Source of the DNA: an uncultured SAR86 cluster bacterium
GTDB lineage: Bacteria > Pseudomonadota > Gammaproteobacteria > Magnimaribacterales > D2472
Direction: 5' to 3'
Length of the DNA stretch: 34,041 nt
Assembly (NCBI GenBank): GCA_902591565.1
Contig: CACJBC010000001.1
Location: forward strand, 98,717 to 132,757
The notes under the pieces are model-generated. The model was not told the origin of the DNA and made no database searches. It saw only the letters and a list, made by a program, of their open reading frames with translations. Shown here piece by piece: positions 1 to 34,041 of this stretch; position 1 is the first letter of the stretch, and each line of letters starts with the position of its first letter. The translations under genes were made by a program, and so were the position numbers.

Positions 1-1693
1 GAGGAAGGTTATTTTTTTTGTTTCTTTCAAGGCATTGATATGCAAAATTCATATAATTTCCAGTCTTTATTTGACCTAAATTTACATCATCTGGATATCT
101 TGTTTGTATTATAACTTTAGCAAGTTTGTTATTTCTTCCTGCCCTTCCTGATACTTGAATAAGTAATTGTGAAATTTTTTCTAATGCGTTTATTTCAGGG
201 CTTACTAATCCATTATCTGCATTGAGAATAATACTTAAAGATACTCTAGGAAAGTCATGTCCTTTTGCAAGCATTTGAGTGCCAACAAGAATTGCCGACT
301 CTGAAGAGTTTATTTTTTCGATAATATTCTCCATAGCCCCAACCTTCTTTGTTGTATCGTGATCAACTCTTATGATTGGTACTTTTTTAAAATTTGTTCT
401 CAAAACCTCTTCAACTTGCTCCGTTCCAGTTCCATACATCTGAAAATTAGTAGATTTGCATGATGGGCATGATTCATTAACTTTATAAGCTGATTCACAT
501 CTATGGCAAATAAGTCTGTTTCTTTCTTGGTGATACACAAGATTAGAATCACAAGATTTACAATCAGCAACCCATCCACATGATTCACATTGAAATATTG
601 GTGCAAACCCTCTCCTGTTAATGAAAATAAGGACTTGCTCTTTCTTATTTAAAGTTCTCTCAATAATGTTAAGAGTTTCGGATGCAATACCACCAATTAG
701 AGAAGTGTCATTAACATCCATTGCAATAAGTTTTGGAGGGTTTTTTCCATCTACTCTAGTTAACATATCAATTTTTTTATATTTCTCTTCTTGCACTAAT
801 CTTAATGTTTGTAAAGAAGGCGTAGCTGAGCCAAGCACAATAGGAATATTTTCTTCTTGAGCTCGTTTTATCCCGATATCTCTTGCAGAGAATTTAAACC
901 CTTCTGATTGTCTATAAGATTTATCATGCTCCTCATCTATTAAAATTAATCCTATATTTTTCATTGGCATTAATACTGCAGATCTTGTTCCAATTACTAT
1001 CTTAATATTTCCAAATCTAGCATTTAGCCAAACTTTTAGTCGCTGGGCTGGCGTTTGTCTAGAATGATAGAGCCCTATCTCGCCATTAAATCTAGATGTA
1101 AACCTATTAAATAATTGTGGTGTTAAATTTATTTCAGGAACTAAAATAAGTGCAGATTTTCCATCCTTAATACAATTTTCTACCAGTCTTAAGTAAACCT
1201 CAGTTTTTCCTGAGCCAGTTACACCATATAAAAGAGAGGGCTGAAAACTATTTAATTTTAAAAGTTGTTTTAAAGCCTTTGATTGATCGGATGTTAGATC
1301 AAATCTATTTTCTTTTTCATTTATGGATATTTGATAAGACTCCTCGACCGCAAGAGGTTCTATTACTTTATTATTTGCTTTTCTAAGTTGATTAGGAATG
1401 AAGGTATTAAAAACCTCACCAATAGGGTGATGATAATACTCAGACGACCATAAAATAGTGTTAAAAATCGATTTATTGAAAACAGGATGCGCATCTATTT
1501 TAGAAATTATTTTTTTAATCTCGATATTATTTCCTATGACTGCTTTAGATTTTTTAATGACTATTCCAATGACTTTTCTATTTCCAAAAGGGACAAGAAC
1601 ACGGCTACCTTTATCAATTTTTAAGTTAGAGCTGTATGTAAAACATTGTCTTAGGGGTACTGAAATAGCTACATCATAGAAAAAAATATTCAT
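1..1693 (-). CDS. priA: Primosomal replication restart helicase PriA (3' end cut by window edge)
   Basis: PriA is a 3'-to-5' DNA helicase that binds abandoned replication forks and starts primosome assembly to reload DnaB. The frame is open from an ATG at 1693 to the left edge, giving about 564 residues; E. coli PriA has 732, so roughly the last fifth is missing. The N-terminal fork-binding domain includes [11 protein letters not shown] near residue 85. Walker A GVTGSGKT is at about 157–164 and the DEEH box at 253–256. A zinc region with eight cysteines in four CxxC pairs (CESC, CKSC, CHRC, CPSC) lies at about 365–410. The helicase motif with SGRAGR lies near residue 518. It is divergent from rpmE2. 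Identity is firm; only the C-terminus is unseen. Confidence 0.96.
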
Positions 1694-1700
1694 TTTTTGA

Positions 1701-1728
1701 TTGTAAAGAAATTGTTTTTTGTTATAGT
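1701..1728 (+). promoter_or_regulatory. Predicted sigma-70 promoter of rpmE2
   Basis: A TTGTAA box at 1701–1706 and a TATAGT box at 1723–1728 are separated by 16 bp. The start point would fall near 1735, leaving an AT-rich leader of about 18 nt with no clear Shine-Dalgarno. It sits in the 59-bp gap between the divergent priA and rpmE2 starts. Prediction from sequence only. Confidence 0.4.
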
Positions 1729-1752
1729 TCTCATCCAAATTTTGATTTTATT

Positions 1753-2001
1753 ATGAAAAAAGATATACATCCCGAATACAGAGAAGTTTTGTTCCATGAC
1801 TCTAGTGCTGATAAGTATTGGATCATTCGTTCAACTTTAGAAACTACTGAAACTAAAAAATGGGAAGATGGAAATACATATCCCTATTTTCCTCTTGATA
1901 TATCTTCTGCTTCTCATCCTTTTTACACTGGTACCCAAAAAATTATTGATACTGGTGGAAGAGTGCAGAAATTTGAAGAAAGATTTGGTAAAAAGAAGTA
2001 A
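1753..2001 (+). CDS. rpmE2: 50S ribosomal protein L31, type B (zinc-independent)
   Basis: This 82-residue protein is L31, a small protein of the large subunit that helps bridge the two subunits at the central protuberance. It opens with the family hallmark [16 protein letters not shown] and ends with [20 protein letters not shown], typical of type B (YkgM/RpmE2-like) L31. It has no cysteine at all, so it lacks the zinc site of type A. In bacteria carrying both forms, type B is often Zur-regulated and used under zinc limitation. No Zur-like palindrome was noticed upstream, and whether a type A copy exists elsewhere cannot be seen here. Its stop lies 5 nt from the convergent dut stop. Confidence 0.93.
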
Positions 2002-2006
2002 GCCAA

Positions 2007-2462
2007 TCAATTTAAACCCGAGCTACCAAAACCCTTCTCACCCCTTTCAGACTCTTTAAAATTCTCTACTATTTTAAATTTTGCCTGAACAACTGGTACA
2101 ATTATCATTTGAGCAATTCTGTCTCCTGGATTAATTTCAAAATCTTTATTGGATCTATTCCATGCAGGGACCATTAATTCGCCTTGATAATCTGAATCAA
2201 TTAACCCAACTAAATTTCCCAATACAATACCTTTTTTTGATCCAAGTCCAGATCTTGGAACAACCAAAGCAGCTAAATTTGGATCTTCAAGATACATAGC
2301 AAAACCTATAGGCACCATGAAAGTGGTTCCCGCCTTCAAAAGAACTTTTTCTTTAATACATGCTCTTAAATCAATTCCTGCAGACCCTTTGGTCTCATAT
2401 TTTGGAATTGGGATTGATTCTCCCATTAAAGGATTAATAATTTTAATTTCTATATCTTTCAA
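2007..2462 (-). CDS. dut: Deoxyuridine 5'-triphosphate nucleotidohydrolase (dUTPase)
   Basis: Dut hydrolyses dUTP to dUMP and pyrophosphate, keeping uracil out of DNA and feeding dTMP synthesis. At 151 residues it matches the trimeric dUTPase length, and all five motifs are present in order: [27 protein letters not shown] (with the catalytic Asp), GDRIAQMI, and the C-terminal [10 protein letters not shown] arm. Translation begins at a TTG at 2462–2460. An AAGGAG Shine-Dalgarno lies about nine bases upstream, and the TTG overlaps the stop of the SixA-like gene in a TTGA arrangement, so the two are probably translationally coupled. In many gammaproteobacteria dut sits beside dfp/coaBC; that partner is not here. 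Confidence 0.96.
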
Positions 2463-2953
2463 GATTTCAACTCCTTAGGCCTGAGGAATAATTTTAACTC
2501 ACATTTATTTAATAATAAGTCTTTCCATTCTTTTTGTAGAATAATTTGAGCAAGAGCAGACGTGGGGTACTTGATGATACTTAATCCTGTTAACTGCTCT
2601 AATAAAATATGCATAGTTGGGTTATGCCCAACAACAAGAACTGAATTTACAGCCTGATTAACATTAACTAATAAATCTATTATTGATTCATGGTTACCAT
2701 AATAAAGATCATCGAGGTATTTAGCATTTTTGATATCAAAATCAAATCCATCTGCACATAAATCAAATGTTTCTTTAGTTCTATTTGCGCTACTACACAA
2801 AACTTCATCTACCTTAAAGTTATTTTTTTTTACATAATCAGAAATTAAAGAGATATCTGTAATTCCTCTGCTAGCAAGCCCCCGATCAAAATCTTGTTGA
2901 CCCATGGTGCTCCAATCAGATTTCGCATGCCTTAATAGAAAAATTTGTTTCAT
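2459..2953 (-). CDS. sixA: SixA-like histidine phosphatase
   Basis: A 164-residue protein of the histidine phosphatase (phosphoglycerate mutase-like) superfamily, closest in layout to SixA, which removes phosphate from phosphohistidine such as on HPt domains. It starts [14 protein letters not shown], where the RHA motif carries the phosphoaccepting histidine. The second catalytic histidine is in VVGHNPTM near residue 110, and the acid region follows [11 protein letters not shown]. The small single-domain size fits SixA. The physiological substrate cannot be told from sequence; no sensor kinase is nearby. It overlaps dut and probably drives its expression. It is divergent from rpmB with 45 bp between starts. 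Confidence 0.82.
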
Positions 2954-2960
2954 AATAGTA

Positions 2961-2989
2961 TTGCTATGTTAGTCAGTGTTCTATAAAAT
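2961..2989 (+). promoter_or_regulatory. Predicted sigma-70 promoter of rpmB, giving a near-leaderless mRNA
   Basis: TTGCTA at 2961–2966 and TAAAAT at 2984–2989 have 17-bp spacing. The -10 box ends only 9 nt before the rpmB ATG at 2999, so the transcript would start within a few bases of the start codon, with no room for a Shine-Dalgarno. Inferred from spacing only. Confidence 0.4.
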
Positions 2990-2998
2990 CGCGGTTCT

Positions 2999-3235
2999 AT
3001 GAGTAAAATATGTCAAGTAACAGGTAAGATACCACAGACTGGGAACAATGTTTCTCATGCTAAAAATAGAACAAAAAGGAAATTCTTCCCTAATCTACAT
3101 TCGCATAAATTCTGGGTAGAATCTGAAAATAGGTTTGTAAACCTTAAAGTTTCTGCAAAAGGCATGAGGATAATCGATAAAAAAGGTATTAGCGTTGTCC
3201 TCAAAGAACTCAGAGCTAAGGGCCAAAAGATATAA
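2999..3235 (+). CDS. rpmB: 50S ribosomal protein L28
   Basis: L28 is a basic 78-residue protein of the large ribosomal subunit. The start [20 protein letters not shown], the following [11 protein letters not shown] and the closing [15 protein letters not shown] match the bacterial L28 family (Pfam L28) over its full length. In most gammaproteobacteria rpmB is followed by rpmG (L33); here it is followed at once by a gene on the opposite strand, so the pair is broken. Its TAA directly abuts the stop of the convergent monooxygenase gene with no base between. It has no recognisable Shine-Dalgarno, and the nearest promoter predicts almost no leader. Confidence 0.97.
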
Positions 3236-4399
3236 TTAAATCTTATTTAGGCCAGAAGCATGCCTTGTAAAAAATGCCTTGATAAATCCTGTTTTGTTTA
3301 CTGTCTTTAGACCCCAATTTCTTAGCAATCTAATATAAGAATTATTATCATTAAAGAAATAAACAAAGAAATCCATAGACTTTAACATTAATAAATTCAT
3401 GCCCTTTCTTCTTATCTCATATTTTTTTAAAACAGCTGCCTCATTTATAGCTATCCCCTTGTTATAAGCACCTACCACCTCTTCACAAAATATATCAGCA
3501 TCAGCAAAACCTATATTAATGCCCTGACCTGCTAGAGGGTGAATAGAATGAGCAGCATCTCCAATTAAGACTATGGAATTATTTATATAATTTTCAAAAT
3601 GATGGTTAGATAATTGAAAATTGAGCAATTGAGAATCTATTTTCAGCTTTATTCCAAGCTTTGATTCAAAGAAAGATAAATTAGATGACACGAAATCATT
3701 TATTGATAAACCTTCTAAGTTTTTATTATTTACCGACCAAACAATAGTACATCTATTATCTATAGATTCTCTATCTGGCATAGGCATGACTGCAAAAATT
3801 CCTTTCTCTGAAAATACTTGATGAGCAATTTTTCTATCAAAGTTTTTATCTGCTTTGCAAATAAATGTTATTGCTGTCTGATTATATTCTGAAGACTTAT
3901 TTGATAGACCAGAGATCTTGGCAACATTAGATTTCCTGCCATCACAGCCTGCGATTATTTTTGCTTCAATGCTACTTCCATTAGATAGTAAGACTTCATT
4001 TGTATCATTTTGATTAAGGTTTTGAATAGACTCGATTTGATTGTTAAAAACTGTTCTTTCATGGCAAGCTTTTGCAAGTTTATTTTTTAATTCATTAAAC
4101 ATGACGACGTGAGATAAGAAATTTTCACCTATATCATCTGATAAAAACTTTATTCTCCCAGTACCCTCTCCATCAAGAGCATTGATTTGATCTATAGGTG
4201 CGGTTTCAACTTCTATTTTTTCCTTCTGCAATAAAGACAACGTATGATTATTGAGTGTAAGAGTTCTAATGCCTGCAGAAAAATCTTGGGGTTCCGAAGA
4301 TTTTTCAATAATTAATGATTCAATATTATGTCGCTTTAATCTTACAGAAATGTAGTTACCAATTATTCCACCACCAGAAATAATAATTGGAACATTCAT
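3236..4399 (-). CDS. ubiH: UbiH/UbiI-type FAD-dependent monooxygenase (ubiquinone ring hydroxylase)
   Basis: A 387-residue flavoprotein of the UbiH/UbiI/UbiF/Coq6 family, which hydroxylates the aromatic ring during aerobic ubiquinone synthesis. The FAD dinucleotide-binding motif GGGIIG is at residues 9–14, the DG motif GCDGRKS at 151–157, and the second FAD motif GDAAHSIHPLAGQG begins at about 280. It lies 3 nt downstream of pepP on the same strand, matching the common pepP–ubiH order; the usual second hydroxylase (ubiI) is not next to it. Whether it does one ring hydroxylation or several cannot be told here. The family is certain; the exact position specificity (UbiH, UbiI or UbiM-like) is inferred from context. 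Confidence 0.82.
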   Translation of the reverse strand: MNVPIIISGGGIIGNYISVRLKRHNIESLIIEKSSEPQDFSAGIRTLTLNNHTLSLLQKEKIEVETAPIDQINALDGEGTGRIKFLSDDIGENFLSHVVMFNELKNKLAKACHERTVFNNQIESIQNLNQNDTNEVLLSNGSSIEAKIIAGCDGRKSNVAKISGLSNKSSEYNQTAITFICKADKNFDRKIAHQVFSEKGIFAVMPMPDRESIDNRCTIVWSVNNKNLEGLSINDFVSSNLSFFESKLGIKLKIDSQLLNFQLSNHHFENYINNSIVLIGDAAHSIHPLAGQGINIGFADADIFCEEVVGAYNKGIAINEAAVLKKYEIRRKGMNLLMLKSMDFFVYFFNDNNSYIRLLRNWGLKTVNKTGFIKAFFTRHASGLNKI

Positions 4400-4402
4400 G
4401 TT

Positions 4403-5698
4403 TTAAGCCATCAATGATTCAATTTCTTTAGGGCATGATGGAACTTTTTCAGTCAAATTTATATTTCCATCGTTAGTGACTAATATGTCATCTTCAATTC
4501 TTACGCCAATGCCCTTCCATTTATCATCTACGTTCATTGAGCTGCTTATATATATTCCAGGCTCAATGGTCGTAATCATTCCAGGCTTAAACTGCATAAA
4601 CTCTCCATTCTCCATATAATCTCCAACATCATGAACATCTAAGCCTAGCCAATGCCCTATTTTATGCATATAAAAATCTTTAAATGCACCTTCTTTATGA
4701 AGCTCTTCAGGATTGCCATCTAAAATACCAAGTTCAACCAAGCCTTTTGTGATAACTTTCTCAGAAATAAGTTGAGGTTCCATAATATTATTGCCAGTTT
4801 TAACTGCATCAATTGCAGCCTTATTTGCCTCAAGAACAATGTTATATATAGCCAATTGTTCCTCAGAGAACTTCCCCCCGACAGGGAAAGTCCTGGTAAT
4901 ATCAGATGCATACATCTTATACTCACATCCAGCATCAACCAGTATCAAATCAGACTCATTTAGATCTTGATTATTCTCAATGTAATGAAGAACACATGCA
5001 TTTTCACCACCAGCAACGATAGGAGTGTAAGCAGGGAACCTGCCACCTCTTTTTCCAAATTCATATAAAAATTTTGATTCAATTAATTGCTCATTTTCAC
5101 CGGGCTTTATATTCTTCATAACCTCTACAAAGGATTCAGCAGAAATATCACAAGCTTTTTTCATGATCTCTATCTCATGATCATCTTTTATGAGTCTCAT
5201 ATTTCCAATCATTGAAGATCCATCCATGATATCAATAGATTGAGAATGTCTATCTTTTGAACTAGCGGCACAAGTCCAATCTATAACATTTTGATCAAAA
5301 CCACTTTTTTTACCAATAGGATAAAAAACCTTTTTGACTCCTTGAAGCAGTTCAGGCATTAGTTCATTAATCTTAGTATTTTCAAAAGCCTGATCAAATC
5401 CGTAGTCATCAACTGCACCAATAGGTCCAGCCCTATAGCCATCCCAAATTTCTCTTAACTTGTCTTTAGGCGGCACAAAAACTATAGAAGAAATTTTATC
5501 TTCTTGATGCACCATGACCATAAGCGATGAGGGTTCGCAAAATCCAGAAAAATAATAAAAACTACTCTCCTGTCTTAAAGCATATGATGAGTCTGCATTT
5601 CTATACTGAAGGTCTGCTCCAGGAATTATCAATGCACAATTTTCTGGAAGAATAGTATTTAAAGACTCTCTTCGTGATTTATAAATTTTATTATCCAT
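4403..5698 (-). CDS. pepP: Xaa-Pro aminopeptidase
   Basis: PepP removes an N-terminal residue preceding proline from peptides, using two metal ions. The 431-residue length matches E. coli PepP (441). The N-terminal AMP_N domain runs from the start (RRESLNTILPENCALIIPGA) and the M24 pita-bread domain follows. All five metal ligands are in place: Asp in LVDAGCEY, Asp in ASDITRTFPV, His in HKIGHWLGLDVHDVG, Glu in TTIEPGIYI and Glu in GVRIEDDILV. It is first in a two-gene unit with the ubiquinone hydroxylase, as in E. coli pepP–ubiH, and is divergent from the zapA unit with 64 bp between starts. Confidence 0.95.
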   Translation of the reverse strand: MDNKIYKSRRESLNTILPENCALIIPGADLQYRNADSSYALRQESSFYYFSGFCEPSSLMVMVHQEDKISSIVFVPPKDKLREIWDGYRAGPIGAVDDYGFDQAFENTKINELMPELLQGVKKVFYPIGKKSGFDQNVIDWTCAASSKDRHSQSIDIMDGSSMIGNMRLIKDDHEIEIMKKACDISAESFVEVMKNIKPGENEQLIESKFLYEFGKRGGRFPAYTPIVAGGENACVLHYIENNQDLNESDLILVDAGCEYKMYASDITRTFPVGGKFSEEQLAIYNIVLEANKAAIDAVKTGNNIMEPQLISEKVITKGLVELGILDGNPEELHKEGAFKDFYMHKIGHWLGLDVHDVGDYMENGEFMQFKPGMITTIEPGIYISSSMNVDDKWKGIGVRIEDDILVTNDGNINLTEKVPSCPKEIESLMA

Positions 5699-5762
5699 AG
5701 TTTATTTTACTCTTTTATTAAACAAACTTTCCAATTGACGAATGTGCAATTAAACTTATGTT

Positions 5763-5960
5763 ATGTCAGATAAAAATAATTTTTCGGTTGAAGATCTTGA
5801 AAATAAAGTTGATCTTCTCATAAAACGTTTTGATGAACAAAAAGGAATTATAGATTCATACGTTCACAGAGAAAGAGACTGGAAGAAAAATAAAATTTTA
5901 CTTGGCAAAGAAATTGCTGCATTAGAAAAGAAACTTAACAAAAAAGATAATCATGAGTGA
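5763..5960 (+). CDS. ZapB-like coiled-coil protein (TIGR02449-type)
   Basis: A 65-residue, highly charged protein that is almost wholly predicted coiled coil, with heptad-like runs such as VEDLENKVDLLIKRF and KEIAALEKKLNKK. Small coiled-coil proteins of this kind are encoded directly upstream of zapA in many gammaproteobacteria and are annotated as TIGR02449 or cell-division ZapB-like. By analogy it may bind ZapA and help organise the FtsZ ring. Its 3' end overlaps zapA by 8 nt, so the two are co-translated. The assignment rests on size, coiled-coil character and position, not on a catalytic motif. Confidence 0.65.
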   Translation: MSDKNNFSVEDLENKVDLLIKRFDEQKGIIDSYVHRERDWKKNKILLGKEIAALEKKLNKKDNHE

Positions 5961-6219
5961 AATGGAAACACTATCTCTAAGAATTTTTGGAAGAGATTTA
6001 ACTCTAGCGTGCCCTTCAGAGGAAAAAGATCAATTAATTAAAGCCGCTCAACTATTAAATTCTGAACTCGATTCTATAAATGATAAAAATAACGCATTAA
6101 TAATAGCCGGCCTCACTCTTGCTAATAAGCTCATATCCAATCCAGATGAAAAAAGTAATGATACTCATGTAGATCTATCATCGATCATAAAAAAAATTGA
6201 TCTAGCTTTGGAAAAATAA
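5953..6219 (+). CDS. zapA: Cell division protein ZapA
   Basis: ZapA binds and cross-links FtsZ filaments at mid-cell. The 88-residue protein has the typical N-terminal globular part (LSLRIFGRDLTLACPSEEKDQLIKAAQLLNSEL), where the LRIFGRDL-like strand and the CPxxE(K) segment are family hallmarks, and a helical C-terminal part that forms the tetramer coiled coil. It is slightly shorter than E. coli ZapA (109). The ATG overlaps the end of the upstream coiled-coil gene in a different frame. The order zapA–6S RNA–ygfA that follows is the conserved gammaproteobacterial arrangement and strongly supports the call. Confidence 0.88.
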   Translation: MSEMETLSLRIFGRDLTLACPSEEKDQLIKAAQLLNSELDSINDKNNALIIAGLTLANKLISNPDEKSNDTHVDLSSIIKKIDLALEK

Positions 6220-6249
6220 TCTTTTATTAAATACTTATATATCCTATAC

Positions 6250-6430
6250 TTTCATTACATTCTGGTTCATTCGCTAATGTGTTATTAAATTTGAACCGAT
6301 ACTATTAAATAGGTGATATTCCACTATCATTGTTGTGCAATACCTATGTAGGGAAGCCTGATTTGATAAGAAATTCACCACCTGACCTTTCGGTTCAGGT
6401 AAAACACATGGCGGTGATTTGGTTTGTTAG
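6250..6430 (+). ncRNA. ssrS: 6S RNA (SsrS)
   Basis: 6S RNA binds sigma-70 RNA polymerase holoenzyme by mimicking an open promoter and down-tunes housekeeping transcription in slow growth. It lies exactly between zapA and ygfA, its conserved place. Visible structure: a long terminal stem, with ATGTGTT (6277–6283) pairing with AACACAT (6403–6409) and CGC (6272–6274) with GCG (6411–6413), then G·U-rich pairs outward to about 6262 and 6422. A 3'-side hairpin at 6380–6400 (ACCTGACC-TTTC-GGTTCAGGT) equals the CCTTGAACCAAGGGTTCAAGG hairpin of E. coli, followed by the GGCGGTGAT block. Ends are approximate. The primary sequence is much more AT-rich than in E. coli. Confidence 0.85.
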
Positions 6431-6444
6431 CCTCGGCACAATTT

Positions 6445-7017
6445 ATGGTGAAAGATAAAATTCGAAAATCACTTCTTGAGCAGGGGCTCACTCTTCCTTC
6501 TCAATCTATAGATCAACTAAGCACTCAAGTTCAAAAAAATATAATTGAAAGTCTAGATCTATCGAAAATGAAAAACGTATTGCTCTACTTTCCTTATAAA
6601 CTAGAGATAAAAACAAATATACTTCATCAAGAGCTTGATAAATACTCGCATAATATTTACATGCCAAAAATTTTTCCAAAAAGAATAATGAAATTCAATT
6701 TGTATACTAAAGAAGATTCTTTAAGCAAAAATAAATATGGCATCACTGAAGTCAATAATGAAAAGTATTTAGAACCTCATTTGTTTGATGCTATGTTTAT
6801 ACCTTTTATTGGTGTAGATGTTAATGGTTTTAGAATTGGTTATGGTGGAGGCTATTTTGATAGAGCTCTTTCGAGTCTTATAAGCAGAAATCAAAGAAAG
6901 CCATTAATTATTGGTCTTGGTTATGACTATCAAATACTGTCTAAAAATTTAGCTGAGCCACATGATTTGCGATATCACAATGTTGTAACAGAGTCTCGTA
7001 TACTTTCATATAACTGA
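6445..7017 (+). CDS. ygfA: 5-formyltetrahydrofolate cyclo-ligase
   Basis: The enzyme converts 5-formyl-THF to 5,10-methenyl-THF with ATP, returning a dead-end folate to the one-carbon pool. The 190-residue length is normal. The family signature PFIGVDVNGFRIGYGGGYFD, with the GYGGGYFDR ATP/phosphate loop, lies near residues 118–140, and an N-terminal basic helix (KDKIRKSLLEQ) begins the protein. I chose the ATG at 6445; an in-frame TTG at 6424 would begin inside the 6S RNA terminal stem. In E. coli ssrS and ygfA are co-transcribed and the mRNA is processed to free 6S RNA; the same layout here suggests the same. Confidence 0.92.
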   Translation: MVKDKIRKSLLEQGLTLPSQSIDQLSTQVQKNIIESLDLSKMKNVLLYFPYKLEIKTNILHQELDKYSHNIYMPKIFPKRIMKFNLYTKEDSLSKNKYGITEVNNEKYLEPHLFDAMFIPFIGVDVNGFRIGYGGGYFDRALSSLISRNQRKPLIIGLGYDYQILSKNLAEPHDLRYHNVVTESRILSYN

Positions 7018-7025
7018 TATATAAA

Positions 7026-7039
7026 ATATATATATATAT
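7026..7039. repeat. Short AT dinucleotide tract before the outer-membrane protein gene
   Basis: An uninterrupted run of seven AT units ends one base before the ATG of the DUF5916 gene, in the 23-bp gap after ygfA. It could be plain AT-rich leader or promoter DNA, or a slippage-prone tract. Confidence 0.6.
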
Positions 7040-7040
7040 T

Positions 7041-9323
7041 ATGAAAAGGTTCTTTTTAACTACCCTTCTATTTTCGACGATTCTAATAAAAGCTGAGTCT
7101 ATAGTTATAGACGGAATCCTAGATGAGCCTGAGTGGAAAAATGCATTTTCTATTAGTGAGTTTTATCAAACTTCTCCATTTAATCTACAAAAATCACAGG
7201 GTGAAACGCTGGTCTACATATTTTCAAACGAAGATGGTATTTATGTTGGTTTTATTAATAAACAAAGTAATTCATCTATGTTATCTAAAAAGACCTTGAG
7301 AGATGAAATGACATCATTGAGCGACAAAAACTCCATTAATATTGATTTTGATGGTGACGGGAATAAGGCTTATATTTTAGCTGTAAATCTTGGAGATTCT
7401 TTGTTTGATGCCATCAAGATTAAAACAGGAGATTTCAAAACGGATTGGGATGGAGATTGGATAGCCAAAACTAAAAAACATGATGGATATTGGGTCTCTG
7501 AATTTTATTTACCATGGAATCTTGTTCTGATGAATCAACCTAAAGGGGATAAAAGAACAATAAAATATTCCGTCTTGCGATATAAAGCTAAACAGCAGAT
7601 TTGGGTAAGCAGCTCAGGATCAATGGCTAGTAGACCAGACTATTTTGAAAAACTAGATTCTTTAGAAATTGCCAACTATACAAAATCAAAATTAAACTTT
7701 TTTCCATATGTATCTTCCAATCAAAATTCAGTTACTAAATTTGACGATAACAAAATAGGAGCGGAAATTTTCTATAACTCGGGAACAGGTAAGCAAATTA
7801 ATGCAACATTTAATCCAGATTTTGGTCAAGCTGAGAGTGATGATGTTGTGATAAATTTTTCAGCACAAGAAACTTTTTATTCTGAGAAAAGAGCCTTTTT
7901 TAATGAAAATCAATCTCTTTTTAATATTAATAACTATGATCGTTATACGGTTATGAATACTAGAAGAATTGGTTCGGCTCCAAGCTATAAATGTTCGGAA
8001 GAGGACAATATTGATGAATGTGAAAACTCAAAGAAAAATTATTCAGACATAGATTATGCTTTGAGGTATTCACAAAAAACAGGAAAAACAGAATTAGGAT
8101 TCTTTGCTGCAAGAGAAGCAGATGAATCCTTTTCTTTAGGAAGAAACTTTTATGCTTTTAGGTCAAGAACAGACCTTGGTAACAAAACGCTTGGATATAT
8201 GCTTACTCATGTTGATGATAATTTTAACAACAATACCGCAACCGTTAATGTAATTGATTATGTAAATATAAAATCAGATCAATTAACTTATTTTACAGAT
8301 TTACTTTTTTCTGAAAAAGATGATGATTCTGGGTTTGGTTATAGGTCTCAATTTAATTATCAACCATCAAATTTTTCATATATTACTGGAAGCATCTTAT
8401 ATTTTGATGAAAATTTTCAGTTAAATGACTTCGGATATCTTAGAAAAGCTGATTGGATTCATATTGGTCTTGGCGGAGGTTTTAAGCAAGTAAACTTTTC
8501 AAAAGAGTCACCTGTAAATCAAATTGATATGAATATTGACTTTAATCATGATTCAGATACCAACGGGAATTCAAATCCTATTAGAATTGATCAAAAAAAT
8601 GAAATCACCTTTAAAGACACATCAAAACTTAAGTTTGATTTTGGTATTAAAACATCAGGAAAAAATACAACTATAACTAGAAAGAATCCTGATTTTCCAT
8701 TTGTCAGAATCAAAATGAAAAAAAATATAACATTAGATTTTGAAGCAGTTAATTATAAATTTTGGACCTATGATTGGAGAATTAGTTTTGAAAAAGGAGA
8801 TAAATATAGCTCTTGGAACTCTGAAGGATATAAAAGAGAGTTTTATAAGATAGCAGGCTCATATTTCCCAAATGATAATCTGAAAATAAATCTGCAATAC
8901 AGAATTCGAAAAGAAAATGAATGGCTCATATGGACTGAAGATAATAAATTTGGCTTGTATGACTCTGAACAAGATACTTTTTCCATGGGCTTAAATTGGT
9001 TTAGTGGCAATAAGCATGAAATGAGATTAAAAAGTCAATTTGTTGCACTTCAGGCAGATAATCCACGAAGCTTAATTTCAGATAGTGGCGGCTACTTATA
9101 TGAGACAGATGACTTGATAAAGCCATTCACTCAAGGTGTTGTTTCGTTTCAAGTGAGGTATAAGTATGAAATTGCCCCTCTATCCTATCTTTATCTTGTG
9201 TATTCAAAAGGTGGAACCAATTATTATGAAGATGAAGATTATTCTAAATCTGAAATTTTTAATCAACCATGGAACAATCCTTCAGATGAAGTATATTCAA
9301 TCAAGTTTAGATTAAAGTACTAG
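7041..9323 (+). CDS. DUF5916 outer-membrane protein with N-terminal CBM9-like domain
   Basis: A 760-residue exported protein. Residues 1–19 form a signal peptide (MKRFFLTTLLFSTILIKAES). About 20–190 is a CBM9-like sugar-binding fold, starting VIDGILDEPEWKNA and ending with DGYWVSEFYLPWNLV. The rest matches DUF5916, with the hallmark NPDFGQAESDDVVINFSA followed by ETFYSEKRAFFNENQSLF, then many alternating aromatic strands ending in a terminal YSIKFRLKY, as in outer-membrane beta-barrels. A DFDGDG loop at 102–107 looks like a calcium-binding site. The family's function is unknown; binding or uptake of oligosaccharides or peptides is only a guess from the CBM9-like domain. It has no TonB box or plug. 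It stands alone between ygfA and the convergent ilvA and looks like an accessory insertion in a housekeeping stretch. Confidence 0.85.
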   Translation: MKRFFLTTLLFSTILIKAESIVIDGILDEPEWKNAFSISEFYQTSPFNLQKSQGETLVYIFSNEDGIYVGFINKQSNSSMLSKKTLRDEMTSLSDKNSINIDFDGDGNKAYILAVNLGDSLFDAIKIKTGDFKTDWDGDWIAKTKKHDGYWVSEFYLPWNLVLMNQPKGDKRTIKYSVLRYKAKQQIWVSSSGSMASRPDYFEKLDSLEIANYTKSKLNFFPYVSSNQNSVTKFDDNKIGAEIFYNSGTGKQINATFNPDFGQAESDDVVINFSAQETFYSEKRAFFNENQSLFNINNYDRYTVMNTRRIGSAPSYKCSEEDNIDECENSKKNYSDIDYALRYSQKTGKTELGFFAAREADESFSLGRNFYAFRSRTDLGNKTLGYMLTHVDDNFNNNTATVNVIDYVNIKSDQLTYFTDLLFSEKDDDSGFGYRSQFNYQPSNFSYITGSILYFDENFQLNDFGYLRKADWIHIGLGGGFKQVNFSKESPVNQIDMNIDFNHDSDTNGNSNPIRIDQKNEITFKDTSKLKFDFGIKTSGKNTTITRKNPDFPFVRIKMKKNITLDFEAVNYKFWTYDWRISFEKGDKYSSWNSEGYKREFYKIAGSYFPNDNLKINLQYRIRKENEWLIWTEDNKFGLYDSEQDTFSMGLNWFSGNKHEMRLKSQFVALQADNPRSLISDSGGYLYETDDLIKPFTQGVVSFQVRYKYEIAPLSYLYLVYSKGGTNYYEDEDYSKSEIFNQPWNNPSDEVYSIKFRLKY

Positions 9324-10868
9324 TTATTTTAAAAAGTCTTTATAGGCCTTATTAGAAGTCTCTTCAATAAATACAGTATCTGTCTTATTAAGGTGTTTGA
9401 TAAGATGTAACTTGTTCGAATTGCTGTCTTCTATTCCAATTAATATTTTTCCAAATGCTGATCCAAGATTCCTATAATGAAATAATGATATGTTCCAGTT
9501 GCTACCAAATTTTTCTAAGAATGTTAAGAGAGCTCCTGGCTTTTCAGGAAATTCGCCTCGAAAAATTCTCTCATTTTTGTGACCTTTTTGATTGATTCTT
9601 CCTCCCACCATATGTCGCAGATGGTCATTAGAAATCTCATTTCTCGTAAGGTCTTTGTATGCAAAGCCTGATTTTTTTAATTTATTCTTTATGGCTTGAT
9701 ATGATTTATCTGTCTTTGTTCTGACACCAACAAGAACATATGCATCATTTAGATCTGATTTTCTATAATTGAACTCGGTTATTAAAGATGATCCAAATAT
9801 TCTGGAGAGATTTAAAAAACTTCCTGGTTGTTCCGGTATTTTTATACTAAGTATTTTTTCTCTATTTTCACCTAGCTCAGACCTTTCAACAATAAAGTTC
9901 AATCTTTGGAAGTTAACATTAGCACCACTACTTATAGCTAATAAATTTTTACCCTTAATTTTCTTTGAATAAACTTTTAATCCAGCTAATGCAAGTGCTC
10001 CCGCTGGCTCTGATAGCACTCTAGTATCTTCAAATATATCTTTTACAGCAGCGCAAACCTCATCAACTGTTACTGTTATAACCTCATCTACGCATTCTTT
10101 TAAAACATCAAAATTATTTTTACCAACTTGAGATACTGCTACGCCATCAGCAAATAGACCAACTTCTTTGAGCGTAATCCTTTTATTAGCTTTTATTGCT
10201 TCTGTAAAACAAGCTGAGTCCTCTACTTCCACTCCAATTATCTTGATTTTTTTGTTGTGCTGAGCAATCCACGAAGAGACGCCGGCTAGAATTCCTCCGC
10301 CTCCAACTGGAACAAATATAGCATCATAATGATTATCATCCTCAAGAATTTCTTTACCGATAGTTCCTTGACCAGCAATTGTATAAGGGTCATCAAAGGG
10401 ATGGACAAAGGTTAATTTCTTTTTCTTTGATAAAAATTTTGCCTCATATAAAGCTGTATTTACATCGTCACCATGCTGAATTATTTTTGCGCCAAACCTT
10501 TTTACATCTTTAATTTTTATCTCAGGTGTTGTTATAGGCATTACAATGGTGCACTTTATTTTTAATTTTTTACATGCACTTGCAACGCCCTGTGCATGAT
10601 TTCCTGCCGAGGCAGCTATAACACCCCTCTTCTTTTCAGAATCAGATAAATTAATTATTTTGTTATAAGCGCCTCTATTTTTAAAAGAAAAAATTGGTTG
10701 TAAATCTTCTCTTTTTAAAAAGATCTTATTCTTTTCTTTTAAAGATAAATTAGGTGCATATGTTATGGGCGAGTTTATTGCTACATCATATACAGATGCA
10801 TCTTCAATTAGCTTTATATATTTTTTAGAGTTCTTAAAAGAACCTGTTTTCTTTATTTTTAGTCTCAA
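9324..10868 (-). CDS. ilvA: Threonine ammonia-lyase, biosynthetic (threonine dehydratase)
   Basis: IlvA deaminates threonine to 2-oxobutanoate, the first step of isoleucine synthesis, using PLP. The 514-residue length equals E. coli IlvA. The PLP lysine is K63 in FSFKNRGAYNK, the asparagine loop is SAGNHAQGVA, and the phosphate-binding glycine loop VPVGGGGILAGV is near residue 190. The C-terminal third holds two ACT-like regulatory domains (SIKIPEQPGSFLNLSRIFG and FRGEFPEKPGALLTFLEKFG), the sites of isoleucine inhibition and valine activation. Translation starts at a TTG; there is no in-frame ATG before the catalytic domain. It is divergent from rpiA, a pairing common in gammaproteobacteria, and its stop abuts that of the DUF5916 gene. 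Confidence 0.95.
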   Translation of the reverse strand: MRLKIKKTGSFKNSKKYIKLIEDASVYDVAINSPITYAPNLSLKEKNKIFLKREDLQPIFSFKNRGAYNKIINLSDSEKKRGVIAASAGNHAQGVASACKKLKIKCTIVMPITTPEIKIKDVKRFGAKIIQHGDDVNTALYEAKFLSKKKKLTFVHPFDDPYTIAGQGTIGKEILEDDNHYDAIFVPVGGGGILAGVSSWIAQHNKKIKIIGVEVEDSACFTEAIKANKRITLKEVGLFADGVAVSQVGKNNFDVLKECVDEVITVTVDEVCAAVKDIFEDTRVLSEPAGALALAGLKVYSKKIKGKNLLAISSGANVNFQRLNFIVERSELGENREKILSIKIPEQPGSFLNLSRIFGSSLITEFNYRKSDLNDAYVLVGVRTKTDKSYQAIKNKLKKSGFAYKDLTRNEISNDHLRHMVGGRINQKGHKNERIFRGEFPEKPGALLTFLEKFGSNWNISLFHYRNLGSAFGKILIGIEDSNSNKLHLIKHLNKTDTVFIEETSNKAYKDFLK

Positions 10869-10895
10869 GATAATTATCTATTGTTATTTTTCTTG

Positions 10896-10902
10896 TATTA
10901 TA
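10896..10902. promoter_or_regulatory. Overlapping divergent -10 boxes of ilvA and rpiA
   Basis: The near-palindrome GTATTATAC reads TATTAT on the plus strand (10896–10901) and TATAAT on the minus strand (10902–10897). The plus box ends 6 nt before the rpiA ATG, predicting a transcript that starts at or beside the start codon. The minus box would give ilvA a leader of about 23 nt. Both polymerases cannot occupy the site together. No good -35 box was seen for either side. Confidence 0.4.
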
Positions 10903-10907
10903 CAGAT

Positions 10908-11546
10908 ATGAGTAGCTCAAAGATAAATGTTGCCAAACAAGCAATAGATTATATTAAAGACAAGCTTCATCCTGAAATGATTTTGGGTATTGGAACTGGC
11001 TCTACTGTAAATTTTTTTATAGAAGAGCTTGGTGCATATAAAAATTTATTTGCTGGTGCAGTATCAAGCTCCGAAGCATCTTCGAACTTATTAAATGAAA
11101 AAGGTATTGAAGTTTTTAATCTAAATGATGTTATAGATATTGCCTATTACATAGATGGTGCAGATGAAGTTTCTCCAAATTATGATCTTATAAAAGGAGG
11201 TGGTGGAGCTCATACAAGAGAAAAAATCGTTGCGTCTGCTTCTAATGAATTTGTATGTATTGTTGATGAAACAAAACTAGTGCCTCAGCTTGGAGCTTTT
11301 CCATTGCCTGTAGAGGTTCTTCCGGAAAGTAGAAGCTTGGTTGCAAGAAAAATTGTCTCTATGGGAGGGACGCCGATATATAGGGCCGGCTTTATTACCG
11401 ATCAAGGCAATGAAATATTAGATATCAAAGATCTTGATATATCAAACCCAGAAGCGATAGAAGCTTTGCTAAATAATATTCCTGGCGTTGTAGATAACGG
11501 AATCTTTGCTTTTAATAAGCCCAAGAAAGTTTTGGTATCCAGCTAG
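10908..11546 (+). CDS. rpiA: Ribose-5-phosphate isomerase A
   Basis: RpiA interconverts ribose 5-phosphate and ribulose 5-phosphate in the non-oxidative pentose phosphate pathway, working with the transketolase encoded at the other end of the window. The 212-residue protein carries GIGTGSTVNFF (phosphate loop), YYIDGADEV with the catalytic Asp pair, and KGGGGAHTREKI with the catalytic Lys and Glu region. I chose the ATG at 10908; an upstream in-frame TTG at 10881 would add nine hydrophobic residues not typical of the family, and it lies upstream of the predicted -10 box. Its stop is 2 nt from the convergent peroxidase stop. Confidence 0.95.
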   Translation: MSSSKINVAKQAIDYIKDKLHPEMILGIGTGSTVNFFIEELGAYKNLFAGAVSSSEASSNLLNEKGIEVFNLNDVIDIAYYIDGADEVSPNYDLIKGGGGAHTREKIVASASNEFVCIVDETKLVPQLGAFPLPVEVLPESRSLVARKIVSMGGTPIYRAGFITDQGNEILDIKDLDISNPEAIEALLNNIPGVVDNGIFAFNKPKKVLVSS

Positions 11547-11548
11547 TA

Positions 11549-12076
11549 TTAAAGTATTTCCTCAATTGCAGAGACTAATTCAGGAGAATCTGGCTTAACA
11601 CCAGATTTAAATGTTGAAACAACTCTTCCCTCTTTTGAAATTAAATACTTATTAAAATTCCATGTTGGCTCAACACCAGATTCCTCTTTTAATTTTTTAT
11701 AAAAAGGGTGCGCCTTTTTCCCTCTTACTTTTACTGTTGCGAACATAGGAAATTCGACGCCGTATTCAGTAGAACAGAATTCAGCCACAGAACTTTCTTT
11801 TGAATACTCTTGAAAGAAGTCTCTTGATGGTACACCTAAAACTACAAAGTCATTGTCTTTATATTTTTCATATAGATTTTGAAGTCCAGAGTATTGATAA
11901 GTATAGCCACATCTACTGGCTACGTTCACCACTAACAATGTTTTGCCTTCATATGCACATAAATTTTGTGTTTCTGCAGAATCAAGTATTCGCATGTCAG
12001 AATTAAGAAGATTAGGACAGGCATGTATATGTTGGGCAACATATAGACAAAAAAGGCATAAGAAGATTTTTTTCAT
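11549..12076 (-). CDS. Exported glutathione peroxidase-family thiol peroxidase
   Basis: A 175-residue member of the glutathione peroxidase family, which reduces peroxides, often using thioredoxin in bacteria. Residues 1–19 look like a signal peptide, followed by ACPNLLN; the cysteine at 20 could be a lipid-modified Cys, though IHAC is a weak lipobox. The peroxidatic Cys is C56 in NVASRCGYT, and the Trp-Asn pair is W139–N140 in PTWNFNKYL. The usual FPCNQF/FPSNDF segment that carries the catalytic Gln is VPSRDF here. C40 and C101 remain as possible resolving cysteines. Most likely periplasmic. A TATAAT at 12088–12083 ends 6 nt before the ATG. A candidate regulatory RNA and a tiny ORF lie upstream on the same strand. 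Confidence 0.88.
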   Translation of the reverse strand: MKKIFLCLFCLYVAQHIHACPNLLNSDMRILDSAETQNLCAYEGKTLLVVNVASRCGYTYQYSGLQNLYEKYKDNDFVVLGVPSRDFFQEYSKESSVAEFCSTEYGVEFPMFATVKVRGKKAHPFYKKLKEESGVEPTWNFNKYLISKEGRVVSTFKSGVKPDSPELVSAIEEIL

Positions 12077-12103
12077 TAAAAAATTATATATATTTAATAA
12101 CGA

Positions 12104-12190
12104 TTAAGCTATTGGACCTATTGCAAGAACAGATATTAAAAAAACACTTACTAAAATTACAGTTTCAAATAATTCTTTATATTTACTCAT
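12104..12190 (-). CDS. Putative 28-residue single-span membrane protein
   Basis: An ATG at 12190 opens a 28-codon frame ending in TAA at 12106–12104. The product has a short charged start (MSKYKELFE) followed by a run of about 17 hydrophobic residues (VILVSVFLISVLAIGPIA), a plausible single transmembrane helix. It lies between a terminator-like hairpin and the peroxidase gene, 27 nt upstream of the latter, on the same strand. No Shine-Dalgarno is seen. In AT-rich DNA such a frame can arise by chance, but a clean charged-head plus hydrophobic-tail peptide directly upstream of a gene makes it worth recording. I do not recognise a family. Confidence 0.35.
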   Translation of the reverse strand: MSKYKELFETVILVSVFLISVLAIGPIA

Positions 12191-12202
12191 TTTGTAGTTC
12201 TA

Positions 12203-12282
12203 AATTAAAAATGGAGGGACTGAGCCCTCCATATGATTCCAGAGTGTCAGCAAATCTAATAGGGGGAGAGGAGTGCTGACAT
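12203..12282 (-). ncRNA. Candidate small RNA or peroxidase leader with a C-rich loop
   Basis: Read on the minus strand, a strong promoter is followed at once by a perfect 8-bp stem, TGTCAGCA (12281–12274) with TGCTGACA (12252–12245). Its loop of about 21 nt contains CTCCTCTCCCCCTATTAG. After a 12-nt spacer comes a second perfect 8-bp GC-rich hairpin and a T-rich run, the shape of an intrinsic terminator. The loop is complementary to GGAG-type Shine-Dalgarno sequences. It may be a free sRNA of about 80 nt, or an attenuating leader for the downstream small ORF and peroxidase gene. I do not recognise a described RNA family. Support is structural only. Confidence 0.5.
12211..12232 (-). terminator. 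Intrinsic-terminator-like hairpin (minus-strand reading)
   Basis: ATGGAGGG and CCCTCCAT form a perfect 8-bp stem around a 6-nt loop. Read on the minus strand it is followed by TTTTAATTT; read on the plus strand it is followed by ATGATTCC, so only the minus direction looks like a terminator. The U-run is short, so termination may be partial. Confidence 0.55.
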
Positions 12283-12287
12283 GTATT

Positions 12288-12315
12288 ATTATATATATTT
12301 ATATTATATTATCAA
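12288..12315 (-). promoter_or_regulatory. Strong predicted sigma-70 promoter reading toward the small RNA and peroxidase gene
   Basis: On the minus strand TTGATA (12315–12310) and a perfect TATAAT (12293–12288) are separated by 16 bp. The expected start, about 7 nt beyond the -10 box, coincides with the first base of the TGTCAGCA stem. The surrounding region is extremely AT-rich, so extra -10-like matches occur, but the joint fit of both boxes, spacing and RNA start is good. Confidence 0.5.
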
Positions 12316-12399
12316 TAGTTTTTATAAAATAAATTTAATTTATTCATAATTATCGCTAAATGTGCGATTTTATAAGGATAAATATGCATATTTTTTATG

Positions 12400-12405
12400 T
12401 ATAAT
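12400..12405 (+). promoter_or_regulatory. Perfect -10 box overlapping the 5' end of the beta-oxidation gene
   Basis: TATAAT lies two bases before the annotated ATG, so transcription would begin near 12412, inside the annotated frame. It fits a start at the TTG at 12435, with a leader of about 23 nt carrying ACGGAG at 12423–12428. No convincing -35 box was seen. Confidence 0.35.
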
Positions 12406-12407
12406 GC

Positions 12408-14588
12408 ATGTCTAAATTATTTACGGAGTATAAATTGAAAGGAACAGTCCACTATGAAATTGTTGATAGCATTGCGCTTTTAACTGTAGATAACCCCCCT
12501 GTAAATCCTCTGAGTGAGGGTGTTAGAAATGGTCTTTTTGAGGGCATTGCTAAGGCAGAAGCTGATGAAAGTGTTGTTGGTGTAGTTGTTACAGGTAAAG
12601 GAAGGGCATTTATAGCTGGAGCAGATATTTCAGAGTTTGGTGGAAATATGAGCGGACATAGCTTAAATGATGTATTTAAAAGCATGGAGTATTGTTCCAA
12701 GCCTTTGGTAGCAGCTATTAATGGCATCACTCTTGGTGGTGGACTTGAGACAGCTCTTTGTTGTAACTATAGAATAGCCTCTAAACAAGCATTTGTTGGT
12801 CTACCTGAGGTAAATTTAGGCCTTTTACCTGGTGGGGGTGGAACACAGAGACTTCCTAGACTGGCTGGCCCTTCGGAAGCACTTAAAATGATGCTTACAG
12901 GAGCACATATACCTGCAAAAAAAGCTTTAGATATGGGAATTGTGGACTCTCTATCTGATAATGTTGTGGAAGATTCTATTCAATTTGCTAAAGAAAAGGC
13001 AAAAGAAGGCACTAATCACCCTAAAGTTCGTGATCTTAATGAAAAAATGATTGAAGCAAGAGGATCAGAAAATGTTTTAGTTGAAGCACAAGCTTTGGCA
13101 GCTAAGACAAGAAAAGGTCAGTTTGCACCTGGTCAAATTATTAAATGTGTAGAAGCTGCTATAAATCTTGATGATTTTGATGAGGGGTTAAAAAAAGAAG
13201 GAGAGTTGTTTGTTGAGTGTCTAATGCATCCACAGAGAGAAGCAATGATTCATATATTCTTTGGCGAACGAGCTGCATCTAAAATTTCAGATGTTCCTGC
13301 CAACACCTCTTCAATGGAAATTAAAAAAGCTGGAATCATTGGATCAGGAACTATGGGGGGAGGTATTGCTATGTGTTTTGCTAATGCAGGCATACCAGTT
13401 CATATAATTGATCAAGACGAAGAAAATTTAAGAAGAGGTCTTTCTGTAATAGAAAAAAATTATGACTTTATGGTTGGTAAAGGTCGAATGACACCTGAGC
13501 AAAAAGATATGGTTTTTGGTCTAATATCATCAAGTCTTGAATATAAAGATCTGCATGATGTTGATATTGCAATCGAGGCTGTTTATGAAAACCTAGATTT
13601 AAAATTAGAAATTTTTAAAAATCTTGATGAGCATACTAATGAAAATGCAATACTTGCAAGTAACACTTCTGGATTAGATGTAGATGCAATAGCATCAGTT
13701 ACTAAAAGGCCTGATAAGGTAGTGGGTACTCACTTCTTTAGTCCAGCTAATATCATGAGATTGTTAGAAGTAGTTCGCGGAGAACACACATCCCACGAAA
13801 CATTAGCTAGTGTAATGACAGTAAGCAAGAAGATAAAAAAAGCTGCGGTTGTATCTCTTAATGCACCAGGTTTTATTGGCAATAGAATGCTTTTTAACTA
13901 TACAGCACAGGCTAATATGCTTCTTCTTGAAGGTGCCCTTCCACATCAAATTGATCAGGCAATAGAATCATTTGGATTAAATATGGGACCATTTAGAATG
14001 ATGGATTTAGTTGGTCTAGATCTTGGTTGGAGAGCAAGAAAGCTTAGTGGAGTTGAATCTCCACTTCATGCAAAGATCGGGGATTATTTATGTGATAACG
14101 ATAGATTCGGTCAAAAAAATGGCAAAGGTTATTACAACTATAGTGAAGGATCAAGAGCTCCTAACCCTGCGCCAGAAAACGAAGAAGTATATGAAAAGAT
14201 TTCTGCAGAGAATGGTTTTACAAGAAGAGAAATTTCAGATGAAGAAATTATAGACAGATGTATCTTAGCTCTTATCAATGAGGGAGCAGATATATTATCA
14301 GAAGGTGTAGCTCAAAGAGCAGCGGATATAGATGTTGTTTATATTAATGGGTATGGTTTTCCAATATGGAGAGGCGGACCAATGCATCATGCAAATGCTA
14401 TGGGTTTAGACGTTGTTGTTGATAAATTAAAGAAATATCATGAAATTACTGGAAATAACGCATACAAACCTAGTGAATTACTAATTAAGCTTGCACAAAG
14501 TGGAGAAAAGCTAAATGACGCGCCTTCAGGAAATGATAGAAAGGAAAAACTTAATTTTTCTATGTCCTCTGTTGCAGGTAACTTTTAG
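12408..14588 (+). CDS. Bifunctional enoyl-CoA hydratase / 3-hydroxyacyl-CoA dehydrogenase
   Basis: This 726-residue fusion does two successive steps of fatty-acid beta-oxidation: hydration of trans-2-enoyl-CoA and NAD-dependent oxidation of the hydroxyacyl-CoA. The crotonase half (about 1–290) shows GRAFIAGADISEF, GGGLETALC and GLPEVNLGLLPGGGGTQR. The dehydrogenase half starts with the NAD motif GIIGSGTMGGGIA near 305, has THFFSPANIMRLLEVVRG near 440 with the catalytic His, and two C-terminal 3HCDH domains (GFIGNRM, later GYGFPIWRGGPM). The N-terminus resembles peroxisomal-type bifunctional enzymes more than E. coli FadB. No thiolase (fadA) is adjacent. The start is uncertain: a TATAAT box at 12400–12405 almost touches the ATG, while an in-frame TTG at 12435 has ACGGAG six nt upstream. 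Confidence 0.93.
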   Translation: MSKLFTEYKLKGTVHYEIVDSIALLTVDNPPVNPLSEGVRNGLFEGIAKAEADESVVGVVVTGKGRAFIAGADISEFGGNMSGHSLNDVFKSMEYCSKPLVAAINGITLGGGLETALCCNYRIASKQAFVGLPEVNLGLLPGGGGTQRLPRLAGPSEALKMMLTGAHIPAKKALDMGIVDSLSDNVVEDSIQFAKEKAKEGTNHPKVRDLNEKMIEARGSENVLVEAQALAAKTRKGQFAPGQIIKCVEAAINLDDFDEGLKKEGELFVECLMHPQREAMIHIFFGERAASKISDVPANTSSMEIKKAGIIGSGTMGGGIAMCFANAGIPVHIIDQDEENLRRGLSVIEKNYDFMVGKGRMTPEQKDMVFGLISSSLEYKDLHDVDIAIEAVYENLDLKLEIFKNLDEHTNENAILASNTSGLDVDAIASVTKRPDKVVGTHFFSPANIMRLLEVVRGEHTSHETLASVMTVSKKIKKAAVVSLNAPGFIGNRMLFNYTAQANMLLLEGALPHQIDQAIESFGLNMGPFRMMDLVGLDLGWRARKLSGVESPLHAKIGDYLCDNDRFGQKNGKGYYNYSEGSRAPNPAPENEEVYEKISAENGFTRREISDEEIIDRCILALINEGADILSEGVAQRAADIDVVYINGYGFPIWRGGPMHHANAMGLDVVVDKLKKYHEITGNNAYKPSELLIKLAQSGEKLNDAPSGNDRKEKLNFSMSSVAGNF

Positions 14589-14609
14589 AAGCTATGTTTA
14601 ATTTGGATA

Positions 14610-15149
14610 TTAGGCTCTAATTAGAACTTTTGTCCCAATATTTACTAAGTTAAATAGTTCAATCACATCATAATTGAACATCCTAATGCAGCCATGTGAT
14701 GCTTTTGTGCCTATTAGTCCCTCTTCGTGGGTTCCATGGATGTATATGTATCTTCGAAAAGAGTCAACATTTCCACCTTTGTTGAAACCTTCCTCTTCGC
14801 CGTCTAGCCACATTATTCTGGATGTAACATAGTCATTATCAGTATCTTCAAACTGATTAATTATAGCTGCTGATCTTTTAGTATTTATTCTTGAATTGAA
14901 TATAGTGTATAGCTCTGCTCCTTCACCAATCATCTCTTTAATAGAATGCTCTCCAAGTGGAGTTTTAAATGAATTTTCAATATTTCCCTCTCCATACTTA
15001 GATGAGGAGATTGGATAAGAAGCTTTTATTAAGCCGTTTTCTATCAAATATAGTCTTTGTTCAGATATATCAACTTCAATATGGACACTTTCAGCATATG
15101 TAATTACTGAGAACAGCAATAATGTTAATATTTTTTTCTTTGTGAGCAT
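14610..15149 (-). CDS. L,D-transpeptidase (YkuD domain), exported
   Basis: L,D-transpeptidases use a catalytic cysteine to make 3-3 peptidoglycan cross-links or to attach proteins to the wall. The 179-residue product has a signal peptide (MLTKKKILTLLLFSVITYAE, cut near residue 19), then the YkuD domain starting VDISEQRLYLIENG. The active site is HGTHEEGLIGTKASHGCIRM, with H138, H152 and C154. There is no LysM or other wall-binding domain, so it is a minimal enzyme. It is last in the miaB–phoH–ybeY–corC–lnt operon, overlapping the end of lnt by 25 nt. Some exported enzymes with this fold instead act as L,D-carboxypeptidases; sequence alone does not separate these. Confidence 0.9.
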   Translation of the reverse strand: MLTKKKILTLLLFSVITYAESVHIEVDISEQRLYLIENGLIKASYPISSSKYGEGNIENSFKTPLGEHSIKEMIGEGAELYTIFNSRINTKRSAAIINQFEDTDNDYVTSRIMWLDGEEEGFNKGGNVDSFRRYIYIHGTHEEGLIGTKASHGCIRMFNYDVIELFNLVNIGTKVLIRA

Positions 15150-16591
15150 AAATTAATTATAAACGATGTTAAAACAATGATTAAAGCCAAAATAAATGGA
15201 ATATAGTGTCCAAAAATATTATATAAACTTCGTTTAGAGGTGAAATTAATACCAGAGTTAATCACGCCAGAAATATTTTTATCAATTTTATCAACAATTG
15301 TTCCGTTATTAGTTATTATTGCTGAAATTCCATCATTAGTTGCTCTTATAATCCATTTATTATTTTCAATAGCTCTAATTCTTGTAATTGCTAGGTGCTG
15401 ATATGGACCCATTGATTTTCCAAACCAAGTATCATTACTAACATTAATTATAAAATTAGAACTAATATTGCTTTTTCTAACAGTATTTCCAAAAGCTACA
15501 TCAAAACAAATTAGTGGTGAGAAGTTTACCCCATCTACACTAGTGATTTGAATATTATCCTGAATACTGCTGCCATGAGCTACATTTGACATAGGCATAT
15601 CAAAAAAATCTATTATGCCTCTTAATGAGCTTGTGAAGGGTATATATTCACCAAATGGCACTAGATGTCTTTTATTATAGATTTCTTTGGTATTAACATT
15701 GATTAATGAATTAAAGAGAGATTTATCATTAATATTCCAGACACCCATAATAATTTCTTTATCTTTTTTATTAATTTTATTAATAAACTGGCTAAAGTCA
15801 TTCGAATTTAATGAATATGGAAGCTCTGCTTCAGGTAGCACAATTATTTGGGATTCTATAGATGTATCTTTTATCAGATCAAGAATGTTATTTTCAATAT
15901 AAGATTTATAACCATGATTATATTTTTGAAAGGGATCGGAGGAGGGTTGAATTATTGAAACGTAAAGATCGAATTCAGTTGTTTCGTTTTTATGAATTAT
16001 AGGAATAAATAATAACAAAGATCCAAAAAATATCTTATATCTATGCTCCCAGTAAATTGCTATTGAAGTTGCTATAAGATAAACAATGAAAGAGCCTCCT
16101 GTAACTCCAATAAGGGAATAAATTGAATGAAGTGGTGTATCAAGGAAAACAGTTCCTGGAATTAACCACGGAACCCCATTTAATAAATAATATCTTGATG
16201 ATTCAAATAAAATTAGGAGACTTGAAATAGATAAAATTTTTAAATGTTTAGACCCCGCCTTACTGCTAAATAATCTGCATTTTAGTGCTATTAAAGGCAA
16301 TCCAAAACATATTGTAAGGAATAAAGCTAATAGAAAAAAAATAACTAGAGATATTAATATACTTGTTTCTCCATAATAGTAAACACTTACTATTAGCCAT
16401 GACATTCCAAAACCCCAATGACCGATTGCCCAAGATATTAATTTCTTAAGTGTATCGGTATTTTCAAATAATATAGATCTTATTAAGTATGCATATGATA
16501 CTAATATCAGTGGCTTGATGGAGAAGGGTGCAAATGCAAATATTCCAATAAGCCCAAACACGAATGCAGTGAAATAATTCTTAAGGGTCAT
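15125..16591 (-). CDS. lnt: Apolipoprotein N-acyltransferase
   Basis: Lnt adds the third acyl chain to the N-terminal cysteine of lipoproteins in the inner membrane, needed for release to the outer membrane by LolCDE. The 488-residue protein begins with a block of membrane helices (residues about 8–200) and then a nitrilase-type periplasmic domain. The catalytic triad is E254 (VLPEAELPY), K308 (NKRHLVPFGEY) and C362 (SPLICFDVAFG); NVSNDTWFG follows at about 383. A last helix (FILALIIVLTSFIINL) closes the chain. Its start shares one base with the corC stop (TAATG). A likely client, the LptM lipoprotein, is encoded at the right end of the window. Confidence 0.95.
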   Translation of the reverse strand: MTLKNYFTAFVFGLIGIFAFAPFSIKPLILVSYAYLIRSILFENTDTLKKLISWAIGHWGFGMSWLIVSVYYYGETSILISLVIFFLLALFLTICFGLPLIALKCRLFSSKAGSKHLKILSISSLLILFESSRYYLLNGVPWLIPGTVFLDTPLHSIYSLIGVTGGSFIVYLIATSIAIYWEHRYKIFFGSLLLFIPIIHKNETTEFDLYVSIIQPSSDPFQKYNHGYKSYIENNILDLIKDTSIESQIIVLPEAELPYSLNSNDFSQFINKINKKDKEIIMGVWNINDKSLFNSLINVNTKEIYNKRHLVPFGEYIPFTSSLRGIIDFFDMPMSNVAHGSSIQDNIQITSVDGVNFSPLICFDVAFGNTVRKSNISSNFIINVSNDTWFGKSMGPYQHLAITRIRAIENNKWIIRATNDGISAIITNNGTIVDKIDKNISGVINSGINFTSKRSLYNIFGHYIPFILALIIVLTSFIINLCSQRKKY

Positions 16592-17445
16592 TAAGATTTT
16601 GTTATCTGAACTTTATCTATTTTTCTGCCATCAGCATGGGTGACTTTGATGGAAAGATTTTCAATTTTTATAACGTCACCTTTTTTTGGAAGCACCCCCA
16701 ATTCACTAATAATAAATCCGCCTAATGTTTCTGCATCTATCTCTAATGGATCTATATTTAGATTAAAAAACTCTGTGAAGTCTTCAACTTCAACCTTAGC
16801 ATCTGCTGTATAGATATTTTGTGATATTTTAATTATTTCTTCTTCATCAATATCATGCTCGTCTTCAATTTCACCCACTAACTCCTCAAGAATGTCCTCA
16901 ATGGTAACTAGTCCCGATATAGTTCCATATTCATCGATGACAACAGCAAGATGTGATCTATCCTTCTTGAACTCTTCTAGCAATGAATCAGCTTTTTTAG
17001 TTTCAGGTACTACATTTGCTTCTCGCAGCATTTCAGACAAGCTAAATTCTGCAATTCCACCATAAATTTTCGGTAACATGTCTTTTGCAAGCAAAATACC
17101 TTTTACCTCATCCCTTTCCTGCCCTAATACTGGATATCTAGAATGACCAGACGCAATGATCTTTTCTATAATGGCGTTAATATCTTCATTAATCCCAAAT
17201 GTCACCATATCAACTTTAGGAACCATTATTTCCTTGACTGTTGTATTACCAAGTCTTATCGCTTTATTGGCAATTGATTCTGCCTCTTTATCAATGATGT
17301 TAAGGTCAACAGCATCTTTAAGAAAGTCAGTGACTTCAGAAACATGTTGAGTCTTAATAAAAAATGGATTTCTAAAGAATTTTTTTATCTTTGATAAAAT
17401 TCCCGAAGGAGGGTGACTGTCGTCGCTATCTAAATTTTGATTCAT
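16591..17445 (-). CDS. corC: CorC/YbeX-type CBS-domain protein
   Basis: A 284-residue protein with two CBS domains (about 65–185: VKEIMVPKVDMVTFG and SHLAVVIDEYGTISGLVTIEDIL) and a C-terminal CorC_HlyC transporter-associated domain (about 200–284: DAETLGGFIISELGVLPKKG). E. coli CorC/YbeX has been linked to magnesium and cobalt efflux and to ribosome metabolism under heat. It lacks the DUF21 membrane domain, so it is the short soluble type. It sits between ybeY and lnt as in most gammaproteobacteria; its start lies directly beside the ybeY stop. The biochemical role of the family is still not settled. Confidence 0.92.
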   Translation of the reverse strand: MNQNLDSDDSHPPSGILSKIKKFFRNPFFIKTQHVSEVTDFLKDAVDLNIIDKEAESIANKAIRLGNTTVKEIMVPKVDMVTFGINEDINAIIEKIIASGHSRYPVLGQERDEVKGILLAKDMLPKIYGGIAEFSLSEMLREANVVPETKKADSLLEEFKKDRSHLAVVIDEYGTISGLVTIEDILEELVGEIEDEHDIDEEEIIKISQNIYTADAKVEVEDFTEFFNLNIDPLEIDAETLGGFIISELGVLPKKGDVIKIENLSIKVTHADGRKIDKVQITKS

Positions 17446-17892
17446 TTAATATGGATTACTAATATTTATTTTTTTTAAAGTTTGTATTTCTTTGTTTTCC
17501 ATGATCACAGCGCTTTCATTATTTTCATGATCATATCCAAGTATATGATATACACCATGGGCCAACATGTGAATAATATGATCATCAAAAGTTTTTCCTT
17601 CTTTTTTAGCTTCTGCTTTCACATATTCAACACTGATTGCAATATCGCCGATATTTTTTGTTTGTTTTACTGAAATATCATCATTGGGAAAAGATAATAC
17701 ATTTGTAGTTTTATCTTTTTGACGAAATTGCATATTTAATTTTCTCATTTCCTTATCATTCAATAAGCGAAGGTTTATAACACAATCAGACATCTTCTCT
17801 TGGTCGAGAATTATAGACACAATCTTATTTAATTTATTATTGAGGGGCTTTTCAACATCAATGCCCTCATCTAGGGAAATTATTAAGCTCAC
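17446..17892 (-). CDS. ybeY: Endoribonuclease YbeY
   Basis: YbeY is a zinc-dependent single-strand endoribonuclease acting in 16S rRNA 3'-end maturation and ribosome quality control. The 148-residue protein shows the metal-binding signature HMLAHGVYHILGYDHEN (HGxxHxxGxDH) near residue 113 and the substrate-site region NVLSFPND near residue 64. Translation begins at a GTG that overlaps the phoH TGA by four bases (GTGA), implying coupled translation. Position between phoH/ybeZ and corC/ybeX is the usual one. Confidence 0.95.
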   Translation of the reverse strand: MSLIISLDEGIDVEKPLNNKLNKIVSIILDQEKMSDCVINLRLLNDKEMRKLNMQFRQKDKTTNVLSFPNDDISVKQTKNIGDIAISVEYVKAEAKKEGKTFDDHIIHMLAHGVYHILGYDHENNESAVIMENKEIQTLKKINISNPY

Positions 17893-18872
17893 TTGTTTAT
17901 ATTTAATTCAAATTTTTTATATGCATCAATGATTTTTTTGACAAGAGGGTGTCTCACTACATCATTTGAAGAAAATTGAGTAATACCAATACCATCTGTT
18001 TCCTTCAATACATGAATAACATGATCAAGGCCTGAAGTAATGTGTTTAGGTAAATCAATTTGAGTTAAGTCGCCATTAATAACTGCTTGTGAGCCAAAAC
18101 CTATTCTTGTTAAGACCATCTTCATTTGTTCAACAGTTGTGTTTTGACTTTCATCCATAATGATAAAAGAGTTGTTAAGTGTTCGTCCTCTAAGATAAGC
18201 AAGGGGAGCAACTTCTATTACTTCTTTTTCAATTAACTTAGTGGTTTTTTCTATGCCTAACATCTCATACAATCCGTCATATAGAGGTCTAAGATAAGGA
18301 TCAACTTTTTGTGAGAGATCACCGGGTAAAAAACCAAGCTTCTCACCAGCTTCTACCGCTGGTCTAATTAATACAATGCGTTGAACTTTGTCACTAAGAA
18401 GAGCTTCTACAGCTGCTGCCACAGCTATATAGGTTTTACCAGTTCCAGCATCACCGATGCCAATGTTTATCTCATATTTATTTATATTTTTAATATAGTC
18501 CTGCTGATTACCTCCTCTTGGTCTGACAATTTTTTTTGGTGTTCGTATTTGAATATCTGTATCAATAACCTCAGCTTTTTTTGATAGGCTCAAATTTAAG
18601 TGCGATTGAATTGTTAAATGAACCGCTTCTTTACTAATTTCAATATTTTTCTTTGTTAAATTATATAAATCTAATATCGCATCAGATGCGTGTTTAATAT
18701 CTTTTTCGTTACCTGTTATTTTTACTTCATCACCCTTATGAAAAATTTTTACTGAAAAACTTTTTTCTATCAGTTTTAAATTACCATTAAGCTCTCCAAC
18801 AAATAGAGCTATTCTTTCTGCGTTAGATGGTTTTAGAGAGATGTTTTTTAAAGCGGTTTGAGTTTCTTGCAT
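17889..18872 (-). CDS. phoH: PhoH-like ATPase (YbeZ)
   Basis: A 327-residue PhoH family ATPase thought to act with YbeY in rRNA processing. An N-terminal KH-like region (about 10–90) precedes the P-loop domain. Walker A is GIGDAGTGKTYIA near residue 140 and Walker B is SFIIMDESQNTT near 237; GDLTQIDLP near 270 is another conserved block. It follows miaB by 6 nt and overlaps ybeY, matching the miaB–ybeZ–ybeY–ybeX–lnt order of E. coli. The exact nucleotide-driven activity of the family is not established. Confidence 0.94.
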   Translation of the reverse strand: MQETQTALKNISLKPSNAERIALFVGELNGNLKLIEKSFSVKIFHKGDEVKITGNEKDIKHASDAILDLYNLTKKNIEISKEAVHLTIQSHLNLSLSKKAEVIDTDIQIRTPKKIVRPRGGNQQDYIKNINKYEINIGIGDAGTGKTYIAVAAAVEALLSDKVQRIVLIRPAVEAGEKLGFLPGDLSQKVDPYLRPLYDGLYEMLGIEKTTKLIEKEVIEVAPLAYLRGRTLNNSFIIMDESQNTTVEQMKMVLTRIGFGSQAVINGDLTQIDLPKHITSGLDHVIHVLKETDGIGITQFSSNDVVRHPLVKKIIDAYKKFELNINK

Positions 18873-18878
18873 TAATTT

Positions 18879-20219
18879 TTAAATTTTACCTCTTGGATTA
18901 TGCAAAGTGCCTAATAAAGAATAGGATAATGCCTCTGTAATCTCTATGTCTACTAGTTTTCCTATAAAACCTATATTTTCAAGATCAAAATTTACAACTC
19001 TATTACATTCTGTTCTTGCCTGGAGTTGATCTGATCTTTTTTTTGCAATGCCGGTTACAAGACATCTTTGAATGCTGCCAACCATACTCTTGCTATGATT
19101 TCTATGAAAATGGTTCAGTCTATCTTGAAGTGTATTAAGGCGTTCTTTCTTTTCTTCTAATGGGGTCATATCCTCTAATTTAGAGGCAGGGGTTCCAGGT
19201 CTCTTGGAATAAATAAAGCTAAAAGATGAATCAAATTCTATCTCATTAACCAGATCCATGGTCTCCATAAAATCATCATGAGATTCACCAGGAAACCCTA
19301 CAATAAAATCAGATGAAACCCTAAGGTCTGGTCTGAAAGATTTAATTCTTTGAACTGCATCATGGAATATATCTATTGTGTAATTTCTTTTCATCTTCTC
19401 TAGAATTTTATTTGATCCTGATTGCACCGGTAAGTGAAGTTGACTCACCAATTGAGGTATATATTGATATGCCTCAATTAAATCATCCGTCATATCTAAT
19501 GGATGAGAAGTTGTATATCTAATTCTTTCGATACCATCAATGTGACTTGTTATCTCTATAAGATCTGACAACCTTAAAATTCTATCCTTATATGGCATTT
19601 TGTATGAATTTACATTTTGTCCTAGAAATGTGATTTCACATACTCCCTGCTCAGCAAGGCGAGCAACCTCATCAAAAATTTGCTCAGGTTTTCTACTGAC
19701 CTCATCACCCCTGGTGTAGGGAACAACGCAAAAAGAGCAATATTTTGAACACCCTTCCATAATAGCAACATAACTTGAAGGACCTCCTATAGTTGGTTTT
19801 GGTAAAGAATCAAATTTTTCCTCAATCGGAAAAGTTATATCAATTGCTTTGATGCCCTTGTTAGGGTCAATGTCCAATAAATCAGAAACTCTATGAAGGG
19901 TTTGAGGGCCATATATAAGATCAACATAGGGAGCGCGTTTTTTTATATTGCTACCTTCTTGAGTTGCAACACATCCACCAACGCCTATTTTTAAGTTTGG
20001 ATTTTTCTCTTTAAGCTTATTGAGCCTTCCAAGTTCTGAATAAACTTTTGATTCAGCCTTATCTCTTATAGAGCATGTGTTAAGGAGAATGATGTCTGCA
20101 TCTTTGACATCATTTGTTAGTTCTACTCCTTTTTTTTCTTTTAAAATATCTACGGTCTTGTCCGAATCATATTCGTTCATTTGACAGCCATAGGTTTTAA
20201 TATAAAGTTTCGTACCCAT
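18879..20219 (-). CDS. miaB: tRNA-2-methylthio-N6-dimethylallyladenosine synthase MiaB
   Basis: MiaB is a radical-SAM enzyme that adds a methylthio group to i6A37 of tRNAs reading UNN codons. The 446-residue length is typical. The N-terminal UPF0004 domain carries the cluster cysteines in TYGCQMNEYDS, LNTCSIRDKA and GVGGCVATQEG. The radical-SAM CxxxCxxC motif is EGCSKYCSFCVVPYTRG near residue 157. A C-terminal TRAM domain (about 375–440) binds tRNA. It heads the five-gene ribosome/envelope operon. Its ATG lies only 13 bp from the ATG of the divergent DUF1820 gene, so each promoter must overlap the other gene. Confidence 0.97.
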   Translation of the reverse strand: MGTKLYIKTYGCQMNEYDSDKTVDILKEKKGVELTNDVKDADIILLNTCSIRDKAESKVYSELGRLNKLKEKNPNLKIGVGGCVATQEGSNIKKRAPYVDLIYGPQTLHRVSDLLDIDPNKGIKAIDITFPIEEKFDSLPKPTIGGPSSYVAIMEGCSKYCSFCVVPYTRGDEVSRKPEQIFDEVARLAEQGVCEITFLGQNVNSYKMPYKDRILRLSDLIEITSHIDGIERIRYTTSHPLDMTDDLIEAYQYIPQLVSQLHLPVQSGSNKILEKMKRNYTIDIFHDAVQRIKSFRPDLRVSSDFIVGFPGESHDDFMETMDLVNEIEFDSSFSFIYSKRPGTPASKLEDMTPLEEKKERLNTLQDRLNHFHRNHSKSMVGSIQRCLVTGIAKKRSDQLQARTECNRVVNFDLENIGFIGKLVDIEITEALSYSLLGTLHNPRGKI

Positions 20220-20224
20220 ATAAT
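20219..20224 (+). promoter_or_regulatory. Perfect -10 box overlapping the miaB start codon, reading into the DUF1820 gene
   Basis: TATAAT at 20219–20224 shares its first base with the miaB start codon (CAT on this strand) and ends 8 nt before the DUF1820 ATG. Transcription would begin at or within two bases of that ATG. A consensus TTGACA exists at 20181–20186 but is too far away (32 bp) to serve this box. Confidence 0.4.
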
Positions 20225-20232
20225 TAAGTATT

Positions 20233-20559
20233 ATGAAATCTAAAAGCGTTTACAAGATAATTTTCATGCAACTTGGTGAAATATATGAAGTTTTTGCCAA
20301 ACAAATTTTTCAAAGTGATATGTACGGTTTCATTGAGGTTGAGAATTATATATTCAATAAAGATAAACAACTAGTTGTAGATCCATCATCAGAAAAACTT
20401 AAAAATGAATTTTCAGATGTTCAAAGAAGTTATATTCCTATAAATGCAATTATAAGAATAGATGAAGTAAAAGAGACTGGGGAAGCTAAGATAAAAGAAA
20501 ACAAAGGACAGGTAAGTCCGTTTCCATTAAACATACAGCCTTTAAATAAAAAAGATTAA
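20233..20559 (+). CDS. DUF1820 family protein
   Basis: A 108-residue cytoplasmic protein matching the DUF1820 pattern: SVYKIIFMQLGEIYEVFAKQ at the start, SDMYGFIEVENYIF, then VVDPSSEKLKNEFSDVQ, YIPINAIIRIDEV and a closing VSPFPLNIQP. The family is widespread in gamma- and betaproteobacteria and often lies beside miaB or similar RNA-modification genes. Its function is unknown; the alternating beta-strand pattern suggests a small compact fold without catalytic signature. It has no Shine-Dalgarno, and its predicted transcript is leaderless. It ends directly against orn. Confidence 0.83.
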   Translation: MKSKSVYKIIFMQLGEIYEVFAKQIFQSDMYGFIEVENYIFNKDKQLVVDPSSEKLKNEFSDVQRSYIPINAIIRIDEVKETGEAKIKENKGQVSPFPLNIQPLNKKD

Positions 20560-21111
20560 TTAGACCTCTGGTAGAAAAAGATTTTTATAAAATTTCAATT
20601 CTGCAACAGACTCTTTAATATCGCCCAGAGCTCTATGAGATCCTTCCTTCTCATATACTTGAGCCTCATTCATCCATCTAACTGCAGCTTCCTTAAAAGA
20701 AGATACATCTATGTGTCTATAATTAAAATAAGATTCCAATCTGGGCATATATTTAGCCAAGAACCTTCTGTCGTGTGAAACTGTGTTTCCGCACATTGGT
20801 GATTGATTCGGGCCAACGTATTTTGAAACAAAATCTAATGTCTCTATTTCAGCCATCTGTTCAGTAATAGAACTTTTCTTTACTGCATCTATCAGCCCAG
20901 ATGATCCATGTTGGTTCTGATTCCATTCGTCCATTTGGTCTAGCAATGAGGTTTGTTGAGTTATTATCAAATTTGGTCCCTCAGCTAAAATATTAAGTTG
21001 AGAGTCTGTAATTAATGTAGCTATTTCTATGATTCTTTCTTTTTCAGGATCCAAGCCGGTCATCTCTAGGTCAAGCCAGACTAAATTATCTTTTGATTGT
21101 AAGCTCTTCAT
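20560..21111 (-). CDS. orn: Oligoribonuclease
   Basis: Orn degrades two-residue RNA fragments (including pGpG from c-di-GMP turnover) to mononucleotides, the last step of RNA decay. The 183-residue length matches the family. DEDDh exonuclease residues are visible: LVWLDLEMTGLDP (Asp and Glu), the MCGNTVSHDRRFLAKYMP block with its Asp, and HRALGDIKESVAEL with the final His and Asp. CGNTVSHDRRF differs a little from the usual CGNSIGQDRRF but keeps the aspartate. It is divergent from rsgA with 41 bp between starts and convergent with the DUF1820 gene at zero spacing. Confidence 0.96.
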   Translation of the reverse strand: MKSLQSKDNLVWLDLEMTGLDPEKERIIEIATLITDSQLNILAEGPNLIITQQTSLLDQMDEWNQNQHGSSGLIDAVKKSSITEQMAEIETLDFVSKYVGPNQSPMCGNTVSHDRRFLAKYMPRLESYFNYRHIDVSSFKEAAVRWMNEAQVYEKEGSHRALGDIKESVAELKFYKNLFLPEV

Positions 21112-21152
21112 AACTTTTTATATTTCTTCCTTTAGTGTATTTTGTGCTTATT

Positions 21153-22025
21153 ATGCAAAAAGTTCAAACTGGTTTAGTAATCGAATTTTACTCAAATAGC
21201 TGTTTGGTTCGTACAGACGAAAAAGACATCCCGTGTATTGGGATAAGAGATATTATTGTTGGGGACATAGTTAAGATTGAAATATTACAAGATAGCAAAG
21301 AGACTAAGGGAGTAATTTTATCTAGAGAAGGTAGGAAATCGCTTTTGCAAAAAAAGGACGGACTAAAATACAGAAATATAGCTGCCAACCTTAGTCATGT
21401 TGGCATATTAGTAACACCAAAACCCAAAACCACTGCTGAATTTATTGATAAATGGATTTTAACTTCATTATTATCAGATATAGAGCCTTTTATTATTTGT
21501 AATAAATCAGATCTTAGTCATGAGGATGCTTATTTGGAGCAGATAAATCTATATAAAAGCCTTGATATTCAAACCTTTAGTATTTCTGCAAAAGAAAACA
21601 CAAACATAGTTCTTCTTCAAAATTATTTGAAAGACAAATGTGCTCTATTTGTTGGCAACTCTGGTGCAGGAAAATCGACTCTTACTTCATTAATTACAGG
21701 TAAGGAAATCAAAACAAACATGCTTTCAAATAACCAAGGAGTTCATACAACATCTATCTCTACGCTATATCAAGTTAATACAAGTACTCAAATTATTGAT
21801 TCTCCAGGAGTTAGAGACCTCCCTATATCTGGATGGAAAACAAGTCAAATTATTGATGGTTTTAAAGAAATATATGCATCTTCAAAAGAATGCGAGTTTA
21901 ATGACTGCAATCATATAAATAATAAAGGTTGTAATGTCATAAAAAAACTTAATGATGGTGAAATTAGTCAAAGTAGATACAATAATTTCATTAAGTTTAG
22001 AGATAGCGTACTTAACGATGAATAA
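21153..22025 (+). CDS. rsgA: Ribosome small subunit-dependent GTPase RsgA
   Basis: RsgA is a circularly permuted GTPase that checks late 30S subunit maturation. The 290-residue protein has an N-terminal OB fold (QTGLVIEFYSNSCLVRT), then permuted G motifs in the order G4 (CNKSDL near 121), G1 (GNSGAGKST near 173) and G3 (DSPGVRDL near 221), and a C-terminal zinc site (CEFNDCNHINNKGC). I chose the ATG at 21153; a GTG at 21135 would add six residues upstream of the usual family start. Orn beside RsgA is a common gammaproteobacterial pairing. It overlaps ubiE by 8 nt, joining it to the ubiquinone–Tat operon. Confidence 0.95.
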   Translation: MQKVQTGLVIEFYSNSCLVRTDEKDIPCIGIRDIIVGDIVKIEILQDSKETKGVILSREGRKSLLQKKDGLKYRNIAANLSHVGILVTPKPKTTAEFIDKWILTSLLSDIEPFIICNKSDLSHEDAYLEQINLYKSLDIQTFSISAKENTNIVLLQNYLKDKCALFVGNSGAGKSTLTSLITGKEIKTNMLSNNQGVHTTSISTLYQVNTSTQIIDSPGVRDLPISGWKTSQIIDGFKEIYASSKECEFNDCNHINNKGCNVIKKLNDGEISQSRYNNFIKFRDSVLNDE

Positions 22026-22758
22026 AAAAACTCATTTTGGTTACAAAGAGATAGACGAAAAAGATAAAAGCTCCCATGTTGGAGAGGTTTTTTCTTCTGT
22101 TGCAGAAAATTACGACATTATGAATGATGCTATGTCTTTTGGCATGCATAGGTTGTGGAAAATGATTCTTGTTGAACTCGCTGCTATTTCAGATAGAGAC
22201 AAGGTTCTAGATATTGCAAGTGGTACTGGGGATATTGCAAAACTAATTTCTAAAGACTTTCCTAATGCTGAGATTTACATGACAGATATTAACATGGACA
22301 TGCTCTCAGAGGGCAGAGATAGAGCAATTAATGAAAGCTTTTATGCTAATTGTCATTTTTGTCAACTCAGTGGAGAAGAAATCCCATTTGATGACGATGC
22401 TTTTGATGTAATTACAATTGGATTTGGTTTGAGGAATTTTACTAATAAAGATAAAGGTCTCAAAGAAATGAGAAGATGTCTTAAAAAAAATGGCAGACTG
22501 CTTGTTCTAGAATTTTCTAAACCTATAAATCCTATTTTTTCTAAAGTCTATGACTGGTATTCATTCAATATTCTTCCTAAGCTTGGTTCTGTGCTTGCAA
22601 ATGACTCCGATAGCTATCAATACCTAGCAGAATCTATTCGCATGCATCCTGATCAAGAAACATTAAAATCAATGATAATAGAAGCTGGATTCAGTAATTG
22701 TAAATTTTATAATCTACTTAATGGTGTTGTTTCGATACATGTGGCATATAAGGAATAA
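22018..22758 (+). CDS. ubiE: Ubiquinone/menaquinone C-methyltransferase UbiE
   Basis: UbiE is the SAM-dependent C-methyltransferase acting on 2-polyprenyl-6-methoxybenzoquinol in ubiquinone synthesis. The 246-residue protein has the family signatures YDIMNDAMSFGMHRLWK near residue 40, the SAM-binding VLDIASGTGDIAKLI near 62, GFGLRNFTNKDKGLKEM near 140 and YLAESIRMHPDQE near 202. The ATG at 22018 fits the family start (a longer open frame upstream runs inside rsgA). First gene of the conserved ubiE–ubiJ–ubiB block. Confidence 0.96.
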   Translation: MNKKTHFGYKEIDEKDKSSHVGEVFSSVAENYDIMNDAMSFGMHRLWKMILVELAAISDRDKVLDIASGTGDIAKLISKDFPNAEIYMTDINMDMLSEGRDRAINESFYANCHFCQLSGEEIPFDDDAFDVITIGFGLRNFTNKDKGLKEMRRCLKKNGRLLVLEFSKPINPIFSKVYDWYSFNILPKLGSVLANDSDSYQYLAESIRMHPDQETLKSMIIEAGFSNCKFYNLLNGVVSIHVAYKE

Positions 22759-22759
22759 C

Positions 22760-23245
22760 TTGTTAAAAATAATAAATAACGTCATAAATGACATTGAAAA
22801 TGCCTCTCCAGTTGCACGAGATAAGCTGCTAAAAATTTATCCAATAAACTTTCTGTTATCTTTAGAGGGTCACAAAAATATTTACTTTAATCTTGATAAA
22901 AACAACAAGAACATTTCTTTTGAAAAAACTGTAAATATAGATTTTGAAATACGATCTTCAATTAAAGAAATGCTTGATTTAATTTTTTCAAAAAAAGTTA
23001 AAAAAGAAATTATCTATGGCGATAATGAGAAAGCAATTTTAATGATCAATGCAATCCTAAAGTCTGATATTGATATTGTATTTTTAATAGATAAGTATTT
23101 CGGAAATATGCCTGCTGTTTTGGCTTATCTTGCAAAAGAAAAATTATTTACTACAAACCAGTATAATAAAAAAAATGAGCTTCATTCTAAACTGAGAGAT
23201 CTATCTATAAGACTTGATAGACTTGAGGCTGTTAATAATTTATGA
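22760..23245 (+). CDS. ubiJ: Ubiquinone biosynthesis accessory factor UbiJ
   Basis: UbiJ is a lipid-binding SCP2-domain protein that scaffolds the soluble Ubi complex. The gene lies exactly between ubiE and ubiB. The product has an N-terminal SCP2-like region and a C-terminal coiled segment (LHSKLRDLSIRLDRLEAVNN), the usual UbiJ ending. Sequence conservation is low, so the call leans on position and layout. I prefer the TTG at 22760, two bases after the ubiE stop, with AAGGA five bases upstream, giving 161 residues. In-frame ATGs at 22739 and 22721 lie inside ubiE and would add 7 or 13 residues. It overlaps ubiB by ATGA. Confidence 0.8.
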   Translation: MLKIINNVINDIENASPVARDKLLKIYPINFLLSLEGHKNIYFNLDKNNKNISFEKTVNIDFEIRSSIKEMLDLIFSKKVKKEIIYGDNEKAILMINAILKSDIDIVFLIDKYFGNMPAVLAYLAKEKLFTTNQYNKKNELHSKLRDLSIRLDRLEAVNNL

Positions 23246-24723
23246 ATTTCTTAATAATAATTCTTCAAGGCTTAAAGATGTTAACTTTGGGTATTAGGTT
23301 CAAAATTTTTATGAATCCTAATGGTGAAAAAGCAGCAAAATACCTTGAGTCACTTGGGCCAATTTTTATTAAATTTGGTCAACTACTCTCTACAAGAACA
23401 GATATTCTAGATATAAGTACTGCAAAAGAACTTCAAAGTCTGACAGATAGCTGTAAGCCTTTTTCAGTCAAAGAGCTTAAAAAAATTGTAGAAAAAGAAC
23501 TTGGTGATTCAATTAATGAGTTGTTTGATGATTTCAACGAAGTGCCAATGGCAGCTGCATCATTAGCGCAAGTTCATTCTGCAAAACTTAAAGATGGTAA
23601 AAAAATTGTTATAAAAGTCTTAAGGCCAAATATTGAAAAAGAAGTTAAGAAGAATCTCAGACTTTTGAAATCTGCTGCAAAAGTTTGTACATACCTATAT
23701 TCCGAGAGCGACAGAATAAGACCAGTTGAGGTGGTACAAGATTATGAGAATACAATTTTACGTGAATTAGATTTAAGGCTTGAAGCTGCTAATACAAACC
23801 TTACTAGAAAAAACTTTGCAGGATCTGAGGAATTATATATCCCTGAAGTATATTGGGAGTTAACTACTTCAAAGGTAATGGTATTAGAAGAAATTGATGG
23901 AATTCCTTGTACGGACATTGAGACTATTGAGAAATTTAATATAGATAAAAAAAGATTGGCAGAAAATGGTGTCATGATTTTTCTTAACCAAGTATTTCGC
24001 GATAACTTTTTTCATGCGGATATGCATCCTGGAAACATATTTGTTTCTAAAGATAAACCTGAAAAGCCAGGATATATAGCAATCGACTGTGCTATAAGCG
24101 GTTCTCTTTCTAATGATGAAAGATATATTCTTGCAAGAATGCTTCAGGCAGTGATTAAACAAAATTATAAATCTCTAGCTCAGTTATTCATAAGCTCAGA
24201 ATGGGTTAATCCCAATTCAAACCAAATAGAGCTAGAGAATACTCTAAGAGCTTGTTGTGAGCCAATATTTGAGAAGCCTTTATCAGAAATTGAATTTGGT
24301 AAATTACTCTTGTATCTTTTCCAAAGCACTAGACCTTTTGGGTTATCGCTTCAGCCGTCATTAGTTTTACTTCAAAAAACTCTTATACATATTGAAGGAA
24401 TGGGTCGCCAAATATACCCTCAACTAGATTTTTGGGGAATAGCTGAGCCATACCTTGATAATTGGCTTAAAGAGCAATTTAATCCGTTAAAAATAAAAGA
24501 TTATATTGTAGAAAATAAAGATGAATTAATAACGAGAGCTTCTGAAATGCCGAGCTTTATATATGAAACCCTAGATGAAATTAGAGGTTATGCTAAAAAT
24601 AGAAGGTCGTATGAGGAAAAAATCCATAAGATGGAGATAGATCTGCAAAAACAAAAATACATCATAAGTTTCCTTCTAATAGGTATAATATCAGGGTGTG
24701 GTGCTTTTTTATTGCTCACATAG
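23242..24723 (+). CDS. ubiB: UbiB-family atypical kinase/ATPase
   Basis: UbiB is a membrane-bound ADCK-type protein with ATPase activity that supports ubiquinone synthesis, probably by helping extract lipid intermediates. The 493-residue protein shows the KxGQ motif (IKFGQLLSTRTDIL near 52), the Ala-rich loop that replaces the P-loop (PMAAASLAQVHSA near 105), the VIKVLRP lysine, the catalytic-loop HADMHPGNIF near 258, and a metal-binding DCA near 282 where E. coli has DCG. A C-terminal membrane helix (YIISFLLIGIISGCGAFLLL) anchors it. Overlap with ubiJ and the tatA ribosome site touching its stop codon show one operon. Confidence 0.95.
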   Translation: MNFLIIILQGLKMLTLGIRFKIFMNPNGEKAAKYLESLGPIFIKFGQLLSTRTDILDISTAKELQSLTDSCKPFSVKELKKIVEKELGDSINELFDDFNEVPMAAASLAQVHSAKLKDGKKIVIKVLRPNIEKEVKKNLRLLKSAAKVCTYLYSESDRIRPVEVVQDYENTILRELDLRLEAANTNLTRKNFAGSEELYIPEVYWELTTSKVMVLEEIDGIPCTDIETIEKFNIDKKRLAENGVMIFLNQVFRDNFFHADMHPGNIFVSKDKPEKPGYIAIDCAISGSLSNDERYILARMLQAVIKQNYKSLAQLFISSEWVNPNSNQIELENTLRACCEPIFEKPLSEIEFGKLLLYLFQSTRPFGLSLQPSLVLLQKTLIHIEGMGRQIYPQLDFWGIAEPYLDNWLKEQFNPLKIKDYIVENKDELITRASEMPSFIYETLDEIRGYAKNRRSYEEKIHKMEIDLQKQKYIISFLLIGIISGCGAFLLLT

Positions 24724-24732
24724 GAGGTTTAT

Positions 24733-24903
24733 ATGGGCTTAGGTGGAATAAGTATTTGGCAGCTTCTAATCATTTTATTTGTGGTGCTTTTAATTTTTGG
24801 TAGCGGTAAATTAAAGACTTTGGGATCTGACCTCGGATCAGGCCTTAAAAGCTTTAAAAAAGCTGTAAAAGAAGAAGATAAAGAAGAAAACAAACAAGAC
24901 TAA
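24733..24903 (+). CDS. tatA: Sec-independent translocase subunit TatA
   Basis: TatA forms the size-variable pore-like assembly of the twin-arginine pathway that exports folded proteins. The 56-residue product begins [20 protein letters not shown], a single membrane helix. It then has the hinge [14 protein letters not shown] and an amphipathic helix [11 protein letters not shown], ending in a charged tail. Length is at the short end for TatA (89 in E. coli). A strong AGGAGG lies five to six nt before the ATG and overlaps the ubiB stop. TatE-like length, but the position before tatB and tatC makes TatA the right name. Confidence 0.94.
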
Positions 24904-24906
24904 CAA

Positions 24907-25155
24907 TTGCTTCAAATTGGTTTTTTAGAAATTGCTATTATCCTAATTATAGGATTATTAGTTATTGGTCCTGAGAGACTACCTGAACTTATCAAGAATC
25001 TTTTAAAATTTTATAAAAAAATTCAAAATCAGTTCACTGAATTTAAAAATAACTTCGAAGAAGATATTGGTGCTGATGATATTAAAAAAGATGTTTTTAA
25101 TGAAATGCGGATGGAAGAATTAGAAGGCTTTGAGCAAAAAAAGAAAGATGAATAG
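24907..25155 (+). CDS. tatB: Sec-independent translocase subunit TatB
   Basis: TatB pairs with TatC to bind twin-arginine signal peptides. The product is 82 residues, about half of E. coli TatB (171), lacking most of the variable tail. It starts from a TTG three nt after the tatA stop, giving an N-terminus LQIGFLEIAIILIIGLLVIG that aligns with the family MFDIGFSELLLI pattern; the GPERLPELIK hinge follows, then an amphipathic helix and an acidic tail. No Shine-Dalgarno precedes the TTG, so it likely relies on coupling to tatA. Overlaps tatC by 8 nt. Confidence 0.93.
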   Translation: MLQIGFLEIAIILIIGLLVIGPERLPELIKNLLKFYKKIQNQFTEFKNNFEEDIGADDIKKDVFNEMRMEELEGFEQKKKDE

Positions 25156-25852
25156 CAGCTCAGTATCATCTCATCTGATAGAACTTAGATCTAGATTGAT
25201 TAAAACATTAATTTGCATGGGGATTCTTACCATTATCGGATTACCCTTTGCTTCAGAAATTTATTCTTTTGTAGCATCGCCATTGATGTCTGTTTTACCT
25301 AGTGGAAGCTCAATGATTGCTACTGGAGTAAGCTCGCCATTTATGGCTCCTATAAAATTAACTCTATTTGTGGCGCTATTACTGAGCATGCCTTATTTCT
25401 TTTATCAAATGTGGCTCTTTATGTCTCCGGGTCTTTATAAAAATGAAAAAGGCTTAATTCTACCCTTAATGACATCAACAATTTTTTTATTTATAGCAGG
25501 TGTAGCTTTTGCATATTACGTTGTATGTCCAATCATCTTTAGTTTTTTTATAAACTCTGCTCCTGATTCGATTATTGTTATGACTGACATAAGTCAATAT
25601 TTAAATTTTGTTCTTAGGGTTACTTTTGCTTTCGGAGTTGCTTTTGAGATGCCAGTAGCAACATATCTACTAATAAGATCTGGTATTGCAAAGAAAGACA
25701 AATTAAAGAAGGCGAGACCATACTTAATTGTATTATTTTTTATTTTAGGAATGCTTCTAACACCACCAGACATCTTTTCTCAGCTATTTCTAGCTATTCC
25801 AATGTGGCTTCTTTTTGAGCTTGGTCTTTTTATCTCAAAAGATAAAATCTAG
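25148..25852 (+). CDS. tatC: Sec-independent translocase subunit TatC
   Basis: TatC is the six-helix membrane receptor for twin-arginine signals. The 234-residue protein begins SSSVSSHLIELRSRLIKTL, with the conserved SHLxELRxRL. It has the periplasmic SPFMAPIKLTLFVALLLSMPYFFYQMW region (the FM/PxxxxK/F block), FAYYVVCP, and the late GVAFEMPVATYLLIRSGI with a conserved Glu, then LTPPDIFSQLFLAIPMWLLFE. The ATG at 25148 lies inside the tatB end; an in-frame upstream TTG/ATG candidate at 25130 has no family support. Its TAG shares a CTAG with the stop of the convergent LOG gene. Confidence 0.96.
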   Translation: MNSSSVSSHLIELRSRLIKTLICMGILTIIGLPFASEIYSFVASPLMSVLPSGSSMIATGVSSPFMAPIKLTLFVALLLSMPYFFYQMWLFMSPGLYKNEKGLILPLMTSTIFLFIAGVAFAYYVVCPIIFSFFINSAPDSIIVMTDISQYLNFVLRVTFAFGVAFEMPVATYLLIRSGIAKKDKLKKARPYLIVLFFILGMLLTPPDIFSQLFLAIPMWLLFELGLFISKDKI

Positions 25853-26430
25853 AGACCAAGTCTTTTAGTCCAATCGTCATTATCAGGCCTCTTATTTTCT
25901 ATAATTAGATTTACTAAGTCTCTACACGAAGATGAGACTATTAAATCATTAAAATTTGCATCTGTTATAAAACCTTCTTCAACTGCTTTTCTCATCCATG
26001 CTAGCAAATGGTCGTAATATCCCTCAGTATTTAGAAGTCCTATCGGCTTATTAATAAATCCTAGCTGATTGTTAGCCATTATCTCAGCCAATTCATCCAA
26101 AGATCCAACGCCACCAGGAAGCACTATAAATGCATCTGATCTTTTCATAAACTCATCCTTTCGATCTAATAGGTTTTTTGTAACTATTTGATTTTTAAGT
26201 CTTGGATTTACCAATTCAAGTTTATGTAAAGACTCAAGTCCAATTCCTATAGCATCCACTCCATTGTCTAGAGCTGCATCTGATACTATTTTCATCAGGC
26301 CAACATTACCGCCACCAAAGACAACATTTATTCCTTTTGCTGCAAGAATTTCGCCTATTTTTCTAGCATCTTCAGAATATCTAGGATTATTGCCATTATG
26401 GGCACCACAAAAAACTGATATATTTTTCAT
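25849..26430 (-). CDS. LOG family protein (TIGR00730 Rossmann fold)
   Basis: A 193-residue Rossmann-fold protein of the LOG/lysine-decarboxylase-like family. These proteins act as nucleoside 5'-monophosphate phosphoribohydrolases; in plants and some bacteria they release cytokinin bases, while in most bacteria the natural substrate is unknown. It opens MKNISVFCGAHNGNNPRYSE, has NVVFGGGNVGLM near 40, and the signature LPGGVGSLDELAEIMANNQL near 95 (family PGGxGTxxE). I use the ATG at 26430; a TTG two codons upstream is possible. Last gene of the tkt–pgk–aldolase–dtd unit, 7 nt after dtd. Confidence 0.9.
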   Translation of the reverse strand: MKNISVFCGAHNGNNPRYSEDARKIGEILAAKGINVVFGGGNVGLMKIVSDAALDNGVDAIGIGLESLHKLELVNPRLKNQIVTKNLLDRKDEFMKRSDAFIVLPGGVGSLDELAEIMANNQLGFINKPIGLLNTEGYYDHLLAWMRKAVEEGFITDANFNDLIVSSSCRDLVNLIIENKRPDNDDWTKRLGL

Positions 26431-26437
26431 AATCAAA

Positions 26438-26875
26438 TTAGGTTTTAAAATTAAACGTTACCGGTCCTTTGTTTATCAACGATATATTCATTGATGCTCC
26501 AAATTTCCCCTCTTTTACTAACTGGTGGCCTTTTTTAAATTGGTTCACAAATTCATCATACAGGAGTTTGGCTTTTTCAGGTTTTGCAGCCTTATGAAAT
26601 GTTGGTTTATTGCCTTTATCTGTTATTGCAGATAGCGTAAATTGGCTAACTATTAAAACTTCCTCTTCTGTCTCTTTTAATGAACATGAGGCAATTCCAT
26701 TTAAGCCATCAAGCATTTTAAAGTTAAGAAGCTTTTCAGACATCTTCTGAATTGACTCATTAGTATCATTGTCTTCGATACAAACAAATATTAATAGTCC
26801 GCCTTTAATTGCTGAAAATTCTCTATTCTCAATATGTACTTTGGCTTCAAGAACTCTTTGAACTAATGAAATCAA
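26438..26875 (-). CDS. dtd: D-aminoacyl-tRNA deacylase
   Basis: Dtd hydrolyses D-aminoacyl-tRNAs (and glycyl-tRNA-Ala), a chirality check in translation. The 145-residue length equals the E. coli protein. Hallmarks are the N-terminal SLVQRVLEAKVHI, the catalytic-pocket SQFTLSAITDKGNKPTF, and the cross-subunit Gly-cisPro motif LINKGPVTFNF at the end. Translation begins at TTG 26875, which gives the family-like M-I-S-L-V-Q-R-V start; AAAGA just upstream is a weak ribosome site. It follows the aldolase gene by three bases, so it is co-transcribed with central carbon genes. Confidence 0.95.
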   Translation of the reverse strand: MISLVQRVLEAKVHIENREFSAIKGGLLIFVCIEDNDTNESIQKMSEKLLNFKMLDGLNGIASCSLKETEEEVLIVSQFTLSAITDKGNKPTFHKAAKPEKAKLLYDEFVNQFKKGHQLVKEGKFGASMNISLINKGPVTFNFKT

Positions 26876-26878
26876 TCT

Positions 26879-27892
26879 TTAATCGTCTTCTAGGCCTTGA
26901 TCCCAATCTCCAAGAGATGCAAGTTTATTCATTTTGGCTCTGTGGGATAAAGCATCTTGTGAAATAAACATGTTTTCTGGTTTACCTCCCCAGGCTTTCA
27001 GTGCAGCAGCTTGAAGCGCTCTTCCATATGAAAAACTTAACTTCCATTCAAACCCACCTATTTTATTCATAGCATCTAAGTGTGCAGTTGCCAAAATATC
27101 AGATTGGCCTCCTGATAAAAAAGTAATTCCTGGAAGCTCTGGGGGAACGTTAGCAATCAAACAATCTAATGTTTTTCTTGCAACCTCATCAATGTCAGCT
27201 TGTTGATTAGAGTTGGAGCCTGATGTAACCATGTTTGGTTTTAATATTGTTCCTTTTATATTTACTTCATTATCAGCAAGATGCTTAAAGAGTGATTTCA
27301 AGGACCTATCTGATGCATCATAACAATCTTCAATTGAGTGAGAGCCGTCCATCAAGACTTCTGGCTCAACCATAGGAACCATTCCATTATCTTGAACAAT
27401 TTTTGCATAATCAGCTAATGCTTTCATATTAGCGTCAATGCATTCTTGGGTTGGCATGCCATCGCCAATTTTTATAACAGCTCTCCATTTAGTGAATTTT
27501 GCTCCCAAAGAAACATATTCTTTCAATCTTTCATCTAAACCGTCTAAGCCAACAGTTACTGTCTCATCTAAATCACCAAAAGGTTGAAGTCCTTTATCAA
27601 CTTTAATTCCAGGAAGGGCGCCTTGATTAGAAATAATATCAACGAGAGGAGTTCCGTCTTTTGCATTCTGTCTAATAGTTTCATCAAAAAGAATTACGCC
27701 ACCGATATTATCTTTCATGCCTGAAGATCTAAATAACATTTCTCTATAATCTCTTCTATTATTTTCATTAGACTCAACTCCAATGCTATCGAATCTTTTG
27801 CCGCATGTTGGATTGCTCTCATCAGCAGCAAGGATACCTTTGCCCCCTGAAACAATATAAGACGCTATTTCTTCTAAAGTATTTAATGACAT
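26879..27892 (-). CDS. Fructose-bisphosphate aldolase, class I (animal/plant-type fold)
   Basis: This enzyme cleaves fructose 1,6-bisphosphate to glyceraldehyde 3-phosphate and DHAP via a lysine Schiff base. The 337-residue sequence is the eukaryote-like class I type: GKGILAADESNPTCGKRFD near residue 17, ILFDETIRQ, KFTKWRAVIKIG near 133, the MVEPEVLMDG block, and the Schiff-base lysine in TILKPNMV near 218. It then has TFLSGGQSDILA, and WKLSFSYGRALQAAALKAW near 283. Gammaproteobacteria usually carry the unrelated zinc class II enzyme at this place, between pgk and the 3' end of the cluster. GGGAGAT precedes the ATG. It lies 10 nt after pgk. Confidence 0.95.
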   Translation of the reverse strand: MSLNTLEEIASYIVSGGKGILAADESNPTCGKRFDSIGVESNENNRRDYREMLFRSSGMKDNIGGVILFDETIRQNAKDGTPLVDIISNQGALPGIKVDKGLQPFGDLDETVTVGLDGLDERLKEYVSLGAKFTKWRAVIKIGDGMPTQECIDANMKALADYAKIVQDNGMVPMVEPEVLMDGSHSIEDCYDASDRSLKSLFKHLADNEVNIKGTILKPNMVTSGSNSNQQADIDEVARKTLDCLIANVPPELPGITFLSGGQSDILATAHLDAMNKIGGFEWKLSFSYGRALQAAALKAWGGKPENMFISQDALSHRAKMNKLASLGDWDQGLEDD

Positions 27893-27902
27893 TACTATCT
27901 CC

Positions 27903-29054
27903 CTATCTGTATGTTTTAGCTTTTAAAGCCTGTATAGATGGTAAATCTTTTCCTTCCATAAATTCAAGAAAAGCTCCTCCGCCAGTTGAACAATATGATA
28001 CATCATCTTTATTAATAAATTTGTTGATAGCAGATAAAGTCTCTCCACCTCCTGCTATAGAAAAACCATTTGATTTTGCTATTTCTTTAGATAACTCTTC
28101 TGTTCCCTTTGAAAAATAATCATTTTCAAATACTCCCAATGGCCCATTCCATAAAATAGTTTTTGAACCTAAAACTATATCTTTAATTTTTTCACTAACA
28201 AGCTGATCAAGAATCATTTCATTAATGCCAACATCAGAAATTCCTCTTTCACTAATATTTTTACCTTCAAAAGTCTCAGAAGTAATAACTTTTTCTGGCA
28301 GAATTACTTTACCTTGATCTAAAAGTTCCTTTGCAATAGTAACCATAGACTCCTCTATAAGAGATTGACCTACCTCATACCCTGCAGCTTTAATAAAAGT
28401 ATTTGCTATCCCTCCACCAACAATAACGTGATCAGCCTTAGAGTTAATATTTTTAATAAGTTCTAATTTAGTTGAAACTTTTGCACCTCCAATAATAGCG
28501 GTATAAGGCTTTTGAGTATTATTTAATGCTTTAGTAAGTGCTTCGATTTCTTTTTCTAGCAGGATTCCTGAGCATGCTGCATTGGCATGAATAATGGATG
28601 AATGAGTAGATGCCTGCTCCCTGTGAGAAGTTCCAAATGCATCAAAGACATATAGATCTCCAAGATTACCAAGCTTATCTCCTAACTCCTCAGTATTTGC
28701 TTTTTCTCCATCAAAAAATCTTATATTTTCAAGTAATTGAATACTAGAATTTCCATGAAAAATTGCAGGATCTTCAATAGATTCAATTACTTCTACCCTC
28801 TGACCAAAAATCTCAGATGCAGCTTTGGCAACAGGCTTTAAAGAAAAAATTTCTTCATAAGTACCTTCTGTAGGCCTTCCAAGATGACTTACTAATAAAA
28901 TTTTTGCGTCCTGATCTAAAGCATAATTTATAGTTGGAAGACATGCTTTTATTCTAGTTAGATCTTGAACATCTCCCTCTTTGATGGGGACATTCATATC
29001 AACTCTTATAACAAGATTTCTATTAGCAATATTTAATGAAGATAATTTAATCAT
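27903..29054 (-). CDS. pgk: Phosphoglycerate kinase
   Basis: Pgk transfers phosphate from 1,3-bisphosphoglycerate to ADP in glycolysis and runs backward in gluconeogenesis. The 383-residue protein is near the E. coli length (387). It shows the N-domain signature NLVIRVDMNVPIKEG near 13, SHLGRPTEG with the substrate arginine, the YVFDAFGTSHREQAS region, the hinge and ATP-binding PYTAIIGGAKVSTKLELI near 190, LWNGPLGVFE, and the C-terminal SIAGGGETLSAINKF. The ATG overlaps the tkt end by 8 nt. The gap/epd gene that commonly separates tkt and pgk is absent. Confidence 0.97.
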   Translation of the reverse strand: MIKLSSLNIANRNLVIRVDMNVPIKEGDVQDLTRIKACLPTINYALDQDAKILLVSHLGRPTEGTYEEIFSLKPVAKAASEIFGQRVEVIESIEDPAIFHGNSSIQLLENIRFFDGEKANTEELGDKLGNLGDLYVFDAFGTSHREQASTHSSIIHANAACSGILLEKEIEALTKALNNTQKPYTAIIGGAKVSTKLELIKNINSKADHVIVGGGIANTFIKAAGYEVGQSLIEESMVTIAKELLDQGKVILPEKVITSETFEGKNISERGISDVGINEMILDQLVSEKIKDIVLGSKTILWNGPLGVFENDYFSKGTEELSKEIAKSNGFSIAGGGETLSAINKFINKDDVSYCSTGGGAFLEFMEGKDLPSIQALKAKTYR

Positions 29055-31038
29055 TAACTAGTGATTTTGATAATTCAACAACATTTTCAGTTGTGAAACC
29101 AAAATGCTCAAGCAAAATATTAGCAGGAGCAGATTCACCAAAAGATTCGATGCCAAGGACTTTATCGCCCTTATTTAATATCTTGTACCAAGAATTAGGG
29201 TGTGATAACTCAACAACAAGAGCCGGCAATTCAGGCTTAATAACTTTTGATTGATAATCATCACTTTGTTCTAAAAATACATCCAAGCATGGCATTGAAA
29301 TGATATTTGACTTAATTCCATGATCATTTAACAAAGCATCTGATGCATCAAGAACTAGCTGAAGTTCACTTCCAGATGCTATTAATGAGATAGATGCATC
29401 TTCCTCTTCTTGTATTAAGTAGCCTCCGTTTTCAATTGCATTTATCTGCTCTTTATCTCTGGTTATAGCACTGGTATTTTGTCTGCTTAAAACCAAGCAC
29501 GTTGGAGAAGTTTCAGAAATAACAGCATTTTTCCAAGCTATGGATGTTTCAACAAGATCAGCGGGCCTCCAATTATAGAGGTTTGGAGTAGATCTCAATG
29601 TAACTAAGTGCTCTACAGGTTGATGAGTAGGGCCATCTTCTCCTAAAGCTATAGAATCATGTGTATAAACAAATATATTTGGTAATTGCATTAGAGCAGA
29701 CAGTCTCACTGCATTTCTAGCATAATCAGTAAATACTAGGAAAGTCGCACCATATGGTTTAATGCCCCCATGAAGAACCATTCCATTCATAATTGCAGAC
29801 ATCCCAAACTCTCTAACGCCATAATTTATATGATTACCAGTAGGATTTTCATTTGAAAATGTTGAGCTTGATTTAGTGAAAGTATTATTTGAGGGGGTCA
29901 GATCAGCTGAACCACCAACTAGTTCTGGAAGCTCTTTAACAAAAAAATCTAAGCATACCTGAGATGCTTTTCTTGTTGCCATTGAGCTATTTTCTTCATC
30001 ACACTGATTAAGAAAATCACTAAATTTTTTATCAAAATCTACTGGCATCTTCGAAGCAATTCTTCTATTTAGCTCTTTATGCTTTTCAGGATTGGTGGAT
30101 TTATATTCCTCCATTTCAGCATTCCATGATTCATTTAAGCTTGCTCCTTTAGACTTATGATCCCAAAAATCATAAATTGACTGTGGTAATTCAAAAGGTG
30201 CATGCTCCCAACCAAGAGCTTCTCTAGTTTTTAAGACTTCTTCTTCACCAAGAGGTGCGCCATGAACATCTGAAGTTCCAGATTTATTTGGAGACCCAAA
30301 ACCAATAGTTGTTCGACAGAAAATCATAGTTGGTTTTTCAGTCTCATTTTTTGCTGAAACAATTGCTTGATCTATTTCTTCAACGTTGTGGCCATCTACT
30401 TCTATGGTTTGCCAACCATAACTATCAAATCTCATTACCGTATCATCGGTAAACCAATTTTCTATCTCTCCATCAATTGAGATTCCATTCTGATCATAAA
30501 AGCAAATTAGTTTTCCTAAATTATGTGTTCCAGCAAAAGAACATGCTTCATGAGATATACCCTCCATTAGACACCCATCACCCAAGAATGCGTAAGTAAA
30601 GTGATTAACAGGTGAGTGATGATCAGAATTAAATTCTGCTGCAAGTATTTTCTCTGAAATTGCCATCCCAACTGCATTGGCAATCCCTTGGCCTAATGGT
30701 CCTGTAGTAGTTTCGACTCCACAATCAAGATCATATTCAGGATGACCAGGTGTTTTGGATTTTAACTTTCTAAAATCTTTAAGATCATCCATAGAAATTC
30801 CATAGCCCGTTAGATGTAATAGACTATATAAAAGCATTGATCCATGTCCATTAGATAAAACAAAACGGTCTCTATTAAACCAGTGCGGGTTTAATGGATT
30901 ATGATTTAAATGATTTTTCCATAAAGCTGTTGCTATTTCAGCCATACCCATTGGCATTCCAGGATGACCAGAATTTGCTTTTTGTACAGCATCTATAGAA
31001 AGAAATCTTAAGGCGTTAATAGGTTCGGAATGTTGCAT
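29047..31038 (-). CDS. tkt: Transketolase
   Basis: Transketolase moves two-carbon units between sugar phosphates with thiamine diphosphate, linking the pentose phosphate pathway with glycolysis. The 663-residue length matches E. coli TktA. Seen in order: FLSIDAVQKANSGHPGMPMG, the ThDP motif GDGCLMEGISHEA near 155 with its closing NGIS, the DVHGAPLGEEEV block, the pyrimidine domain REFGMSAIMNGMVLHGG near 405, and THDSIALGEDGPTHQPVEHL. I take the ATG at 31038, which has a GTGGGG ribosome site; an in-frame TTG at 31065 would add nine residues. It heads the tkt–pgk–aldolase–dtd–LOG operon. Confidence 0.97.
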   Translation of the reverse strand: MQHSEPINALRFLSIDAVQKANSGHPGMPMGMAEIATALWKNHLNHNPLNPHWFNRDRFVLSNGHGSMLLYSLLHLTGYGISMDDLKDFRKLKSKTPGHPEYDLDCGVETTTGPLGQGIANAVGMAISEKILAAEFNSDHHSPVNHFTYAFLGDGCLMEGISHEACSFAGTHNLGKLICFYDQNGISIDGEIENWFTDDTVMRFDSYGWQTIEVDGHNVEEIDQAIVSAKNETEKPTMIFCRTTIGFGSPNKSGTSDVHGAPLGEEEVLKTREALGWEHAPFELPQSIYDFWDHKSKGASLNESWNAEMEEYKSTNPEKHKELNRRIASKMPVDFDKKFSDFLNQCDEENSSMATRKASQVCLDFFVKELPELVGGSADLTPSNNTFTKSSSTFSNENPTGNHINYGVREFGMSAIMNGMVLHGGIKPYGATFLVFTDYARNAVRLSALMQLPNIFVYTHDSIALGEDGPTHQPVEHLVTLRSTPNLYNWRPADLVETSIAWKNAVISETSPTCLVLSRQNTSAITRDKEQINAIENGGYLIQEEEDASISLIASGSELQLVLDASDALLNDHGIKSNIISMPCLDVFLEQSDDYQSKVIKPELPALVVELSHPNSWYKILNKGDKVLGIESFGESAPANILLEHFGFTTENVVELSKSLVND

Positions 31039-31071
31039 TTTTCCCCACTTTTTAGATTTAAACAAATAATA

Positions 31072-31100
31072 ATAGTATTAAAAGTAAATTAATAGATTAA
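31072..31100 (-). promoter_or_regulatory. Possible promoter of the tkt operon
   Basis: On the minus strand TTAATC (31100–31095) and TACTAT (31077–31072) have 17-bp spacing, giving a start near 31065 and a leader of about 27 nt that contains the GTGGGG ribosome site. Both boxes deviate from consensus, and the region is very AT-rich. Confidence 0.3.
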
Positions 31101-31159
31101 ATATGATTTTTTGCTATAAAATAATCATTAAACTGATTTATCTTTTTTTATACATATTT

Positions 31160-31188
31160 TTGTCTCAAAAAAGCTAACTTTGAATAAT
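31160..31188 (+). promoter_or_regulatory. Predicted promoter of metK–ahcY
   Basis: TTGTCT (31160–31165) and AATAAT (31183–31188) have 17-bp spacing. The start would lie near 31195, leaving a leader of about 22 nt with GGAGG at 31206–31210, seven nt before the metK ATG. The -35 box lies in a small 6-bp hairpin (TTTTTG-TCT-CAAAAA, 31157–31171). With so short a leader there is no room for a riboswitch downstream of this promoter. Confidence 0.4.
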
Positions 31189-31217
31189 AATTATTATTAC
31201 TAATCGGAGGTAATTAA

Positions 31218-32372
31218 ATGAGTTATATATTTACATCTGAATCAGTTTCTGGTGGTCATCCAGATAAAGTTTGCGATCAAATTTCAGACGCAATATTAGA
31301 TGCTTATCTATCATTAGATCCCAATAGCAGGGTTGCTTGTGAAACAATGATAAAAAATAATATGGTCTACATTGCAGGAGAAATTACTTCTACAGGTAGT
31401 CCTGATCTTGAACCAATTGTAAGAAAAACCATTAATGATATCGGATACAACAATGATGCGTATGGCTTTAATGGAGATACGTGCGATTTTACTAACCTGG
31501 TATTTGAGCAATCTCCAGATATTTCTCAAGGTGTAACTGAAGGCGAGGGAGAAAACTTAGAGCAAGGAGCTGGTGACCAAGGTCTAATGTTTGGCTATGC
31601 TTGTAAAGAAACTGATTCGCTAATGCCTCTTCCAATAGATTTATCTCACAAGCTTGTTAAAAGACAGGCTGATGTAATGAAAAGTGGTGAAATTTCATGG
31701 CTTAGACCTGATGCAAAAAGTCAGGTAAGTGTAATTTATTCAGATGATGGAAAAACTATTGAAGGCTTGTCTGCCGTTGTCTTATCAACACAACATGATG
31801 AAGATGTCACACAAGATGAAATCAAAGCGGAGGTTATGGAAAAAATAATTAAGCCAGTTGTTCCAGAAGCGTGGCTTTTAGATTCTACAAGTATATATAT
31901 TAATCCAACAGGTAAATTTGTAATTGGAGGTCCAGTGGGAGATTGTGGACTAACAGGTAGAAAGATTATTGTTGACACCTATGGTGGCATGGCCCGACAT
32001 GGTGGAGGCGCATTTTCTGGCAAAGATCCATCTAAAGTTGATAGATCTGCTGCCTATGCAGCAAGATATGTTGCAAAAAATATAGTTGCAGCTGGGCTTG
32101 CTGACTATTGCGAGATACAAGTCTCATATGCAATTGGAGTTGCAAAACCAACATCTATTCATGTTGAAACTTTTAATAGTGAAAAAATCTCAAAGGAAGC
32201 CATTGTAAAAATTGTTGAAGAAGAATTTGATTTAAGACCAAAAAGTTTGATTAATATGCTCGATTTAAAAAAGCCAATATATTTACCAACAGCTGCCTAT
32301 GGTCATTTTGGAAGAACAGATATTGATCTTTCATGGGAAAGAACTGACAAAGCTGCAGATATTGCACAATAA
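31218..32372 (+). CDS. metK: S-adenosylmethionine synthetase
   Basis: MetK makes SAM from methionine and ATP, supplying the methyl donor used by UbiE and MiaB in this window. The 384-residue length equals E. coli MetK. Diagnostic blocks are [20 protein letters not shown] at the start, the hexapeptide [12 protein letters not shown] near 115, and the P-loop-like [18 protein letters not shown] near 263, preceded by [20 protein letters not shown]. It has a strong GGAGG ribosome site and is 21 nt upstream of ahcY, forming a two-gene methyl-cycle unit. It is divergent from tkt across 179 bp. Confidence 0.97.
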
Positions 32373-32393
32373 ATATTAATAAGGAAAGTAAAA

Positions 32394-33788
32394 ATGGATA
32401 ATGATTATAAAGTAGCTGATATTAATCTTGCAGAATTTGGTAGAAGAGAAATTTCGCTAGCCGAAAATGAAATGCCAGCTTTAATGGCTTTAAGAGACAA
32501 ATATCGTGATGAGCAGCCTCTTGCTGGTGCAAAGATAATGGGTTGCATTCATATGACAATTCAAACAGCCGTCTTAATGGAAACTCTTGTTGATCTTGGT
32601 GCAGAGTTAAGATGGTCGTCGTGTAATATTTTCTCTACTCAAGATCATGCTGCTGCTGCTATGGCAGCTAAAGGCATACCTACCTTTGCATGGAAGGGAG
32701 AAACTGAAGAGGAGTATGAATGGTGTATAGAACAAACTATTTGTAAAGATGGTGAACCATGGGATGCGAATATGATTCTTGATGATGGAAGCGATCTTAC
32801 TTCCATGGTTCATGCAAAATTTCCAGATATGCTTGAGAATATTCATGGTGTTTCTGAAGAAACAACTACTGGAGTGCATAGACTCAAAGAGATGCTTGAA
32901 AAAGGTGAGCTTAAAATTCCAGCTATTAATGTTAATGATTCGGTGACTAAGGCCAAGAATGATAATAAATATGGTTGCAGGCATAGTCTTAATGATGCAA
33001 TTAAGAGAGGCACCGATATGTTATTGTCAGGTAAAAAAGGTTTAGTAATAGGCTATGGCGATGTTGGTAAAGGCTCTGCAGCTAGCCTTGCTCAAGAAGG
33101 AATGATCGTAAGCGTTGTTGAATCAGATCCAATCTGCGCGATGCAGGCTTGTATGGATGGTTTTGCGGTTGTCTCCTGTTATAAAGATGGTGTTGTTACA
33201 AGGAATCCTAACGATATAAATATGCAAGTTATGGGTGATATTGATCTTGTAGTTACGACCACTGGCAATGTAAATGTTTGTGATTCTGCTATGTTAACAA
33301 CTCTTAAAAATACTGCTGTTGTTTGTAACATTGGCCATTTCGATAACGAGATAGATACAGCTTTTTTAAGAGATGAGTTTTATTGGGATGAAATTAAACC
33401 TCAAGTTCATAGAATTTTTAGAGATACAAAACCAGAAGGAACACCTGATCTTTCAAGCAAAAACTATATTATCCTTTTAGCTGAAGGACGACTAGTAAAT
33501 CTTGGTAATGCAACTGGTCACCCAAGTAGAATTATGGATGGATCTTTCGCAAACCAGGTGTTAGCTCAAATACATTTATTTAAGCAAGGTTTTGCTAATA
33601 TAAATGATGAGGACAGAAAAAAGGAAATGATTACTGTTGAAGTCCTCCCCAAAAAACTTGATGAAGAAGTTGCTTCTTTAATGGTTGCAGGTTTCGGGGG
33701 TGTCGTCACCAAGCTTACAAAAGATCAAGCTGATTACATTAATGTTCCTCAAGAAGGTCCATTTAAAGAAGAAAGCTACAAATATTAG
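32394..33788 (+). CDS. ahcY: Adenosylhomocysteinase (SAH hydrolase)
   Basis: AhcY splits S-adenosylhomocysteine into adenosine and homocysteine with tightly bound NAD, removing the product that inhibits methyltransferases. The 464-residue length is the bacterial long form with the extra insert near residue 150. Visible blocks are [57 protein letters not shown] with the catalytic Lys/Asp, the NAD-binding [15 protein letters not shown] near 218, and the C-terminal ending [18 protein letters not shown] precedes the ATG. No metF or metH lies alongside, so homocysteine remethylation is encoded elsewhere. Confidence 0.97.
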
Positions 33789-33802
33789 TCTTAATTTGTG
33801 CA

Positions 33803-33826
33803 ATTATGGGCATAATTGCCCATAAT
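33803..33826. repeat. Perfect 9-bp inverted repeat between ahcY and lptM
   Basis: ATTATGGGC and GCCCATAAT flank a 6-nt AT spacer. There is no T-run on either side, so it is not a standard intrinsic terminator. The right arm contains CATAAT, which could be the -10 box of the lptM–lysA unit starting 8 nt later, so the repeat may be an operator or a bidirectional hairpin. Confidence 0.7.
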
Positions 33827-33833
33827 ACGCACT

Positions 33834-33941
33834 ATGAATTTAATCAAAATCATATTTAGTTTACTAATCTTAGCTACCTTAACAAGCTGCGGTGTAAAAG
33901 GCCCTTTGGTTAATTCATCTATTATTACAAAAATACAATGA
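33834..33941 (+). CDS. lptM: LptM-type small lipoprotein (YifL family)
   Basis: A 35-residue lipoprotein precursor: a hydrophobic signal (NLIKIIFSLLILATLTS), then the cysteine at residue 19 followed by GVKGPLV, the diagnostic C-G-x-K-G-P-L motif of the LptM/YifL family. In E. coli LptM helps the LptDE lipopolysaccharide translocon mature by promoting correct disulphides. The gene lies directly before lysA, overlapping by ATGA, exactly as in many gammaproteobacteria. Lnt, encoded in this window, would add its third acyl chain. It is too short for many gene finders. The mature part is about 17 residues, at the small end of the family. Confidence 0.88.
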   Translation: MNLIKIIFSLLILATLTSCGVKGPLVNSSIITKIQ

Positions 33942-34041
33942 ATACATTTAAATACATAGATGGAAGATTGCATTGTGAAGGCGTTGATCTTTCAATGCTT
34001 GGAGAAACATATGGGACTCCTTCGTATGTTTACTCTAAAAA
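33938..34041 (+). CDS. lysA: Diaminopimelate decarboxylase (5' end only)
   Basis: LysA makes lysine from meso-diaminopimelate, a PLP-dependent step. Only the first 34 codons are inside the window: the N-terminus MNTFKYIDGRLHCEGVDLSM, then LGETYGTPSYVYSK, which fits the LysA opening (xDGxLxxEGVxLxxLxxxxGTPxYVYS). Its ATG overlaps the lptM stop (ATGA). Position after lptM supports the call; the active-site lysine and the rest lie beyond the right edge. Confidence 0.9.
   Translation, partial: MNTFKYIDGRLHCEGVDLSMLGETYGTPSYVYSK

Follow-up and report, generated by a model that had tools for sequence, protein, structure and literature searches.

The window analyzed here, a 34,041-nt stretch of DNA, comes from SAR86, a group of abundant ocean bacteria, and its family (f1) is probably GTDB D2472 (‘Suzuki’). 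On its minus strand, a predicted small RNA gene lies upstream of a peroxidase gene, with the following elements and neighbours:

12316..12331, minus strand: A/T block TTTATAAAAA located 5′ of the −35 element, UP-element-like with a putative role, including the conserved TTATAA
12288..12315, minus strand: promoter, TTGATA (12315-12310), 16-nt spacer, TATAAT (12293-12288), 11 of 12 matches in the scan
12207..12281, minus strand: predicted small RNA gene of ~75 nt, running from about 12281 to about 12207 (covariance model and covariation)
12245..12281, minus strand: stem-loop 1, with an 8-bp stem of TGTCAGCA (12281-12274) and TGCTGACA (12252-12245)
12253..12273, minus strand: C-rich loop CTCCTCTCCCCCTATTAGATT, predicted pairing region (C-run conservation, pairing test against TonB receptor leaders)
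12244-12233, minus strand: 12-nt spacer between stem-loop 1 and the terminator
12211..12232, minus strand: intrinsic terminator, ATGGAGGG (12232-12225) and CCCTCCAT (12218-12211) followed by TTTTAATTTA (terminator scan)
12104..12190, minus strand: open reading frame for a 28-aa membrane microprotein, a neighbour that would belong to the system only given read-through
11549..12076, minus strand: gpx, a neighbouring gene for an exported glutathione peroxidase (PF00255, 94.5 bits)

Promoter, 8-bp stem, C-rich loop, 12-nt spacer, terminator and U-run were all found at the minus-strand positions given by an earlier note on this DNA. The loop of stem-loop 1 is 21 nt long, starts with CTCCTCTCCCCC and has the motif CUCCUCUCCCCC, while the terminator carries GGAGGG. 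The fold has a z-score of −2.8, and none of 200 shuffled sequences was equally stable. A promoter scan of the region returned 11 sites versus 15.7 ± 3.9 expected, the best being the one at 12315-12288, and a terminator scan found 1 versus 1.9 expected. Taken singly, this one sequence is only moderately above chance. No Rfam 15 family matched the window RNA at the gathering threshold, nor the RNA strand of five loci at E-values up to 5. The window also contains a 6S RNA at 6256-6429 on the plus strand (62.9 bits, cut-off 46.4).

A nucleotide search of 101 genomes recovered the RNA in 50, every one of them in the window's own family, and revealed another copy elsewhere in the genome from which the window comes. 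Using a covariance model derived from 39 sequences, with E < 1e-6 as a strong match, homologues of the same structure were identified in 95 of the 107 f1 genomes, many of which are incomplete. Lack of covariation in relatives, named in the earlier note as one observation that would speak against a small RNA, was not what we found, as both stems covary. In an alignment of 84 copies (81 distinct) fitted to the structure, 13 of the 16 base pairs are changed on both sides, i.e. 8 of 8 in stem 1 and 5 of 8 in the terminator stem. Cells with a both-sided change number 89 versus 16.7 in shuffles, none of 500 shuffles reaches any of five covariation measures, and all slid controls are far lower. The same result comes from 39 copies aligned independently with MAFFT, with 10 such pairs and with values exceeding every shuffle for four of the five measures. 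Compensatory variants of stem 1 include GTCAGCA/TGCTGAC, ACCAACA/TGTTGGT, ATCGGCA/TGCCGAT and GCTAGCA/TGCTAGC. In almost every f1 copy, the C-run of the loop is preceded by CUCCUCU or a closely similar sequence, and folding together with the alignment places an exposed CCCC or CCCCC in the hairpin loop of nearly all copies. Because the loop is kept while the surrounding stem varies by compensation, it is likely the working part of the molecule. The GGAG arm of the terminator is nearly invariant among the 81 distinct copies, and several copies have short U-tracts.

The promoter is similarly conserved: TTGATA is present in 83 of the 84 copies, 73 of these 83 have an xATAAT −10 element at identical spacing, and the upstream alignment of 80 distinct copies displays conserved blocks TTATAA, TATTGATA, TATAA and TATAATA. 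Stem 1 starts 5-7 nt past the −10 element in 79 of 83 copies, so that the predicted start coincides with the base of stem 1. We also considered a Fur- or PerR-like palindrome at the −35 region and dropped it, since it is not preserved in the window's own copy. Computed homologues, covariation and promoter conservation, that is, the comparison across genomes rather than any single sequence, indicate that the minus-strand unit is almost certainly a genuine and old RNA gene. The ‘novel small RNA’ put forward in the earlier note is borne out in that it is conserved, covarying and absent from Rfam.

A diverged form of the RNA occurs in 20 of 21 genomes of f4, the sister family TMED112 (CHAB-I-7). 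D2472 and TMED112/CHAB-I-7 have a common origin in the published phylogeny (PMC11582366). The f4 form combines a GTCAGTC/GACTGAC stem, the loop CTCCTCTCCCCC, a GGGGC/GCCCC terminator and a similar promoter, TTATAA block upstream of the −35 element included. This ~75-base RNA family of two related SAR86 families was previously unlisted. A pattern scan of 84,980 species returned records nearly all of which belong to SAR86 or to unnamed Gammaproteobacteria; the few other matches (Streptomyces, Kribbella, Bradyrhizobium etc.) were discounted, their number being close to the chance expectation. When 274 genomes of the class were searched with the covariance model, just ~20-32-bit matches appeared, none of which was counted; among the best of them, the C-rich loop is missing from L093 and L096, and L095 shows CTCCCCC but no stem. 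The matches in family f3 (genera g16 and g19) and those inspected in family f2 are terminators without the loop, and the sites fitting a TTGATA...CTCTCCCC pattern in f2 and f3 are scattered and dissimilar; both sets were discarded. At the eight f2 and f3 gpx loci that were read, a YkuD-type gene abuts gpx and the RNA is absent between them. An exact match to the RNA was not found in viral contigs.

The RNA quite probably acts in trans through its loop. The fuller reading that we favor, and regard as fairly likely, is that of a trans-acting sRNA of ~75 nt whose loop blocks the ribosome sites of TonB receptors independently of Hfq. Transcription would start at about 12281 from the conserved promoter, which is of the sigma-70 type, and the terminator at 12232-12207 would end a transcript displaying the C-rich loop on its stem. 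The loop would pair with G-rich ribosome-binding sites, chiefly the GGGG(A) of mRNAs coding for TonB-dependent receptors, thereby barring ribosome entry, and we infer that, under some controlling signal, less outer-membrane receptor is made. In most lineages, some polymerases might read through into microprotein-gpx. Such repression would run without Hfq or ProQ, as Hfq was found in none of the 31 SAR86 genomes searched and ProQ in none of 16, the E. coli positive control having worked for both; this indirectly suggests that the action of the RNA would be independent of Hfq. CsrA (E. coli control positive) was found in the f2 and f3 samples, not in those of f1 and f4, and a role as a CsrA sponge through GGA motifs was therefore ruled out in f1 and f4.

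Target samples comprised about 400 kb each of genomes G000, G007 and G064, the latter belonging to f2. Start-site pairing in two ~390-kb samples, carried out with no prior target list, gave best sites that included the G-run leaders of TonB receptor genes. We then collected TonB receptor genes (PF07715) from ten SAR86 genomes, choosing their starts by signal peptide and not by ribosome site. In five f1 genomes, GGGG is found at −25..−5 of 35 of the 68 receptor genes versus 25 of 697 other genes (p = 1e-25, a pooled value inflated by the partial orthology of receptors from related genomes), and the other-gene controls reach 6.9% at most when any possible start is allowed. The enrichment is significant within single genomes set against their own background (p = 3e-4 for G000, p = 5e-6 for G007). 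About half of the receptors are without GGGG; where present, the sites mostly end 5-9 nt upstream of the start codon. An example of a SAR86 receptor leader is GAATAGGGGGGGTTATTATG. The mean loop duplex energy is −10.7 kcal/mol for receptors versus −5.4 kcal/mol for other genes, it being noted that this first duplex and GGGG comparison set receptors of f2, f3 and f4 against the f1 background. With the real loop, the gap between receptors and other genes amounts to 5.4 kcal/mol, which none of 200 shuffled loops attained; the 16S tail gives a smaller gap of about 3.1.

The signal is confined to the receptor class. Over whole genomes, near-exact complements of AGGGGGAGAGGA show no excess (29 versus 35 for the reversed control), loop-complementary sites counted over all genes do not exceed those of shuffled loops, and a general all-gene enrichment is absent. 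G-rich motifs mark the starts of a defined class of genes, and f2 shows the same. These computed enrichments suggest, with moderate confidence, that TonB receptors are the main target class of the RNA. The proposal in the earlier note that the loop represses translation in trans at ribosome sites is supported in outline and can be sharpened to the GGGG sites of TonB receptors.

An explanation that we consider a real, if lesser, possibility is that the receptor GGGG constitutes a special ribosome site, i.e. a translation enhancer, unrelated to the RNA, whose partners would be other RNAs or a protein. It gains weight from f2, where a homologue of the RNA was not detected and GGGG precedes 7 of 13 receptors versus 12 of 375 other genes of f2 itself, so that the site either predates the RNA or does not depend on it. 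The 4G motifs of Xanthomonas have likewise been reported as translational enhancers, although enhancer and target roles are not mutually exclusive (PMC3771888). What speaks against this explanation is that the real loop outperforms 200 of 200 shuffled loops and the 16S tail in separating receptors. The G-run is thus an order-wide trait of receptor genes, which may serve as an enhancer, as the site of another regulator in f2 or as a site that the RNA came to use later. In the f2 genome G064, receptor leaders with GGGG are those of L323, L335 and L401-L407.

The genomic neighbourhood bears on a possible role in cis. In 67 of the 84 f1 copies, a divergent fadB-like gene flanks the RNA on one side and microprotein-gpx-rpiA on the other, with gpx on the same strand, and all four f4 copies examined have gpx and rpiA shortly downstream. 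The microprotein encoded between the RNA and gpx (24-33 aa, hydrophobic, pattern ..FELLxLVSIFISSVYAIxPxV, no Pfam family matched) is present in nearly all gpx-linked f1 copies and in one f4 copy. A further 16 of the 84 copies lie tail-to-tail (convergent) with an sbcB-like exonuclease gene, next to its 3′ end, and 1 is located elsewhere. These 16 free-standing copies have no co-directional gene just downstream, and most have the same loop, stem and promoter; the retention of stem, loop and, in most cases, promoter by copies with no gene to lead indicates that the RNA itself is under selection. Along with the promoter (83 of 84 copies) and the terminator, they give the RNA the sequence features of a free-standing gene. 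In three of the 16 (L131, L132 and L133, from the window's genus), the second copy near the sbcB-like gene looks degraded, with changes in promoter and loop.

Tentatively, the RNA could have a dual function, as an sRNA acting in trans and as a read-through leader of microprotein-gpx, which would tie receptor repression to peroxide defence. This reading overlaps and fits with the trans-acting sRNA that we favor; it accounts for the free-standing copies as well as for the gpx synteny across two families, and the short U-tracts of several gpx-linked copies would permit read-through. However, read-through is something that we infer, and small adjacent genes can stay syntenic without joint expression. 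It is unlikely that the RNA is instead a cis-acting 5′ attenuated leader of the microprotein-gpx transcript, in which a signal or a pseudoknot between loop and terminator would set stop versus read-through. The 67 f1 and four f4 copies just upstream of a same-strand gpx are compatible with such a leader, and on paper the loop CUCUCC could pair with the terminator arm GGAGGG, of which GGAG is nearly invariant; nevertheless, pairing with a C-rich loop is a property of every G-rich arm, making the pseudoknot unspecific, and the RNA is not always upstream of gpx, as 16 of 84 copies lack it and any other co-directional downstream gene while most retain loop, stem and promoter. The 5′ leader that the earlier note offered as an alternative thus fails for these 16 copies, and a second, cis role at gpx is possible. 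Finally, chance hairpins next to a chance promoter, a reading that the chance-level promoter and terminator counts of the region would allow, are refuted by covariation and by loop and promoter conservation across two families.

Judged by analogy with described systems, the RNA represents a new family within a known kind of sRNA, which would work like sX13, Yfr1/Yfr10 and ChvR and by sequence is a member of none of them. sX13 from the gammaproteobacterium Xanthomonas also has CCCC/CCCCC hairpin loops, represses via G-rich motifs near the translation start and can dispense with Hfq (PMC3771888). As a C-rich loop without Hfq is the sX13 pattern, an sX13-like action is proposed for the SAR86 RNA. 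Yet sX13 differs by three C-rich stem-loops and a 5′ region without structure, whereas the SAR86 RNA has a single C-rich stem-loop, right at its 5′ end, and a terminator, and the reported targets of sX13 are unlike those predicted here. Yfr1 of cyanobacteria carries the motif ACUCCUCACAC between two stems, unlike the SAR86 loop ACUCCUCUCCCCCUAU, and homology is not apparent; with a different motif located in a loop, a SAR86 host and no Rfam match, the RNA was not assigned to the Yfr1 family. The likeness is that Yfr1 and Yfr10 are short sRNAs from streamlined marine genomes, have conserved neighbours and carry an ultra-conserved motif, located in a hairpin loop in Yfr10; two porins, which are outer-membrane proteins, have been shown to be targets of Yfr1 (PMC6778093, PMC2190773). 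ChvR of Caulobacter is Hfq-independent and acts by pairing to repress a TonB-dependent receptor, with one of its sites at −20 to −10 of the start codon (PMC6237742). It differs by its sole reported target and two pairing sites, whereas a whole receptor class and one loop are predicted for the SAR86 RNA. ‘Cuckoo’ sRNAs bear CCUCCUCCC anti-ribosome-site motifs in hairpin loops that mimic the 16S anti-Shine-Dalgarno. sRNAs of this type, named in rhizobia (PMC10746234), belong to another bacterial class, and the SAR86 loop CUCCUCUCCCCCUAU differs in favouring GGGG over AGGAGG and has no Rfam match.

If the favored reading is right, the RNA would be a widespread regulator of the main uptake proteins of SAR86, in cells in which the usual RNA-binding helpers were not found, and it probably helps decide which nutrients SAR86 cells take up. 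A bolder and rather improbable extension is that, in the Suzuki/CHAB-I-7 branch, one C-rich-loop RNA serves as a global translational brake on the TonB-receptor regulon, cis-coupled to microprotein and peroxidase and chaperone-free, with none of Hfq, ProQ and CsrA found. The brake sites would possibly be those read by CsrA in the two CsrA-encoding families without the RNA at gpx. If true, this would represent chaperone-free control of nutrient uptake by a single RNA in one of the commonest ocean bacteria. The RNA is a ready probe for SAR86 metatranscriptomes and makes it possible to test directly how frequently RNAs with C-rich loops arose independently.

Two minor observations concern other locations. 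In 13 of the 16 genomes of the f3 genus g15, a hairpin GTCAGCATCTCTCTCCCCTGAAAACTGCTGAC with a CTCTCCCC loop lies between polA and engB, gene names that result from our reading of the proteins, and it is without a matching promoter (loci L104-L107, L115, L116 and L118). Spot 42 (spf) of E. coli is also located between polA and engB; the window RNA was not assigned to it, having no Rfam match, and only the g15 hairpin sits between these genes. The g15 hairpin might be a relocated homologue. Genome G015 contains a third copy of the RNA, at 3013-3090 on the minus strand of L051, in an unrelated neighbourhood.
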